Of a DNA stretch of 64,000 nt, positions 1 through 64,000 are shown piece after piece (position 1 is the first letter of the stretch; each line of letters starts with the position of its first letter). The translations under genes and the position numbers were made by a program. Under the pieces are notes generated by a model. The model was not told where the DNA came from. It ran no database searches and saw nothing but the letters and a program-made list of their open reading frames with translations. The stretch comes from Runella sp. CRIBMP. GTDB lineage: Bacteria > Bacteroidota > Bacteroidia > Cytophagales > Spirosomataceae. The DNA is taken from contig NZ_JAAAKZ010000015.1 in assembly GCF_009905605.1 (NCBI RefSeq), positions 62,001-126,000 on the forward strand. Direction: 5' to 3'.

Positions 1-2114
1 TATACGATAGAAAACTATACAGTTTTTCAGTGCAGAAACCGCTAAAAGCTCCCGCCAACATGGCAGAAGCACAAACCAGGTCTTTTCAAATCCCGAACCC
101 CGGCTGTTCAAACAATGAATTTGCACCCTGGGCACTTAAATACTACCGTGGTAAGCTCTATGTAGGAGTGGTATGTACGGCCGAAACCTCGCAAAAGAAA
201 AGCGATTTGAAGGCAGCTATCTATGAGTTTGACCCCAAAAGCACCGCTTTTAAAAGTATCTTTGAATTTGGGCTTGACTACCCTCGTGGACCCATTGATA
301 GTACGCCAGGATGCGACACCATCAACGGATGGCAGCCTTGGACCAACGTTTTTCCCAAACAATGCAACTATCCAGCGGGGAGTGCAGATCCTGTTTCGGC
401 ATTTGCCATTTATCCACAGCCAATTTTATCCGATATAGAATTTGATGATGATGGTGCGTTACTTATTGGATTTATGGACCGGCTTGGCTTACAAACAGGA
501 CAAAATCAACCTGGTATTGCGGTGGATGACACCTTGAATTATTATGGGTTTATGAGCGGCGACTTAATCAGAGCTCAGTATAATACCGACGGCACATACA
601 CTTTAGAAAACAACGGAAAGTCTGGTAATTTACAAGGTTACAGCGTCAACACCAATTCAGGTCCCGGCGGGGGGGAATTTTTCGGTGCAGATTACTGGCT
701 CAATAGCAGTAACGAAGTAGGACACCAAGAAATTACCAACGGAGCAATGCTCAAAATAGCGGGCATACCAGAAGTATTGACTTCAGCCATGGACCCTATA
801 CATGGGGTGTATTTGTCTACTGGTTTTATTGCCTTCGACACCAAAACGGGCAAACGAAACCGGAGTTTCTCTGTTTATTCACTCAACCCTGGCACATTGG
901 GCAAATCTGGTGGCGTAGGTGACTTAGCGAGAATTTGTGAGCCCGCTCCGCTCGAAATCGGGAACAAAGTGTGGTTTGATGCCAACAAAGATGGCATACA
1001 GACTCCCAATGAAGTGCCGCTTGACAATATTATTATCACCCTCCACGACATGCAAAATGGCGGGACTGAAGTAGCCCGCGATACCACAGCCAACGGCGGA
1101 CATTATTATTTTAATGACACAAACGTAATGGGTGGATTGAAACGAAAACATGCCTACGAAATTCGGATTGACCTGAATCAGAAAATTCCAACTTCGGTAC
1201 TGGACACCCTTCACGCCAATGACGGGCTTCAGGGACAAACCGTCAAACTGATTGATACCTTAACGATTTCGCCACTACGGGTAACGGGAGATAGCCAAAA
1301 TTTCCTTCGTGATTCTGATGCTGAACTCAACAATGATTCAACCCAAATAGTAGTAAAAGTAACGACAGGCGATGACTCCCAAAACAACTACACTTTTGAT
1401 ATTGGAATGACAATTGAAGAAAAAATTGATCTGGAAATCAAAAAACGCGTTATCGGAAATTGTGTACATGAAGTAGGCGATGAAGTTACGTTTGAAATAG
1501 TGGTTCGAAATGCCGCTATGACTTCAGCGGCCATTGCCGATAGTGTGATGATTGTAGATACCCTGGTTAGCAATCTAAGCTTTGTCAATTTCAGCGCAAG
1601 CAAAGGAACCTACAACCCATCAACACACATCTGGGGACCGTTCTCAATGCAGCCTGGTGAGTCGGACACCTTGACCATAACGGCCAAAATCAATACAACT
1701 AACAGCTTCAAAGGTGGTTTTTTGAGCAATCAGGCCGAAGTTATCAAGGCCATAGGAATCGATGTAGATTCTGAGCCCAATAACTCTGATAAGACCGAAG
1801 ATGATTATGCCATTGCCTACGTAAGTGTACCAATACCCATTTGTACATCCCGCAAAGACACCCTGATTATAAAGGCCCCTGACGGCTTTGCGTCTTATCA
1901 ATGGTTTAAAGATGGGGTCGAAATCACAGGAGCCACTGCCCAAACTTTATCAGTACATGAACCTGGAAACTACACTGTTAAAGTCGAGTCGGGCCAATGT
2001 CCAACCAACAACTGCTGCCCGATTGTAGTTAGAGAATACTGCGAATGTCCCGAAAACACATGTGTTCCGATTGTTTTGAAAATAATAAAAGCATCGCAAA
2101 GTACTTCTCCCTAA
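1..2114 (+). CDS. Large surface/secreted protein with SdrD-B-like and DUF11-like domains (5' end outside window)
   Basis: The reading frame is open to the first base of the window, so the true start lies upstream; a GTG at 30 is an internal codon. About 700 C-terminal residues are visible. An N-terminal part resembles beta-propeller-like repeats of surface proteins. It is followed by an SdrD-B-like Ig module near position 960 (IGNKVWFDANKDGIQ), with the calcium-loop pattern DANKDGIQTPNE. A DUF11-type module (LEIKKRV...VGDEVTFEIVVRN) starts near position 1425, and an Ig-like tail has the pattern YQWFKDG..ITGAT. The C-terminus is cysteine-rich (CECPENTC) and shows no clear type IX sorting domain. 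The role is probably adhesion or cell-surface structure; that is inference from domain type. The gene ends 7 bases before a perfect hairpin. Confidence 0.75.
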   Translation, partial: YDRKLYSFSVQKPLKAPANMAEAQTRSFQIPNPGCSNNEFAPWALKYYRGKLYVGVVCTAETSQKKSDLKAAIYEFDPKSTAFKSIFEFGLDYPRGPIDSTPGCDTINGWQPWTNVFPKQCNYPAGSADPVSAFAIYPQPILSDIEFDDDGALLIGFMDRLGLQTGQNQPGIAVDDTLNYYGFMSGDLIRAQYNTDGTYTLENNGKSGNLQGYSVNTNSGPGGGEFFGADYWLNSSNEVGHQEITNGAMLKIAGIPEVLTSAMDPIHGVYLSTGFIAFDTKTGKRNRSFSVYSLNPGTLGKSGGVGDLARICEPAPLEIGNKVWFDANKDGIQTPNEVPLDNIIITLHDMQNGGTEVARDTTANGGHYYFNDTNVMGGLKRKHAYEIRIDLNQKIPTSVLDTLHANDGLQGQTVKLIDTLTISPLRVTGDSQNFLRDSDAELNNDSTQIVVKVTTGDDSQNNYTFDIGMTIEEKIDLEIKKRVIGNCVHEVGDEVTFEIVVRNAAMTSAAIADSVMIVDTLVSNLSFVNFSASKGTYNPSTHIWGPFSMQPGESDTLTITAKINTTNSFKGGFLSNQAEVIKAIGIDVDSEPNNSDKTEDDYAIAYVSVPIPICTSRKDTLIIKAPDGFASYQWFKDGVEITGATAQTLSVHEPGNYTVKVESGQCPTNNCCPIVVREYCECPENTCVPIVLKIIKASQSTSP

Positions 2115-2121
2115 CTAAATC

Positions 2122-2168
2122 AAAAGCGAAGCGAGACTTATACACTACATAAGTCTCGCTTCGCTTTT
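2122..2168. terminator. Bidirectional terminator, perfect 19-bp stem
   Basis: Left arm 2122-2140 (starts AAAAGCGAAGCG) pairs without mismatch with right arm 2150-2168 across a 9-base loop. The stem has A-rich and T-rich ends. It lies between the convergent surface-protein gene and pabC, so it can end transcripts from both sides. Confidence 0.85.
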
Positions 2169-2190
2169 ACTTATTCTTGATAAACGTTAC

Positions 2191-2796
2191 TCAAAAACCA
2201 ATTTGACCGATTTCAATCACAGGAGTAGATTCAAAATCCAGCATGGCATTAATCAACCGAAGGTGGGTAAATGCAACCAAGTCCTCTACCCGAATTTTTT
2301 GTTCAACAATCACCCCTTCTCGTAGCAACTGAGCCCGTTTTGTTCCTTTTAGCAATGGCTTATCGGGAGTAGCCCATTGGCTGCCATCCCAAAACACCAC
2401 GTTGGCATAAGAGGTATCGGTAATTAGTCCTTCCTTAACTATCAATATCTCATCTGCTTTCCCACGTTTTTCAAAATTTTGTTGAAGAGCCACTCGGTTT
2501 TGAAATTTAAACCCATATTCAATCGCATCATCAACCACCACCAGCAGGCTTTTAATCACGCGGGGCTGGTAAGCCTCAAATTCAATTTTTTCAATCTCAC
2601 GGCCGTACGTTACCCGGCATTTATAAAGACCTTGGGTTGCCTCTTCCGGAACATCAATCAACTTATTCAAATCCCACTCTTTCGTAGCGCCAAAACACGC
2701 TAATCGTGTACTATTAAGCCGTTCGTTATGATACAAAAGGTTTGACAATTGTCCATCGGCCAGACGAATTGTTTCAATACATAGGGGTAAATTCAT
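2191..2796 (-). CDS. pabC: Aminotransferase class IV, aminodeoxychorismate lyase-like
   Basis: A 201-residue protein of the fold-type IV PLP aminotransferase family. It has the N-terminal LCIETIRLADGQLSNLLYHNERLN segment of the family and the middle motif ILIVKEGLITDTSYANVVFWDG, which lines the PLP site. It would release 4-aminobenzoate from aminodeoxychorismate in folate synthesis. It is shorter than E. coli PabC (about 270 residues), as is usual for this Bacteroidota subgroup. The start overlaps the end of the upstream pabB gene by 23 bases, implying translational coupling and a shared operon. Assignment rests on motif and neighbour; a branched-chain aminotransferase is less likely given the partner. 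Confidence 0.8.
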   Translation of the reverse strand: MNLPLCIETIRLADGQLSNLLYHNERLNSTRLACFGATKEWDLNKLIDVPEEATQGLYKCRVTYGREIEKIEFEAYQPRVIKSLLVVVDDAIEYGFKFQNRVALQQNFEKRGKADEILIVKEGLITDTSYANVVFWDGSQWATPDKPLLKGTKRAQLLREGVIVEQKIRVEDLVAFTHLRLINAMLDFESTPVIEIGQIGF

Positions 2797-3781
2797 GGGC
2801 TAGGGGTAAATAAACTTTGTCAATCACTTCGCGGTATTCTGACTGCGCTTCGCTACGGGCGGTAAGGCCGCCGCCGCTTTTAAAAACCAATCGATCATTT
2901 ATCTTTTCAATAAATCGAATCAAGACACCACTGTCTAGGTTCTCACCGTCAAAAACACCGGCAACTCCCGTATAATAGCCTCGTTCATAGCCTTCTGCCT
3001 CCTGAATTATTTCAAGCGTACGAGGTTTGGGCGCGCCGCTGATAGAGCCAGCGGGTAACAATTTAAACAACCAATCACCCAAGGTTTCGCGCCAATTATC
3101 GGGCATTGTTCCCGCAATTTCGGAGCTTACCTGCAACAATGTTTTTTGGTTAGTCTCAATTTTATCGATAAACCGATAGCGCTCTACCCATACTTTTTGG
3201 GCCACCATGCTCAGGTCATTACGAATCAAATCCACAATCGTAGCGTGCTCGGCGGCTTCTTTTACATCCGCCAATATCCGTTCTTGGGCCAAAGGCAAGT
3301 CAGCATCAATGGTGCCTTTCATCGGAAAAGACGCCACTCGATTGCCTCGAACTTGCACAAAAATTTCGGGTGAAAAACACACAAATTTATCACGCCACCA
3401 CAGCCGATATTTTGCTTTTGTCTGGTTAAAAATTGTCATTAAATCCAAATCAGTCGTTATCTCCGTACATACCGACAGATTTACCAAAAACGAATTACCT
3501 CGTTTTATCTGGTGAAGGACAAAATCAAATTTAGGGGAATACTGCTCAAATGAGAGTACACTTTTGTGGAATTGGGCGCGGGGTTGAGCGGCTTCCCCTT
3601 TTTTTGGGGTGTTGGTCAGGCCGTTGAATTGGTATAGCAACTCCTCGGCATTTACTTCATCCAAGCGCAAAACGACGGGTTGTTGGGCTAAAAAATCAAG
3701 GATAAACAAAAACGGGATGCGCGCACGCCCGTATTCGTTCATTTGGTGGATGGCTTCTGGTGGGGGGAGAATTGGTATCAT
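2774..3781 (-). CDS. pabB: Aminodeoxychorismate synthase component I
   Basis: A chorismate-binding enzyme of about 335 residues that aminates chorismate for 4-aminobenzoate and folate synthesis. Characteristic stretches are FPMKGTIDADLP, IVDLIRNDLSMVA and LLPAGSISGAPKPRTLEII, the last being the conserved C-terminal active-site block. The frame is open to 3868, but the family normally begins shortly before MNEYG-R...PFLFI, so ATG 3781 (or 3742) is preferred. No glutamine amidotransferase subunit (PabA) lies next to it, so the amidotransferase must be encoded elsewhere, perhaps shared with TrpG. Divergent from the barrel gene at 3844. Confidence 0.88.
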   Translation of the reverse strand: MIPILPPPEAIHQMNEYGRARIPFLFILDFLAQQPVVLRLDEVNAEELLYQFNGLTNTPKKGEAAQPRAQFHKSVLSFEQYSPKFDFVLHQIKRGNSFLVNLSVCTEITTDLDLMTIFNQTKAKYRLWWRDKFVCFSPEIFVQVRGNRVASFPMKGTIDADLPLAQERILADVKEAAEHATIVDLIRNDLSMVAQKVWVERYRFIDKIETNQKTLLQVSSEIAGTMPDNWRETLGDWLFKLLPAGSISGAPKPRTLEIIQEAEGYERGYYTGVAGVFDGENLDSGVLIRFIEKINDRLVFKSGGGLTARSEAQSEYREVIDKVYLPLAHEFTPMY

Positions 3782-3843
3782 TTCGCCATAAAATTCATAA
3801 CTTTCGTCAGCTTGTTCATGTTTACAAAGAAATTTTAACCGTT

Positions 3844-4935
3844 TTGATACATCAAAAATTCCAGTCAAGAATACTCTTTACGTTATTACAAACCCTTTTG
3901 CTGGGGTATATGCTTACGCAAAGGGCTTTTTCTCAGCAAAAACGGTTGAGTATTTTGCCATTTCCAGCGGTGTATTATTCGCCCGAAACGCGTTGGGCCT
4001 ACGGCGCGGCCTTGACCGCTACGTTTCGTTTCAAAAATGATTCCCTCCGAGCTCGTCCTTCGCAAATGAGTTTGGGCATTGTGTTTACCCAAGAGAAACA
4101 ATCGCTTTACTATTTACCGTTCCAGTTGTTTCTCAAAAATGCAGGATATTATTTCAACGGCGAACTGGGATTTTATAAGTACAACTATTATTACTTCGGC
4201 ATTGGCAATCAATCCGTGCCGAAGGAGCTTTTCGGGGTTGATTTTCCCCGCGTTAGGCTTAATTTTTTCAAAAAAATCTATCCTCATTTGTACATGGGCG
4301 TTCGGTATCAATACGAAGATTATCGCATCACTCAAACCATTCCTAACGGCGAATTTGCCAATGAGCGCGTTCCGGGTACGCCGCGCAGTATTACTTCGGG
4401 AGCGGGACTAGGACTATTTTACGACACACGGGACATTGTTTTTTTTCCGTCAAAAGGCATTACGGCCGACATTGCTTATTTCAACAATGCCCCTTTTTGG
4501 GGTGGGAATGCACTTTTTAACCGCTTGACGGGCGATTTTTCAGGCTACCAAACCTTATTTAAAAAAGTGGTTTTGGCAGGAAATCTGTTCAGTAGTTTTA
4601 CGTGGGGCAACGCTCCTTTTAATATGCTGTCTGAACTCGGTGGCGGCAAACGAATGCGCGGGTATTATCAAGGCCGCCTCCGCGACGACAATGTTTTGCT
4701 GGCTCAGGGCGAAGTACGTTTCGGTATTTTCAAACGCTTCGGTGGCGTATTTTTTGGGTCAACGGCTGTGTTGGGCAACCAAAAAGACATTTTGCGGTGG
4801 CATGACCCTAAATTTGCCTACGGCACAGGAATACGTTTTACGGCTAATCGCCGCGACCACCTCAACATTCGGCTTGACTATGCCATTGGCCAAGACGGTG
4901 GCAATTTTTATTTCACCATCGGCGAAGCTTTCTGA
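3844..4935 (+). CDS. BamA/TamA (Omp85)-type outer-membrane beta-barrel protein
   Basis: A protein of about 363 residues made only of a beta-barrel domain with alternating hydrophobic strands. The DTRD motif (GLFYDTRDIVFFPSKG) and the MRGYYQGRLRD motif match the family's RGF/Y loop. No POTRA domains are present, so it belongs to the short Omp85-like surface antigen group rather than BamA itself. The frame is open back to GTG 3760. The segment HQKFQSRILFTLLQTLLLGY...AFSQ makes a good signal peptide if translation starts at the TTG at 3844; no ATG fits, so the start is uncertain. Predicted role: outer-membrane insertion or export; substrate unknown. Confidence 0.75.
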   Translation: MIHQKFQSRILFTLLQTLLLGYMLTQRAFSQQKRLSILPFPAVYYSPETRWAYGAALTATFRFKNDSLRARPSQMSLGIVFTQEKQSLYYLPFQLFLKNAGYYFNGELGFYKYNYYYFGIGNQSVPKELFGVDFPRVRLNFFKKIYPHLYMGVRYQYEDYRITQTIPNGEFANERVPGTPRSITSGAGLGLFYDTRDIVFFPSKGITADIAYFNNAPFWGGNALFNRLTGDFSGYQTLFKKVVLAGNLFSSFTWGNAPFNMLSELGGGKRMRGYYQGRLRDDNVLLAQGEVRFGIFKRFGGVFFGSTAVLGNQKDILRWHDPKFAYGTGIRFTANRRDHLNIRLDYAIGQDGGNFYFTIGEAF

Positions 4936-5032
4936 CAATGTCTAATCCACAAAATTTGCAAAGCAGCCCAAAACCAATCAGTTGAGTAAAAACAAACCCA
5001 TTCAGTACAATCAACAGAAGCGTTAAGATTCT

Positions 5033-5731
5033 ATGCGTATATCGGTCATTATACCAACGTTCAACGAAGAAAAAAACATTGCCAAACTGGTAAAATACCT
5101 CCGAGAAGAGGGGGGGGAAGCATTGGCCAATATCATCGTAGTCGACGGCGGTAGCGAGGATAAAACTACCGAGATGGCCAGAAAGGCAGGTGCAACCGTT
5201 GTGATTTCACCCAAAAAAGGCCGCGCGGCTCAAATGAACTACGGAGCTAGTTTTGCCACAGGCCAAATTTTGTACTTCATTCACGCTGATGCACGCCCCC
5301 CTAGCGGTTTTGTCAACGATATTCAGAGCGCCATACGCCAAGGTTATCAATCGGGCTGCTATCGTTTCCGATTTGATTCAGACAAAACACTGCTCAAACT
5401 CAACAATTATTTAACACGTTTAAACATTCTTACCGCGCGTGGCGGCGACCAAACCCTGTTTATCACTCGCCCGTTGTTTGATGAACTCTACGGTTTTGAT
5501 GAATATTATGTCATCATGGAAGAATATGATTTGTTACGCCGGTTGTGGAGAAAAAATAGGGCCACGTTTAAAATCATCCCCAAAGAGGTTTGTGTATCGG
5601 CCCGCAAATACGACACCAACAGTTGGGCCCGCGTACAAGTGGCCAATCTGGTCGCCATGACCTTGTTTCGGTTGGGGGCCAAACCAGCCCGCATTGCTGC
5701 CACGTACAAAAAAATGCTTCATTACCAATAA
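5033..5731 (+). CDS. Family 2 glycosyltransferase (TIGR04283, arsenosugar-type)
   Basis: 232 residues with a GT-A fold: the N-terminus MRISVIIPTFNEEKNI and nucleotide-binding VVDGGSEDKT are followed by the DXD-type IHADARPP. The conserved RGGDQTLFITRPLFDELYGF block is characteristic of the TIGR04283 family, which takes its name from arsenosugar biosynthesis clusters. No radical SAM or DUF2064 partner gene is next to it here, so the arsenosugar role is not supported by context and the real acceptor is unknown. Starts at ATG with no obvious ribosome-binding site, typical for the phylum. Confidence 0.85.
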   Translation: MRISVIIPTFNEEKNIAKLVKYLREEGGEALANIIVVDGGSEDKTTEMARKAGATVVISPKKGRAAQMNYGASFATGQILYFIHADARPPSGFVNDIQSAIRQGYQSGCYRFRFDSDKTLLKLNNYLTRLNILTARGGDQTLFITRPLFDELYGFDEYYVIMEEYDLLRRLWRKNRATFKIIPKEVCVSARKYDTNSWARVQVANLVAMTLFRLGAKPARIAATYKKMLHYQ

Positions 5732-5796
5732 CATACACGCCAGTTGGCCCCAGCTCCCGATAAATCAATTATCGCACGGCAGAAAGGGGTTTTTAT

Positions 5797-5804
5797 TACA
5801 TTTG
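5797..5804 (+). promoter_or_regulatory. Putative -7 element (TACATTTG)
   Basis: Matches the Bacteroidota TAnnTTTG element 28 bases before the ATG at 5832. No good TTTG was found at the -33 distance, so this is a weak call. Confidence 0.35.
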
Positions 5805-5831
5805 TCTCCTCTACAAAAAAAACCAACCTTT

Positions 5832-6545
5832 ATGCAAAAAACTACGTACCTGCTCACCTTAGCGGGCTACCTTCTGCTAAGCTGCACGGCTTTTTCACAA
5901 GACTTTATTCCTGCTTATGACCGGTTTTCGGGCAAAGAAACATCCTACATCACCCTCGAAAACGGGACCAAACTAGAGGGCACCCTCGAAGACTTAGACC
6001 GTCGAAAAGGACTTATCGAAGAAGTGGTTATTAAAGACGCCACTGGCAAAAAAATCACGCTCAAGCCCGACCAAATCAAGTCCATGTACCTAATGCCCAG
6101 TGGACTTTCGAAACTCTCGACCAATATGGATGTGGGCACAAAAGTAAAAAAATGGGATGCACAATACATTGACAGTGAAATCATTAAAAAAGGCTACGCG
6201 TATTTTGAGAAAGCGAAGGTTGTGCTAAAAAAAGACCAAGAAATGCTGCTGATGCAGTTATTAAATCCTGGATTCAATAGCAAAATAAAGGTGTTTCATG
6301 ACCCCTTTGCGGCCGAAACCATGCGCGTGGGTTTTGGTGGTATGACCATGGCCGGCGGCGACGATAAATCGTATTATGTACAGGCGGGTGACCTACCTGC
6401 CAAAAAACTCAAAAAGAAAGAATACGAGGACGAAATCAAGGTAATGTATGCAAGTTGCCCTACGTTGGTAAAGAAAATCGGCGAAAAACTCCGCTGGTCG
6501 GAGTTTGCCAAGCATGTGTATGAGTTTTCGTTTGAATGTCCGTAA
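5832..6545 (+). CDS. Exported protein of unknown function
   Basis: 237 residues. The start at ATG 5832 gives a clear signal peptide (MQKTTYLLTLAGYLLLSCTAFSQ); the frame is open upstream but that part has no signal. The mature part begins DFIPAYDRFSGKETSYITLENGT and has a segment reminiscent of small Sm-like barrels (ITLENGTKLEGTLEDLDRRKG...ITLKPDQIKSMYL), followed by a lysine-rich C-terminal half. No catalytic motif recognised. The gene follows the glycosyltransferase by about 100 bases with its own possible promoter. Function not known. Confidence 0.75.
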   Translation: MQKTTYLLTLAGYLLLSCTAFSQDFIPAYDRFSGKETSYITLENGTKLEGTLEDLDRRKGLIEEVVIKDATGKKITLKPDQIKSMYLMPSGLSKLSTNMDVGTKVKKWDAQYIDSEIIKKGYAYFEKAKVVLKKDQEMLLMQLLNPGFNSKIKVFHDPFAAETMRVGFGGMTMAGGDDKSYYVQAGDLPAKKLKKKEYEDEIKVMYASCPTLVKKIGEKLRWSEFAKHVYEFSFECP

Positions 6546-6552
6546 AACAATG

Positions 6553-6582
6553 CGTAGAGACGCAATATATTGCGTCTCTACG
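6553..6582. repeat. Perfect 30-bp palindrome (REP-like), overlaps a stop codon
   Basis: CGTAGAGACGCAATA at 6553-6567 is followed directly by its exact reverse complement at 6568-6582. It lies between two convergent genes and may also act as a terminator. The TAG stop of the coiled-coil gene on the minus strand is part of the palindrome arm. Confidence 0.8.
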
Positions 6583-7525
6583 TGGCCTCCACTATCTTTT
6601 TTCTGAGCTCACCTTCTTCTATTACTATCTGATTATCAATCTGTTGACGCCGAACAACCAACGTATCCAAAACCTGCCCAACTTGACTAAATGCCTTCTG
6701 AGCCCCCGCCAAAGAGCGGTTAATCCGTTGTTGTACAATCCAGTCGGTAATCAGATTATCAAAAAACACATCCAAAAACCCTTCAACGCCCGTCAGCTCA
6801 ACGTCCAAATCAAGCGATTGCTTTATGTCCGCCAATTCACGGCGAAATTTTAATTCATAATGCCGCAATGAGCTTAGGGTTTTTCGGACGTCACCCAACC
6901 GCTGCTGCTTTACATAGCTGCTCAGCATTCCTCCACCCAACACATCCCAGGTACCCCAATTTTGGGTACTTTTGAGTTGTCTAGTCAATAATTCCAAAAT
7001 CTCTCGGTACAATTTCCCTGCTTCAAATGCCTCCGAGATTTCCAATTTCTGTTTTTTCAACGCTTGCCACTGCGTATGCCGTTGTTTTAATGCCTGAGCG
7101 GCTGGGGTAGGTTCGAGCAACAAAAGGGAAAGTTTGATTTCCAATTTTGCCTCCAACATTTCTTCGGCTTCATGGATTCTTTGCATTCGGACTTTCAGGC
7201 CTTCTACCTCCGCCTCATTGAGCGCCAACGATTGCTGCGCTTCATCGTATTTCAACTGCGCCATCAGTGCCTCCCGACGTTCTTTCTCCAACTGTTGGTC
7301 TTTGTTTCCCAGTATAGAATAAAACAAACCGACCAACGAAAGGCCTTCTAGCGCCGTTATGTCGGCTCGTTCTTTCGCTAGTTGTTCTTGTAAATGAGCC
7401 AACTGAGATTTTTGATTAGCCATTTTTGCCTCCATTTCAATCAAACGCGCTTCAACCCACTGCTTTTCTGCAATTTGGGTTTGCAGGTGTTGAAGTTCTT
7501 TGTTGAGACGAGTGTATTCTTCCAT
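6578..7525 (-). CDS. Coiled-coil protein of unknown function
   Basis: 315 residues, strongly heptad-like and charged from residue 1 to about 175 (for example MEEYTRLNKELQHLQTQIAE, then ALMAQLKYDEAQQSLALNEAEVEGLKVRM). A short non-coiled segment GLSLVGLFYSILGNK is followed by a glycine-rich WGTWDVLGGGMLSSYVKQQ stretch and a second helical region. No signal peptide or membrane segment is visible, so it is likely cytoplasmic. The stop codon lies inside a 30-bp palindrome, so that element may have changed the C-terminus. Function not known. Confidence 0.7.
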   Translation of the reverse strand: MEEYTRLNKELQHLQTQIAEKQWVEARLIEMEAKMANQKSQLAHLQEQLAKERADITALEGLSLVGLFYSILGNKDQQLEKERREALMAQLKYDEAQQSLALNEAEVEGLKVRMQRIHEAEEMLEAKLEIKLSLLLLEPTPAAQALKQRHTQWQALKKQKLEISEAFEAGKLYREILELLTRQLKSTQNWGTWDVLGGGMLSSYVKQQRLGDVRKTLSSLRHYELKFRRELADIKQSLDLDVELTGVEGFLDVFFDNLITDWIVQQRINRSLAGAQKAFSQVGQVLDTLVVRRQQIDNQIVIEEGELRKKIVEAT

Positions 7526-7574
7526 CTTGGTTATTTTTTGCTCAAAATAACTCGTTTAAATCCGTTTACCACGC

Positions 7575-7582
7575 TAACTTTG
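7575..7582 (+). promoter_or_regulatory. Putative -7 element (TAACTTTG)
   Basis: TAnnTTTG match 53 bases before the peptidase ATG at 7635; a TTTA at 7555-7558 is the best -33 candidate, with a spacer a little short. Confidence 0.4.
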
Positions 7583-7634
7583 GGGCAAACGGATTCAACC
7601 AAAGAAGAACGGTCTTTTTATCTATTCAAACCAA

Positions 7635-8999
7635 ATGAAAACATACATCGAACAAAACAAAGATAGATTTCTGAGTGAGTTGTTTGACTTGCTGCGTATT
7701 CCATCCGTCAGTGCTGACCCCAAATTTAAAGGCGATATGCGCCGCTGCGCGGAGGCCGTGAAAGAATCCATCCTGAAAGCTGGTGCCGACTTAGCCGAAA
7801 TTCACGAAACCCCGGGCCATCCGGTGGTGTATGGCGAAAAAATCATTGACCCAGCCCTGCCTACCGTCCTAATCTACGGTCACTACGACGTACAACCCGC
7901 CGACCCCTACGAACTTTGGGAAACGCCTCCTTTTGAGCCTACCATCAGAAATGAGCGCATTTATGCGCGTGGCTCCTGCGACGACAAAGGGCAATTTTAT
8001 ATGCACATCAAGGCCCTCGAAACCATGGTGGCTACTGGCTCGCTGACCTGCAACGTCAAAATCATGATTGAGGGCGAAGAAGAAGTAGGCTCCGACCATT
8101 TAGGAACTTTTGTACGTGAAAACAAAGAAAAACTCAAAGCAGACGTAATTCTGATTTCAGACACCAGCATCATTGCCAACGACGTGCCTTCTATCGAGGT
8201 GGGCTTGCGCGGACTTACGTATCTGGAGGTAGAAGTGACAGGTGCCAACCGCGATTTACACTCTGGAGTATATGGGGGCGCAGTAGCCAATCCCATCAAC
8301 GTGCTGTGTGAAATGATTGCGTCAATGAAAGACGAAAACAACCATATCACCATTGCTGGGTTTTATGATAAAGTGCAAGAACTCAGTGCCGAAGAGCGCA
8401 GCCTGATGAACGAAGCTCCGTTTGACCTTGACGAATACAAGCGCGACTTGGCCATCGATGAGCTTGAGGGCGAGACGGGCTATACCACTATTGAACGTAC
8501 GGGCATTCGTCCTACCCTCGATGTAAACGGAATCTGGGGCGGCTACACTGGCGAAGGTGCCAAAACGGTGTTGCCTTCAAAAGCCTACGCCAAAATCAGT
8601 ATGCGCCTCGTTCCCGACCAAAACAACGACGAAATCCTTGATATTTTTACCAAGCATTTCTTATCAATTGCGCCCCCTTCGGTCAAAGTAGTGGTAAAAC
8701 CGCATCACGGCGGACTTCCCTACGTTACCCCTGTAGATTCGGTAGAATATAAGGCTGCCGAATTGGCAATGAAAGAGGCATGGGGTGGCAAGCAGCCAGT
8801 ACCCACACGCGGCGGAGGAAGCATCCCCATCGTGGCGTTGTTTGAACAGGAGCTGGGCGTAAAATCAATCCTGATGGGCTTCGGACTCGACATCGACGCC
8901 CTCCATTCTCCCAACGAAAGCTACGGACTTTTTAACTTCTACAAAGGCATCGAAACCATCCCTTTGTTTTTCAAATACTATACCGAGTTGAAAAAATAA
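7635..8999 (+). CDS. M20 family dipeptidase
   Basis: 454 residues of a dinuclear zinc M20 peptidase. Visible motifs are YGHYDVQPAD (zinc His and catalytic Asp), RGSCDDKG (bridging Asp), EGEEEVGS (general-base Glu and zinc Glu), SDTSI and the C-terminal DIDALHSPNE with the last zinc His. The lid domain has GLRGLTYLEVEVTGANRDLHSGVYGG. It matches the cytoplasmic dipeptidase group that hydrolyses short peptides after import. No signal peptide. It is preceded by a likely promoter and stands alone. Confidence 0.92.
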   Translation: MKTYIEQNKDRFLSELFDLLRIPSVSADPKFKGDMRRCAEAVKESILKAGADLAEIHETPGHPVVYGEKIIDPALPTVLIYGHYDVQPADPYELWETPPFEPTIRNERIYARGSCDDKGQFYMHIKALETMVATGSLTCNVKIMIEGEEEVGSDHLGTFVRENKEKLKADVILISDTSIIANDVPSIEVGLRGLTYLEVEVTGANRDLHSGVYGGAVANPINVLCEMIASMKDENNHITIAGFYDKVQELSAEERSLMNEAPFDLDEYKRDLAIDELEGETGYTTIERTGIRPTLDVNGIWGGYTGEGAKTVLPSKAYAKISMRLVPDQNNDEILDIFTKHFLSIAPPSVKVVVKPHHGGLPYVTPVDSVEYKAAELAMKEAWGGKQPVPTRGGGSIPIVALFEQELGVKSILMGFGLDIDALHSPNESYGLFNFYKGIETIPLFFKYYTELKK

Positions 9000-9058
9000 G
9001 GTTGTTCGGCCAAACTTACCCCTGAGCGGGCTTTAAATATTTTGCCGTTTATTTTTTC

Positions 9059-10708
9059 ATGAAAGTTAGGATTGATAGAAAAGCTAGAAAATTTATTCTG
9101 TCAATCCTGACTCCTGTTATTAGTTTAAACTCAATACATTTTACCTCTTTGAAGCAGCCCAATTTACCAACTGTTGTAAACTTTTTTACCAAACCTTCCC
9201 AAACAAATTGGATTGTTTTTTGTCTGATTACCTGTTTGATTATTGGAAGATGGCTCATTGTAAGCGAAGGCGAATACGATGAAGATGAAAGTACCTGGAT
9301 TGCCTCGGCGCTCACGGTGTTGCAGTCGTCAGAAAAATGGTGGACCCTTTTCAACTACAGCGACAGCCGCCCTTTAACCGTATTACCCTTGGTGGCCGCT
9401 GGTTTGTTAGGAATAAAACAAGGGTATCTGATGGCCAAACTCATTGGTGTCTTGTTCTGGGCGGGGAGTGTCTTTTTTTTATTCAAAGCATTTTCAGTGT
9501 ATATTAAGCCCAATAAAGCGTTATGGTATATTTTGCCGTTAGCCCTCTATTTCGGCACCACCTGGAACCCTGGCTTTGTCTCTTACAATTCCGAGCACTT
9601 CTGCATATTTTTATTGACGTTGGGTCTGTGGCTCTACTGTAAGTTAGAAAAGACAGGGCATCTCAATGCGTGGGAAACTTGCCTACTCGGGTTCAGTCTT
9701 GGGCTATTACCATTTGCTAAATTTCAGGCCATTCCGTTGGGGTTGGTGACGGCAGGTTTTGCGCTGGGCTTCTTCATTTACCAACGCCAATGGCGGTACG
9801 TGGCGTTATTGACCGCGGGCGGAATTTTCCCTACGCTGTTGGTCAATATTTTCTATTTTCTTCACAATGATATTAATTCATTTTGGCAAGATTATTTCTG
9901 GAATCTTTTCTTTTATTCGTATACCACCACGTTTTCAAAAGTCCCGCTCAGTGAGCGTTTCAATTTGGGTCGAGGGCTACATTTTATATTTTACAGCAAA
10001 CACGTCGCTCTCTATTTTTTGGGACAATTTACCTTGATTGTCGGCGGGTTGATGAGTTTGATTATGTTTTCTCGAAAACAAACAAACACTCCTTTCCGAC
10101 TGATTACTTTCGGCTTTTTGTACTTACTAGCCGCCATTTATGCCATACTGCAATCGGGCAATATGTTTATGCACTATCTACTTTTCTTGGTAGTACCGTT
10201 GCTGTTTCTGACCTTTGTCGTCGTGGAGTTTCTTTCCACTAATCCTACCTTTGGAGTACGTTGGTTACTTTTATTTGCTGGACTTCAGAGCATTGCCAAT
10301 CTGCTGTCGTACCAGCATATTTATCACCGGCAGCCCGAGTCTTCCATTACAGAAGCCCTGCAAAAACACCAACAAAAAGGGGATAAATTAGTATTGTGGG
10401 GATGGGCCGACCGCTTTTTTTTAAGTACGGGTATGCCACAGGGAATCAGAACTGCTCACACCTTCAATGCCTATCTGCCAGGCCCGCACCAGCCGTATCG
10501 GCTGCAACAGGTCATCAAAGACATGGAAGATAATCGACCTGCTTTATTTGTTGATATTGCCGTTCAACATTTATCGTCACAGTGCGACACTACCTACCGC
10601 CACTATCGTTTTCCAGCATTAAAGACATATATTTCACAGCATTACCAACTGGTTCAAACCGTAGACAGCGTTCTGATTTATCGAAGACGGGCGTCAACCT
10701 CAAAGTAA
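9059..10708 (+). CDS. Multi-pass membrane glycosyltransferase (GT-C type, ArnT/GT39-like)
   Basis: 549 residues with about 10-11 hydrophobic segments from residue 50 to 430 and a soluble C-terminal part of roughly 110 residues. The first long loop holds EGEYDEDESTW, placed like the acidic catalytic motif of GT-C transferases that use polyprenyl-linked sugars. The soluble tail (LVLWGWADRFFLSTGMPQGIRT) resembles tails of dolichyl-phosphate-mannose-type transferases. Substrate unknown. The first 45 residues are basic and poorly matched to the family, so the start may be too far upstream, though no later ATG fits well. Confidence 0.7.
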   Translation: MKVRIDRKARKFILSILTPVISLNSIHFTSLKQPNLPTVVNFFTKPSQTNWIVFCLITCLIIGRWLIVSEGEYDEDESTWIASALTVLQSSEKWWTLFNYSDSRPLTVLPLVAAGLLGIKQGYLMAKLIGVLFWAGSVFFLFKAFSVYIKPNKALWYILPLALYFGTTWNPGFVSYNSEHFCIFLLTLGLWLYCKLEKTGHLNAWETCLLGFSLGLLPFAKFQAIPLGLVTAGFALGFFIYQRQWRYVALLTAGGIFPTLLVNIFYFLHNDINSFWQDYFWNLFFYSYTTTFSKVPLSERFNLGRGLHFIFYSKHVALYFLGQFTLIVGGLMSLIMFSRKQTNTPFRLITFGFLYLLAAIYAILQSGNMFMHYLLFLVVPLLFLTFVVVEFLSTNPTFGVRWLLLFAGLQSIANLLSYQHIYHRQPESSITEALQKHQQKGDKLVLWGWADRFFLSTGMPQGIRTAHTFNAYLPGPHQPYRLQQVIKDMEDNRPALFVDIAVQHLSSQCDTTYRHYRFPALKTYISQHYQLVQTVDSVLIYRRRASTSK

Positions 10709-10773
10709 TGGGTATGTAAAAAATTCCTCAAAATTTTGCTACTTTGCAAACTCAACCCACCTAAGTTGAAACA

Positions 10774-10781
10774 TATCTTTG
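10774..10781 (+). promoter_or_regulatory. Putative -7 element (TATCTTTG) of fbaA
   Basis: TAnnTTTG match 38 bases before the fbaA ATG. No TTTG stands at the ideal -33 distance. Confidence 0.4.
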
Positions 10782-10819
10782 TTTAACTAAAATTTTTTCC
10801 CAAAAAAGACAATTTTACC

Positions 10820-11899
10820 ATGAGCGAAATCATAACCCGCTTTAAATCAGGAGTAGTAACGGGCGAAGGTGTCAGTGAAATCTTCCGTCATGCCAACGAA
10901 AATGACTACGCACTTCCCGCGGTCAATGTCGTAGGTACCAACTCCATCAATGCCGTCTTGGAAACTGCCAAGAAAGCTAACTCCCCTGTCATCATTCAGT
11001 TTTCCAACGGAGGCGGTATTTTCTACGCTGGCAAGAGCCTTTCAAACGCCAATCAACAGGCCGCTATTGCAGGTTCTATCTCGGGTGCAATGCACGTACA
11101 TCAAATGGCAGAGTTGTATGGCATTCCCGTGATTCTGCACACTGACCATTGCGCCAAAAAACTATTGCCTTGGATTGACGGTTTGCTCGATGCGGGCGAA
11201 AAGTATTTTGACCAATATGGTAAGCCTTTGTACAGCTCACACATGCTCGACTTATCGGAAGAGCCTCTTGAAGAAAATATCGAGATTTGCGCCAAGTATT
11301 TTGAGCGTATGGCCAAAATCGGCATGACCCTCGAAATCGAATTGGGCGTAACAGGCGGCGAAGAAGACGGCGTTGATAACTCCGACGTAGACAGCGCTAA
11401 ATTATACACGCAACCCGCCGAAGTAGCGTACGCTTACGAAGAATTAAGCAAAATCTCTAGTCGTTTCACTATCGCAGCGGCTTTCGGAAACGTACACGGT
11501 GTATACAAGCCCGGTAACGTAAAATTGCAACCCATCATCCTGAAAAACTCACAGGATTATATTCAAGAAAAATACAATACGGGGGCGCTTCCCGTCAACT
11601 TCGTGTTCCACGGAGGTTCGGGCAGTACGCGTGAAGAGATTCGTGAAGCCATCCAATACGGTGCCATCAAGATGAATATCGACACCGATATGCAGTGGTC
11701 AACGTGGGAAGGAATCCTGAAATATTACAAAGACAAAGAAGGATACTTGCAAACACAGCTCGGAAATCCAGAAGGACCAGACTCTCCCAATAAGAAATAT
11801 TACGACCCGCGCGTATGGCTTCGCAAAGGAGAAGAGAGCATGTCTCAACGCCTCATGGTAGCTTTCGAAGACCTAAATTGTATCAACAGATTGGTATAA
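10820..11899 (+). CDS. fbaA: Fructose-bisphosphate aldolase, class II
   Basis: 359 residues, the length of the E. coli FbaA type. It cleaves fructose 1,6-bisphosphate to dihydroxyacetone phosphate and glyceraldehyde 3-phosphate in glycolysis and gluconeogenesis. Visible motifs: zinc-site HTDHCAKK, ELGVTGGEEDGVDN, HGVYKPGNVKL, FHGGSGST and the substrate loop NIDTDMQWSTWEG. It stands alone with its own promoter-like element and a strong terminator. Confidence 0.96.
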   Translation: MSEIITRFKSGVVTGEGVSEIFRHANENDYALPAVNVVGTNSINAVLETAKKANSPVIIQFSNGGGIFYAGKSLSNANQQAAIAGSISGAMHVHQMAELYGIPVILHTDHCAKKLLPWIDGLLDAGEKYFDQYGKPLYSSHMLDLSEEPLEENIEICAKYFERMAKIGMTLEIELGVTGGEEDGVDNSDVDSAKLYTQPAEVAYAYEELSKISSRFTIAAAFGNVHGVYKPGNVKLQPIILKNSQDYIQEKYNTGALPVNFVFHGGSGSTREEIREAIQYGAIKMNIDTDMQWSTWEGILKYYKDKEGYLQTQLGNPEGPDSPNKKYYDPRVWLRKGEESMSQRLMVAFEDLNCINRLV

Positions 11900-11921
11900 T
11901 TAATGGCGCGATTTTTGTACC

Positions 11922-11960
11922 AAAAAGGCAGTAGAAAAAATAATTTCTACTGCCTTTTTT
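11922..11960 (+). terminator. Rho-independent terminator of fbaA
   Basis: 16-base arms 11922-11937 and 11944-11959 pair perfectly (core AAGGCAGTAGAAA) around a 6-base loop, followed by a T-rich run. Confidence 0.9.
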
Positions 11961-11989
11961 CTTTTCTCAAATTTCATTTATTTTAGTGC

Positions 11990-13072
11990 ATGAACGACCC
12001 TATACTCCAGTATTATTTACCCCATCAACTTTCTCCTAAACGACTCGACCGTTACTTGGCGTCAGGCTGGTTTCGGACGGTAAATATGCTGTTCAGAGCT
12101 AAGGTGACATGCTTCGACAACGATATTTGCGCGCCCATCAATATCCGCATAAAACTGTCAGAACACGAGCATTCTAAGCGTTTACGTAAGTTGTTGAGCC
12201 GCAATGGAAAGCTTTTTCGGCACGAAATTCGCAAAGCGACCATCACGCGGGAGAAAGAAGAACTTTTTCACCAGCACCAACGCCGCTTTAGAAGTTTTTT
12301 GAGTAATTCTTTGGAGGAATTTCTGGTTTTAACGCCTCGTTTTGAAACCTACGAAGTGGCCGTTTACGACGACGACCGGCTCATAGCCATCAGTTATTTT
12401 GACCAAGGCGAAAACAGTTTGATGAGTTTGTTGGGGCTTTTTGACCCAGGGTATTCATCATACAGCTTGGGAATATATACCATGTTGCTCGAAATAGAAT
12501 ATTCCAAAGCGACCGACCGCCAATGGTACTATCCGGGATACGTTCACGAACGCCCTTCGATTTATGATTATAAACTTAGGCTTGGAAAAGCGGAAATTTA
12601 CGACTGGAACACCAAGCGTTGGTTACGCCACGTCGACCCACACAAACAACCCAACTGGGCCGACCACATCAAAAACCGAACCTTTGCTCTTGAGCAGGCC
12701 CTTGAAAGGGTAGGTATTGGGTTTCAGCGAAAAGTGTACCTATTTTTTGGGTGGCACTATTTTAATTCTCTTTACGAGCAGCTTTTTCATTGCCCGCTGA
12801 TGCTTCTTCTGCCCGATGGCCGGGCTGTAGCTTATGATGTTGAGAAAGACCAGTACATCTGTGCAAAGCTGGAAATTTACGTGCCTTTCAGAGACATTCA
12901 AATGACCCTCGCCCCTGATTTTGACCCTTCGATGCACCACATTGACGTAATGCGCGTGGTGGAAATATCGCACAAAACCTCCAGCGCAGCCGATATGAGT
13001 CGGTTTGTTTGGGATACTACTTTCCCTCATCAGGAAGTGAGTTGGTGGGTCAAAACCCGTTTGATGAATTAA
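11990..13072 (+). CDS. Arginyl/leucyl-tRNA--protein transferase-like (Ate1/Bpt family)
   Basis: 360 residues. The N-terminal part (LPHQLSPKRLDRYLASGWFR ... INIRIKL ... HSKRLRKLLSRN) follows the pattern of the ATE N-terminal domain, including the final RN. Only scattered cysteines (CFDNDIC) remain of the usual CxxC-type cluster. The middle (ISYFDQGENSLMSLLGLFDP then SLGIYTMLLEIEYSKA and WYYPGYV) matches the GNAT-like ATE C-terminal core. Members add an amino acid from aminoacyl-tRNA to protein N-termini in the N-degron pathway. A further 120 residues follow the core. The gene is convergent with a LytTR regulator, three bases apart. Family assignment is good; substrate and activity are inference. 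Confidence 0.7.
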   Translation: MNDPILQYYLPHQLSPKRLDRYLASGWFRTVNMLFRAKVTCFDNDICAPINIRIKLSEHEHSKRLRKLLSRNGKLFRHEIRKATITREKEELFHQHQRRFRSFLSNSLEEFLVLTPRFETYEVAVYDDDRLIAISYFDQGENSLMSLLGLFDPGYSSYSLGIYTMLLEIEYSKATDRQWYYPGYVHERPSIYDYKLRLGKAEIYDWNTKRWLRHVDPHKQPNWADHIKNRTFALEQALERVGIGFQRKVYLFFGWHYFNSLYEQLFHCPLMLLLPDGRAVAYDVEKDQYICAKLEIYVPFRDIQMTLAPDFDPSMHHIDVMRVVEISHKTSSAADMSRFVWDTTFPHQEVSWWVKTRLMN

Positions 13073-13075
13073 GTT

Positions 13076-13831
13076 TTACATATCTAGCCACTTCTTGAAT
13101 ACTTCAGCTTTTTCTCGACTCACATAAATATCGTCATCATCTCGGTAGCGAAGTTTGATTTTCAGCCGCCCGTTGAAATGAGGCTCGATGCGCTCGATAG
13201 ACGGCAATTGGGCTAGATATTTGCGGTTGATTCGAAAAAAAAGCGCAGGATTCAGCTTTTGTTCCAGCTCATCAAGCGTCTCGTCTACGTAGTACTTTTT
13301 TTGTTCTTTCGTCACCAAAAACACTACCTTATCCTCGGCGTACAGATAGGCCACATCACCGGTTTCCACGATGTCAAATCGGGCACCCGCTTTCAGCAAA
13401 AATCGGGTTTTCCAATCCGTTTTTTGACTCAACAAAGCATCCAATACTTTTCCGATTTGGGTCTGAGAAGTGGCCCCTTTTTGGGCTTTTAGCTTTTCCA
13501 GCGCGGCCTCCAATTCGTCTTTTTCCACGGGTTTGAGCAAATAATCAACGCTGTTTACCTTAAACGCCCGAATGGCGTACTCGTCGTAGGCAGTGGTAAA
13601 AATAATCGGCGCTGAGACATCGGCCTGTTGAAAAATCTCAAATGAAAGGCCATCAGCCAGTTGAATATCCATCAAAATTACATCGGGCTGCGGGTGTTCG
13701 TTCAACCACTTTACGGCACTACGTACGCTTTCCAATTTGCCCAGAATTTCGGCCGTCGGCTCCAGTGATTTCACCAATGATTCGATACGTTTGGCCGCCA
13801 ACGGCTCGTCTTCAAGAATTAATATTTTCAT
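13076..13831 (-). CDS. LytTR family response regulator
   Basis: 251 residues. A receiver domain occupies residues 1-115 with acidic ED at 7-8, phosphoacceptor D55 in LMDIQ, T80 in FTTAYD and K100 in LLKP. It is followed by a linker and a LytTR DNA-binding domain (about 145-250) with YVSREKAEVFKKWL at the end. It is encoded directly after its partner histidine kinase (46-base gap), so the two form one operon. Targets are not known; they may include the small secreted genes at 15146-16416. Confidence 0.92.
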   Translation of the reverse strand: MKILILEDEPLAAKRIESLVKSLEPTAEILGKLESVRSAVKWLNEHPQPDVILMDIQLADGLSFEIFQQADVSAPIIFTTAYDEYAIRAFKVNSVDYLLKPVEKDELEAALEKLKAQKGATSQTQIGKVLDALLSQKTDWKTRFLLKAGARFDIVETGDVAYLYAEDKVVFLVTKEQKKYYVDETLDELEQKLNPALFFRINRKYLAQLPSIERIEPHFNGRLKIKLRYRDDDDIYVSREKAEVFKKWLDM

Positions 13832-13877
13832 TTCGAGAGAATAAATTCGTTTTATAAAGTTGATTTACCACATTTTG

Positions 13878-14936
13878 TCAAACAAAAGGAATCTTAACTT
13901 CAAAGATTTGGTCGTCTTCGATTACTTGCACTTTTTGGGAGGTAAGCAAAGCATAGCGGCTTTTCAAGTTTTTAAGCCCGATACCCGTCGAATCGAGAAA
14001 CTGCTTATTTTTGGGTTGGAAATTATTCTGCACCACCACGCCATCTTGCACGGCGTATACTTCTACTTTGAGGGGTTTCTCGGAAGAACATTCGTTGTGT
14101 TTTAGGGCATTTTCGACCAATGTCAGTAGCCCTTGGGTCACGATTTGCCGGGGCCATTCGTCCTTCGGGATGTCAATACGGTAGGATAAATTATCCCCAA
14201 AACGCATTTTATGAATGAAAAGATAGGCTTCCACAATTTTAAGTTCCGTTCCCAAATCCACCGTAACACGGTCGTTGTTCTGGAGATTGTACCGAAAAAC
14301 TTTGGAAAGCCTTTCTACCAAATTGACGGCATTTTCGGGGTCTTCGGGAATCAGCGCGCTCAAAATATTCAATGAATTAAACAGAAAATGCGGATTCACC
14401 TGATTTTTGAGCGTGTCGTATTCAGCCTTCAACAACGCCTGATTGAGTTGTTGTTCTTTCAACAGAGCGCTTCGCCAACGATCTACCAACGCCCGAATCA
14501 TGTAAACCGAAGTAAAAGCAAACGTCATCAGAATATAAATCATTCCGCTCGATAAATACGCCCGCAAAGGATAGCGTTCACCCTTAATCGTTTGCATTAA
14601 AAACATCATGCTGTTTCCCACCACTAGTGCCGTGATAACTACACACAACGCATAGACTCCGAGCGTTTTTTGGACACTCCAATCGGCTGCTTGTCGGATA
14701 AGCAACGGCATCAAATAACTCTGCACCGACCCAATCAGGAAAGAAGAAACCGTAATGGCAATCACCCAATCCCAGCGAATTTCTCCCGTTTTTAGGTTGG
14801 TATTCAAAAACAGGATAAGCAAGGCGCTGACCGACCACGTAACTACTTCAACCCAATTTACTTGAATTTTCATGGGAGAATCACTTGATAAAACATTCAT
14901 TTGAAGCGAAAGTAAACGATTTATCTTTTTATTCAT
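13878..14936 (-). CDS. LytS-type sensor histidine kinase
   Basis: 352 residues with four predicted membrane segments (about residues 30-150), then the His-kinase domain with KNQVNPHFLFNSLN (phosphoacceptor H183) and an HATPase region (LVENALKHNECS, then STGIGLKNLKSRYALL). There is no separate sensor domain, so the membrane part probably senses. ATGs at 14900 and 14873 are alternative starts. Operon with the LytTR regulator downstream. Confidence 0.9.
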   Translation of the reverse strand: MNKKINRLLSLQMNVLSSDSPMKIQVNWVEVVTWSVSALLILFLNTNLKTGEIRWDWVIAITVSSFLIGSVQSYLMPLLIRQAADWSVQKTLGVYALCVVITALVVGNSMMFLMQTIKGERYPLRAYLSSGMIYILMTFAFTSVYMIRALVDRWRSALLKEQQLNQALLKAEYDTLKNQVNPHFLFNSLNILSALIPEDPENAVNLVERLSKVFRYNLQNNDRVTVDLGTELKIVEAYLFIHKMRFGDNLSYRIDIPKDEWPRQIVTQGLLTLVENALKHNECSSEKPLKVEVYAVQDGVVVQNNFQPKNKQFLDSTGIGLKNLKSRYALLTSQKVQVIEDDQIFEVKIPFV

Positions 14937-15092
14937 GGTCAGTAGGCATTAAAAGTTGGCCGATTTAGCTTCTTACAAAACTTTTAATGATTTATAGCCC
15001 TTTAACTTCATCACAAAGGAAGCCCATTCCGTACATTTTATAAATCCAATTCTGACCAAACAACGGATGACCAGAGTGAGACCAATAAAAAA

Positions 15093-15112
15093 GGCGATGC
15101 AAACGCATCGCC
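15093..15112 (-). terminator. Terminator of the small secreted gene cluster
   Basis: GGCGATGC (15093-15100) pairs with GCATCGCC (15105-15112) over a 4-base loop. Read on the minus strand it is followed by a run of T, just after the stop of the gene at 15146. Confidence 0.85.
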
Positions 15113-15145
15113 CTCTCGCAAGATATGATTGTTGGGTGCTGAAAT

Positions 15146-15538
15146 TTACAAAACCGTCACTACGCGCTGGGTCTCAACTTTCTGAGAAGTCAGGTTCAGT
15201 TTTTTTACCACGCGGTCTTTGCCCGAAGAAATTTCCAACTGATACACGCCATCGTTCAAGTCTTTCACATCGATTTTGGCGGCATACGCTGATTCTTTTT
15301 TACCGATGGTTTCGGTAAAAAGCACCACTCCGTCGGTATTGCGTAAGGTGATGTATACTCGGTCAGTGGTGTTTTTCTTAACAGCCACCCGGAGGTTGGC
15401 ATCGGCAGAAACATAAGTGCTTGATTCAAATGCGGGTACGGGGCGATTATCTTTCGATTTTTCATCGGTGGGGTGAGCAAAAGCGACCGTAGTACCAAGC
15501 GCCAAAGCGCAAACGAGTGATTTGATGATTGTTTTCAT
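15146..15538 (-). CDS. Small secreted beta-sandwich protein, copy 1 of 3
   Basis: 130 residues with a signal peptide (MKTIIKSLVCALALGTTVAFA). The mature part is one beta-rich domain with RVAVKKNTTDRVYITLRN and DLNDGVYQLEISSGKDRVVK, a pattern that recalls Ig-like or type IX C-terminal-domain-like folds (GVY.LEI). Closely related to the next two genes upstream. No catalytic residues evident. Last gene of the cluster, followed by a terminator. It is preceded by the shared ACAGCCA element. Function unknown; likely periplasmic or surface-exposed. Confidence 0.8.
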   Translation of the reverse strand: MKTIIKSLVCALALGTTVAFAHPTDEKSKDNRPVPAFESSTYVSADANLRVAVKKNTTDRVYITLRNTDGVVLFTETIGKKESAYAAKIDVKDLNDGVYQLEISSGKDRVVKKLNLTSQKVETQRVVTVL

Positions 15539-15554
15539 GATTTTTGTTTTTAAA

Positions 15555-15570
15555 AATTGGCTGTTGTAAT
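15555..15570 (-). promoter_or_regulatory. ACAGCCA element before copy 1
   Basis: Minus strand reads ATTACAACAGCCAATT, about 17 bases before the ATG at 15538. The same core occurs before the other two paralogues. Confidence 0.5.
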
Positions 15571-15587
15571 TGATATAAAAAAGGGAA

Positions 15588-15995
15588 CTAATTTACAGTG
15601 ATGGAGCGCTGCGTTTCTATTTTAGAAGACGACAGGTTTAAGCGTTTTACTACGCGGTCTTTGCCCGTCGAAATCTCCAGTTTATACGCACCGTCGGTCA
15701 AGTCATTGACATTTATTTTGGCCGCGTACGACATTTCATTTTTGTTAATGGTCTCGCTGTAGAGAACGGTGTTACCAGCATCACGTAGTGTGATGTATAC
15801 TCTTTCGGGGGCATTTTTCTTAACCGCCAACCGAATGGCCGCATCTTTGGTGATGTATGCACTCGTTTCAAAAGTGATGGCAGTACGGTTTTCCGTTTTT
15901 TTGTTTCCAACGGTTGGGGTATTTCCAGGGTTGGCCACGACGGCGGTTGAAGCAAATGACAATGCACTTACGAGCAGTATGGTGAAGGATTTCAT
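15588..15995 (-). CDS. Small secreted beta-sandwich protein, copy 2 of 3
   Basis: 135 residues; signal peptide MKSFTILLVSALSFASTAVVA. The mature part is close to copy 1: ETSAYITKDAAIRLAVKKN, PERVYITLRD, DLTDGAYKLEISTGKDRVVK, and the end SKIETQRSITV. The pair with copy 1 is a recent tandem duplication; copy 3 is more diverged. Preceded by the ACAGCCA element 12 bases before its ATG. Function unknown. Confidence 0.8.
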   Translation of the reverse strand: MKSFTILLVSALSFASTAVVANPGNTPTVGNKKTENRTAITFETSAYITKDAAIRLAVKKNAPERVYITLRDAGNTVLYSETINKNEMSYAAKINVNDLTDGAYKLEISTGKDRVVKRLNLSSSKIETQRSITVN

Positions 15996-16005
15996 GGTCT
16001 TGATT

Positions 16006-16020
16006 AAATGGCTGTAATGT
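16006..16020 (-). promoter_or_regulatory. ACAGCCA element before copy 2
   Basis: Minus strand reads ACATTACAGCCATTT, about 11 bases before the ATG at 15995. Confidence 0.5.
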
Positions 16021-16026
16021 AAATAA

Positions 16027-16416
16027 TTATTTGTTTAATTGGACGCTACGCTGAAAAGTAACTTCCTCTTTGGAAGACTTGATGCTTACTTGCTTTTCAA
16101 TCTTTTCGTTACCTGAAACAATCTCCAAAGTGTAGTCTCCGTCTTTGAGATTGCTTACATCAAAGCGACCGTCAAATTTTTCTGACTTCTTGGTCATAAA
16201 CTCTTCGTGGACTACATTTTTCTTAGCATCGCGCAGGACAATGACCGCACTTTGACCCGTGCCTTTGCGAACTGCCAACTGAATTTTGGCTTCTTTGGTC
16301 GTAAATACGCCTATTTGTAAAGGCTTGGCTTTTTTGTCTTCGGTTGGATCTGATGCAAAAGCAACGGATGAGGTAAGCGCTAAAGCGCAAGCGAGCGAAG
16401 TGATGAGAGTTTTCAT
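16027..16416 (-). CDS. Small secreted beta-sandwich protein, copy 3 of 3
   Basis: 129 residues; signal peptide MKTLITSLACALALTSSVAFA, almost the same as in copy 1. The mature part keeps the motif order (KIQLAVRKGTGQSAVIVLRD, DLKDGDYTLEIVSG-like, and EVTFQRSVQL at the end) but is the most diverged and lysine-rich. First gene of the set in transcription order. Its leader contains an ACAGCCA element and a short GC hairpin (TGCGG-atcg-CCGCA, 16433-16446). Function unknown. Confidence 0.8.
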   Translation of the reverse strand: MKTLITSLACALALTSSVAFASDPTEDKKAKPLQIGVFTTKEAKIQLAVRKGTGQSAVIVLRDAKKNVVHEEFMTKKSEKFDGRFDVSNLKDGDYTLEIVSGNEKIEKQVSIKSSKEEVTFQRSVQLNK

Positions 16417-17239
16417 GATGTTTTAGCTGTATTGCGGATCGCCGCACCGTTTTGTTTTAAATTGGCTGTTGTAATTAATTTGTTTTCTAATGCTGTAAGG
16501 TACTCTAATGCTGAACTACTGATTATTTTTTAATGGCTGTTAATTACTGACGGTAAACGAGAACTTTTGTTAATGGCTGTTGGTATCTCTTTTCCTGAAT
16601 GATGATACAAAGTTGCTTGTTTTATCTGGTACTATGCAATACAAAGTACATGAGAGGCACATAAACTTGATGAATGGCAAACTACCTTATGAACTTGGTT
16701 TGTGATGGAAGTGCGTAGAACAAAAAATTGTTTTCATGACTGTAAGAAAATGTTTTTAAGATGGCTGTTAGTGAATACTTGCGTTGGTGCAAAAGGTTAC
16801 AAATAATTTTCAATGTATTTATTTCAAATGCTGTGCCAGACAAAATAAAAGTGACAAATATTTAATAATCAAACACTTACTATTTTTTACTTTTTAAGCA
16901 ACTGTCCGATTTCGAACATCCTATTCAACAATTTCGGACAATCAGCATTCTTTTAAATCAAGGTTAAACTTTGCTTTGCGACAAATACAACTTAATGATG
17001 CAAATGTATAATCAAACGTTGCATCAAAGAATAAAAAAGTGTTAAATCATCTTAAATAAGGGATGAAACGCACGAAATATCGTTCGGGACGTAGGAACAT
17101 TTTATCTAAAACCTCAAATAAGAAAAAGAACGACCTCTTCAATTACGCCACAACGCTCCCCAACATAAGGGGAACGTTGTAAAATTTTCAATCTGTATCT
17201 GTTATTGTTCAACAATGACAATGACTACAGTCAGCAGCA
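16417..17239. other. 823-bp gene-free AT-rich region with repeated ACAGCCA elements
   Basis: No convincing gene. On the minus strand, ACAGCCA cores are at about 16459-16477 (before copy 3), 16530-16547, 16570-16583 and 16758-16775, with weaker relatives near 16488 and 16830. A minus-strand TACATTTG (17001-17008) with TTTG 16 bases further upstream (17025-17028) is a possible promoter, which would give a very long leader for the cluster. On the plus strand a 34-codon frame starts at 16761 and shorter ones start at the other copies, all beginning Met-Ala-Val, but none has other support. A hairpin (ACAACG/CGTTGT outer and TCCCC/GGGGA inner, 17150-17180) follows the haloperoxidase gene and may be its terminator. 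Confidence 0.6.
17150..17180. terminator. Possible terminator of the haloperoxidase-like gene
   Basis: ACAACG-c-TCCCC pairs with GGGGA-a-CGTTGT around a 7-base loop. It lies 60 bases past the stop of the minus-strand gene. No long T-run follows on that strand, so the function is uncertain. Confidence 0.45.
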
Positions 17240-18586
17240 TTATAATCCACCTTTTTTTTGTTTCGGCAATGACAACTCATCATCGGCGCCATCCGTCTTT
17301 ATTTTTTCAACAATAAAAGCGGCCACCTTTTTTCCCATCTCTAATCCTACTTCATTGTCGGTTCGGAAGTGGATACCTCCCTGAAAGCGGGATTCGGCTC
17401 CTTCTTTGGCTTTTTTCTGAAAATACGCTTTTTCTGAAGGAAAGAAATAAGAATACAGCTCTGCCATGACGCTACCCAACATGGCATGTCCGGAAGGATA
17501 CCCTGGGAAGGGCGGGGTAAAAAACAGCACTGGTCGGTAGGAAGTATCATATTGATCGGGACGCGTACCCCAATACGTATACTTAGCGTCCCAACAGGCA
17601 GAAAATCCATCGTACATTCCGATAGCGGCAATGGCATACAATCGGGCCGCTCGTGGGGGATTCAGGTGCAGGTTGTACTCAAATATCTTTTTGTGCAGCA
17701 CATCATCCCAAAAATTATTGTCGGCATAAAAAAAGGCATTGGCCGTGGAACGAAACGTAGGCTTGAAGTTTTTAATTTCTTCCATCTCCTTGGCAAAATC
17801 AGGCGGCGGCCCAGGACGGAACTGACTGCTACTGTCCAGCGCGACGGTTTTGTTTAGGCCCGCCAACGGAAACGAAGGCTTTCCCTGCCAGTAGTTCGTA
17901 CCTTCGGGCCTTTTTCCATCCCACTCTTTTTTAGGAACAAAGCCTTTGGTATGTTCCAGTTCTTTTTCGGCAACCCGTTTACCAAGTTCAAAGCCCGCCT
18001 GCGTATCGCTCGGAAAAGCCACCCCTGCCGCAACCCGTGAGGCCATGAGCTGCTGCGCCATACGATGCACCGAATCGGCCAATGAAGGATAAAAATGAGC
18101 GATGAGCGTTACCGCCACACCGGCCGCCACCGAATGCTCACAGGGATACGACGGGTTGTCGGTTTTTGGGGCATACACCTTTATTCGCTTATCAACCTCG
18201 TACGGACGCGGACGGTCATAGGCATACTTGGTATCCCATGCCGCAATCGTAGCATCATACGTAGCTACACCAAGCAGCATATTTGCCAGTGCCCCTTCAC
18301 GGCTCGAACCGTTCATCCATAATTCCCCCATCAGTTGTTGCCAACGATACCCGGGTGCCCCAGCATTCCAATACATGATCTGCTGGCGACCAACAGCACT
18401 CAGGGATTGTTGGCGTGAAAGCACCTGCGTAACTTCGCCCTTGTACGCGGGAGGTGGCGGTAAACGATAGGCTTTACCAGAGGGAATGAACCATGTTTTC
18501 CAATGGCTTGCGGCCGGTTCTACCTGCGCCTGTAGTGACACAGCCGTTACCCAAACGGCTACCAAAATTGCTACACTTTTTTTCAT
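17240..18586 (-). CDS. Exported vanadium haloperoxidase/PAP2-superfamily protein with two homologous halves
   Basis: 448 residues from ATG 18586, which gives the signal peptide MKKSVAILVAVWVTAVSLQAQ; the frame runs on to 18619. The C-terminal half has the complete vanadate/phosphate site: K335...RP342-343, PSGH 364-367, SR399-400, H406 and D410. The N-terminal half repeats the fold and the first motif (K120...RP127-128). However, it has PSYPCEH (145-151) instead of PSGH, and SR183-184 followed by A190 where the catalytic His should be, then D194. Surrounding text also repeats (YDATIAAWDTKYAYDRPRP against YDGFSACWDAKYTYWGTRP). Likely periplasmic acid phosphatase or haloperoxidase; sequence alone does not tell which. 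Divergent from the LytS gene at 18844. Confidence 0.85.
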   Translation of the reverse strand: MKKSVAILVAVWVTAVSLQAQVEPAASHWKTWFIPSGKAYRLPPPPAYKGEVTQVLSRQQSLSAVGRQQIMYWNAGAPGYRWQQLMGELWMNGSSREGALANMLLGVATYDATIAAWDTKYAYDRPRPYEVDKRIKVYAPKTDNPSYPCEHSVAAGVAVTLIAHFYPSLADSVHRMAQQLMASRVAAGVAFPSDTQAGFELGKRVAEKELEHTKGFVPKKEWDGKRPEGTNYWQGKPSFPLAGLNKTVALDSSSQFRPGPPPDFAKEMEEIKNFKPTFRSTANAFFYADNNFWDDVLHKKIFEYNLHLNPPRAARLYAIAAIGMYDGFSACWDAKYTYWGTRPDQYDTSYRPVLFFTPPFPGYPSGHAMLGSVMAELYSYFFPSEKAYFQKKAKEGAESRFQGGIHFRTDNEVGLEMGKKVAAFIVEKIKTDGADDELSLPKQKKGGL

Positions 18587-18843
18587 AGACTGCGTGTTTT
18601 TTTTGCAAGAATACCTCATGAAAAAATAGGCTGAAAGGCCGTGTCAATCAACGGCACCTTACGGTCAACACACAACGTATTAAAAACAATGATTGCATAA
18701 AGATGCCGAGACGCAGTGAAGAATACCGCTTTTGATTTTTTTGATTGACGTTTTTGGGTCGTTTATTGACCAAAATGCTCATTCGGTCGTCTACAAAATG
18801 AAATGGAACTGAATTGTCGAAATTTATTTCCTAAAATAGCAGC

Positions 18844-19887
18844 ATGAACAGACCCGTAGACCGCGAACGATTCAAATTATACCTTCGGATTGGCGTTGGG
18901 TATTTGTTGCTCTCATTATTTGGTGATTTAGTGAGCAATCCCGAAACGTTTCTCAAAAGGATCGTGAACAACCTTTGGCTAGTCAGTTATCTAGTGGTTT
19001 TAAACTTTCTGTTTTTTGAGTACACTCTTCCCTATTTACGGCGTTCATGGAAGCGCATTTTTATCGCACCGTTCCTGTTGGGGGCCCATCTTCTTCTATA
19101 CTCTTTTGGCTTCTATTTCTGGCGGTATATCGGCATTGGATTACACGTTTATTTTTCCTTAAAAGCCTATTCTTCCCCTCGGGAAGGAGTGGCAGCTCAT
19201 GTTCCCTTCAGCCTGTTTTCCGTCTTCTTTTTTGGCATCGTAAGGCATATATATGATTACCGGAAATTAAAACAGGCGGCCCAACAATTGCGGATCGAAA
19301 AACAGGAAGCCGAGCTGAACTACCTCAAATCCCAAACCAATCCGCATTTTTTGTTCAATACCCTCAACAATATTTATTCTTTGGCCCGGGATAAATCCGA
19401 CTTGGCACCTGAATCAATTTTACGGCTGTCGCAACTGCTACGTTTTATGCTCTATGAGGCTGGGGGAGCATACATTGCCATTGACCAGGAATTGAAAATA
19501 ATGAATGATTATATTGCCCTCGAAAAGCTGCGGTATGATGATTCATTACAGGTCAATTTCAACCATGATGTCGAAGATATGAAACAGGCTTTGCCCCCAC
19601 TGCTTCTGATACCGCTGGTGGAAAATGCCTTTAAACACGGTGTTTCCGAGACCCGAGAGCATCCTTTTGTCGATATTCATCTATCGGTCAATCAGCGGCA
19701 GTTATCATTTGTGGTAAAAAATTCCACGGAAACCTTTTCCGACCGGCCGCGTGTAAAAGAAAATATCGGTCTTTCCAATCTGCGGCGACAATTGCAACTG
19801 CTCTATACTGACTACACCCTATCCATCCAACAGAACGAATCAGCGTTTACCGCTACCTTAAAAATCAATCTTAAAAGCCATGTCTAA
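18844..19887 (+). CDS. LytS-type sensor histidine kinase
   Basis: 347 residues with four membrane segments in the first 135 residues. A short coiled linker (KQAAQQLRIEKQEAELNYLK) leads to the His-kinase box SQTNPHFLFNTLNN (H168). The HATPase domain has LVENAFKHGVSE and NIGLSNLRRQLQLLY. Its end overlaps the following response-regulator gene by 8 bases, so both are co-translated. The ligand is unknown. Its divergent neighbour, the haloperoxidase-like gene, is a plausible target. Confidence 0.92.
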   Translation: MNRPVDRERFKLYLRIGVGYLLLSLFGDLVSNPETFLKRIVNNLWLVSYLVVLNFLFFEYTLPYLRRSWKRIFIAPFLLGAHLLLYSFGFYFWRYIGIGLHVYFSLKAYSSPREGVAAHVPFSLFSVFFFGIVRHIYDYRKLKQAAQQLRIEKQEAELNYLKSQTNPHFLFNTLNNIYSLARDKSDLAPESILRLSQLLRFMLYEAGGAYIAIDQELKIMNDYIALEKLRYDDSLQVNFNHDVEDMKQALPPLLLIPLVENAFKHGVSETREHPFVDIHLSVNQRQLSFVVKNSTETFSDRPRVKENIGLSNLRRQLQLLYTDYTLSIQQNESAFTATLKINLKSHV

Positions 19888-20581
19888 ACTCAAATGCATT
19901 ATCATCGAAGACGAACCACTGGCCGTAAAAGTGTTGGCGGATTATGTTTCGCAGGTACCCTTTCTGGAGTTAAAAGGCACGTTTAAGGATGCGATTCTGG
20001 CCACTGATTACCTTCGGGAACACGCCGTTGACCTGCTGTTTTTGGATATTCATTTACCAAAGCTAAAAGGAATGGCCTTTTTAAAAACGCTCACGCATCC
20101 GCCAGCCGTCATCATCACCACCGCGTATCATCAATATGCCGTCGAAGGCTTTAACCTGAACGTCGCCGATTATCTGTTAAAACCCATTGATTTTGAGCGT
20201 TTTTTGGTAGCGATCAATAAGATCAAAGTGCCGCCAAAGGACATCCGTCCTTCCCACGAAACCCACGAAACCCACGAAACAAAAGACTACCTATTTTTGA
20301 ATGTTCAGAAGAAGAAGGTAAAAATTTTATTCTCAGAAATTATTTACATCGAAAGTCAGCGGGAATACATCCGCATCGTTACGACCAAAAATGAGTACCT
20401 CTCTAAAATGAGCACGCACGAGATGGAGGCTTTGTTACCCACCAACGACTTTAAGCGCATTCACCGGTCCTTTATTATTTCGGTCTCCAAAATTGAGTCA
20501 TATACCGCTGACATCGTGGAAGTAAATGGCGTATCTATTCCCATTGGTCGGGGCTATCGAGAGAGCATTGAGGACCTTTGA
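19880..20581 (+). CDS. LytTR family response regulator
   Basis: 233 residues: a receiver domain (EDE at 10-12, phosphoacceptor D56 in LFLDIHLP, TTAYHQYAVEGF, LLKPIDF) and a C-terminal LytTR domain (YIESQREYIRIV...FKRIHRSFIISVSKIE). The linker carries a tandem ETH repeat (three ETH then ETKD) encoded by CCCACGAAA repeats at 20253-20279. Translationally coupled to the kinase by an 8-base overlap. Confidence 0.93.
   Translation: MSKLKCIIIEDEPLAVKVLADYVSQVPFLELKGTFKDAILATDYLREHAVDLLFLDIHLPKLKGMAFLKTLTHPPAVIITTAYHQYAVEGFNLNVADYLLKPIDFERFLVAINKIKVPPKDIRPSHETHETHETKDYLFLNVQKKKVKILFSEIIYIESQREYIRIVTTKNEYLSKMSTHEMEALLPTNDFKRIHRSFIISVSKIESYTADIVEVNGVSIPIGRGYRESIEDL
20253..20279 (+). repeat. Tandem 9-bp repeat, three exact copies of CCCACGAAA
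   Basis: Three exact in-frame copies in the linker between receiver and LytTR domain. A whole-unit change would lengthen or shorten the linker by three residues without a frameshift. Confidence 0.85.
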
Positions 20582-20741
20582 TGAATGATAGCCTCTGAAA
20601 TTATGGGCTATCGGCTGAATGGATTTACTCAAAAATTTGTTAATGAAAAATTGGCCAGATAAAACAGGCTGAAACAACAAGTAAAACAAATATATATCAA
20701 ACCAATCATCGCGAGGCTTTGAACCTCGGTCAGATACAATT

Positions 20742-21845
20742 ATGAGCAAACACGGACGCATTTTGGTCGCCATGAGCGGCGGCATCGACAGTTCACTGGC
20801 ATCAGTATTACTCCACGAGCAGGGCTATGAGGTCATCGGCATGACCATGAAAACCTGGGACTATGCCGGCAGCGGCGGCTCAAAAAAAGAAACCGGCTGC
20901 TGCTCCCTTGATTCCATCAACGACGCCCGTACCGTGGCCGTTGAACTGGGCTTTCCTCATTACATATTAGACATCAGAACAGAGTTTGGTGATTACGTCA
21001 TCGACCATTTTACGGGTGAGTACCTTGAAGGGCGCACGCCCAATCCCTGCGTGCTGTGCAATACCCACATCAAATGGGATGCCCTACTGCGCCGCGCCGA
21101 CCGACTCGATTGTGAGTTTATTGCCACGGGCCACTACGCCAATATGCGTCAGGAAAACGACCGATTCATTGTGTCTAAAGGCGTAGATACGTGGAAAGAC
21201 CAGAGTTATGTACTGTGGGGGGTGTCACAAGAAAGCCTGTCGCGGACAAAACTTCCGCTCGGACACTTGCGCAAAACCGAAATTAGGGAGATGGCCAAAG
21301 AGCGCGGTTTCATGGATTTGGTCAATAAATCAGAAAGCTACGAAATCTGTTTTGTGCCCGATAACGACTACCGGGGCTTTCTCAAACGTCGTATGCCTGA
21401 GCTTGAAAGCCAAGTAATGGGCGGCAATTACGTGATGCAAGACGGCACGGTCGTGGGCAAACATGAAGGCTATCCTTTTTACACCATCGGCCAACGCAAG
21501 GGCTTAGGCATTGCGCTGGGATACCCTGTATTTGTGACCGAAATACGCAAGGATACCAACGAAGTAGTGTTGGGCATTGACAAAGACCTCGAACGCGACG
21601 GCATGTACGTCTCAAAACTTAATCTTCAAAAATACGCCCGTATCGAAGGCCCGCTAGAAACCGTGACCAAAGTCCGGTACAAGCACGAAGGTACGCCCGC
21701 CACAATTATACAGGAAGGCGACGACCGTATTCAGGTCTTGTTTCATGATCCCGTCAGTGCCATTGCTCCCGGGCAAGCGGCGGTGTTCTACGAAGGCGAC
21801 GACGTAGTGGGCGGCGGCTGGATCAGCAAGAGCTTTCGGCAGTAA
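20742..21845 (+). CDS. mnmA: tRNA-specific 2-thiouridylase MnmA
   Basis: 367 residues. It thiolates uridine 34 of Lys, Glu and Gln tRNAs. Visible: the PP-loop AMSGGIDSSLAS for ATP, the first catalytic cysteine in RTPNPCVLCNTHIKWD, the second in SESYEICFVPDNDYRGF, the GHYAN motif and the YTIGQRKGLGIA block. The C-terminal beta-barrel part ends VVGGGWISKSF. Cytoplasmic, stand-alone gene. Confidence 0.97.
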   Translation: MSKHGRILVAMSGGIDSSLASVLLHEQGYEVIGMTMKTWDYAGSGGSKKETGCCSLDSINDARTVAVELGFPHYILDIRTEFGDYVIDHFTGEYLEGRTPNPCVLCNTHIKWDALLRRADRLDCEFIATGHYANMRQENDRFIVSKGVDTWKDQSYVLWGVSQESLSRTKLPLGHLRKTEIREMAKERGFMDLVNKSESYEICFVPDNDYRGFLKRRMPELESQVMGGNYVMQDGTVVGKHEGYPFYTIGQRKGLGIALGYPVFVTEIRKDTNEVVLGIDKDLERDGMYVSKLNLQKYARIEGPLETVTKVRYKHEGTPATIIQEGDDRIQVLFHDPVSAIAPGQAAVFYEGDDVVGGGWISKSFRQ

Positions 21846-21869
21846 ATCGAAAAAGAAGAAAAATAGATA

Positions 21870-21911
21870 GTAGACATTGGACAAGGGATGAACGCTCAGT
21901 CCAATGTCTAC
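21870..21911. terminator. Possible bidirectional terminator
   Basis: 13-base arms GTAGACATTGGAC (21870-21882) and its exact complement (21899-21911) with a 16-base loop, between convergent mnmA and the TrpD-like gene. The minus-strand gene ends at 21916, so the hairpin starts five bases past its stop. No T-run. Confidence 0.6.
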
Positions 21912-21915
21912 CACA

Positions 21916-23190
21916 TCAATACCCAATCTGGCTTTCAATCCAATCTAAGCCACGCATATACAGGGCTTTGGCGTAGTTTACCCGGTTATCAAAATCAGCG
22001 TAATCAGTACGCCCGTTGTGCAAATATTTTCGAATCAAGGCAGCATTTATTTCGGCCGTAGGCGATGCTATTTCGTCGTCGGTTTCTGTGCGGAATTGTT
22101 CAAACGCGGGAAAATCATGCTCCAAACGGGTAAAAAATAAGTGACCGTTGGAATTACGTACCGCACACAGCAACCCGCTTGCTTTGGAAGTAGCAGGCGC
22201 AAGGCTACCTTCCAGCCCGCGTTTCAGCACCATTACCCCGTCAAATCCTGCCATAAGGGCCAACTCCGCCATTTTCATCTGGTACGTAATGTGAAATACC
22301 GACGTAACCAGAATACGGGCTCCGCAAGGGTTTAAGACTTTTTCGAGGGTGGCCAGAAACGGGCGCTTGATGGTGGTTCGGCGACGCTCCACCCAATTGT
22401 CCAACGGGGGAGATAATGCTTTTTGGTCAAGCACCCACCCAAACGTCGGGTTCATTTCCAACAACTCATGGTTATCGGCCAACAACCAACTACCCAAATA
22501 AAGATATAGATCGTGGGAATTGAACGTATACTTCGGCCCAGAAGAGCGTCCGATGGCCGTGACCGCATTATAATTTCGCTCCTGAAAAAAATACGCCAGC
22601 AACGGAGTTATCATGTACGAATGTTCTACACCGTCGAAAGGCTCCGCCAATTGAACAATCGGAAATTTCGTTTTGACGTGCCGTTGAAAACCCGGCGCGT
22701 AGGTGCTCATGACTGCATTGTGCAAGCCTTGGTATTCGTCATTTGTTTCATACCGAACCCGCAATATGCTAACTGCCATCCCCCGGAACGTCTCGCACAG
22801 CTCATCCGACATCAGGAAGTCGCCCAACTGATGCGCCTCCGATACTTGCAACGATTTACCGTTCAACAACTTTACGCCAATCGGAAACAGGTGTTGAGGT
22901 AAATCAGGACACAGCTTGTTGAGAAAAAAAACGGGATTAGCAAACGCGTGCTTGCCAATGTACGCTTCCAGTTTGAGCTCTGCCTCCGTGGGGCCTTTCA
23001 TCATCAAAGCGCCAAAAAACGCTCCTTTCTGTAAGTCATTGGCCTGGCCGCTCTGCAACTCCTGCAAACACTCGTCTACCAACTCTGAAGAGAGTGGCTT
23101 GCTACCATGCTTGCCAATACCTGCCTGCTTAATTCCTTTGGCAAGCGCAGTATTCAAATTGTATTTTATAGCGAAATTAAGATCCGTCAC
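21916..23190 (-). CDS. TrpD-like (glycosyltransferase family 3) protein
   Basis: 424 residues. The N-terminal helical domain (ELVDECLQELQSGQANDLQKGAFFGALMMKG) is that of anthranilate phosphoribosyltransferase-like proteins. The rest fits the long TrpD2/YbiB-type relatives rather than true TrpD: the phosphoribosyl-binding glycine motif is replaced (AIGRSSGPKYTF). No trp genes are near. It faces away from the nitrate operon and shares its control region, including a palindrome and a 16-base word also found before narK. A link with nitrate assimilation is suggested by context only. Substrate unknown. Confidence 0.65.
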   Translation of the reverse strand: MTDLNFAIKYNLNTALAKGIKQAGIGKHGSKPLSSELVDECLQELQSGQANDLQKGAFFGALMMKGPTEAELKLEAYIGKHAFANPVFFLNKLCPDLPQHLFPIGVKLLNGKSLQVSEAHQLGDFLMSDELCETFRGMAVSILRVRYETNDEYQGLHNAVMSTYAPGFQRHVKTKFPIVQLAEPFDGVEHSYMITPLLAYFFQERNYNAVTAIGRSSGPKYTFNSHDLYLYLGSWLLADNHELLEMNPTFGWVLDQKALSPPLDNWVERRRTTIKRPFLATLEKVLNPCGARILVTSVFHITYQMKMAELALMAGFDGVMVLKRGLEGSLAPATSKASGLLCAVRNSNGHLFFTRLEHDFPAFEQFRTETDDEIASPTAEINAALIRKYLHNGRTDYADFDNRVNYAKALYMRGLDWIESQIGY

Positions 23191-23207
23191 AATTACTTAA
23201 AAATTAC

Positions 23208-23226
23208 TTAGTTTAAAAAAAACTAA
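23208..23226. promoter_or_regulatory. Palindrome TTAGTTT-N5-AAACTAA in nitrate control region
   Basis: Perfect 7-base half-sites around five A. It lies within the leader of the TrpD-like gene. It overlaps the 16-base word TACTTAGTTTAAAAAA (23205-23220) that recurs at 28465-28480. Confidence 0.55.
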
Positions 23227-23247
23227 AATTTCAACTTTTACAACTTT

Positions 23248-23278
23248 CAAACCTAAAAATAGTACTTTTTAAAAGAAA
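23248..23278 (-). promoter_or_regulatory. Putative promoter of the TrpD-like gene
   Basis: On the minus strand the -7 element reads TAGGTTTG (23255-23248) and, 19 bases upstream, TTTC (23278-23275) stands where TTTG is expected. The start would be near 23241, giving a leader of about 50 bases. Confidence 0.5.
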
Positions 23279-23583
23279 CTTTTATAAAAAATAAAGAACT
23301 TTTAGATTTTAACCTAAAAAATGAATGTAATATTTGGAGAAAGTTCATTTTCAGCATACCTTTAAGTAAAATTATTAAGCAGGCAAGAAAGGCAAATATT
23401 ATTCTGATAAAAATCAAAAGTAAATGTATAAACTTTTCTAATAATCTTTTTTTAAAGAACTATATTTTTTGATTAAGTTTTTTACAGAAATTTACCTTTA
23501 CAGAAACACCTCTTTTTTAAATAGTACTTTTTAAAGAAATACATTCATTCCCACCTCATAAACATCGGTAGCTCTTACGTAAA

Positions 23584-23656
23584 CTTACAGCAGCGTTGGC
23601 GGACGCTCGTTGGTAAGGAAAAAGAAAAACCCCGCAGAATGGCGGTTCTGACGGGG
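23584..23656 (+). promoter_or_regulatory. Leader RNA with two TGGCGG-hexaloop hairpins before the nrt operon
   Basis: Hairpin 1: outer CTTAC/GTAAG (23584-23588, 23613-23617), inner AGCGT/ACGCT (23592-23596, 23603-23607), loop TGGCGG (23597-23602). Hairpin 2: CCCCG-CAGAA (23630-23639), loop TGGCGG (23640-23645), TTCTG-a-CGGGG (23646-23656). The second ends 47 bases before the porin ATG. Read on the minus strand, hairpin 2 is followed by a T-rich run and could also act as an antisense terminator. Confidence 0.65.
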
Positions 23657-23703
23657 CTATTAGCAGTTTTAAATTAGGGATTAACTTAAAACATTACAAA
23701 TTT

Positions 23704-25248
23704 ATGAAAAAACCATTACACGTCAAGTGCTTTGGCGCGGTTCTTTTAATCTTTGCATTAAGCAAAACTACTCATGCGCAACTTTCGTTGCAAGGTCAAC
23801 TCCGAACACGAACTGAAATTAGGGACGGAGTAGGTAACCTTCCCAAATCGGGGGCAAAGCCTGCTGCCTTCACTTCCCAGCGCACCAGCCTTATCTTCGG
23901 CTACAAATGGGATCGTCTAACGTTTGGTGTAAACGTTCGGGATGTAAGGGTCTGGGGACAAGATGCTGCTTCTATCAATAACACCGACGGCTCAAAGTTA
24001 TTTTTGCACGAAGCTTGGGCCGAAGTGATTTTGGCCAACAGCGCCGATACTACCCTCAAATTCAAGGCATTAGACAACTTATCTCTTAAAATAGGACGTC
24101 AGGAATTAATCTATGACGATGTACGTTTGCTCGGCAATTTGGACTGGCTCCAGCAGGGGCGGCGGTTTGATATGGCCCTGCTCAAAGCTATGAAAAACGG
24201 CTGGCAAATCGACTTGGGCGCGGCCTTCAACCAAAATTCCGATGCCTTTGGCCGAGCGGGCACTTTCTATGCGGCAGGCAATGTCCCCGCCACGGTCGCC
24301 AATTCTAAAGGTGCTTTTGTGAGTATTCCAACCGATTTCATTCCGACTTCAGGCAAGGGCGGCGCTCCAGTGTTGGCATCTCCGCTCAGCACCAACGGCC
24401 AAAATCAAATGTTTAAATCCATGCAGATGCTGTACGTCAGCCGTAAATTTGGACAAACAAAATTCTCGGGGCTTTTCTTCAAAGACGATTTTCAGAAGTA
24501 CCGTATAGACAGCCTCGGTAGCACCGCCAACGGCGTAGTGTATGGCCGCCGGTACGACGTAGAGGGCGTTAATAGTCGCATTACTTACGGAGCCATGCTT
24601 ACTGGGTTGATCGGTAATGCTTCTTCAAAATTAGGTAAAATTGCTTGGCAGGCGTTTGCATACAAGCAGGGCGGCAAAAATCGCGACGGCCAAAGCCTGA
24701 GCGCCTATCACTACGGGGCCAACGTTTCTATTCAGAAAGGCAAATTCTCATTTGGGCCAGGTTATGAAGTACTTTCGGGCAACAACACCGTTTCGCCCGA
24801 CGGCAAGGACCACCGGTTTGACCCTCTGTACGGCACTCCGCACAAACACTGGGGCTACATGGATTATTTCTACGTAGGTACTGGCGCACCCGCTGGTGGT
24901 TTAGGAAATGCTTTCTTCAAGACAAAATACGTGGCTAATCCTAACCTATACTTTACCTTCGACATTCACAATTTTGCCTTGGCCAATGACATGAAAAACG
25001 GCTTGGACGCCGCAGGTGGCAAAATCAGCCGTCAGTTGGGCAACGAATTTGATTTTATCCTCAACTACAACCTCAATAAGTTTACCAACGTAGAATTGGG
25101 CTATTGCTACCTAAAAGGCTCCAACAGCCTCGAATATGGGAAATTGGGCACGATGGACAAAGCCAAACACGGTGCCAATTGGGCCTATTTGATGCTCAAT
25201 ATTCGCCCCGATTTCTTCTATACAAAACCCGTAGCGATTAAACAATAA
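23704..25248 (+). CDS. Outer-membrane porin, alginate-export (AlgE-like) family
   Basis: 514 residues with a signal peptide (MKKPLHVKCFGAVLLIFALSKTTHA, split here for length) and a beta-barrel that starts LSLQGQLRTRTEIRDG. Typical family features are the KIGRQELIYDDVRLLG stretch and a barrel ending with FTNVELGYCYLKGSNS and aromatic residues. Members are often found as outer-membrane channels in nitrate uptake clusters of Bacteroidota. As first gene of the nrt operon it probably brings nitrate across the outer membrane; this role is inferred from position. Confidence 0.8.
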   Translation: MKKPLHVKCFGAVLLIFALSKTTHAQLSLQGQLRTRTEIRDGVGNLPKSGAKPAAFTSQRTSLIFGYKWDRLTFGVNVRDVRVWGQDAASINNTDGSKLFLHEAWAEVILANSADTTLKFKALDNLSLKIGRQELIYDDVRLLGNLDWLQQGRRFDMALLKAMKNGWQIDLGAAFNQNSDAFGRAGTFYAAGNVPATVANSKGAFVSIPTDFIPTSGKGGAPVLASPLSTNGQNQMFKSMQMLYVSRKFGQTKFSGLFFKDDFQKYRIDSLGSTANGVVYGRRYDVEGVNSRITYGAMLTGLIGNASSKLGKIAWQAFAYKQGGKNRDGQSLSAYHYGANVSIQKGKFSFGPGYEVLSGNNTVSPDGKDHRFDPLYGTPHKHWGYMDYFYVGTGAPAGGLGNAFFKTKYVANPNLYFTFDIHNFALANDMKNGLDAAGGKISRQLGNEFDFILNYNLNKFTNVELGYCYLKGSNSLEYGKLGTMDKAKHGANWAYLMLNIRPDFFYTKPVAIKQ

Positions 25249-25260
25249 CTACGGCAGGAC

Positions 25261-25293
25261 AGACTTGCTAAGTTTCAAAAACTTGGCAAGTCT
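25261..25293 (+). repeat. Intra-operon hairpin, 15-bp stem
   Basis: Arms AGACTTGCTAAGTTT and AAACTTGGCAAGTCT (one G-T pair, 3-base loop) between the porin and nrtA genes. It may be a dispersed palindromic repeat that modulates expression between the porin and the ABC transporter. Confidence 0.75.
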
Positions 25294-25375
25294 TATAAAA
25301 TCACTTAATAAATTTCACCAAAAGCAATTTACGCGGCCAGTGGCCCAGCGTCTGCTCTTACAATGTCTTTATCCA

Positions 25376-26581
25376 ATGAAAACTACCTATAAAATTATTC
25401 TCGCGCCGTTGGCGGCCCTTATTTTGATGGCTGGAATGTCGATGCGCAAAGCGGTCTTGCCCCAAGTAAAATTAGGCTTTATTCCCCTCACCGACTGTGC
25501 CCCGCTGGTAGCCGCCAAAGAGTTGGGGTTCTTTCAGAAGTACGGCGTCGATGTGGTTCTTTCTAAAGAAGCCTCTTGGGCCAACATTCGCGATAAAATA
25601 CTCAACGGCGAACTCGACGGCGCGCATTGCCTCTTTGGGATGCCTTTCTCGGTCTACACCGGCTTGGGCGGAAAAGCAGGCTCCGAAATGCAGATTGCAA
25701 TGGTTTTGAACAACAACGGCCAAGGCATCACACTTTCCAAAGATTTTTGCGGATTGGTAGGGTTCAAAGAAATGAATAAAGTCGCCGCCGCCGTCAAGCA
25801 AGTACAAGCCCGCAAAGAAGTAACTTTTGCCATGACTTTTCCAGGCGGCACGCACGATATTTGGCTTCGCAACTGGATGGCCGCCGCAGGTATTAACCAA
25901 AAATCAGTGGGGATTATCACGATTCCGCCGCCGCAAATGGTGGCTAATATGCGCGTAGACAACATGGAGGGGTTCAGCGTAGGCGAACCTTGGAATGGAA
26001 TGGCAGCCGCCCAAAATATCGGCTTTACGGAGATTGCCAGTCAAGATATTTGGAAACACCACCCCGAAAAAGCGTTGGTTGTCAATAAGCAATTTGCCGC
26101 CAAAGAGCGCGAAAACCTCAAAAATGTCATGAAAGCCGTTTTGGAAGCCTGTCAGTGGCTCGACAACATGGGCAACCGCAAAAAAGCGGCGGGCTGGCTT
26201 TCCAAACCTTATTACGTCAACGCCGCTTTGCCCGTCATTGAAGCCCGTTTGCTAGGTTCCAACGATTTAGGTTGCGAATTGGGCGTTCAGAAATACAAAG
26301 ACGATTACATGACTTTTTACAATAAAGGTTTTGTCAACACGCCCCGCAAAGTACACGGAATGTGGTTTTTGGCGCAGTACGTTCGGTTCGGAATGTTGAA
26401 ATCCAACCCCGATTTTAAGGGCATTGCCGAAAAACTCATCTTGGACGACCTCTACGCCGAAGTAGCCCGCGAAGCCAAAGTCCCCGTCATGACCGACGAC
26501 ATGAAAGCTTTCAAAACCACTTACGATGTAATGTTTGACCCTGGCAACATTCCTGCGTATCTGGCTTCCGCAAAGAAATAA
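25376..26581 (+). CDS. nrtA: Nitrate ABC transporter, substrate-binding protein
   Basis: 401 residues from ATG 25376, which gives a signal peptide (MKTTYKIILAPLAALILMAG); the frame runs upstream to 25265 with no signal there. The NrtA/CmpA family is shown by VKLGFIPLTDCAPLVAAKELGFFQKYG, GELDGAHCLFGMPFS, TFPGGTHDIWLRNWMAAAGI and NMEGFSVGEPWNG. It binds nitrate (or nitrite, bicarbonate in CmpA) in the periplasm and delivers it to NrtB. No lipobox cysteine, so it is probably soluble or anchored by its N-terminus. Confidence 0.92.
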   Translation: MKTTYKIILAPLAALILMAGMSMRKAVLPQVKLGFIPLTDCAPLVAAKELGFFQKYGVDVVLSKEASWANIRDKILNGELDGAHCLFGMPFSVYTGLGGKAGSEMQIAMVLNNNGQGITLSKDFCGLVGFKEMNKVAAAVKQVQARKEVTFAMTFPGGTHDIWLRNWMAAAGINQKSVGIITIPPPQMVANMRVDNMEGFSVGEPWNGMAAAQNIGFTEIASQDIWKHHPEKALVVNKQFAAKERENLKNVMKAVLEACQWLDNMGNRKKAAGWLSKPYYVNAALPVIEARLLGSNDLGCELGVQKYKDDYMTFYNKGFVNTPRKVHGMWFLAQYVRFGMLKSNPDFKGIAEKLILDDLYAEVAREAKVPVMTDDMKAFKTTYDVMFDPGNIPAYLASAKK

Positions 26582-26622
26582 TCATGGTATGTAATTGAAT
26601 ATCAACCATCAAAGTTACGAAA

Positions 26623-27405
26623 ATGAAGAAATTACTTAATATACAAACCTACCTCCCATTGTTGTTTGGCATAGGAAGTGCGGTCATTTTAATCGGCGCT
26701 TGGTGGGGCATTTCCCTCCTTACCAACCGCGAAATCCCGTCGCCTCTGATGACTTGGTCGGTCTTTAATGAAATGCTCGCCACTCCTTTCTACGATTATG
26801 GGCCTAACGACAAAGGCATTGGAAATCAATTGATCAGCTCACTTATCCGCGTATTCAGCGGCTTTGGATTGGGCAGCCTCGTAGCCATTCCTCTTGGGTT
26901 GCTTATCGGATCCAGCAAAACGGCCTTCCGACTCATCAATCCGATTATCCAGATTTTGCGCCCAGTATCGCCGTTGGCGTGGTTTCCGTTGGGATTGTTG
27001 GCGTTCAAAGCCGCCGAGGGTGCAACGATTTTTATCATTTTTGTCACCAGCGTATGGCCTACATTAATCAATACTGCCTTTGGCGTGGCCTCAATTCCAC
27101 AAGACCATAAAAACGTGGCGAAGGCTTACGGCTTTTCTCGTTGGAAATACATCATCAAAGTCATCATCCCGTTTGCTTTACCGCACATTATCACAGGGTT
27201 ACGTCTAAGCATCGGCGTGGCGTGGATGGTGATCGTGGCGGGCGAAATGCTCTCTGGAGGCGTCGGAATTGGCTTTTTTGTGTGGGACAGTTGGAACGCG
27301 CTCAGCTTAGAGAAAATCCTCTCGGCCATCTTAATCATCGGCACGGTGGGATTACTACTCGACAAGGGCTTTGATTGGCTTCAAAAACGATTTGCATTTG
27401 CTTAA
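26623..27405 (+). CDS. nrtB: Nitrate ABC transporter, permease
   Basis: 260 residues with about six membrane segments. The EAA-type loop is VASIPQDHKNVAKAYGFSRWKYIIKVIIPFALP. Same family as NrtB/SsuC/TauC. It forms the inner-membrane channel for nitrate import with the ATPase encoded downstream. Confidence 0.92.
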   Translation: MKKLLNIQTYLPLLFGIGSAVILIGAWWGISLLTNREIPSPLMTWSVFNEMLATPFYDYGPNDKGIGNQLISSLIRVFSGFGLGSLVAIPLGLLIGSSKTAFRLINPIIQILRPVSPLAWFPLGLLAFKAAEGATIFIIFVTSVWPTLINTAFGVASIPQDHKNVAKAYGFSRWKYIIKVIIPFALPHIITGLRLSIGVAWMVIVAGEMLSGGVGIGFFVWDSWNALSLEKILSAILIIGTVGLLLDKGFDWLQKRFAFA

Positions 27406-27502
27406 TAAATGGTAGTTGGTGGTCAGTGACTGGTGCTCAGTAAATTACATTTCAAAAGTACCCTCACCAACCACACTCCACTATTCACTAACCACTCATA
27501 AC

Positions 27503-28360
27503 ATGACTCTCAATCCTATCTCCGCTCCCGTCGACTCCGCGAGTGAGTTTCATAAAATCCAATCACGCCCCGCTTCCATTGAAGTAAAAAACATCTCGGT
27601 GGCGTTCAAAACCCCCAAAGGCACGTTTACGGCCATCCAAGACATTGATTTAACCATTCAAAAAGGTGAAATCGTGGCACTTATCGGCCATTCTGGCTGT
27701 GGTAAATCCACGCTTATGGGCACGATTTCGGGCATGACCCAGCCGACAAGCGGCACGGTAATGGCCAATGGCAACCTCGTAAAAGGGCCTGGTCCCGACC
27801 GTGGTATTGTTTTCCAAAACTACTCTTTGCTGCCTTGGCTCAGCGTTTATCAAAACATTTACGAAGCCGTTGATTCTGTATTTAAGGGGAAAACATCGGC
27901 TGAAAAACGCGAAATCACCGAAGAAAACCTCAAAATGGTCAACCTTTGGCCGCACAAAGACAAGCTTCCGGGCCAACTTTCGGGCGGGATGAAACAGCGT
28001 GTCGCCATTGCGCGGGCGTTTGCCATCAACCCTAGCATTTTGCTGCTCGATGAGCCGTTTGGGGCGTTGGATGCGTTGACCAAAGGCTCCATGCACATTG
28101 AACTGCTCAAGCTCTGGAACCTTGACAACCGCAACAAAACTATTGTAATGGTAACGCACGACATCGAAGAAGCCATTTTTCTTTCCGACCGCGTGGTGGT
28201 CATGAACAATGGCCCCGCCGCCACCATCAAAGAAATAGTTGATGTACGGCTCCCCCGGCCCCGTAACAAAAAAGACATTGTCCATGACCCAGCCTACATG
28301 GAGATTCACGACCGACTAATGGGCTTATTGTTCGATAAGTTTTCGATTGAAGACGATTAA
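27503..28360 (+). CDS. nrtD: Nitrate ABC transporter, ATP-binding protein
   Basis: 285 residues from ATG 27503 (an earlier ATG at 27416 lies in low-complexity intergenic sequence). Walker A GHSGCGKST, signature LSGGMKQR, Walker B ILLLDEPFG and the H-loop VTHD are all intact. It lacks the substrate-binding-like C-terminal domain of NrtC, so it corresponds to NrtD. One ATPase gene suggests a homodimer. The operon ends with a hairpin at 28391. Confidence 0.92.
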   Translation: MTLNPISAPVDSASEFHKIQSRPASIEVKNISVAFKTPKGTFTAIQDIDLTIQKGEIVALIGHSGCGKSTLMGTISGMTQPTSGTVMANGNLVKGPGPDRGIVFQNYSLLPWLSVYQNIYEAVDSVFKGKTSAEKREITEENLKMVNLWPHKDKLPGQLSGGMKQRVAIARAFAINPSILLLDEPFGALDALTKGSMHIELLKLWNLDNRNKTIVMVTHDIEEAIFLSDRVVVMNNGPAATIKEIVDVRLPRPRNKKDIVHDPAYMEIHDRLMGLLFDKFSIEDD

Positions 28361-28390
28361 TCGGCTAGTACACCACAACAGAAGCAGCAC

Positions 28391-28430
28391 AAACCTGTCA
28401 GGACTTCAAAACCTGACAGGTTTTGCATTT
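28391..28430 (+). terminator. Terminator of the nrt operon
   Basis: 12-base arms AAACCTGTCAGG (28391-28402) and CCTGACAGGTTT (28412-28423) pair perfectly and are followed by a T-rich stretch. Confidence 0.8.
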
Positions 28431-28464
28431 TTTGATAAATTATAAAATTGAGTAATTTCTGCAA

Positions 28465-28480
28465 TACTTAGTTTAAAAAA
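28465..28480. promoter_or_regulatory. Second copy of the 16-base word TACTTAGTTTAAAAAA
   Basis: Exactly repeats 23205-23220. It lies 95 bases upstream of the narK promoter. The right half-site of the palindrome seen in the first copy is degenerate here. Confidence 0.55.
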
Positions 28481-28575
28481 CACTTAAAAAGAAAGCCAAT
28501 TTTGCATTTTTAGTAAAATTAAGTATAAAATTTTGAAGAACTTTCTATTTTTAGTGAAAAATACTCATAAATTAC

Positions 28576-28606
28576 TTTGAGTATACTCGTTTATTTTGTA
28601 CGTTTG
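28576..28606 (+). promoter_or_regulatory. narK promoter (TTTG-N19-TACGTTTG) with overlapping palindrome
   Basis: TTTG at 28576-28579, a spacer of 19, and TACGTTTG at 28599-28606 fit the Bacteroidota consensus exactly. The palindrome GAGTATACTC (28579-28588) overlaps the -33 element and may be an operator. TACTC at 28562-28566 is an extra half-site. Predicted start near 28613. Confidence 0.75.
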
Positions 28607-28615
28607 ATATACCAA

Positions 28616-28734
28616 ATCGGTGCAGCGTGGCGGCGCTCAACCGATGCAGGTATCCAAGTCCAAATCGCAGTCAGTGATCTGTAACAAGCCTTTTCTTTGG
28701 GAGGAAAAGGCGGGTGAAAATTTGTCACTGACTG
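28616..28734 (+). promoter_or_regulatory. Structured 5' leader of narK with TGGCGG hexaloop
   Basis: Hairpin 1: ATCGGT (28616-28621), AGCG (28624-28627), loop TGGCGG (28628-28633), CGCT (28634-28637), ACCGAT (28640-28645). Hairpin 2: CAGTCAGTGA (28668-28677) pairs with TCACTGACTG (28725-28734) and encloses GCCTTTTC/GAAAAGGC (28688-28695, 28704-28711). It begins about three bases after the predicted start of transcription and ends 80 bases before the ATG. Confidence 0.7.
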
Positions 28735-28813
28735 TGGTAGACGGCTTTCTACTTTTGCATCGCTTCACGCCTTTACGCTGGCTTTATGTTTTAAACTCAA
28801 ACAAGCAAGCGTC

Positions 28814-30118
28814 ATGGGTCAACCACCTAACAATCAACCCCTTCCTCAGCTAAACGTATTCAGTTTCAGCGGCGTCCAAATGCGTACGTTCCACATTACG
28901 TGGATGACTTTTTTCGTCTGTTTCTTTGGTTGGTTTGGCATAGCGCCCCTGATGCCCGCCATTCGGGCCGATTTGGGATTGACCAAGCCTCAGGTAGGAA
29001 ACACCATCATTGCGGCGGTATCAGCCACTATTTTTGCCCGCCTGATCATCGGAAAGCTCTGCGACAGTTGGGGCCCGCGCAAAACTTACACGGCCTTGTT
29101 GGTGGTTGGCTCATTGCCCGTCATGCTTGTCGGTTTGGCGCATGATTATACATCCTTTTTACTTTTCCGTTTGGCCATCGGCGTTATTGGAGCGTCGTTT
29201 GTCATTACGCAATTTCATACTTCGGCCATGTTTGCCCCGAGCATCAAAGGAACGGCCAATGCCGTAGCTGGCGGCTGGGGTAACCTTGGCGGTGGCATCA
29301 CGCAGTTGGCCATGCCACTCATTATGGCTACCATCATCGGATTTGGGTTTGTCAAAGCCGATGCGTGGCGTTTGGCCATGATTTTTCCAGGGCTGATGAT
29401 GTTGGTAATGGCCTTTATTTACTGGAAATACACAAAAGATACCCCCGCTGGCAACTACGACGAAATCAACCGCACCGCTGCTACCAAATCAAGCGTACCG
29501 TTTTGGCAAGCCTGCGCCGACGTGCGCGTCTGGGCCTTGGCGATTGCGTATGCCTGCTGCTTTGGCATGGAAATTACCTTCGATGGCGTAGCAGCGCTTT
29601 ATTTCTTTGACAACTTCCACATGGAAGAAACTGAAGCGGGTTTCTGGGCCATGCTGTTTGGGTTTATGAATATTTTTGCCCGCGCCGTGGGCGGAATTGT
29701 GGCCGATAAGATAGGTCAAAAATACGGTATGCGGGGCAAAGGCATCCTGCTGGCTTCTATGTTATTGCTGGAAGGATTAGGAATTTTACTTTTTGCGCAA
29801 TCAGGAAATCTGACGATGGCCATTGTTTCGATGCTCACTTTTGCGATGTTTTTGAAAATGGCCAACGGCGGCACGTATGCCATCGTACCGTTTATCAATC
29901 CCAAAGCTGTCGGGGTAATATCGGGCGTAGTCGGTGCAGGTGGCAACGTGGGAGGAATGTTAATGGGCTTCTTGTTTAAATCCCAGTCCATTTCTTACGG
30001 ACAAGCATTTATGTACATCGGCGGTATCGTCGCGGTGGTGGGCTTGTTGTTGTTTTTGATTAATTTCGGTAGAACGGTGACCGTTGAACAGGTAGAAACT
30101 GAGCTACAAACGGCGTAA
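28814..30118 (+). CDS. narK: NarK-type nitrate/nitrite transporter (MFS)
   Basis: 434 residues with 12 membrane segments. The nitrate signature GGWGNLGGGITQLAMP is present, as is the family start FSFSGVQMRTFHITWMTFFVCFFGWFGIAPLMP. The MFS loop motif ARLIIGKLCDSWGPRKTY lies between helices 2 and 3. It probably imports nitrate or exchanges nitrate and nitrite across the inner membrane, in addition to the ABC system. Followed after 31 bases by the reductase gene, so both are one transcript. Confidence 0.92.
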   Translation: MGQPPNNQPLPQLNVFSFSGVQMRTFHITWMTFFVCFFGWFGIAPLMPAIRADLGLTKPQVGNTIIAAVSATIFARLIIGKLCDSWGPRKTYTALLVVGSLPVMLVGLAHDYTSFLLFRLAIGVIGASFVITQFHTSAMFAPSIKGTANAVAGGWGNLGGGITQLAMPLIMATIIGFGFVKADAWRLAMIFPGLMMLVMAFIYWKYTKDTPAGNYDEINRTAATKSSVPFWQACADVRVWALAIAYACCFGMEITFDGVAALYFFDNFHMEETEAGFWAMLFGFMNIFARAVGGIVADKIGQKYGMRGKGILLASMLLLEGLGILLFAQSGNLTMAIVSMLTFAMFLKMANGGTYAIVPFINPKAVGVISGVVGAGGNVGGMLMGFLFKSQSISYGQAFMYIGGIVAVVGLLLFLINFGRTVTVEQVETELQTA

Positions 30119-30149
30119 CGCTAACCACCTTGTTTATTGTAAGCCTATT

Positions 30150-33100
30150 ATGAAAGGAACAACGGCACATAAAACCACTTGCTGCTACTGCGGCGTCGGC
30201 TGCGGGGTAGTGGTTCAGAAAACTCGTAACGGACATATTTCCGTGGAGGGCGACCCTGACCACCCATCGAGCAAAGGGATGCTTTGTTCTAAAGGGCGAA
30301 ACTTGCACTATACCGTCATGGATACGACAGACCGATTGTTGTATCCTCAAATGCGCCGCAATCGTCAAGCCCCTTTGCAAAGGGTTACGTGGGACACGGC
30401 ACTGGAGAGGGCAGCGGCGGTTTTCAAAACGTTTATCGAAAAATACGGTCCCGACTCGGTAGGATTTTACGCATCTGGCCAGTGCTTAACCGAAGAATAT
30501 TACGTAGTCAATAAGCTTATCAAAGGTTTTATCGGTTCAAATAACCTCGACACCAACTCGCGCCTTTGCATGTCGTCGGCGGTGGTTGGATACAAAATGG
30601 CCTTGGGTGAAGACTCCGTACCGTGTAGCTACGAAGACATCGAATTGGCGGATTGTTTTCTGATTGCGGGCTCCAATCCTGCGTGGAACCACCCCATTGT
30701 ATTTCGACGCATGGAGGCACACAAAGCCGCCAACCCACGGGTTAAATTTATCGTGGTCGACCCTCGCCGCACAGATACCGCTCGCATGGCCGACCTTCAC
30801 CTTCAAATCAAGCCCGGAACCGACGTGGTGTTGCTCAATGCCATCGCCAAAGGGCTGATTTCGAGAGGATACATTGACGAGCATTTTATCAAAAACCACA
30901 CCGAAGGCTTCGATACCTACCGCTTACAGGTCAGCGAGCGTGACATGCGCGAAGCGGCCAAAATTTGCGGCATCAGCCTCCACGACATTCACCAAGCCGT
31001 AGAATACATTGGAAAATCCAAGGGATTTATCTCCATGTGGGCCATGGGTTTCAACCAAAGTGTGATTGGAGTCAACAAAAATTTGGCGTTACTAAACCTT
31101 CATTTGATTACGGGGCACATCGGAAAAGCAGGTTCAGGGCCCTTTTCATTGACTGGTCAGCCCAACGCCATGGGTGGTCGGGAAGTAGGTGGGCTGTCGA
31201 ATCTCCTGCCTGCGCACCGTAACTTAGCCGACCCCGCTCACCGGCAGGAAGTAGCCGATTTTTGGGTAGTTCCTGCGCTAAACCCTAAACCTGGATTGAC
31301 CGCTACCGAAATGTTTGAGGCGCTCAAAGATGGCCGCATGAAAGCCATTTGGATCATGTGTACCAATCCGCTGGTGAGCCTGCCCAACGCGCACCTCATA
31401 GAAGAAGCCCTAAAGGCCGCCAAGTTTGTGGTGGTGCAGGATGTTTCCAATCGTTCGGATACGGTTGCTTACGCGGACCTAGTACTCCCCGCCGCCGCGT
31501 GGGGCGAAAAAACGGGGACCATGACCAACTCAGAGCGGCGGGTTTCGTACCTCAGTCAGTTCAACGAACCCGTAGGAGAAGCCCTCCCCGATAGCGAAAT
31601 CATCGTCAAATTTGCCCATAAAATGGGTTTTGGTCACGCATTTAATTACCGAAATACGTCAGAAATTTACGACGAGCACGTTCGCCTTACCAAAGGAACC
31701 AACGTAGATATCAGCGGGCTCTCGCACGAGCGGCTACGCACCCAAGGTACCCTGCAATGGCCCGTACCAACGGCAGAATCTAACGGCACACCGCGCCTGT
31801 TTGCCGATCATCAATTTTATACCCCTTCTCATAAAGCCCAAATCAAAACCATTCCCGACGGTAATCAATCCGAACCGCTCAGCGATGATTTCCCATTGGT
31901 GTTGACCACGGGCCGTATTCGTGACCAATGGCACACGATGACCAAAACGGGTAGGGTTAATAAACTGAATCAGCACATCCCGAAGGCTTTTTTAGAAATA
32001 AACCCCGCCGATGCTCACGAACGCGGCATCAAAGAAGGCGACATTGTCACCGTTCAAAATCCACGCGGACAGGTGCAAGTACCCGCCAAAATCACGGAGG
32101 ATATTCGGCAAGGAGTGGTGTTTTTACCCATGCACTGGGGAAAAATAATTCAAAGTACGGCCGCGCGCGCCAACAACATTACGAGCGATTTGGTTGACCC
32201 TTATTCCAAAGAACCTGATTTTAAATATGCGGCGGTTGAAGTAAAGAAATTCAAAAAAATCAGGGAGCGTATCATCGTCGTGGGGGCGGGAGCCGCAGCG
32301 TATAAATTCGTGACGGCCCACCGCCAGCATAACCTTACCGACGAAATTCACGTATTCAGCAAAGAGCCGTTTGCTTTTTATAACCGCGTGATGCTGCCCG
32401 ACTATATCAGCGGCGCCATGCGTTGGGAGAAATTGCTCAAAATGCAGGACGACGAGCGGGCCTTGGTTCATCTCTACGAGGGCCTCAGCATTGAGCACAT
32501 TGACCGTACTCAAAAAACCGTTGTTGACTCAAAAGGTAATCTCCATCCCTACGACCGCCTCGTCATCGCCACGGGCAGTAGGTCGGCCATGCCCAAAGAT
32601 TATGATGTATCCTTAGAGGGCGTTTTTACGATGCGTACGCGGCAAGATGCCGACGGTTTAACGCGTCATTTGGGCATTGGTCAGGCAAAACACATCGTCA
32701 TCGTGGGCGGCGGTTTATTGGGGCTAGAGTTGGCGGCTTCGTTGCGCCAGCTAGGCCATCAGGCTACCGTTATTCACAGAGCTTCGCGCTTGATGAACCG
32801 TCAATTGGACGCCACGGCGAGTACCCTTCTGCACGAAGAACTCAAAGACCGGAGCATTGATATTTATTACAACGACGAAGTCAAATATTTAGCAGGCCAC
32901 CATAACCAAGTCGGTAGCGTTCGCCTCACCTCAGGCCAAGTCATTGACTGTAATGCCGTTGTACTAACGATTGGCACGACACCCAACGTCGAAATCGCCC
33001 GTAAAGCGGGTTTGGATGTACAACGCGGAGTGGTAGTGAATGCCTATCTCCAAACCTCCGACCCAGCCATTTTTGCCATCGGCGAGGTGGCCGAATTTGA

Positions 33101-33671
33101 GGGACAGCAGTTTGGCATTACGGCTGCCGCTGAGGAGCAGGCCGAAGCATTATGTGCCTATTTCAACGGCGATATTCAAAGTTATTATCGGCCGACCATT
33201 TCTATGAATATTCTGAAAATGGAAGGCCTAGATTTATGCTCGTTGGGCATGACCGAAATCCCCGCCAACGGAGCTGGTGCCGAATACGAAGAAGTCCTGT
33301 TTATGGACAAACAAAAACGATATTACAAAAAATGTATCATTCACGGCGATAAGCTCGTCGGGGCCATTTTGTTGGGAGATAAATCAGAATTTACGGAATT
33401 CAAATCATTGATTCAGCACCAAACCGAACTTTCGGAAAAAAGGCTCAAATTGCTTCGAAGCGGCAAATCCGCCCCTGCACTCAAAGGAAAAACGGTCTGT
33501 TCATGCAACAACGTTGGCGACGGCAACCTGCGCGACGCCATTGCGGGCGGTTGTACCGATTTTCAGACGCTTTGTCAGCAAACGGGGGCTGGAACGGGCT
33601 GCGGAAGTTGTAAACCTGAGGTGAAAGCAATGCTTGAAAGGAGAAGTGAGAAGGCAGAAGCAAGGAAGTAG
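30150..33671 (+). CDS. nasC: Assimilatory nitrate reductase fused to NAD(P)H/FAD module and BFD [2Fe-2S] domain
   Basis: 1173 residues in one chain. Residues 1-700 are the molybdopterin catalytic subunit: the [4Fe-4S] site CCYCGVGC plus C46, molybdenum ligand C140 in NSRLCMSSAVVGYKM, and the MGD block GQPNAMGGREVGG. From about 705 an FAD/NAD oxidoreductase begins (RIIVVGAGAAAY), with a second Rossmann motif IVIVGGGLLGLELAASL near 850. This part is like the first half of NirB. A BFD-like domain with CSCNNVGDG...C...TGCGSC closes the chain (about 1115-1160). So electrons from NAD(P)H could reach the Mo site without a separate electron-transfer subunit. The last residues are encoded in a purine-rich tract. 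Confidence 0.92.
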   Translation: MKGTTAHKTTCCYCGVGCGVVVQKTRNGHISVEGDPDHPSSKGMLCSKGRNLHYTVMDTTDRLLYPQMRRNRQAPLQRVTWDTALERAAAVFKTFIEKYGPDSVGFYASGQCLTEEYYVVNKLIKGFIGSNNLDTNSRLCMSSAVVGYKMALGEDSVPCSYEDIELADCFLIAGSNPAWNHPIVFRRMEAHKAANPRVKFIVVDPRRTDTARMADLHLQIKPGTDVVLLNAIAKGLISRGYIDEHFIKNHTEGFDTYRLQVSERDMREAAKICGISLHDIHQAVEYIGKSKGFISMWAMGFNQSVIGVNKNLALLNLHLITGHIGKAGSGPFSLTGQPNAMGGREVGGLSNLLPAHRNLADPAHRQEVADFWVVPALNPKPGLTATEMFEALKDGRMKAIWIMCTNPLVSLPNAHLIEEALKAAKFVVVQDVSNRSDTVAYADLVLPAAAWGEKTGTMTNSERRVSYLSQFNEPVGEALPDSEIIVKFAHKMGFGHAFNYRNTSEIYDEHVRLTKGTNVDISGLSHERLRTQGTLQWPVPTAESNGTPRLFADHQFYTPSHKAQIKTIPDGNQSEPLSDDFPLVLTTGRIRDQWHTMTKTGRVNKLNQHIPKAFLEINPADAHERGIKEGDIVTVQNPRGQVQVPAKITEDIRQGVVFLPMHWGKIIQSTAARANNITSDLVDPYSKEPDFKYAAVEVKKFKKIRERIIVVGAGAAAYKFVTAHRQHNLTDEIHVFSKEPFAFYNRVMLPDYISGAMRWEKLLKMQDDERALVHLYEGLSIEHIDRTQKTVVDSKGNLHPYDRLVIATGSRSAMPKDYDVSLEGVFTMRTRQDADGLTRHLGIGQAKHIVIVGGGLLGLELAASLRQLGHQATVIHRASRLMNRQLDATASTLLHEELKDRSIDIYYNDEVKYLAGHHNQVGSVRLTSGQVIDCNAVVLTIGTTPNVEIARKAGLDVQRGVVVNAYLQTSDPAIFAIGEVAEFEGQQFGITAAAEEQAEALCAYFNGDIQSYYRPTISMNILKMEGLDLCSLGMTEIPANGAGAEYEEVLFMDKQKRYYKKCIIHGDKLVGAILLGDKSEFTEFKSLIQHQTELSEKRLKLLRSGKSAPALKGKTVCSCNNVGDGNLRDAIAGGCTDFQTLCQQTGAGTGCGSCKPEVKAMLERRSEKAEARK

Positions 33672-33730
33672 AAGTGAAAGGTCGGAGGTAAGAAGTAGGA
33701 GGTACGAAATTGGAAGTAAGAGTATTAAAA
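33636..33730 (+). repeat. Degenerate purine-rich tract at the end of the reductase gene
   Basis: Irregular repeats of GAAGT/GGAGGTA type, almost without C or T on this strand. They supply the C-terminal ERRSEKAEARK and the stop codon of the reductase. Confidence 0.6.
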
Positions 33731-33803
33731 ATAAATATTGTACAGTACGAACTTTCGATTTTGGGAAAAGGTTTTGCAATAATTGCCCAAAACGAACGCA
33801 ACT

Positions 33804-34592
33804 ATGCAACACACTATTTTTCAATCATTCATTAACAACGCTATTGCGGTTTTACAGGAGTCAACAGATATGCTCGGCCTTGCGATTGCTGGTTCTTGGA
33901 TTACCCACGAAACAGATTCGTTTTCAGATTTAGACCTTGTGTTGGTTTCTACCACCAAAATTTCTGATAATCCTGAGCAAATGAAAGCCGTAGCCAATCA
34001 GCTCGGAACGGTTCTTTCCGCCTTCACGGGAGAGCATGTGGGCGAGACGCGGCTACTGATTTGTTTATACAGCAATCCGCTTTTGCACGTAGACATCAAA
34101 TTTTTGACGCTAGATGAATTTCATCATCGCGTGGAAAATCCCGTGGTAGTATGGGAGCGCGACCATCAACTGACCAGTATCATCCAAGAAACACCCGCCG
34201 TGTGGCCTTACCCTGATTATCAATGGATTGAAGACCGATTCTGGGTTTGGATACATTATGCCACGCTGAAGCTTGGCCGAGGAGAATTGTTTGAAGCCTT
34301 TGATTTTCTTGGCTTTATACGAATGATGGTTTTAGGACCTTTATTACACATCAAAAACGGCAATCAACCGCGCGGTGTCCGAAAAGTGGAGACGAAACTG
34401 GCCCTAGAAGACTTTGCAGAACTGCGCAAAACGGTAGTCCCCATGGCCAAAACCGATTTGGTGGCGGCGCTGTGGAAGTCCATCCAACTTTATGAAGAGG
34501 TACGAAAGCACCTTTTCGACGCAAATATTATACTGAAAGAAGATGCCGCTCAAGAAGTCAAAGTATATTTGTATAAAGTGGAAAAAATGTAG
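33804..34592 (+). CDS. Nucleotidyltransferase-domain protein
   Basis: 262 residues from ATG 33804 (a TTG at 33783 is less likely). The N-terminal part has GSWITHETDSFSDLDLVLVS, the GS...DxD metal-binding motif of the polymerase-beta-like nucleotidyltransferase fold, and HVDIKFLTLDEFHHRV with a third acidic residue. The C-terminal half is helical, like aminoglycoside nucleotidyltransferases. Substrate unknown. Position between nitrate reductase and the rubredoxin-tailed protein suggests a role in the same pathway, for example modification of a protein or cofactor; this is inference. A resistance role is not indicated. Confidence 0.7.
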   Translation: MQHTIFQSFINNAIAVLQESTDMLGLAIAGSWITHETDSFSDLDLVLVSTTKISDNPEQMKAVANQLGTVLSAFTGEHVGETRLLICLYSNPLLHVDIKFLTLDEFHHRVENPVVVWERDHQLTSIIQETPAVWPYPDYQWIEDRFWVWIHYATLKLGRGELFEAFDFLGFIRMMVLGPLLHIKNGNQPRGVRKVETKLALEDFAELRKTVVPMAKTDLVAALWKSIQLYEEVRKHLFDANIILKEDAAQEVKVYLYKVEKM

Positions 34593-34624
34593 CATAACGC
34601 ATCCGAATAAATAATCCAAAACCA

Positions 34625-36004
34625 ATGGCTTATCTACGCATTTTAACCCCCGGCGGTGTAGTAACCCCCGACGAACTTCAACAATTGGCCGCTTTGTCGC
34701 GGCAATGGGCGCTGGGCAAAATGGAGGTAGGATTTCGGCAAGATTTATTGATTCCATGCACTGATTCTCAACTATCTGCACTCCGTTTGCAACTTGGTTT
34801 GCAGGGGTTTCAGGTAGAAGAAGCTGTTCCCACTCACCCTAATATTGTTTCGTCGGTGGTGGCGCAGAACATTTTTCCTAAATTATCGTGGTTGCGCTCT
34901 GGTGACTATTTAGACATTTTGGATTCGTTTGACTTTCAACCTACTCTCAAACTTAACCTTATTGACCCAACACAGGAGCTGATTCGTCCCTTGACGGGAG
35001 AACTCAATTTTGTGGCTTCTCCTACCCCTTCGTTTTGGTATTTAGCAGTCAATTTACCCGCTTTGGGCACCTTACAGGTATGGCCAGAATTGGTTGACGG
35101 TGAACAAATCCCCGACTGGGTCCGCGCCATCGAAAATGCCTTAAAAACTCCCGAACCTATTGATAGTTTTGATACCTTATTTCAGACCGTTACGGCCCAA
35201 TTTTCGGGACGAACGCGCCGTATTCAGAAAGAATTAAAACTTACACCCAAGCCCTATCCTCACCACGAGGGCATTTATCGTTACGACGAACGCTACTGGA
35301 TTGGGCTCTATCAGCGCGACAATGAGTTTGAAGCGTCGTTTCTTGACGCTCTCTGTCAGCTTTGCAAAGACACGAAAATCGGCCGCCTCTACCCTACTCC
35401 TTTCAAAACGTTTATTGTCCGCGATATTCCGAAAGAAACGATTTATCAATGGGAGAAATTATTGGGCCTTTGGGGCATCCACACGCATTATTCATCGCTT
35501 GAACTCAACTGGCAACTGCCTGATGCCGATGCCGCCGCACTGCGGCTCAAAACCGAACTCGTCGATGCCTTTGAGCGCACCCGGATTCGTACCTCAAGTT
35601 TGAGTTTCAGCATCGGTCAACGGAATGCCGATACGACCTCCACGATTGTTATCGAGCCGCTTTCGGCCGATTATCAGCGTTTTCGGATTGTCCATTCTCC
35701 AGATTTTTTCATAGGGAACACAGAATGGGAAACCTTTGCGGCCGATGTAGCGCGCAAAAATCTCCCCGAAGTATTGAGGCGTTTGACCCAAAAATATTAC
35801 GAGCAGTTGTCCACCGAAAAAAAAGCGGGGATTATGCGAACAACGGCAACCCTCAAACCCGTGATAACTGAAAAGGTGATGCGGTGCAAACATTGCCTCA
35901 CCGTGGCCGACGTTGCCCCACCTTTGCCCGCTTTATACGTATGTTCTACGTGCAATGCCCCCGCGAGTGATTTCATGGAAGTGACGTGGGAGATTATCAC
36001 GTAA
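34625..36004 (+). CDS. Nitrite/sulphite-reductase-like protein with C-terminal rubredoxin-type zinc ribbon
   Basis: 459 residues. Two repeats of the ferredoxin-like half-domain fold seen in NirA/CysI (YLRILTPGGVVTPDELQQLA at the start, and YPTPFKTFIVRDIP in the second) are present. However, I do not see the four-cysteine pattern (C-x5-C ... C-x3-C) that binds siroheme and [4Fe-4S]; the only close cysteines are CQLC. The C-terminus has a rubredoxin-like motif (CKHC...CSTC). It could be an electron carrier or accessory protein for nitrate or nitrite reduction. No other nitrite reductase is in the window. Last gene of the narK operon, followed by a terminator. Confidence 0.6.
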   Translation: MAYLRILTPGGVVTPDELQQLAALSRQWALGKMEVGFRQDLLIPCTDSQLSALRLQLGLQGFQVEEAVPTHPNIVSSVVAQNIFPKLSWLRSGDYLDILDSFDFQPTLKLNLIDPTQELIRPLTGELNFVASPTPSFWYLAVNLPALGTLQVWPELVDGEQIPDWVRAIENALKTPEPIDSFDTLFQTVTAQFSGRTRRIQKELKLTPKPYPHHEGIYRYDERYWIGLYQRDNEFEASFLDALCQLCKDTKIGRLYPTPFKTFIVRDIPKETIYQWEKLLGLWGIHTHYSSLELNWQLPDADAAALRLKTELVDAFERTRIRTSSLSFSIGQRNADTTSTIVIEPLSADYQRFRIVHSPDFFIGNTEWETFAADVARKNLPEVLRRLTQKYYEQLSTEKKAGIMRTTATLKPVITEKVMRCKHCLTVADVAPPLPALYVCSTCNAPASDFMEVTWEIIT

Positions 36005-36006
36005 TG

Positions 36007-36055
36007 TGCTATGCCTGCCTTCCTCAAAACCGAAAGCAGGCATAGCATTTTGTTT
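36007..36055 (+). terminator. Terminator of the nitrate reductase operon
   Basis: 12-base arms TGCTATGCCTGC (36007-36018) and GCAGGCATAGCA (36036-36047) with a T-rich run after. It also separates the convergent LuxE-like gene. Confidence 0.85.
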
Positions 36056-36111
36056 AAACGAGGTTGTGAAAAACCTCTTGCTCAGGCTTTGAAAATCGCA
36101 GACAAAACACT

Positions 36112-37146
36112 TCAAATCAATAGATTACAGCCTCTCACGTCTGAATTATCAAAACGCCCTATTACTTCAAACCGTGTGGCATTTTCGCCGACAAAACGTC
36201 CCAAATCCTGCGTTTCGATAAAAGCGCAAGAGTCCAGATTGGCTAAATCAACGACGTTGATACCACCATAACGAAGCCCCGATTGGGGGGTGTCATACAC
36301 CGCCCGAGGGTCGTTAATGTCCCGTAATAAAATGCGCATCGTAGCCGAAGCATCAAAAATACCCTCCCCTTTTGAATACGATTGTGAAAGCAGCTCGGTC
36401 ATGCCGTACTCTGAATGAATGACCTTCACCCCAAAGGCTTTTGTCAGCACTTCGTGTACTTCCTCGCGGAGCATTTCGCGGCGGCGTCCCTTCATACCGC
36501 CTGTTTCCATCACCATCAAACTTGGAATATCTTGGAGGCATTTCAAGTCTTGCGACATCTCGGATTCGGCTAAATCTAACAACGCAAAGGTAACTCCCCA
36601 CAAAATCACGGTACGCCCGTCGGAGTTTTGAGCCAGTTTTTTGAGCGTTATCAACAATTCATCCACATTGTGCAGGAAAAAACCCGAAACCGACGAATGC
36701 GTCTGCACAATAAATTGTTGAACCATATATACCAAAGACGAGTTATTTCGTTCAAGATAGGAAGGTAAAAGGGCTAACAAATGGCAATTCGACAAGAGGC
36801 CGTACGTTTGCTCAAAAATACGGATGCTAATGTCGGTGTACCAATCCAAGTCGGCTACATGATGCCGACTGGTTTGAGCGCCAGTCGTTCCGCTGCTTTC
36901 AAAAGTGGTCTGAACAACGGGCGATTCGGTGAGCACGGTATGTTTTTTGAAAAATCCAATCGGCATAAATGGAATCTGCGTCAGCGACTGTACCTTGTCA
37001 GGATTGCAGCGTAAGTGACTTAAATATTCCCGATAAATAAAATTGGAAACGGCTTGCCAACGAAAAACCGCTAATGCAACGTCCTCGAAGGTATCAGGCG
37101 TGACATTTTTTACTAACTGTTTTAACTCTTGACGACGATTCATCAA
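36112..37146 (-). CDS. LuxE-like acyl-protein synthetase
   Basis: 344 residues. The motif TTFESSGTTGAQTSRHHV is the nucleotide-binding loop of the LuxE/acyl-adenylate group, followed by LLPSYLERNNSSLVYMVQ and the later EYGMTELLSQSY and GRFDNSDVRGCNLLI. In luminous bacteria LuxE activates fatty acids for aldehyde synthesis. Here there are no lux genes and the neighbours give no clue. In Bacteroidota such genes stand alone and probably activate a carboxylic acid for another pathway. Cytoplasmic. Confidence 0.8.
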   Translation of the reverse strand: MMNRRQELKQLVKNVTPDTFEDVALAVFRWQAVSNFIYREYLSHLRCNPDKVQSLTQIPFMPIGFFKKHTVLTESPVVQTTFESSGTTGAQTSRHHVADLDWYTDISIRIFEQTYGLLSNCHLLALLPSYLERNNSSLVYMVQQFIVQTHSSVSGFFLHNVDELLITLKKLAQNSDGRTVILWGVTFALLDLAESEMSQDLKCLQDIPSLMVMETGGMKGRRREMLREEVHEVLTKAFGVKVIHSEYGMTELLSQSYSKGEGIFDASATMRILLRDINDPRAVYDTPQSGLRYGGINVVDLANLDSCAFIETQDLGRFVGENATRFEVIGRFDNSDVRGCNLLI

Positions 37147-37185
37147 ATTTGACTTTTTTACAAATTACGGATAACTTTACCAACC

Positions 37186-37707
37186 ATGAAGACTATCATT
37201 CGTTTTTTCCTTACGTTAATTATATTTTCTGCGGCAACCACCAGTTGTTGGACCCCTCCCGATTACAGTCCCGTTCCAGAAATTGTGTTCAACAGCATGG
37301 ACAAATTTGAAGTCATTGAGCCCTTCTCTCAATCTAAGCAAGATTCGGTAGTCATTACCATTGATTTCAAAGATGGCGATGGTGATTTGGGCGAAAGCAC
37401 CGACAACCGCAACAATCCCAACTACGGTACATGGGGAAATTATGAACTGCGCACGTTCAGAAAAGTTAGCGGCAATCAATTTGAAGAGGTCATTCTCGCC
37501 GCCAACTCTAAAATATTCTTTCCTGTCTTGAAGCCAGACCGCAAAAGAGGCCCCATTGAAGGTAAATTAGACTACGCAGTGTATTTTCCTTACGCAAGAA
37601 ACGCTCGAATGACAACCGTTAAGTTTCAGATACGCATACGCGACCGCGCCCTAAACGTGAGCAATGCCGTAGAAAGTGACACCATTTCGGTGCCTTTGTT
37701 GCTCTAA
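37186..37707 (+). CDS. Lipoprotein of unknown function
   Basis: 173 residues with a lipoprotein signal (MKTIIRFFLTLIIFSAATTSC, cysteine at residue 21 followed by W). The mature part holds DFKDGDGDLGE, a calcium-loop-like acidic pattern common in Bacteroidota surface lipoproteins, and an Ig-like fold. Function not known. Divergent from the LuxE-like gene. Confidence 0.75.
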   Translation: MKTIIRFFLTLIIFSAATTSCWTPPDYSPVPEIVFNSMDKFEVIEPFSQSKQDSVVITIDFKDGDGDLGESTDNRNNPNYGTWGNYELRTFRKVSGNQFEEVILAANSKIFFPVLKPDRKRGPIEGKLDYAVYFPYARNARMTTVKFQIRIRDRALNVSNAVESDTISVPLLL

Positions 37708-37777
37708 AAAGGGGCAATTGCGCTGCTTTTTTAAAGTGTTTCGGTAAAATTATCTATTTTTACTAAAACACTTTTTT

Positions 37778-38722
37778 ATGTTTGTCAAAACCTATTTTCT
37801 CGGCATTGTAGTCATTCTGTGCGTGGCAACGGCATTGCTGACGGGGTCTACCGTTTTTCAGAAAACACCGCCACCCGCCACCTCTTCAACCGATTTTGAC
37901 CGAAAAACCTTTGGAGAGTATTGGTTTAAAGGCAAAGCTGAAATTAGTACCTACACGCTTCAACAAGCACAATACGGTGCGTTAAACCCTGGCGAAGCCG
38001 TACTAGTTTTTGTCACCGAAGACTTCCGAACCGACACACATGTAAAACTCGACAAAGAGGAAAACCGTCACAAATCGACGCCTGTTTTGAAACTGAATGC
38101 CATTCATCGCTTTGTTACGGGTATTTATGACTATTCTATTTATACGTCTGTCTTTACCCCGATTGACCACCAGCTCTTTCCTCAAACCCTCAAAGTTTCG
38201 ACCACAAGTCAGGACTGGTGCGGGCACACATTCACGCAGCTTAATTATCAAAACAATGGGTACAAAGTAACGGGGCGTTCGTACTTCGAAGACAATGTAA
38301 CCGAAGACTATACCACCGAAAAAGCACTGCTAGAAGACGAACTTTGGACGCGTCTGCGCCTTGCTCCCAATAGACTCCCCGTGGGTTCTATCAACATCAT
38401 TCCGAGTACCAAAGCGGCCCGGCTGCGCCACCAAAAGACAGCACCGATGGCCGCTATTGCGTCAATGGAGCCCTATAAAGGCAACGATTTTATGGGCAAA
38501 TCCCTGAAGGCCTACAAAATAGCTTACGCAGAGGGGCGCATTCTGCAAATTGTGTTTGAAGAAAATTTCCCGCACCGCATTACGGGTTGGGAAGATACCT
38601 ACCCAAGCAGGGGAAAATTGCTAACCACCCGAGCCATTCTTAAAAAGACGCTTTTATCAGCCTATTGGACGCAAAATACCCCAGAGAATCGTCCGCTTCG
38701 TGATACGTTGCAGCTGCAATAA
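37778..38722 (+). CDS. Exported protein of unknown function
   Basis: 314 residues with an N-terminal signal segment (FLGIVVILCVATALLTGSTVF). The family text is FGEYWFKGKAEISTYTLQQAQYG, VFVTEDFRTDTHVKLD and SQDWCGHTFTQLNYQNN, seen in exported proteins sometimes labelled by mistake as septum inhibitor Maf; no Maf motifs are present. Function not known. Confidence 0.75.
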   Translation: MFVKTYFLGIVVILCVATALLTGSTVFQKTPPPATSSTDFDRKTFGEYWFKGKAEISTYTLQQAQYGALNPGEAVLVFVTEDFRTDTHVKLDKEENRHKSTPVLKLNAIHRFVTGIYDYSIYTSVFTPIDHQLFPQTLKVSTTSQDWCGHTFTQLNYQNNGYKVTGRSYFEDNVTEDYTTEKALLEDELWTRLRLAPNRLPVGSINIIPSTKAARLRHQKTAPMAAIASMEPYKGNDFMGKSLKAYKIAYAEGRILQIVFEENFPHRITGWEDTYPSRGKLLTTRAILKKTLLSAYWTQNTPENRPLRDTLQLQ

Positions 38723-38754
38723 AAAAGGCAGCCTGCGGTTGCAGACTGCCTTTT
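38723..38754. terminator. Bidirectional terminator
   Basis: AAAAGGCAG-c-CTGC pairs with GCAG-a-CTGCCTTTT around a GGTT loop. It serves the exported-protein gene and the convergent porV. Confidence 0.85.
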
Positions 38755-38774
38755 CAAATATGTTTTAGCGACGC

Positions 38775-39947
38775 TTATTCGATGTCTTCTACCGCTTCAG
38801 CCGCCTTTTTGAATACATCTACTACCAACGACACTCGGAAGGTATTGGCCAAAGGACTTCCTTGCGTTTGGGGCATCAGGTAAGCAAAGTCGATGCCGTA
38901 GCGCTGCTGAATACGAGCGCCAAAACCCACCGTGAAATACTTACGATTTCCTTTGGTTTTGGTTTCGTTGAAATACCCAAAACGGAAAGCAAATGCTTCG
39001 TTGTACCAGTATTCAACCCCCGTAGAAATCATAAACTCACGAACTTCTTCGCTGAAACCACCTGGCGCATCGCCGAAAGACTTAAACATGGCCGAAATAG
39101 TCCCAACATCCTGACCAGAAGCGGTACCGCCTGGCGTAGGAATCATGAGTTTATTCAAATCCAATGCAAACGTAATTTTATTTAACGGATCAATATGACG
39201 CGTTGCAGTTCCGCCCAATTTGAATGTAGTTGGTATAAAACCGCTCGTGGTGCCTCCGTAATTAACTTTACCGCCAATGTTTTGCAACATCAACGCAGCC
39301 GAATAATTCCAGCCTTTTCCAGTGCCTTCGTCTACATTTTCGGTTTGATAAAACGCGCTGATATCACCCGCTGCCGTCTGCCCCGCTTTTAGGGCCGAGC
39401 CGCCCAGCAGTTGAACGCCATTGCCTAAGTTGGAAACGATGTATTTTACGTTCAAGCCCATCGAAAATTTATCGGTCAATTTTCGAGAATAAGCCACTGA
39501 ACCATAAAATTCATTGGAATAATAATCGCCCAATGAGGTACCAAAGTTGTTGCGGGCTTCAAATTTGCCGTGGTCAAAATACATCAAGCTCAATCCGACA
39601 GCTTGGTTTTTACCGATTTTCTTAAAACCCGACAAATACGCAAAAGACATATCTTCGGTAATGTTGCGAAGCCATGGCGTATAAGAGAGAGCTACTCCGT
39701 ATTCTTTTTGGGCATGAACCAGCTTTGCGGCCCCCCAGTACACCGAGTTGGCATCGGCACTCAAGGCAGCACCCGCATCTCCCATGGCGGCACTACGCGC
39801 ATCGGGCGTAAAAGCAGCAAAGGGAACAGAGGGAATTACAGCGCGTCCGCCTGTGCTATCTTGACCACCAGAAGTAATCTGTGCTATTGAACTGAAGGAA
39901 ACGCAAAAACCCACAATTGTAAAAAGGGGAGAAATTTTTCTTGTCAT
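38775..39947 (-). CDS. porV: Type IX secretion outer-membrane protein PorV (LptO)
   Basis: 390 residues of the FadL-like barrel family. Signal peptide up to FSSIAQ; the diagnostic start PFAAFTPDARSAAMGDAGAALSADANSVYWGAAKL follows in sections. The C-terminal half has the barrel strands FGYFNETKTKGNRKYFTVGFG. PorV shuttles cargo from the translocon to the PorU sortase. Encoded next to porU, as in many Bacteroidota. Confidence 0.92.
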   Translation of the reverse strand: MTRKISPLFTIVGFCVSFSSIAQITSGGQDSTGGRAVIPSVPFAAFTPDARSAAMGDAGAALSADANSVYWGAAKLVHAQKEYGVALSYTPWLRNITEDMSFAYLSGFKKIGKNQAVGLSLMYFDHGKFEARNNFGTSLGDYYSNEFYGSVAYSRKLTDKFSMGLNVKYIVSNLGNGVQLLGGSALKAGQTAAGDISAFYQTENVDEGTGKGWNYSAALMLQNIGGKVNYGGTTSGFIPTTFKLGGTATRHIDPLNKITFALDLNKLMIPTPGGTASGQDVGTISAMFKSFGDAPGGFSEEVREFMISTGVEYWYNEAFAFRFGYFNETKTKGNRKYFTVGFGARIQQRYGIDFAYLMPQTQGSPLANTFRVSLVVDVFKKAAEAVEDIE

Positions 39948-40065
39948 AAGGAAATTTGTTTGCCACTACTACCCGTACCTTTCTGCGCTGAACCACGATA
40001 AGGGCGTTTCAAAAATAGAGTTCTGTTTAAGATTGTGCAAAGATATTAATTACTATTTTCAAAAT

Positions 40066-43000
40066 CTATTTTACCATTATTAACTTACCGCTTTGACGCT
40101 GAGTTTGTTGGCGGGTTAGTGAGTGTACTTCCATTCTGTAAATATATACGCCCGCTGGAACGTTTTGGATTGATTGATTTTTTCCGTTCCATGTAAATAC
40201 CTCCAAAAGCTTGTCTGAGTTATAAATTGTTTGCGCTGCGGTACAAATCATTTTCCCATTTAGGTCAAAAATCTGAAGGGTTACTTCTACATCATCCCCT
40301 TCGTCAACGAGTTCGAGTTGAAACTTAGTCTGTTCAACAAATGGATTAGGATACGCAATGACTGTCTTAATCAATTTTATTTCTTCGCCTACTCTAAACC
40401 TCAACGCACCCTCCGCCGTATTATTGTACGTATCTTCCACTTTCAATTTAACGGTATATTCGCCCATAGGCAACCGATGAAAAGGAAACAAAATTCGGCC
40501 CGAACGGTAATCGTCTTTTTCGGCCAAAAAATAATCATTCACCGCGATACTCAAAGTATCGTTTAGGGTCAATGTCATATTCCTAGCAAAATTCAGACCA
40601 TTTTCATCGCTTAATTTGGCTACAAAAAGGGGACTATCTTCTACTTGACTGCCATCCACAAACAACTCATCATTTAGGTATAGTTGCATCTGTGGCGGTT
40701 TAGTATCGTTCTGCAACGGCCCGCTTCCTCCCACCATTACGCGCTTAGTTCCGCCGATGGCATCGCGGAGGCTGTCGGCTTTTACCGCGTATACTTCAAT
40801 TTTTCCGTTGCCAAACGACGACCCAATGTTTTTTGGAACAATAAACTGTACATTAAACTTTCCTGCTTTTACGCTTACTTTTCCTTCAAACAATTTTTTA
40901 TCGTACAAGCCATATTGCATTTTTGGATTGGCAGCAATGATGTTGGGAGCCTCTCCGCGCGCTTTATCGCCGAGCGTCAGAAGCTGACTTTCTTTATCAT
41001 AAACGCTGACGATGGCCGTTCCCGTAAAATCAGTCACTGTTGTTCCATCTTGTTGTATCTCTCCCGACAATTGGGCCAATTGACCCGCTTTAAGGGTATC
41101 ATTGGCCGTAATACTCACCTCATAATCTCCATAATTTAATTGCAGGGATGGGTCGCCCAGGAGGGTAAAGTTACGGTTGAGTACATCATAAACACTTTTA
41201 TTTTTGGTCATACGGATGACATCCCCCAAACGAGGCATTTTTCCATTTTGGGGTTCAAAAACAGCGCGGTAAAATGCAGCGTTCACCAAAAAATTGGTAT
41301 TGGCATACACGGGGCGCGAGGTAGTAAGCATAGCAATGGCGCCACCACGCGGGCTCAACACCGAAATTTCCGCACCAGATGCTTCGCCGGGATTATCATA
41401 ACGACCAAACTCACAGGTGGCCGTAATAATCAGGGGCATATTGTCCAAATTGCGCCAATTAAACAGATTTTGCAAGGTCACAATCTGTTCGTCAGACCAC
41501 GTCGAAATGCCTCCATGTCCGGTATAATTTACAATCAACGCACCTTCGTTTACATAGCGGTCAACGGCTTGGCCCGCACCCGGAGCACGTTGGATAGTAG
41601 AGCCAAACTGAGGAAAAGCATCCACGTACACTTTATGCAATGCGTACGCAGGGGCCAATTCTGCCACTATTTTAGACAAATCATCGGCATCTTTCTGGTG
41701 AAGATTGTCGTCTCCGTCATCGGCCACAAAAGCGATTCGCTGACGCCAATCTCCCTTTGAGCGTTTGGCGTTGTAGCGCATGATTTTGTTCACCACCGTT
41801 TCAGCTTCGGCAATGGTTTTGACGGGCAGCCTTCCGATGCCAATATCTAAAGTATGATTTCCTGTAAAATCTTCTTTCCATTCGCCCTCATCGGGTTTCA
41901 GGAATCCGTAATAATCGTCGGAAGAAAAACTACGTACGGGATGTGCCGACTCCCTGCTCTCATACGACGGCACAAAATTGGCCAGTTCGGAGGGTGAAAT
42001 AGCTTTTAGGTTATTTTTGAAATCATAACTCGCATCACCGAAAAGCAGCAAATACTTCAACTTTTCGGGTTGTTTATCTCTAAGATACCTTACCAAGTCA
42101 CGGATGGCCGTTGGGTCGGGCTGGCCAGAAGCGAACTCATTATAGACCTGAACCGTAGTCACCACCTGTACGTCTAAGCCATCATTTTGTCGACGAAAAT
42201 CCGCCAGTTTCTGGGCCTGTTTTTGCCACGCAGGCGCCGTCACTACAACCATGTCGGGGGTAGACAGGCTTCTTATACTTTGATTCTGAACGGTTTGAAA
42301 AGAAACGGGCGGTTTCAATTGATTTTCAGTAAACACCACAAATCGTTTCAAGGTTTTTCCAGCCGCCCCAAAAGTAGCCTCCGTACCATTTAAGGAGTAC
42401 GCCTGCGCTCGCGGGCGCAACGGGTCCGTAATTTCCCACAGCTGCATCTGCGCGTTGGCTTGACCGATAACGTACCTAACAGAATCTTGCGTAAGTGAGC
42501 TAAGATTTTGAAAGACAAGCGTTTGCTCATTGAGCCTCAACGTACGCTGCACCTGCAACCCAATAAAATCCAAGTAACCGTCGGCATTGGACTGGCCCGC
42601 TTTGTCAAACGTGGCCACGATTGTTACGCGGGCAGGGTTGGCTGTATTTATGGTCAGTTTACCAGCATGGGTTTGAGATGTTCTTTGCCCTCTCAAATCG
42701 TATCGGTTTGTGGGACTCATGGCCGAGACCGTACCCATCGTTTGTTCGCCAATGGCTTGTCCATTAATAGCAAACAAAAATTTCGTCACCACTTGCGCCG
42801 ACGCCACGGTCGCGGCCGTCAGTTTCAAGGGGCTGTCGGGCACAACACCCCTCAAATCAGCATTAAACTCCTGTCGTGTCTGCGTGCCGAAGTATTCTCC
42901 CCACCACTCTCTACCCGACTGAACGCGGTTATAGAGCTCACTTTCCAGAAATACGTACTCATCAAAAGTCGTCAACAATTGGCCAGTAGTTCCTGATTTT

Positions 43001-43545
43001 TGCGTCTGAATACGTAAACCTGGCTGTGTGCCGATTTGTAGGAAATAAAAAGTAGTATCAGAGTAGGTATTCAGTTGATGATAAAAACGTTTTTGGGTAG
43101 AATCATAGTTAATTTCATGCGGGCTTTTGCCAAAAAAAATCAGCACATCCTCCTCATCAAAACGGCCATCATTTTCTCCTTTTATCAACACCGCATTCTC
43201 AATCAAATCAGTCGCCCTCAAGGCCTTATTTAACTGCGGAAGCATTGCTCCTCCGTTGCCAAACAGACGAATATGTTTGGGATTTACATCCGTTGGGTTA
43301 ACACCCATTTTTCGTAAAAACGCGGCATCAATCTTGTACACTCCCGTTTGGGTAACTCCCATTTTAAACCAACGACCCTCGCCCAGCACAGACGTTTGGG
43401 TAAATCCTAGGGAAGAAACCTGTACGGTAAAATAAAAGACAAAATAATACGACAAAACACGAAAATAACTACGAGTAGAAAGACATGTATCTACCTTCTT
43501 TATTCTTCTTTTTTTAGCACAATTTTGTGTAGTGGTTTTCTTCAC
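40066..43545 (-). CDS. porU: Type IX secretion system sortase PorU
   Basis: 1159 residues. A gingipain-like C25 peptidase domain with the catalytic pair H677 (YTGHGG) and C711 (ATCEFGRY). The N-terminal part is LGEGRWFKMGVTQTGVYKI, and the C-terminal sorting-domain-like tail is VIAYPNPFVEQ...VPAGVYIYRM...GKLIMVK. The enzyme cleaves the C-terminal signal of type IX cargo and transfers the protein to A-LPS. Signal-like hydrophobic segment about residues 27-48 after a basic start; the start could be internal but no other ATG fits. Confidence 0.95.
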   Translation of the reverse strand: MKKTTTQNCAKKRRIKKVDTCLSTRSYFRVLSYYFVFYFTVQVSSLGFTQTSVLGEGRWFKMGVTQTGVYKIDAAFLRKMGVNPTDVNPKHIRLFGNGGAMLPQLNKALRATDLIENAVLIKGENDGRFDEEDVLIFFGKSPHEINYDSTQKRFYHQLNTYSDTTFYFLQIGTQPGLRIQTQKSGTTGQLLTTFDEYVFLESELYNRVQSGREWWGEYFGTQTRQEFNADLRGVVPDSPLKLTAATVASAQVVTKFLFAINGQAIGEQTMGTVSAMSPTNRYDLRGQRTSQTHAGKLTINTANPARVTIVATFDKAGQSNADGYLDFIGLQVQRTLRLNEQTLVFQNLSSLTQDSVRYVIGQANAQMQLWEITDPLRPRAQAYSLNGTEATFGAAGKTLKRFVVFTENQLKPPVSFQTVQNQSIRSLSTPDMVVVTAPAWQKQAQKLADFRRQNDGLDVQVVTTVQVYNEFASGQPDPTAIRDLVRYLRDKQPEKLKYLLLFGDASYDFKNNLKAISPSELANFVPSYESRESAHPVRSFSSDDYYGFLKPDEGEWKEDFTGNHTLDIGIGRLPVKTIAEAETVVNKIMRYNAKRSKGDWRQRIAFVADDGDDNLHQKDADDLSKIVAELAPAYALHKVYVDAFPQFGSTIQRAPGAGQAVDRYVNEGALIVNYTGHGGISTWSDEQIVTLQNLFNWRNLDNMPLIITATCEFGRYDNPGEASGAEISVLSPRGGAIAMLTTSRPVYANTNFLVNAAFYRAVFEPQNGKMPRLGDVIRMTKNKSVYDVLNRNFTLLGDPSLQLNYGDYEVSITANDTLKAGQLAQLSGEIQQDGTTVTDFTGTAIVSVYDKESQLLTLGDKARGEAPNIIAANPKMQYGLYDKKLFEGKVSVKAGKFNVQFIVPKNIGSSFGNGKIEVYAVKADSLRDAIGGTKRVMVGGSGPLQNDTKPPQMQLYLNDELFVDGSQVEDSPLFVAKLSDENGLNFARNMTLTLNDTLSIAVNDYFLAEKDDYRSGRILFPFHRLPMGEYTVKLKVEDTYNNTAEGALRFRVGEEIKLIKTVIAYPNPFVEQTKFQLELVDEGDDVEVTLQIFDLNGKMICTAAQTIYNSDKLLEVFTWNGKNQSIQNVPAGVYIYRMEVHSLTRQQTQRQSGKLIMVK

Positions 43546-43568
43546 TTTGCTCGCTCCGCTTTAAAATT

Positions 43569-44180
43569 TTATATTTTTTCGACCCATGCATGGGCTGCCA
43601 CCAAATATTTTTTTTGAGACGCTTCTTCTACACAAACGACGCGCGTACGACGTAACGTACCTCGAACAAAAACTTTTTGATTCAAGCGAAAAAGCTGCCC
43701 TTCTGACACTTGACTGACCATGACCATATCGGTTTGTGGGGCATCAATGTTTTTAAGCGCTTGCATTAAGGGCAAGTGCGTTCCAGTAGAAGCGGTGGGG
43801 TTTTGGGCATACTTCAGGAGCGGCGTCAAGACCGAAAGTGGGAAATTATTTTCGTTCATTACGGGAATAAGTAATCCAGAAAAATGATTTTTCCACGCTT
43901 TTCCGTGCGGTGGCTGACGGCGTTTATATTTACGATACACCTCCAAATGCGCCACTTCGTGCAAATACGTAATTAAGAAATTATATGGGTTCAAATTCAC
44001 GTTGACCGTAATTCGCTCACGGTAGCCCAGCTGCGCCCTAAAATCTCCCAGACGTGTTCTTCTAGGCTTAGAGGCCACAAAATCGAACTGATATCGTTCC
44101 CATAAACCATAACAATAGGAAACCGCGGCCGCGGGTACATGTTTCTCCAAAATCTTCCGCATTGCTATTTTTGCTTCCAC
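43569..44180 (-). CDS. SprT-like zinc metalloprotease domain protein
   Basis: 203 residues. HExxH motif at H74-E75-H78 (TYLHEVAHLE) and a third ligand candidate in PHGKAWK (His near 92) are present. The C-terminal part lacks the usual zinc ribbon but has a small beta domain (FVRGTLRRTRVVCVEE). Relatives act on DNA-protein crosslinks or as regulatory metalloproteases; the role here is unknown. It is directly upstream of porU with 23 bases between, probably one operon. Confidence 0.85.
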   Translation of the reverse strand: MEAKIAMRKILEKHVPAAAVSYCYGLWERYQFDFVASKPRRTRLGDFRAQLGYRERITVNVNLNPYNFLITYLHEVAHLEVYRKYKRRQPPHGKAWKNHFSGLLIPVMNENNFPLSVLTPLLKYAQNPTASTGTHLPLMQALKNIDAPQTDMVMVSQVSEGQLFRLNQKVFVRGTLRRTRVVCVEEASQKKYLVAAHAWVEKI

Positions 44181-44605
44181 CGCTATTCAATAATTAATAC
44201 TGCAACAAAAGTAAACACCCTTTTAAGAAAAAAAAACATATCCATATCAGTTAAAACAAACACTTTATCTACTGATTCGTTTCAATAAATGCACAACAGA
44301 GGCGGTATTTGGGGCAAATATTCAACAACAATATATCTTTATTTGCATCTCAAAAAAGGGAAGAAAATGGCGATAAAATGAAATTAAAATTAGATTAAAA
44401 TTCAAAAGAGATATGTTAATGGGTTCTATGACTTTTTCCATTCACAGGTTCCTAAAATATGCTTTTAAGGGGGGAATTTTTAATTTTCACCCAAGAACAA
44501 ACTATATCTATTTTATTTTATCTACCATATTTTTTCAAAAAATATACAACAAATTCTTAATTGCTTGTATGTTTGTATACTTTTAACACTAAAATATATT
44601 TTTTC
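44181..44605. other. AT-rich 425-bp gene-free region
   Basis: No gene seen. It is the divergent control region of the SprT gene and the AT-hook gene. A -7-like TATGTTTG lies at 44568-44575, 30 bases before the ATG of the next gene, with no clear -33 partner. Confidence 0.5.
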
Positions 44606-45079
44606 ATGAAACTCACATCACTCAAATTTTTTTCACCAAAAGAAAACAGTAAACCCGTTGTTGAAAAAAAAGTAAGTAAACCTACAATTCTTAAAGGGTA
44701 CATTTCTCCAGCGGGGAAACTCGTTTTTCCTGATAAGACCGTTGATAAATTAGGATTTGACCCATCAAATACGCATTTCAAGATTGGATCGCAAGCTGGA
44801 AAACGCAAATTATCATCCCTTTATTTAGTACCTGCCTCTTCTGATGAGTCGGATGTATTCCAGATGACCAAAGCGGCAAAAAGTTATAGTATTCCTTTGG
44901 GCGTTATTTTAAAATCAGGTGGTGTTGATTATGCAACTACTAAACACAGTTTCATTATCAATTCATTTGAATACGAAGGTGTAACGGCTTATGAATTACA
45001 ATTGGTCAAAGAATCAGCCGACAAACCAGCTTATACTGGAAAACCACGTGGACGTAAACGCAAAGACGCTCAACAATAA
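44606..45079 (+). CDS. Small basic protein with AT-hook-like C-terminus
   Basis: 157 residues from ATG 44606, preferred over an in-frame TTG at 44561. The middle has TILKGYISPAGKLVFPDKTVDKLGFDP, KRKLSSLYLVPA and a beta-rich second half. The tail GKPRGRKRKDAQQ matches the RGR core of AT-hook DNA-binding motifs. This suggests a DNA-binding, possibly nucleoid-associated or regulatory role. Family not recognised. It stands alone with a -7 element upstream and a strong terminator after it. Confidence 0.65.
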   Translation: MKLTSLKFFSPKENSKPVVEKKVSKPTILKGYISPAGKLVFPDKTVDKLGFDPSNTHFKIGSQAGKRKLSSLYLVPASSDESDVFQMTKAAKSYSIPLGVILKSGGVDYATTKHSFIINSFEYEGVTAYELQLVKESADKPAYTGKPRGRKRKDAQQ

Positions 45080-45106
45080 ATTAAACGACTCCGTTTTTGT
45101 TTCTAT

Positions 45107-45158
45107 AGCCTCCGAATCAATAATCTATATTTTATTGATTCGGAGGCTGTTGTTTTTT
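45107..45158 (+). terminator. Terminator of the AT-hook gene
   Basis: 17-base arms 45107-45123 and 45132-45148 (AGCCTCCGAATCAATAA and its complement) with an 8-base loop and then a T-run. Confidence 0.9.
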
Positions 45159-45245
45159 GCTCCTCCTCCTTTTGCAGATGAGTTACTTTATCAACGTTGC
45201 TTTATAAAACAAAATTTTGCTTTTGTCTTCTATTTTTGAAACTCT

Positions 45246-45359
45246 ATGCCATTGAATCCCCAACTGTTCCCTCTGGAAGTGGCTGAATTTCAATCATTTT
45301 GCACAGATATAGGTAATTCTGATAATTTGTTGGCTAAACTGACAACAATCAAAGACTAA
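45246..45359 (+). CDS. Possible 37-codon ORF upstream of clpP
   Basis: ATG 45246 to TAA 45359 encodes MPLNPQLFPLEVAEFQSFC and an acidic to neutral remainder. A TATTTTTG (45231-45238) lies eight bases before the ATG; a transcript starting there would be nearly leaderless. Could be a small protein, a leader peptide of clpP, or chance. The codon use is unremarkable. Confidence 0.3.
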   Translation: MPLNPQLFPLEVAEFQSFCTDIGNSDNLLAKLTTIKD

Positions 45360-45490
45360 ATTCTGCATTTTTGTCCGTCGAACCAAGTGACCATTTTTTA
45401 GTGTTCATTAGAGTATCGCTCATGTATCAAAGACGAACTTAACAATAATCATTAACCATTAACTGTGCCGAAGCACATAAATCAGTAACC

Positions 45491-46165
45491 ATGAATCACG
45501 GACAAGAGTTTAGAAAGTACGCAGTTAAACATTTGGGTATGAGTGGCCTTACAGTAGATGGCTACGTAAATCATACCGTTGAAAACATGACGCGCGCCAT
45601 CATCGAAGAGCGCCCGATGAACTTCCGTGAGGTCGATGTTTTTTCTCGCCTCATGGCCGACCGTATTATCTTTTTTGGAATGCCCGTTGACGATCAAATC
45701 GCCAACATTGTGGTAGCTCAATTATTATTTTTGGAATCTGCCGACCCTAAAAAAGACATTTTGATGTACATCAACAGCCCAGGCGGGTCGGTGTACGCAG
45801 GGATGGGGATTTATGACACCATGCAGTACGTTCGTCCAGATGTAGCCACGGTTTGTACCAGCTTGGCGGCTTCGATGGGTGCGGTATTGTTGGCAGGCGG
45901 TGCAGCTGGCAAGCGTGCGGCGCTTCCCCACGCCCGTATCATGATTCACCAACCTTCTGGGGGTGCTCAGGGTCAATCCGTTGACATCGAAATCACGGCA
46001 CGTGAAATCGTAAAATTACGAGAAGAGCTTTACGAAATCCTGGCCAATCACACGGGTCAAACCATTCAGCAAATCGAGGCAGATTCTGACCGCGACAAAT
46101 GGATGCGGGCCTTCGAAGCCAAAGAATATGGCTTAATCGACGAGGTACTGACGAGAGAAAAGTAG
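45491..46165 (+). CDS. clpP: ATP-dependent Clp protease proteolytic subunit
   Basis: 224 residues. Catalytic triad S128 (SLAASMGA), H153 (MIHQPSGG) and D202 (SDRDKW) in the same spacing as E. coli Clp[19 protein letters not shown] is also present. It forms the barrel that degrades proteins fed by ClpX or ClpA. The N-terminus is about 25 residues longer than mature E. coli ClpP, as usual for a processed propeptide. No clpX next to it. Confidence 0.97.
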
Positions 46166-46202
46166 TGAACGGAAAACCGTTTAATTACCCATTAAAATAA
46201 CG

Positions 46203-46241
46203 AGGCGTCTGACTGTTTAAAACCGTCAGACGCCTTTTTTT
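46203..46241 (+). terminator. Terminator of clpP
   Basis: 11-base arms AGGCGTCTGAC (46203-46213) and GTCAGACGCCT (46225-46235) with an 11-base loop, then seven T. Confidence 0.9.
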
Positions 46242-46274
46242 GCTTCTTACTCCCCACTTCTCACTCCTGACACC

Positions 46275-46282
46275 TACCTTTG
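46275..46282 (+). promoter_or_regulatory. Putative -7 element (TACCTTTG)
   Basis: TAnnTTTG match just 5 bases before the ATG at 46287, which would give a leaderless message. No -33 TTTG at a good distance. Confidence 0.3.
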
Positions 46283-46286
46283 TGTC

Positions 46287-47870
46287 ATGCATCAGAATTA
46301 CCATTTTTTACGGCACTTGACCGAAGCCCTTCGTCAGGAGGCTACGGGTTTGAAGTTTATGGAATGTTTTAGTCAGGAAAAAGATGAGTTGGTCATCATT
46401 CTGGCACACGCTCGTGGCAAAAACAATTACTATCGTCCTTTTTTCATTCGCGCCACGCTCCGCCCCGATTTCGCCTGCCTTAACTTTCCCGAAGACTTCA
46501 ACCGCGCTCGTCAAAATAGCGCCGATTTATTCGAAAATCTGTATGATTTAGCCGTTATTGATGTGCGCCAGTTCAAGAATGAGCGGGCCTTTGGGTTGGT
46601 TTTGGAGAATAATTATACTGTAGTTTTTAAATTATTCGGCAATCGTTCCAATGCCGTAGTGTTTCAGGGGGATGATGTAATTGATTTATTTCACAACCGG
46701 CTCGTTTCCGACAATAACCTGCATTTATCAGAACTTGACCGCGAAATCGACCAGACCTGGGAGGCCTACCAAGCCGCAAATTATGACCACCGCAAAGTGT
46801 TTCCTACGTTTGGCAAAGAAATCAATGCGTATTTAGCAGAACAGTTCGACGCTATACCTGCCCCATCAGGCTATTCTCCCGAGCAACGTTGGCAAATCAT
46901 TCAGGAAACATTAAATTTCCTCTCCCGCCCTGCGTTTAAAATCAGCCTGTGGCATCATCAGCCCACGCTTACGCTCGTTGCGCTAGGCGAGGTAATGCGC
47001 GAACACACCAGTGCCATTGCGGCAGTCAATGATTTTTACACTACTTACAACCGCGTTGGGGTCATTGCCAAAGAAAAAGGGGACGCGCTCAAAATTTTGC
47101 AAAAACGTATTCAGCGAACCGAACATTATCTCGAAGAAGCTTTTCAGAAATTATTGGGCATTGACGGCGAGGTGAAAAACGAAGAAATCGGGCACATTTT
47201 GATGGCCAATCTTCACCAAATTCCGGAGCGAGCCGAGCGCGTGACACTGTTTGATTTTTACCGAAATCAAGACATAGAAATTAAATTAAAACCCGACCTG
47301 ACGCCCCAACGAAACGCAGAAACGTATTATCGAAAATCCAAAAACGAGCGCATTGAAATCGAAAAATTGCAGGAAAATATTGCCCTCCGGGAAGGCGAAT
47401 TAGAAGAACTCAAAAATCATGTCAGCACCATTGAGGAATTTGAATCACTCAAACTATTGCGCAAGTATTTAAAAGCCAATAACCTCCTGAGCGACGCTCC
47501 CATTCTATCACCTACGCAACTCTTTAAACATACCGAGTTTGAAGGCTACGTAATTTTGATTGGCAAAAACGCCAAAAACAATGACTTACTGACCAAAAAA
47601 TACGCCTACAAAGAAGACCTATGGCTCCACGCCCGCGACGTGGCAGGCTCGCACGTGGTGGTGAAATACAAAGCGGGTAAAAAATTTCCCAACAGCGTCA
47701 TTGAGCGAGCGGCACAAATAGCGGCCTGGTATTCCAAACGCCGCAACGAGACACTTTGCCCGGTCATTGTGACCCCCAAAAAGTATGTACGCAAACCCAA
47801 AGGCCTGCCCGAAGGCGAAGTGATTCTGGACAAAGAAGAGGTAGTAATGATTGAACCTAAAGGGATGTAG
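46287..47870 (+). CDS. rqcH: NFACT/RqcH-type ribosome-associated quality control protein
   Basis: 527 residues with an N-terminal NFACT-N region, a central coiled-coil (about 250-400: NAETYYRKSKNERIEIEKLQ) and a C-terminal NFACT-R domain (KEDLWLHARDVAGSHVVVK, then SKRRNETLCPVIVTPKKYVRKPKGLPEG). In B. subtilis the family binds obstructed 50S subunits and directs alanine tailing. It starts with MHQNYHFLRHLTEAL, typical of this family in Bacteroidota. The family label is well supported; the tailing activity is inferred. Confidence 0.88.
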   Translation: MHQNYHFLRHLTEALRQEATGLKFMECFSQEKDELVIILAHARGKNNYYRPFFIRATLRPDFACLNFPEDFNRARQNSADLFENLYDLAVIDVRQFKNERAFGLVLENNYTVVFKLFGNRSNAVVFQGDDVIDLFHNRLVSDNNLHLSELDREIDQTWEAYQAANYDHRKVFPTFGKEINAYLAEQFDAIPAPSGYSPEQRWQIIQETLNFLSRPAFKISLWHHQPTLTLVALGEVMREHTSAIAAVNDFYTTYNRVGVIAKEKGDALKILQKRIQRTEHYLEEAFQKLLGIDGEVKNEEIGHILMANLHQIPERAERVTLFDFYRNQDIEIKLKPDLTPQRNAETYYRKSKNERIEIEKLQENIALREGELEELKNHVSTIEEFESLKLLRKYLKANNLLSDAPILSPTQLFKHTEFEGYVILIGKNAKNNDLLTKKYAYKEDLWLHARDVAGSHVVVKYKAGKKFPNSVIERAAQIAAWYSKRRNETLCPVIVTPKKYVRKPKGLPEGEVILDKEEVVMIEPKGM

Positions 47871-47881
47871 TTCGCAGTCAT

Positions 47882-49033
47882 TTACTTTCTTAGAGATGAT
47901 TGACGGATAATGAGTTCTCCGTTCATTTTCTGTAACATAGGTTGAAAAGTGTCTTTATGAATAATATTATCAACTAACATTTTGGCCGCAATTGCGCCCA
48001 TCTGAAAGGAAGAATGATGAAAAACCGTCAAGGAAGGCTCAATCAGTGAGGCAATGAGTTCATCCCCAAAACCCACGATTGCAATCTCAGACGGAATTTT
48101 AATTTTACGTTTTTTTAGTTCCACTATCATATCAATGGCATTGGCATAATGAACTGCCAAAATACCATCGGGTTTTTGGGGTAGGTTCAACCAGCCATCC
48201 AAGGCAAGCAATGATTCGCCTTTAATGAAGTTAGTGTGGTAGATTAATTCTTCTCTCAATGGAATATCGTACTTAGCCAGCGCGGCCTTGTAACCATTTA
48301 AACGAGAAATACTGATCAGCAACTCACGAGGACCCGCACACACTGCAATACGCTTACATCCCTGTAAAATAAGGTGCTCGGTCAGCACAAAACTCCCTTC
48401 AAAATCCTCCTGAACTACCTTTGCGGTTTCAACTTCGTTGCACACCCGGTCGAAGTGAACAATAGGAAGTCCACGTCTCAATTGTAACTTGATGTGGTCA
48501 AAGGAAGTCGTTTCTTTAGAATGACTTATCAGCAGTCCATCCACTCGGCTTGCTACCAAGGCTTGCACGTTGAGGGTTTCGGTAGAGTGAGATTCATTAG
48601 ACTGACAGATCATTACCCGGTATCCTGCTTCGGTCGCTACTTTTTGAATACCTGCTAGTACTCCCGCAAAAAAAGGACGTTCAATATTAGGAATTACGAC
48701 CCCTATGGTGTGCGTTTCGCCCCGGTTGAGGCTTTGCGCCAACAAATTGGGTCGATAATCCATCTCGGTAGCTACCCGGATTATCTCCTGGCGCGTCATT
48801 GGATTGATGTCAGAACGGCCATTCAACGCCCGCGATACCGTAGAAGGAGAGATACCGAGCGATTTTGCAATATCAACAATCGTGATTTGCCGAGCAGTTT
48901 TATTGATTTCTTTTTGGGGTAAATTAATTGTAAAATGTACTTCACACGCCTTACAAAAGAGCCGTTGTTTGCCCCGTATAAAACCCGATTTTACGATATT
49001 TTCTACGCTCCCACATTTGGTACAGGCTATCAT
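47882..49033 (-). CDS. LacI-family regulator with N-terminal InsA-like zinc ribbon
   Basis: 383 residues. Residues 1-35 form a CxxC-x19-CxxC zinc ribbon (C4, C7, C27, C30) of the kind at the start of IS1 InsA proteins (IACTKCGSVENIVKSG, RLFCKACEVHFT). A complete LacI unit follows: helix-turn-helix at about 51-75 (ITIVDIAKSLGISPSTVSRALNG) and a periplasmic-binding-protein-like effector domain from about 110 (TIGVVIPNIERPFFAGVLAG). It faces away from the SusC/SusD locus with LacI-type operators in between. It therefore probably represses or activates that locus in response to a sugar, perhaps a uronate. Confidence 0.85.
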   Translation of the reverse strand: MIACTKCGSVENIVKSGFIRGKQRLFCKACEVHFTINLPQKEINKTARQITIVDIAKSLGISPSTVSRALNGRSDINPMTRQEIIRVATEMDYRPNLLAQSLNRGETHTIGVVIPNIERPFFAGVLAGIQKVATEAGYRVMICQSNESHSTETLNVQALVASRVDGLLISHSKETTSFDHIKLQLRRGLPIVHFDRVCNEVETAKVVQEDFEGSFVLTEHLILQGCKRIAVCAGPRELLISISRLNGYKAALAKYDIPLREELIYHTNFIKGESLLALDGWLNLPQKPDGILAVHYANAIDMIVELKKRKIKIPSEIAIVGFGDELIASLIEPSLTVFHHSSFQMGAIAAKMLVDNIIHKDTFQPMLQKMNGELIIRQSSLRK

Positions 49034-49146
49034 CTTTTATTAGATTTTATCAAGATTTGATCTGATAGATTGGCGCTTTATCTACTAGTTGTCTTGGTAT
49101 ATTTTTAATACAAATATATATGATAAAAATAAGTTATCAATAACTA

Positions 49147-49173
49147 CCGAAAACGTTTCCGAAAACGAAACCG
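49147..49173. promoter_or_regulatory. LacI-type operators in the regulator-susC intergenic region
   Basis: CCGAAAACGTTTCCG (49147-49161) is a near-palindrome around a central CG, and CCGAAAACGAAACCG (49159-49173) overlaps it. They lie between the divergent regulator and susC genes. Confidence 0.6.
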
Positions 49174-49212
49174 ATAGAAATTAATCGTAAAACATCAAAA
49201 AAAAGCCAAAAA

Positions 49213-49220
49213 TATCTTTG
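49213..49220 (+). promoter_or_regulatory. Putative susC promoter -7 element (TATCTTTG)
   Basis: TAnnTTTG match 40 bases after the LacI-type operators. The leader would be about 130 bases to the susC ATG. No clean TTTG at -33. Confidence 0.45.
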
Positions 49221-49358
49221 CAAAATTCAAAACAAAGAATATCATTGAAGTAAATTCATCATGCAGTACCATCTATCCCAAATTCTCAAGCAAACTTACC
49301 CTAAACCAAAAATTGCATTTTTTCTTTATTTATCTACTTTCTTAACCACAACCTTTTT

Positions 49359-52300
49359 ATGAACCCAAAACTACTATTTCCGAAACTGCTTTTTGGTACG
49401 TTAATTGTGCTGCAAAGCATGCAAACATTTGCCCAAAACATTACGGTACGAGGCAAGGTAACGGGCGACGATGGCGCGGGTATGCCAGGCGTATCAGTAC
49501 TATTGAAAGGAACTACGATAGGAACCAACACCGATGAAAAAGGGACTTTCAGCATCAGCAACGTGTCTGCAAAGGGGACATTGGTTTTTTCTTCGATTGG
49601 TTTCATAACCAAAGAAGCTCCTATTGGCAACCGTTCGACCATCAATGTAAGTCTTACTGAAGACACTAAAGCCCTTTCCGAAGTAGTGGTAGTAGGATAT
49701 GGTACCGTTAAAAAAAGTGACTTGACAGGGGCCGTGGCTTCAATCAAAGCAACACAACTCGAAAATGAAAACCCTCGTACTATCCAAGATATGCTTCGCG
49801 GCAATGCCGCAGGCTTGGATGTAAGCCTCAACACCTCAGCCAAAGGAGGGGGTGATTTCTTAGTACGCGGGCGGGCTTCGCTCAATGCTTCTACCGCACC
49901 ATTGATTGTGGTGGACGGGGTAATTTATCCTGGTCAGTTGAGCGACATCAACCCCAACGACATCGCAACCGTGGACATTCTAAAAGACGCCAGCTCGGCC
50001 GCGGTATTTGGGGCTCGTTCGGCCAATGGGGTCATTCTATTGACCACCAAAAAAGGAAAATCAGGAAAACCCTTGGTAACATTCAATGTCAATTTTGGTA
50101 AAAATAACATTGGCAAATCCCTGCCTTTACTATCGCCACAGGAGTTTCTGGACTGGCGTAACGACGTACTTTGGAGCATGAACGGCCACGACCCTGCCCG
50201 TCAGTATATGTTTACCGACCCTCGAAAGCTACCTTCTACCATTAGTGTGCCACAGTGGATGGCCTTAGGCAACTCTCAAGGTGACCCCGTAGATGTTTGG
50301 TTGAGCCGACTCAGAATGACCGCCGTTGAAATCAAAAATTACAAAGAAGGGCGTACTCTTGACTGGGAAAAAGAACTCTACAATTTCAACTCCCTTCAAC
50401 AAGACCACACTGCCAGTGTATCGGGAAGCACCGACAACACCAACTACTACGTCTCGTTGGGCTATCTAACCAACCAAGGATTAACCAAAGGTGACTATTT
50501 TTCCACTATCAGGGGGCGAGTAAATATAGAAACCAAAGTAACAAAATTTTTGACGATGGGTACCAACTTACAGTTTGCCGACCGCGACGAAAGCTCCATC
50601 CCGATTAATTTGAACAACATGATCCAAACAACACCATACGGGCAGCTTTATCAAGACGACGGTGTAACCTTACGCCAAAGCACCAACGACGACGTGGGTA
50701 ACAACACCAACCCTTACTTAGACCAATATTACAATACTCGCCTTCGCAAATTCACCAATATGTTTGGGTCAATTTATGTAAAGGGAGACATTGGATATGG
50801 TTTTTCTTACCAAATCAATTACACTCCTCGTTTTGAGTTCTACACAGGTTTTGACCACGTTTCCTCACAAAAACCAGGTGTAACCACCCGCAACGGTATC
50901 ACAAGCCGAGTCAACGAAAAAACATATCAGTGGCAGATTGATAACATTTTGAAATGGAACAAATCGTTTGGTCAACACAATTTTGACGTTACGTTCTTGG
51001 CCAACGCTGAAAAATACCAAATTTGGAACACTACCGTCAATGCCGAAAATTACTCACCAAGCGACAACCTCACGTATCACAATTTAGCCGCTGCCACGCT
51101 GTATCCAAGTATTTCGAGCAACGACCAGTACCAAACGGGCGATGCGCTCATGGGGCGTATCAACTACAATTTCAATCAGCGCTACTACCTTACTGTAACT
51201 GCTCGCCGCGATGGTTTCTCGGCATTTGGACAAGGCAACCCAAGAGCGACGTTCCCCTCAGTGGCTTTGGGATGGGTACTTACAGAGGAGAATTTTGCGA
51301 AAGGCCTCAGTAGATGGCTAGATTATGGCAAAATTCGCTTGTCGTATGGTGAAAACGGTAACCGGGAGATTGGACGCTACGCCGCCCTATCGGCACTGAC
51401 TTCGAGCGTCTATTCCTACACCAACCCAGGTGGCACCACTTTTAACGTGGGCGCCGTTCGCACCGCCAATATGAGCAACCCCAACCTACGCTGGGAACGC
51501 AATAGCTCCATCAACGTAGGAATTGACTTTGGCTTCTTAAACAGCAAAATTACGGGCTCACTCGACTACTACGACCGCAAAACGGTTGATTTATTAATGA
51601 ACCGCTCTTTGCCCAACATCACGGGTTTTGCCAGTGTAGTAGCTAACTTAGGTCAGGTCAGTAACAACGGTATGGAGCTTACCCTCAACACCGAAAACCT
51701 GAAAAAGACAAATTTTGTGTGGAGAAGCAATTTTGCATTCTGGACTAACCAAAATAAAATCTTGAAATTGTACGGCCCAGTACCCGTCACTGATGCCGCT
51801 GGCAACACGACCATGGTAGACCAAGATGACCGTGCCAATGGTTGGTTTATCGGAAAACCCGTCAACCAAATATGGGATTACAAAGTATTGGGCGTTTGGC
51901 AGGAATCTGAGAGAGATTTGGCAAAATCCTACGGTTTTACCCCTGGCGACTTTAAGCTGGAAGACCTCAATGGCGACGGTAAATATACCATTGACGACCG
52001 TCAGTTCCTTGGTCACCAAAACCCCAAATTCTCCTTCAATTTCCGTAATGAATTCAGACTGTACAAAAACTTTGATTTCTCTTTTGCGATTTATGGACGA
52101 ATAGGACAAAATACCGAGTTCAACGAAGCCAAAAATGTGGACAGATTCTACGACCGTTCACAGTTTTATAAGCGCCCTTACTGGACCCCCGAAAACCCAA
52201 TCAACGATTACGCCAAGATGATGTCAGCGGCTGGTGGCTCAGTAGCATATAACGTATGGCGCAAGTCATCGTTTGTTCGCCTCAACAACATTAGTATTGC

Positions 52301-52466
52301 TTACAGCTTACCGCAATCAATGCTAAGCAAAATCAAATTTCAGAGCTTGAAAATTTACCTCAATCAACAGAACGCAGCGGTATTTACCCCTTGGGAGTAC
52401 TTTGACCCCGAAAACAAAGGGCTTACGCCTTCTACTACTACCGTAGGGTTAAACGTCACTTTCTAA
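49359..52466 (+). CDS. susC: SusC/RagA-type TonB-linked outer-membrane transporter
   Basis: 1035 residues. Signal peptide ending MQTFAQ, a carboxypeptidase-regulatory-like domain (ITVRGKVTGDDGAGMPGVSV...FSISNVSAKG), a TonB box region (SEVVVVGYGTVKKSDLTGAV), a plug (NPNDIATVDILKDASSAAVFG) and a long barrel ending VGLNVTF. It takes up oligosaccharides with the SusD lid encoded next. Substrate is probably a uronic-acid oligosaccharide, inferred from the GH67 gene downstream. Confidence 0.95.
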   Translation: MNPKLLFPKLLFGTLIVLQSMQTFAQNITVRGKVTGDDGAGMPGVSVLLKGTTIGTNTDEKGTFSISNVSAKGTLVFSSIGFITKEAPIGNRSTINVSLTEDTKALSEVVVVGYGTVKKSDLTGAVASIKATQLENENPRTIQDMLRGNAAGLDVSLNTSAKGGGDFLVRGRASLNASTAPLIVVDGVIYPGQLSDINPNDIATVDILKDASSAAVFGARSANGVILLTTKKGKSGKPLVTFNVNFGKNNIGKSLPLLSPQEFLDWRNDVLWSMNGHDPARQYMFTDPRKLPSTISVPQWMALGNSQGDPVDVWLSRLRMTAVEIKNYKEGRTLDWEKELYNFNSLQQDHTASVSGSTDNTNYYVSLGYLTNQGLTKGDYFSTIRGRVNIETKVTKFLTMGTNLQFADRDESSIPINLNNMIQTTPYGQLYQDDGVTLRQSTNDDVGNNTNPYLDQYYNTRLRKFTNMFGSIYVKGDIGYGFSYQINYTPRFEFYTGFDHVSSQKPGVTTRNGITSRVNEKTYQWQIDNILKWNKSFGQHNFDVTFLANAEKYQIWNTTVNAENYSPSDNLTYHNLAAATLYPSISSNDQYQTGDALMGRINYNFNQRYYLTVTARRDGFSAFGQGNPRATFPSVALGWVLTEENFAKGLSRWLDYGKIRLSYGENGNREIGRYAALSALTSSVYSYTNPGGTTFNVGAVRTANMSNPNLRWERNSSINVGIDFGFLNSKITGSLDYYDRKTVDLLMNRSLPNITGFASVVANLGQVSNNGMELTLNTENLKKTNFVWRSNFAFWTNQNKILKLYGPVPVTDAAGNTTMVDQDDRANGWFIGKPVNQIWDYKVLGVWQESERDLAKSYGFTPGDFKLEDLNGDGKYTIDDRQFLGHQNPKFSFNFRNEFRLYKNFDFSFAIYGRIGQNTEFNEAKNVDRFYDRSQFYKRPYWTPENPINDYAKMMSAAGGSVAYNVWRKSSFVRLNNISIAYSLPQSMLSKIKFQSLKIYLNQQNAAVFTPWEYFDPENKGLTPSTTTVGLNVTF

Positions 52467-52503
52467 TTTTTGAAGTAAATAATCACCTAAATAGCGCACA
52501 CAG

Positions 52504-54339
52504 ATGAATAATAACAATATATTTCGTAAACTGACGATAGCAAGTGTCTTTCTACTGGCCATCAATACAGGCTGTAAAGAATCATGGCTTGAACCTCAGC
52601 CACTGTCTTTTTTCACTCCAGAAAACACCTTTACCTCTGAAGGTGGTTTTAACTCGGCCTTGGCTTCCTGCGGACTTAACGTCCGCGATGAATTCTACGC
52701 GGATGGTAGCCCCATTATTACCGAACTTCTTTTCTCCGAAATGGCCGTTGAAGGGACTACTGATAAATTTGGCCCAGCGGTAGATTTGAACGTACTCATT
52801 ACTCCCGATGCCAACCTCAATAGCGCAGACTTCAACCGCATCGGTTGGTACTGGGAAAGAGGGTGGTTGGGCATCCGTTTGGCCAATACGATTATTGACC
52901 GGGTACCGCAAGCTACCGCAATCAAAGAAGACGTCAGAAATATCATTCTGGGCAAGGCCTACTTTTATCGGGCTTATCACTACTACCGCTTGGTGCATCA
53001 ATTTGGCGACATCCCGACCACCTTTAAGGAATTAGCAGAGCCAAAACTAGACTTTACAACCGTAAAGCGTGAAGCAATTTTGCAGAAGATTAAAGCAGAC
53101 CTTGACTTTGCCATGAAAGTAGTGCCTTGGACCAGCTCCAAAGGGGATGTAAACCGAGGAGCGGTAGGCCACTTACTCACAAAAGTAAATCTGGCACTTG
53201 GACTCTACGACGAAGCCATTGCTGCCGCCGACCAAGTAATCAACAACGGCGCTTACAAACTGATGACCTCTCGCTTTGGCGTAGATGCGGGCAATGCTAA
53301 CAAAAACGTTATCTGGGATTTGCACCGTCCTGCCAATAAATTTTTGGCCAACAACACTGAAGTACTTTTCTCGGTCATTGACCGCTATGGCCTCCCCAGT
53401 GCTACCACCACGGGTACGACCTCTATGCGCCAAGCCGTGCCATTTTTCTCCGTCAATACCATCTTGACCCCCGATGGGCGGCAGGGTATGGTACCCAACC
53501 AGGTCGAGTTTGATTTGACCACTTTGTATGGACGAGGAATTGGTCGTTGTAGAGCTACTCCATACAGTAGCAAAGATATTTGGGATGACGACAAAGACCT
53601 TCGCCACGATACCAAATCAGGTAACTGGATGACGATGGAGAAATTGGTTTACAACAACCCAGCCCTAAAAGGAGTATCTCCTTGGTACGGTAAGCCACTC
53701 CAACTGCGCGATGCTAACGGAAAATTATTGGTTTCTACAGGCGACACCATCAGAACTTGGTACGATTGGCCACACTACAAACTATACATCGAAGACCAAA
53801 TCCGGGTACCTTATCAAGGCGGAAATTCCGACTGGTATATTTTTCGTTTGGCCGAAACCTATCTACTCCGTGCAGAAGCACATTGGTTTAAAGGAAACTT
53901 GGCCGCCGCTGCCGACGATGTTAACCGGGTCAGAACCCGGGCAGGATGCAGTCCTTACCCTGTTTCAAAAATTGACATCGGCACCATTTTGGATGAGCGG
54001 GGACGCGAATTATACTACGAAGAGCCGCGTAAAACCGAACTTGCCCGCATAGCGTATCAAATGGCAAAATCAGGTAAAAGCTACAATGGCAAAACCTATT
54101 CGGTTAGCAATTTTTCGGGGTCAAACTTTTTCTACGATAGGATCATGGACAAAAATATATTTTACAAAAATAGGGTCAGAAATGTCCGTGGAGATTCCTA
54201 CACCATGAGTCCTTATCACGTATTATGGCCGATTCCCCGTCCTGCTATTTTGGCAAACAGTTTGGGACAAATCAACCAAAACATTGGCTATGCTGGTAGC
54301 GAAACCAATAAGCCCGCATTAGACCAAATTACTGAATAG
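52504..54339 (+). CDS. susD: SusD/RagB-type nutrient-binding lipoprotein
   Basis: 611 residues; lipobox with C24 (LLAINTGCKESW). The SusD N-terminal domain text EPQPLSFFTPENTFTSEGGF and the TPR-containing C-terminal part (RLAETYLLRAEAHWFKGNLAAAADDVNRVRTRAG, ILDERGRELYYEEPRKTEL) are clear. Surface lipoprotein lid of the SusC transporter; 37 bases after susC. Confidence 0.95.
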   Translation: MNNNNIFRKLTIASVFLLAINTGCKESWLEPQPLSFFTPENTFTSEGGFNSALASCGLNVRDEFYADGSPIITELLFSEMAVEGTTDKFGPAVDLNVLITPDANLNSADFNRIGWYWERGWLGIRLANTIIDRVPQATAIKEDVRNIILGKAYFYRAYHYYRLVHQFGDIPTTFKELAEPKLDFTTVKREAILQKIKADLDFAMKVVPWTSSKGDVNRGAVGHLLTKVNLALGLYDEAIAAADQVINNGAYKLMTSRFGVDAGNANKNVIWDLHRPANKFLANNTEVLFSVIDRYGLPSATTTGTTSMRQAVPFFSVNTILTPDGRQGMVPNQVEFDLTTLYGRGIGRCRATPYSSKDIWDDDKDLRHDTKSGNWMTMEKLVYNNPALKGVSPWYGKPLQLRDANGKLLVSTGDTIRTWYDWPHYKLYIEDQIRVPYQGGNSDWYIFRLAETYLLRAEAHWFKGNLAAAADDVNRVRTRAGCSPYPVSKIDIGTILDERGRELYYEEPRKTELARIAYQMAKSGKSYNGKTYSVSNFSGSNFFYDRIMDKNIFYKNRVRNVRGDSYTMSPYHVLWPIPRPAILANSLGQINQNIGYAGSETNKPALDQITE

Positions 54340-54362
54340 CCCTAAGGACCATTACGATTAAG

Positions 54363-54429
54363 AAAAGGTTTAGAATGTCATCAAAATCAGATTTTACCGA
54401 CAAACATTTTGACTCCTTCTAAACCTTTT
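54363..54429 (+). terminator. Possible terminator/hairpin after susD
   Basis: AAAAGGTTTAGA (54363-54374) pairs with TCTAAACCTTTT (54418-54429) across a 43-base loop. It could end the susCD message or lower transcription into the next genes. Confidence 0.5.
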
Positions 54430-54582
54430 TCAATATTAATCAGGAGAAACAAACCCTTTTGTACCTTATTCTTGTATAAATAGCTATTTTTAAAAATAAA
54501 CTCTAGTTATAAAAATAGAATAACAGGGATGTTCTATTGATAAATTCATCCGAATTACTCCAATTCACTAAATAAAGTTCTT

Positions 54583-55959
54583 ATGAAACGTAGAAAATTT
54601 TTAGGCCAAACATTAACTGGCGTAGTTGGTGCCATCGGCGTGCCAACCATTGTTCCAGCTTCCGTATTTGGCAAAAATGCGCCCAGCAATAAAATCAACA
54701 TCGGCCAAATAGGCTGTGGGCGTATCGGCCGCGACCACGATATGGTCGGCACTCTCCAACACGACGTAGCGCGCATGATTGCGGTCTGTGACCTTGACAA
54801 AAATCGCTTAATAGACGGCAAAAAACTGGTGGAAGGCTATTACGCCAAAAAGACAGGCAACGCCAACTACGTAGATGCCAAAATGTATGACGACTACCGT
54901 GAGATGCTACTCAACAAAGACATCGACGCCGTCATCATCAGTACCCCTGACCACTGGCATTCGCAGCCTGCCATCGAAGCAGCCCTCGCGGGCAAGGATG
55001 TTTATCTCCAAAAACCCACATCGCTGACCATTGCTGAAGGCCGGATGTTGAGCGATGTGGTCCAGAAAAAGGGCACAATTCTCCAAGTAGGAACACAGCA
55101 ACGCTCTTCTCCTCAATTCAGAATCGCGGCTGAACTGGTCCGCAACGGTCGCATCGGAAAGCTACATACCGTCAAAGTAGGTCTTCCTGGCGACCCGTCA
55201 GGCCCTTCGGCCCCCATAATGCCCGTTCCAAAAGGCTTTAATTATGATATGTGGCTCGGCTCCACCCCCGAAATGCCTTATACCGAAATTGGCGTTCATC
55301 CACAGCAGGGCTACGGCCGTCCAGGCTGGCTGCGCATCGAGCAGTTTGGCGCAGGAATGATTACGGGTTGGGGACAACACCACTTTGACTCCGCCGCGTG
55401 GGGAATGGACACCGAACTGACAGGGCCTATTTCGGTACAAGCCGTGGCTGAATTTCCAAAATCAGGTCTCTGGAATGTGCACGGCGACTTTATGGTCAAA
55501 GCCGAATACGCCAACGGCATCACGATGTACACCAGTGGAGGTTTCCCCAACGGTATCCGTTACGAAGGAACAGAAGGTTGGATTTTTGTATCGCGTGGCG
55601 ACTATGTGGCTTCGGCCAGCGACCCTGTTTCGAGAGCTAAGAGCAGCAAAGCCCTCGATGCCAGCGACCCAAAAATCCTCACGTCGGTCATCGGTGAGAA
55701 CGAAATCCATTTGTATAAAAGCGAAGAGCAACACGGCAACTGGCTGGAATGTATCAAAACGCGTAAAGCGCCGATTTCACCCGTTGAGATTGGTCACCGC
55801 GCGTGCAGCGTATGCTTGGTAAGTCACATTGCCATGAAATTGCCACGTAAGTTGCAGTGGGACCCTAAAGCAGAACGTTTTGTCAACGACAGCGAGGCCA
55901 ACGCCATGCTCAGCCGCCCACAGCGTAAGCCTTACGGTACTACAAATATTAAGATGTAA
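54583..55959 (+). CDS. Exported Gfo/Idh/MocA-family oxidoreductase
   Basis: 458 residues. A Tat-type signal (KRRKFLGQTLTGVVGAIG) precedes the NAD(P)-binding Rossmann motif INIGQIGCGRIGRDHD. The conserved EKP motif is QKP here (VYLQKPTSLT). The C-terminal domain has GWGQHHFDSAAWGM. The enzyme would oxidise or reduce a sugar or sugar acid in the periplasm or at the cell surface. Follows susD by 243 bases. Confidence 0.88.
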   Translation: MKRRKFLGQTLTGVVGAIGVPTIVPASVFGKNAPSNKINIGQIGCGRIGRDHDMVGTLQHDVARMIAVCDLDKNRLIDGKKLVEGYYAKKTGNANYVDAKMYDDYREMLLNKDIDAVIISTPDHWHSQPAIEAALAGKDVYLQKPTSLTIAEGRMLSDVVQKKGTILQVGTQQRSSPQFRIAAELVRNGRIGKLHTVKVGLPGDPSGPSAPIMPVPKGFNYDMWLGSTPEMPYTEIGVHPQQGYGRPGWLRIEQFGAGMITGWGQHHFDSAAWGMDTELTGPISVQAVAEFPKSGLWNVHGDFMVKAEYANGITMYTSGGFPNGIRYEGTEGWIFVSRGDYVASASDPVSRAKSSKALDASDPKILTSVIGENEIHLYKSEEQHGNWLECIKTRKAPISPVEIGHRACSVCLVSHIAMKLPRKLQWDPKAERFVNDSEANAMLSRPQRKPYGTTNIKM

Positions 55960-55970
55960 TAAACATGCTG

Positions 55971-56034
55971 GCGGTTTCTCAAAACCGCGCATAAAAAATA
56001 TTGAAAGTGGTAGCGGTTTCTCAAAACCGCTACC
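55971..56034. repeat. Pair of GCGGTTTCTCAAAACCGC hairpins
   Basis: The 18-base hairpin occurs at 55971-55988 and again at 56013-56030; the second has an extended stem (GGTAGCGGTTT at 56009-56019). They lie between two Gfo/Idh/MocA genes. Probably dispersed palindromic repeats. Confidence 0.75.
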
Positions 56035-56049
56035 CTAACCCAATCACTC

Positions 56050-57207
56050 ATGAAGAATTCCGATAATCAACGACGCACATTTTTGAAAGAATCGGCCGCT
56101 GGCCTCATGGCCCTTCCTATGCTTTCCACCGATTCTTTCGGCCACATCAAAACCGAGAAAGTAGCCCCTTCGCCCATTATCCATTACGACACCCCACGCA
56201 TTAAATTTGCAGTCATCGGTATGAACCACGGCCACATTTACGGGCAAGTGGAAGCGGTTATCAGAGGCGGTGGGCAATTGGTTTCGTATTATGCCAAAGA
56301 GCCTGATTTGGTAGCGGCATTTGCCAAACGGCATCCCCAAGCCAAGCTCGCTTCGGGCGAAAAAGAAATTTTGGATGACAAATCCATCCAATTAGTGCTA
56401 AGCTCAGCCATTGCCAACGAGCGCGCCCCGCTGGGGGTTCGGGTCATGAAAAGTGGCAAGGATTTTATGTCGGACAAACCCGGCATCACTACCCTTGAAC
56501 AACTCGCCGAAGTACGAAAGGTTCAAAAGCAAACAGGCCGCATTTACTCCATTATGTACAGTGAGCGCCTCGAAAACCGCGCCACCGTAAAAGCGGGAGA
56601 ATTGGTCAAAGCAGGTGCTATCGGTAAAGTTATTCAAACCATTGGGATGGGCCCGCACCGCATGAATCCCAAAACGCGTCCCGAGTGGTTTTTTCATAAA
56701 GAGCAATTTGGAGGAATTATTTGCGACATTGGCTCTCACCAGTTTGACCAATATTTATACTTTACAAACTCCACCCAAGCCGAAATCGTGGCGTCGCAGG
56801 TGGGCAACACGCATTATCCACAATACCCTGATTTTGAGGACTTCGGCGATGTGATGCTCCGCGGCAACGGCGGTATGGGTTATATTCGGGTAGACTGGTT
56901 TACCCCAGACGGACTCAAAACCTGGGGCGACGGTCGCCTGACAATTTTGGGCACCGATGGCTTCATTGAAATTCGCAAAAATATCGACATTGGTGGGCGA
57001 GAAGGCGGCAATCACTTGTTCTTGACCGACCACAAAGAAACACGCTACATTGACTGCACTCAGCAGGAATTGCCTTACGGCCGTCAGTTGGTAGATGATG
57101 TACTCAACCGGACTGAAACTGCCATGCCACAAATGCATTGCCTTTTGGCGGCTGAATTGTCTATCAAAGCGCAGAAACAAGCGCAACAGATTCATTTGAA
57201 AGCGTAG
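56050..57207 (+). CDS. Exported Gfo/Idh/MocA-family oxidoreductase
   Basis: 385 residues. Tat-type signal (QRRTFLKESAAGLMALPML), Rossmann start IKFAVIGMNHGHIYGQ and the motif DKPGITTLEQ in place of EKP. The C-terminal domain has GGIICDIGSHQFDQYLYF. It is a paralogue of different subgroup from the preceding gene; the two may act on successive sugar substrates. Location and substrate are inferred. Confidence 0.85.
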   Translation: MKNSDNQRRTFLKESAAGLMALPMLSTDSFGHIKTEKVAPSPIIHYDTPRIKFAVIGMNHGHIYGQVEAVIRGGGQLVSYYAKEPDLVAAFAKRHPQAKLASGEKEILDDKSIQLVLSSAIANERAPLGVRVMKSGKDFMSDKPGITTLEQLAEVRKVQKQTGRIYSIMYSERLENRATVKAGELVKAGAIGKVIQTIGMGPHRMNPKTRPEWFFHKEQFGGIICDIGSHQFDQYLYFTNSTQAEIVASQVGNTHYPQYPDFEDFGDVMLRGNGGMGYIRVDWFTPDGLKTWGDGRLTILGTDGFIEIRKNIDIGGREGGNHLFLTDHKETRYIDCTQQELPYGRQLVDDVLNRTETAMPQMHCLLAAELSIKAQKQAQQIHLKA

Positions 57208-57249
57208 GGGCAAAACAAATTTTTACCCCAAAACCATTTAGACTCGTAC

Positions 57250-58146
57250 ATGAAATATAGCAAAAGATTCCTCTTTCTCGCTGTTGTTTTTCTCATCATG
57301 GAAAGCAAAGCGCAAACCAAAATTACGGCGACAAAAAGTAACTCAAAGATTGACATCAATATTAACAACAATTTTTTTACGAGCTACATTTTTTCGCAGG
57401 ATGAAAAGTATCCTTTTTTCTACCCCGTCAACGGGCCTTCCAACGCGAGCGTGACCTCCATGCGCAACGGAAACTACCCCCACCACAGTTCGTTGTTTTT
57501 TGGTTGTGATAAAGTAAACGGTGGTAATTATTGGCAGGAAGGCTTGGAAAAAGGACAGATTATTTCGCTAAGAGCCGATATTGTTCAATCAGGCGGCGAC
57601 AAGGTTGTGATTGAAAATGAGTGCATTTGGCGTCGTCCCGAGGCCAATTCCCCCATCAAGGACTTTCGCACCATCACCATTACGGCTCCTTCCAAAGACC
57701 TGTACCAAATTGATTTTGACGTCACCATGGAAACCCTCATGGATGTGACCATTTTGAAAACCAATCACTCGCTTTTCAGCGGACGCATGGACCCCGATTT
57801 GGCGGTTATCAACGGAGGCACCATGATCAATGCCGAAGGAAATCAAGCCGAAAAAGGCACCTTCGGCGTAAAATCACCGTGGATAGATTGCTCTGGAAAA
57901 AGAGGTGACAAAGTGGAAGGCATGACCATCATGCAACACCCATCCAACCCTTGGTATCCTTCACCGTGGTTCACGCGTGACTATGGTTTCTTTTCACCTA
58001 CGCCCATGTATTGGCCGCAGGACGACAAAGCAACGGTGATGAAAAAAGGCGAAAAACTCACCCTGCGCTATCGCGTGTTAGTCCACGCCGGCAACCACCA
58101 AACGGCAAATGTGGCAAGTCTGTTTGAAAAATATAAAAGCGAATAA
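57250..58146 (+). CDS. Exported PmoA/DUF6807-family protein
   Basis: 298 residues with a signal peptide (FLFLAVVFLIMESKAQ). The family text is NGNYPHHSSLFFGCDKVNGGNYW and MDPDLAVINGGTMINAEG, TFGVKSPWIDCSG, and VLVHAGNHQ near the end. The family is called PmoA by homology to a misnamed methane-oxygenase gene; it has a beta-sandwich of galactose-mutarotase type and is common in carbohydrate loci of Bacteroidota. Its precise role is not known. Confidence 0.85.
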   Translation: MKYSKRFLFLAVVFLIMESKAQTKITATKSNSKIDININNNFFTSYIFSQDEKYPFFYPVNGPSNASVTSMRNGNYPHHSSLFFGCDKVNGGNYWQEGLEKGQIISLRADIVQSGGDKVVIENECIWRRPEANSPIKDFRTITITAPSKDLYQIDFDVTMETLMDVTILKTNHSLFSGRMDPDLAVINGGTMINAEGNQAEKGTFGVKSPWIDCSGKRGDKVEGMTIMQHPSNPWYPSPWFTRDYGFFSPTPMYWPQDDKATVMKKGEKLTLRYRVLVHAGNHQTANVASLFEKYKSE

Positions 58147-58154
58147 TTCTATTG

Positions 58155-58240
58155 AAACACAGAGTTTTACAAAGTTTATCACAGAGTGCCACGAAAAAAA
58201 TTAAGGCTCTGTGCAGTACTCAGTGTTTCTTTGTGTCCTG
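58155..58240. repeat. Imperfect palindromic repeat rich in CACAGAG/CTCTGTG
   Basis: CACAGAG (58180-58186) pairs with CTCTGTG (58207-58213), and AAACACAGAG (58155-58164) with CTCAGTGTTT (58219-58228, one mismatch). It sits alone between pmoA-like and uxuA genes. It resembles a dispersed repeat rather than a regulatory site. Confidence 0.6.
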
Positions 58241-58259
58241 GAAATAAAATAGTCAACAA

Positions 58260-59474
58260 ATGCCATTTATTCAAACTATGCGTTGGTTCGGCCCAAACGA
58301 CCCCGTTTCACTGATGGATATTCGTCAGGCGGGATGCACGGGCATTGTGACGGCATTACACCAAATCCCAGTTGGAGAAGTTTGGTCCATCGAAGCCATT
58401 CAACAACGCATTCAACTCATCGAAGCAGGCAATGACCGCTATACCCCGCTCACGTGGGAAGTGGTAGAAAGCCTGCCCGTTCATGAAGACATCAAAAAAG
58501 GGCTGCCGAGTCGGGCACAATACATTGAAAACTACAAAGTATCGTTGCGCAACTTAGCGGCCTGCGGCATCAAAACGGTGTGTTATAACTTCATGCCTGT
58601 GCTGGATTGGTCACGCACCAATCTGCACTATGAAATGCCCGATGGCTCTCTCGCCCTGCGTTTTGTGTGGGAAGATTTTGCGGTGTTTGACCTGTGTATT
58701 CTCCAACGGGCCAATGCCGAGGCTGATTATACCCTCGAAGTGCAGGAAGCCGCCAAACGAAAATTTGCCGCCATGACGGACGAAGAGATTGCCAAACTGC
58801 AAAATACGGTGCTATTGGGCCTACCAGGCTCCAATGAAGCCTTTGAATTGGCCACGTTTCAGGGACTACTGAATAATTATAAACACATCGGCGACCAAGA
58901 GTTGCGACAGAATTTGTATTATTTTATTCAACAGATAGCTCCCGTGGCCGAAGAAGTGGGCGTGAATCTCTGTATCCATCCTGATGACCCGCCGAAACCG
59001 TTGTTGGGTTTGCCCCGTGTAGTGAGCACCGAAAGCGACTTGGCGCAGTTGATGGCGGCCTGCAGTGTACGCGCCAACGGCATTACGTTTTGTACGGGCT
59101 CACTGGGTGTACGTGCCGACAATGATTTACCAAAAATGGTCGAACGCTTCGGCGACCGAATCCATTTTGTGCATTTACGCACCACCAAGCGCGAACCTAA
59201 CCCGCTCAATTTTCACGAAGCCGCGCATTTGGCGGGCGATGTAGACATGTACGAAGTGGTAAAAGCCTTTGTGTTGGAAGGAAAAAAAAGAAAGAACCAG
59301 GGACAAAAGGACGCTATGATTCCGATGCGCCCCGACCACGGACATCAGATGTTAGACGATTTGCACAAAACAGGAAAAGAAAAATCTTATCCAGGTTATT
59401 CGGCCATTGGTCGCTTAAAAGGTCTGGCCGAATTGCGGGGTTTGGAAATGGCCATTGAAAGAGGCATGTCTTAA
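58260..59474 (+). CDS. uxuA: Mannonate dehydratase
   Basis: 404 residues; starts [24 protein letters not shown], the UxuA family start. Other blocks are [45 protein letters not shown] and [12 protein letters not shown]. It dehydrates D-mannonate to 2-keto-3-deoxygluconate in uronate catabolism. Metal ligands are in the HPDDP, CTGS and RPDHGH segments. Cytoplasmic. Confidence 0.96.
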
Positions 59475-59541
59475 ATGCATTGCCTCCTGTTTTATTAACA
59501 AATAAAAAGAATCAACAATGGCTTTAGCCAAATGAAATCTA

Positions 59542-61647
59542 ATGACAAGACATTTCTTTCTATTTCTTCTGCTACTCTCCACCGCCGCCCTTGCCGATGA
59601 TGGTTCGCGGCTTTGGCTCAATTACGATTTAATCAAAGACGCCAAGCAGCGAGAAAGCTATGCTCCGTTTACAAAATTCATCGCCGTTGCCTCCGATCAT
59701 CAAACCCTTAAAATCGCCTCCGAAGAACTTAAACTGGGCTTACAGGGCTTGTTGGGCAAAAAAATTGCTACTGTAAAAACGGCAACAACAAGCGGAGGAA
59801 TCATTCTGAACGTTAACAAAAACGCCCCTTCAAGTGCGAATATTTCCAACGAAGGATATGAGATTTACACCGAAAAAGGCAACATTATCATCTCCTCTAA
59901 GTCTGAAACGGGCGTGTTGTACGGGGCATTTGAATTGTTGAGAGCCATTCAAACGGGCAAATCTCTCGCCAAGCTTTCCGTTACTAGCAGCCCAAAGGTA
60001 AAGATTCGAATGCTTAACCACTGGGACAACGCCAACGGAACCGTTGAGCGCGGCTATGCAGGCTCGTCGATGTGGAAATGGAACGAACTACCCCACCGCG
60101 TTGACCCGCGCTATGTCATGTACGCCCGCGCCAATGCGTCGATAGGCATCAACGCCACTTCCATCAACAACGTCAATGCCAGTTCTCGGTTTCTGACCGC
60201 AGAATATTTGGAAAAAATCAAAGCCGTTGCCGATGTACTTCGCCCCTACGGCATCAAAGTTTTTATTTCGGTCAACTTCCGTTCTCCCCGCACCCTCGGC
60301 GGACTCAAAACCTCCGACCCGCTCGATCCCGAAGTGCGTAAATGGTGGAACGACAAAACCAAAGAGATTCACCAATACATTCCGGATTTTGGTGGGTATT
60401 TAGTCAAAGCCAATTCGGAAGGTGAACCCGGCCCGCAGGATTACGGCCGCACCCACGCCGACGGCGCCAACATGCTAGCCGAAGCCATGCGTCCGTTCAG
60501 CGGCATCGTTATCTGGCGGGCATTTGTATACAATGCCGACCCCAACGGCGACCGTTTTAAGGAAGGCTACGCTCAATTCAAACCTCTCGACGGTACATTC
60601 GACCCTAAAGTGATTGTCCAAGTCAAAAATGGCCCCATTGATTTTATGCCTCGGGAGCCATTTCATCCTATGTTTGGAGCTTTTCCAAAAACAACGTTGG
60701 GCATGGAATTTCAGATTACACAAGAATATTTGGGCCAATCCACCCACCTGACCTATTTGGCTCCGATGTTCAAAGAGTGTTTGGACACCGATACCTACGC
60801 CAAAGGGCAAGGCTCTACCGTGGCCAAAGTCATTGACGGAAGCTTGTACGATGCCCAGTACTCTTTAATGGCGGGTGTGGCCAACACGGGTTCAGATATC
60901 AACTGGTGCGGGCACCCCTTCAACCAAAGCAATTGGTACGCTTTTGGCCGATTAGCTTGGGACCACACACTGTCGTCGGAGCAGATAGCTTCAGAATGGA
61001 TTCGAATGACCCTGACCCAAGCCAAACCAACGGAGCAGAAAATCTCCGACATGATGTTGAAATCGCATCCCATTTACGTGAGTTATACGTACCCCTTGGG
61101 AACGTCTCACATGATGGGCGAAAGTCACCACTACGGCCCCGAGCCTTGGCTGGCCAAAAGTGCCCGCCCCGATTGGACATCGGTGTATTATCACCGCGCT
61201 GATTCTATAGGTCTAGGATTTGACCGAACAGGAAAGTTGAGCAATGCCTTGCAACTTTACAGTCCCGAAGTTCAGCAAAAGTGGGGCAACCCCGAACAAT
61301 GCCCGCTCGACTATTTGCTTTGGTTTCACCACGTGCCTTGGTCCAAGAAACTCAGTACGGGCCGCAGCCTTTGGGATGAGTTGTGCGTGCGTTATTACGA
61401 CGGCGTAGTACAAGTGGGAAACTTGCAAAAGACTTGGGAAAGCCTCAAAGCAAACGTTGACCCCGAAATCTTTGAAAACGTAAAAGGCAGGTTGAAAATA
61501 CAAGAAAAGGAGGCCTTGTGGTGGCGCGACGCGTGCGTGTTATACTTTGGAGAATATTCAAAAATGCCCATTCCCAAGCCATTAATACCGCCCCAAAGAA
61601 CATTAAATGAAGTTAAAAAATTAGTAGAAATTTATCATTTGCGATGA
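59542..61647 (+). CDS. aguA: GH67 alpha-glucuronidase
   Basis: 701 residues with a signal peptide (FLFLLLLSTAALA). It removes 4-O-methylglucuronic or glucuronic acid from xylo-oligosaccharides. Family motifs are the barrel segment WKWNELPHRVDPRYVMYARANASIGIN, the proposed acid/base in VKANSEGEPGP (E293), and TLGMEFQITQEYLGQSTHLTYL. The last three bases overlap the start of the next gene (ATGA), so translation is coupled. Confidence 0.95.
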   Translation: MTRHFFLFLLLLSTAALADDGSRLWLNYDLIKDAKQRESYAPFTKFIAVASDHQTLKIASEELKLGLQGLLGKKIATVKTATTSGGIILNVNKNAPSSANISNEGYEIYTEKGNIIISSKSETGVLYGAFELLRAIQTGKSLAKLSVTSSPKVKIRMLNHWDNANGTVERGYAGSSMWKWNELPHRVDPRYVMYARANASIGINATSINNVNASSRFLTAEYLEKIKAVADVLRPYGIKVFISVNFRSPRTLGGLKTSDPLDPEVRKWWNDKTKEIHQYIPDFGGYLVKANSEGEPGPQDYGRTHADGANMLAEAMRPFSGIVIWRAFVYNADPNGDRFKEGYAQFKPLDGTFDPKVIVQVKNGPIDFMPREPFHPMFGAFPKTTLGMEFQITQEYLGQSTHLTYLAPMFKECLDTDTYAKGQGSTVAKVIDGSLYDAQYSLMAGVANTGSDINWCGHPFNQSNWYAFGRLAWDHTLSSEQIASEWIRMTLTQAKPTEQKISDMMLKSHPIYVSYTYPLGTSHMMGESHHYGPEPWLAKSARPDWTSVYYHRADSIGLGFDRTGKLSNALQLYSPEVQQKWGNPEQCPLDYLLWFHHVPWSKKLSTGRSLWDELCVRYYDGVVQVGNLQKTWESLKANVDPEIFENVKGRLKIQEKEALWWRDACVLYFGEYSKMPIPKPLIPPQRTLNEVKKLVEIYHLR

Positions 61648-62447
61648 GAGAACAAGAAAATTCAGCGGAAGAACTTACCTTAACCCATACCCAATCCGTA
61701 TTCTCCTTGGAGGGAAAAATTGCGCTGATTACGGGCGGCGGCAGCGGCATTGGTTACGATATTGCCCAGTGCATGACCCACGCGGGCGCCACGGTCATCA
61801 TCACAGGCCGGCGCGAGCACGCGCTTCAGGAGGCCACGGCAGCCTTGGGCACATCGGCCCATTATGTTGTCAATGACGTCACGGAATTAGACACCTTGGA
61901 AGGCTTGGTCGAAACCATTGTAAACACCTACGGCGAAATTGACATTTTGGTCAACAATGCAGGCATCAACATGAAAAAACCTGCCTTGGAGGTCACAAAT
62001 GACGATTTTGACCGCATCATTCATACCAACCTCAACGCCGTTTTTGCCCTTACCCGCGCCTGCGCCAAACGCATGGTTGCCCGCCAAAGTGGGTCGATTC
62101 TGATGATTTCATCCATGGCCGCCTATTATGGCATCGACCGCGTGGTGGCCTATGCCGCGTCCAAATCGGGCGTAGAAGGCATGGTGAAAGTGTTGGCGTC
62201 TGAATTTTCAAAATACAACGTTCGGGTCAACGCCATTGCGCCGGGTTTCATCGAAACCAACATGATGAAAACTGCCATGAGCAGCGACCCCGACCGCATG
62301 AACCGCGCCCTCAACCGAACACCCATGGGCAAATTTGGTAAGCCTCAAGACATTGGCTGGGCTGCTGTCTTTTTAGCCTCCGAGGCCGCTGCTTACATCA
62401 CTGGCGCTTCATTGCCAGTCGATGGAGGAAATTCAATTGGGTTTTAA
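61644..62447 (+). CDS. SDR-family dehydrogenase, probable fructuronate/mannonate oxidoreductase
   Basis: 267 residues, cytoplasmic. NAD(P) motif TGGGSGIG, NNAG, catalytic S (MISSMAAYYG), and YAASK with Y and K, then PVDGG at the end. It overlaps the GH67 gene by four bases. Beside UxuA it probably converts D-fructuronate to D-mannonate, replacing UxuB; this is inference from context and relatives of gluconate-5-dehydrogenase type. The first 22 residues before FSLEGKIALITGG are extra. Confidence 0.85.
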   Translation: MREQENSAEELTLTHTQSVFSLEGKIALITGGGSGIGYDIAQCMTHAGATVIITGRREHALQEATAALGTSAHYVVNDVTELDTLEGLVETIVNTYGEIDILVNNAGINMKKPALEVTNDDFDRIIHTNLNAVFALTRACAKRMVARQSGSILMISSMAAYYGIDRVVAYAASKSGVEGMVKVLASEFSKYNVRVNAIAPGFIETNMMKTAMSSDPDRMNRALNRTPMGKFGKPQDIGWAAVFLASEAAAYITGASLPVDGGNSIGF

Positions 62448-62453
62448 CATTTG

Positions 62454-62495
62454 TGGTACGATAAATGCTTTTTAACAAAGGTATTTATTGTACCA
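62454..62495 (+). terminator. Possible terminator of the uronate operon
   Basis: TGGTACGATAAAT pairs with ATTTATTGTACCA (one G-T pair) around a 16-base loop. It follows the last gene by a few bases. No T-run. Confidence 0.5.
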
Positions 62496-62517
62496 CCAAC
62501 CTAGTTAACTACCTGTT

Positions 62518-63795
62518 ATGATGAAATTTTCACTTTTATTTTTCGGATGTTTTTTGCTGACAAGTTATCTCTTTGCCCAAACCATAACTGCTTTTGCCAG
62601 TCGGGATTCGGTTGATATTTTCCAACAGGGAACAGCTCCCAGTGTGATTAATCAGTATAATGCATTGTGGGAAAATGCCGACCAGAAAGCCTTTTGGGCA
62701 GAATTTCAGCAAAAATTTACCAATGATTTCGACCCAAAAAAACAGTACGAACTCCTGTTTTCCCAAACCGTCGACATGCGAGAAATTGAACTGTTTAAGG
62801 CCCGAAACCAGCAGATAACATTTTTAAAAACCCATCCCAAATTTTCGGCTTTTTCCGATGCCTTTAAACGCTACATCGAAAATACCGCCCGTTGGAATTA
62901 TTGGTATTGGCTGCTCAACTACGCCGTAACCCGTAGCAATGCCGATACCAAAAACCTTAAAATGTCGGCGCTTCCCAACGTAATGACCGAGGCACTCGAC
63001 CCAAAAAAAATCGCCGACGAAGAGGCTTTCTTAACCGCCCCTTTCCGAGATTTTTTGCCCGTATTTGTCACTTATTTTAATTCAAGAGATCACGCCTTCA
63101 ATAAATACACCGACTTATCGGCGGCCATGAATGATAAAGTAGCTTTTGCCAAACGATACCTAACGGGTAATTTGCTCCCTTTTTATCTCTGCCGATTGCT
63201 GCGCGACAACTGCGCAACTACCCCCAAAGAGGCCGTCACAAACACCCTTGATGTCTTAAAAATCCTGCCCCAAACCGAGCGCTATGTAGCATTGGCTACT
63301 CAAAAATGTTACGAAGTTCTCACTAGAAAGGAAGAGAAGAAAACAACACCTGAACCCGAAAAAATCGCCAAAAAAGGCGACGAAATTGCATTTTCATCAA
63401 TCGACGGGAAGAGTTTTTACCTGTCTGACTTCAAAGGCAAAGTCGTTTATGTAGACTTTTGGGCGAGTTGGTGCGGCCCCTGTCGGGCGGAGTTCCCGTA
63501 TTCAAAAACCATGCACGAAAAGTTGACGGAAAAACAGTTAAAAAAAATCGTTTTCCTCTACATCTCAGTCGACCAAAACCCACAACTCTGGAAAAAAGCC
63601 CTTCAAGAACTACAACTTCCGGGTGAACACGGCCACGTAAACGGAGCGCGCAGTGCGCAGCTTCTCAGTAAATTTGCCATTACAGGCATTCCACGGTACA
63701 TGATTATTGATAAAGACGGTAAAATTGTCGCCGCCGACGCCTCTCGTCCCAGCTCTCCCAACACGCTTACTGAACTGTTGAAATTGATTGACTAA
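62518..63795 (+). CDS. Exported TlpA-type thioredoxin-fold protein
   Basis: 425 residues. Signal peptide (FSLLFFGCFLLTSYLFAQ), an N-terminal helical part of about 250 residues without a recognised domain, and a C-terminal thioredoxin domain with CGPC (C319, C322 in DFWASWCGPCRAEF) and the cis-proline region TGIPRYMIIDKDG. A disulphide reductase of the periplasm; target unknown. It follows the uronate operon but need not belong to it. Confidence 0.9.
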   Translation: MMKFSLLFFGCFLLTSYLFAQTITAFASRDSVDIFQQGTAPSVINQYNALWENADQKAFWAEFQQKFTNDFDPKKQYELLFSQTVDMREIELFKARNQQITFLKTHPKFSAFSDAFKRYIENTARWNYWYWLLNYAVTRSNADTKNLKMSALPNVMTEALDPKKIADEEAFLTAPFRDFLPVFVTYFNSRDHAFNKYTDLSAAMNDKVAFAKRYLTGNLLPFYLCRLLRDNCATTPKEAVTNTLDVLKILPQTERYVALATQKCYEVLTRKEEKKTTPEPEKIAKKGDEIAFSSIDGKSFYLSDFKGKVVYVDFWASWCGPCRAEFPYSKTMHEKLTEKQLKKIVFLYISVDQNPQLWKKALQELQLPGEHGHVNGARSAQLLSKFAITGIPRYMIIDKDGKIVAADASRPSSPNTLTELLKLID

Positions 63796-63819
63796 GCCTA
63801 CCTAACCCCGTCCTTACCG

Positions 63820-63972
63820 ATGAAATCTTACGCTTTGTTGTTGGTAATTGAATTGTTTACACTCAATTCGGCAGCCCAAAAACCCGTGGGTATTTTTGAA
63901 AACCACAACGACATCGGGAAGGTACTCCACGCAAAAATCACCAGTGAACTTCTTTTGAAGGACATTGTTTGA
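63820..63972 (+). pseudogene. Truncated exported-protein gene (N-terminal fragment)
   Basis: ATG 63820 to TGA 63970-63972 encodes 50 residues: a signal peptide (MKSYALLLVIELFTLNSAAQ), then KPVGIFENHNDIGKVLHA. That text is the usual start of a larger family of exported Bacteroidota proteins. The rest (KITSELLLKDIV) does not continue the family pattern and a stop follows. Likely a degenerate fragment, though the window ends 28 bases later and the true downstream sequence cannot be seen. Confidence 0.4.
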
Positions 63973-64000
63973 TGTGGCCTAGCATAGCAAGTATTGAAAA

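Follow-up and report, generated by a model that had tools for sequence, protein, structure and literature searches.

The nitrate assimilation locus

The window, a 64,000-nucleotide stretch of a Runella sp. CRIBMP contig, carries two consecutive transcription units for nitrate uptake and reduction (Table 1). The first comprises the gene of an outer-membrane porin and nrtABC and ends at an intrinsic terminator, and the second, separate unit contains narK and the gene of a fused assimilatory nitrate reductase, which confirms the two-operon arrangement read in the preliminary description. The porin shares 99% identity with that of R. aurantiaca, and narK has matches at E ≤ 0.001 in 168 of 200 genomes of the family. 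The promoter call upstream of narK relies on the Bacteroidetes consensus TTTG / TAnnTTTG, and the start site is likewise predicted. In Runella, a short (A)GGGATT element is found immediately 5' of the starts of the porin gene, nirB and the SUMT gene, the latter two on contig C10.

Table 1. Features of the nitrate locus in the window; hexaloops are given in square brackets.
Feature	Position	Strand	Sequence or basis
Hairpin 1, porin leader	23584-23617	+	CTTAC-AGC-AGCGT [TGGCGG] ACGCT-CGTTG-GTAAG; sequence and fold
Hexaloop of hairpin 1	23597-23602	+	TGGCGG
Hairpin 2, porin leader, after an A-rich run	23630-23656	+	CCCCG-CAGAA [TGGCGG] TTCTG-A-CGGGG; sequence and fold
Hexaloop of hairpin 2	23640-23645	+	TGGCGG
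Short element between hairpin 2 and porin start	23673-23685	+	ATTAGGGATTAAC; by eye
Outer-membrane porin, alginate_export family	23704-25248	+	Pfam PF13372
nrtA, nrtB, nrtC (nitrate ABC transporter)	25265-28360	+	Pfam NMT1_2, BPD_transp_1, ABC_tran
Intrinsic terminator, end of porin-nrt unit	28407-28425	+	Terminator scan
Bacteroidetes-type narK promoter, predicted	28576-28606	+	TTTG (28576-28579) - 19 nt - TACGTTTG (28599-28606)
narK leader hairpin, at predicted 5' end	28610-28652	+	TACC-AA-ATCGGT-GC-AGCG [TGGCGG] CGCT-CA-ACCGAT-GCA-GGTA
Hexaloop of narK hairpin	28628-28633	+	TGGCGG
narK leader segment, competing long-range fold	28640-28775	+	CGATGCA directly after hairpin with TGCATCG near 28757-28763; prediction
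narK-type MFS nitrate transporter	28814-30118	+	Pfam MFS_1
Assimilatory nitrate reductase, NAD(P)H-reductase part fused	30150-33671	+	Pfam Molybdopterin, Pyr_redox_2, Fer2_BFD

Three hexaloop hairpins in the window

Three hairpins with the hexaloop TGGCGG precede these genes, two before the porin-nrt unit and one before narK, and all of them are on the coding strand. Every coordinate first given for them was found to be right, and their stems differ. The core of the narK hairpin spans 28616-28645, with ATCGGT/ACCGAT as outer and AGCG/CGCT as inner stem, and four added pairs (TACC/GGTA) extend it to 28610-28652.

The word TGGCGG occurs 66 times on both strands of the window, against 37 occurrences expected. 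When one hairpin score, stem plus bulge, was applied to all 66 sites, hairpin 2 ranked first, the narK hairpin second and hairpin 1 third, with scores of 24.5, 22 and 19, and the next sites reached 14.5, 12.5 and 6.5. An equal or better hexaloop-hairpin score is attained at just 0.01-0.1% of all window positions. Because the leader sites are exactly the three best among the 66 words, the three hairpins are not due to chance. Hairpin 1 is kept in R. limosa and R. zeae with altered stems (CTTAT../GTAAG and CTTCC AATAG../CTATT..GGAAG), and a counterpart of hairpin 2 is present in most of 90 porin leaders from the family.

Distribution among nitrate and nitrite genes

Porin leaders were collected from 90 genomes of the family, and 67 of them contain a sense-strand hairpin whose loop is TGGCGG, TGGGGG or closely similar. 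The Spirosoma-type hairpin reads GCCGATCC-GGTG [TGGGGG] CACC-TTT-GGATCGGC, that of Flectobacillus CCCGAAT-GAGA [TGGGGG] TCTC-G-ATTCGGG, and that of Emticicia CCGACTT-GACA [TGGGGG] TGTC-A-AAGTCGG. Beyond Cytophagales, Niastella and Longitalea share the porin hairpin CCCCGG-CAGA [TGGCAG] TCTG-A-CCGGGG, the porin hairpins of Ferruginibacter have the loops GTGGAA and GTGGAG, and porin leaders of Sphingobacteriales show a variant GGAGGTCGCA loop. In Mucilaginibacter and Desertivirga (L201, L206, L212, L213), the place of the hairpin and its outer stems are retained and the loop region is GGAGGTCGCA-like; a Shine-Dalgarno-like GGAGGT is present in the same four porin leaders.

In Flectobacillus, Arcicella and their relatives, narK is preceded by one to three hairpin copies where it has a spacer of its own, and nrtA by one copy. 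The stems of these narK and nrtA hairpins have no sequence kinship to those of the porin hairpins. Flectobacillus carries hairpins within operons, before narK, porin and nrtA. A single hairpin near the predicted transcript 5' end is found at nirB of Arsenicibacter, Spirosoma and Larkinella, and a fourth TGGCGG hairpin of Runella precedes the SUMT gene of siroheme synthesis on another contig; in R. limosa the SUMT stem is ACCAAA-A-GAG / CTC-TTTGGT. No hairpin was found upstream of nirB in Runella, nor did a scan of twelve loci find one upstream of the nitrate reductase gene; at porin or narK it is absent from some genomes (parts of g13, g23 and g32).

The hairpin element is real and widespread before the nitrate and nitrite genes of many Bacteroidetes. 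Its assignment to Cytophagales nitrate genes was thus correct for that order and too narrow in scope, as other orders of the phylum have the hairpin too, and the gene set, first given as the porin and narK leaders, also includes nrtA, SUMT and nirB. Absence from the leaders of homologous nitrate operons had been named as an observation against the element, and hairpins with covarying stems are present there.

Several further observations concern these leaders. In L071, L076 and L120, an extra hairpin with the hexaloop of the lineage lies over the first porin codons, for example AAAGCAAG-TGGGGG-CTTGCTTTT, which reads KSKWGLA; the element may overlap coding sequence in these three. In the narK leaders L241-L251 and L255, the UGGGGG hairpin has another small hairpin directly 5' of it, CCCTTCAAC-N-GTTGAAAA. 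The sequence AAAACTCTGTTA recurs in Flectobacillus, Arcicella and Pseudarcicella, shortly 3' of the porin hairpin and, in narK and nrtA, at the initial codons (L237:7093, L237:8811, L240, L131-L136 and L209, the last with two copies). Matches resembling the hairpin at -400 to -590 of the Spirosoma porin gene were set aside, as they lie inside the SUMT coding sequence. L238 is not counted as a case of a narK hairpin that covers the start codon, since the ATG in question is not conserved.

Conserved pairing, strand and genomic specificity

Covariation was analysed in 84 distinct leader sites, which were picked by the word TGG[CG]GG and by position, with pairing ignored. Over six flanking position pairs, 78.8% of the cells are paired, against 42.0 ± 1.9% with the 3' letters shuffled, a control that keeps the relatedness between the sequences, and 33-38% with slid partners, a control that removes it and still leaves a very large gap. 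Both sides changed in 245 cells where 91 were expected, five or six pair types occur at every position, and purine-pyrimidine pairs make up 65 of the 74 paired closing positions (66 counting one G-U). A hairpin score of at least 17 is reached by 71% of 142 leader sites, compared with 0.28% after shuffling of the flanks and 2.1% for the same words in coding sequence.

Hairpins on the mRNA strand outnumber those on the antisense strand by 126 to 1. This strand preference, 126 of 127, and the covariation speak for an element that acts as RNA and against a DNA-binding palindrome with conserved half-sites. Pairing conserved through compensatory changes, a fixed strand and one class of genes, which are among the general properties of a cis-acting leader RNA, are found here.

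A scatter of the hairpins over unrelated regions, also named beforehand as evidence against the element, was not seen with the covariance model R1, which in 16 whole genomes matched mainly the porin leader (seven porin leaders and two weak matches). The two extra matches look accidental, one being located in coding sequence and the other in a terminator with a T-run. Scoring with R1 was limited to the 150 best candidates of each genome, and Runella's own narK and porin copies escaped it, as weak members elsewhere in the genomes may have done; genome-wide uniqueness is therefore well supported for the Spirosoma and Flectobacillus types and less so for the Runella type.

Loop identity

The loop is near-constant. 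It follows UGGSGG, or more broadly UGGNGG and, looser still, UGGNRR, and depending on lineage UGGCAG, UGGGGA and UUGGAG also occur. UGGCGG is the loop of Runella, S. oryzae and Larkinella soli, UGGGGG that of Emticicia and Flectobacillus, UUGGAG that of Lacihabitans, and UGGCAG that of L142. The constant TGGCGG loop of the preliminary description is accordingly what Runella has of a UGGNRR loop that differs between lineages. At nirB of Spirosoma and Larkinella, the loop (UGGGAG, UGGGGA) is unlike the porin loop (UGGGGG). Copies within one leader share their loop, and lineages differ, as would be expected of a loop that is read by a trans-acting partner. The six bases may instead form a tetraloop closed by a U-G pair.

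Position and leader folding

At narK and nrtA, most hairpins have their loop about 46-103 nt upstream of the start codon; the distance is about 70-85 nt at nirB and about 45 nt at SUMT. In Spirosoma-type porin leaders (L073-L150, e.g. L083), about 210-330 nt separate the hairpin from the porin start. These leaders contain a five-codon mini-ORF, ATG-AAA-AAA-NNN-NNN-stop (MKKxx-stop), with AAAGAAA just upstream. It begins a median of 66 nt after the loop, and all 38 cases found have a stop as codon 6 (37 TAA, 1 TGA); the mini-ORF is possibly a leader minigene that is translated. Overall, the hairpin can be placed at the transcript 5' end, in mid-leader, or over the first codons (L071, L076, L120), and this varying distance to the gene fits no single translational geometry. 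A terminator scan of the window leaders found none in the stretch from hairpin to start codon; the start of the porin coding sequence contains one weak terminator-like match.

In all seven Runella narK leaders, the hairpin is the minimum free energy fold of the first 60 nt, and in all seven the predicted minimum free energy fold of the full-length leader is without it and lower by 4-10 kcal/mol. The long-range fold persists despite a leader length of 204 versus 158 nt and a much-changed middle. Two mutually exclusive predicted folds of the region 28610-28813 of the window are thus conserved across seven Runella genomes. The folding predictions suggest that the narK hairpin would form first and then compete with the more stable long-range fold, and a bound partner could fix the leader in one of the two states.

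Alternative explanations

The main rivals to a control of translation are transcription readthrough and a small RNA. In the former, protein-dependent antitermination, for example by a NusG paralogue or a Rho antagonist, would use the 5' hairpin to load the factor on RNA polymerase, so that long nas operons stay transcribed. The position of the hairpin at the predicted 5' end of Runella narK, and of nirB in Spirosoma and relatives, is consistent with such loading. One loading site would suffice, yet hairpins recur before second and third genes in Flectobacillus and near start codons, and this explanation is considered unlikely. LoaP/UpxY-type processive antitermination, of which UpxY is a Bacteroidetes factor, likewise combines a leader hairpin with long operons, but no NusG paralogue was seen adjoining the locus, and the hairpins repeat gene by gene within operons.

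A trans-acting sRNA with a C-rich seed could pair with the loops, and the downstream AAAACUCUGUUA of Flectobacillus and Arcicella would then be a second pairing site. The loops are G-rich and change between lineages jointly in several copies, and AAAACTCTGTTA is found after the hairpins of porin, narK and nrtA alike, as this explanation would have it. On the other side, no candidate sRNA was found via AAAACTCTGTTA, and the 12-mer is no commoner genome-wide than a reversed control, which leaves the sRNA improbable.

Antitermination by an ANTAR protein that binds hexaloop hairpins and blocks a terminator is the mechanism by which NasR and NasT act in Proteobacteria, and the known nitrate leaders with hexaloop hairpins are ANTAR systems of that phylum. 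The leaders described here resemble these targets, as well as eut leaders, in their hexaloop hairpins, which occur in nitrate assimilation leaders and often in tandem, with the loops about 35-43 nt apart; in the ANTAR systems, it is the loop that is recognised. ANTAR-target loops, however, require A1 and G4. The mismatch initially reported for the window loops is borne out, all three having U at position 1 and C at position 4, and it extends to the aligned leader sites, in which position 1 is U in 84 of 84, these having been picked by TGG[CG]GG, and position 4 is C or G. Loop variants found without that word also lack A1, weak cases excepted. Further differences from ANTAR targets are the frequent single copies, hairpins inside operons and near start codons, and, in the window leaders, the lack of any intrinsic terminator with a U-run that overlaps the hairpin ahead of the start codon. 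A search for ANTAR domains gave 0 of 39 genomes above the cut-off, with the controls likewise without a match. Regulation of this type is very unlikely.

CsrA/RsmA sites also lie in hairpins near start codons with loop-specific recognition by CsrA, and the loops of some lineages contain GGA (UUGGAG, GUGGAA), but the UGGCGG of Runella and the UGGGGG of Spirosoma are without GGA. CsrA was found in 0 of 19 genomes of relatives, with E. coli, B. subtilis and T. maritima as positive controls.

The hairpin could also end antisense or upstream transcripts as an intrinsic terminator, with the U-run on the opposite strand. At least four A within the 5 nt before the stem are indeed present in 50 of 73 porin hairpins, but the A-run is found in only 6 of 19 narK and 1 of 9 nrtA hairpins, and a terminator needs no constant loop, so that this function is hardly tenable. 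A REP-like or mobile extragenic repeat, or chance hairpins, could explain three copies that share the genome-common word TGGCGG, but this is refuted by the site ranking, the score controls, the covariation, which is above all controls, and the whole-genome model search with its matches mainly in the porin leader, and the stems are unrelated.

A candidate nitrate/nitrite assimilation regulon

With a probability of about 0.7, the hairpins represent a new cis-acting leader-RNA element that, together with a trans-acting reader of its loop, constitutes a nitrate/nitrite assimilation regulon. The initial proposal of a new leader element or of a non-ANTAR regulator reading the loop is supported by the covarying homologous leaders, by the specificity, and by the deviation of the loop from the ANTAR rule. 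At the gathering score, neither the window nor any of nine related loci has an Rfam match, and at the E-value level both window leaders gave chance matches only; a BLAST search of plasmids with the narK leader found no match, and the openly accessible literature yielded no description of such a motif. Like Rfam families and metabolite riboswitches, the element is part of a structured 5' leader, but it is a single small hairpin with no aptamer.

The 5' leaders of porin, narK, nrtA, SUMT and nirB contain one to three copies, each with a UGGNRR hexaloop that sits on an R-Y closing pair, in most cases above a small bulge on the 3' side. In the proposed mechanism, a trans-acting partner, for which an RNA-binding protein is the likeliest candidate, would recognise this loop and so join otherwise separate transcripts and parts of operons in a single post-initiation regulon. 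The effect would be exerted on translation initiation, or on leader folding and decay, and not through an intrinsic terminator, and the signal is presumably nitrate or nitrogen status. Control of translation initiation is favoured because the scan found no terminator between hairpin and start codon in the window leaders, the hairpins recur gene by gene, and most of them lie about 45-105 nt before a start codon. Several observations count against the proposed mechanism, namely the varying distance to the gene, the genomes that have porin or narK but no hairpin there, the deviating nirB loops of Spirosoma and Larkinella, the weak terminator-like match at the porin start, and the lack of a constantly linked RNA-binding gene. 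A more specific version, to which slightly less than an even chance is given, is an RNA-based nitrogen regulon of the Bacteroidetes' own, in which a new protein, neither ANTAR nor CsrA, reads UGGNRR, has shifted its specificity together with its sites, and controls translation gene by gene.

A separate hexaloop element of this pathway outside the Proteobacteria, backed by covariation, would mean that one regulatory task had been solved twice independently, and it would point to a loop-reading regulator in a phylum with few known post-transcriptional regulators. As the sites are short, present in large number and coded by lineage, the RNA itself could be used as bait for the partner, and the loop changes among genera would provide natural specificity mutants.

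A check of the linked genes for an RNA-binding regulator found none that is constantly linked. A NarX/NarL-like two-component pair, consisting of a PilJ-domain histidine kinase and a LuxR-type response regulator, is encoded beside nirBD in most relatives (L228-L239) and is likely to be the transcriptional nitrate sensor of the pathway. Similar kinase and regulator genes lie by nirBD in Runella (L320:7766-12762, contig C10), the domain assignments being those of the relatives.
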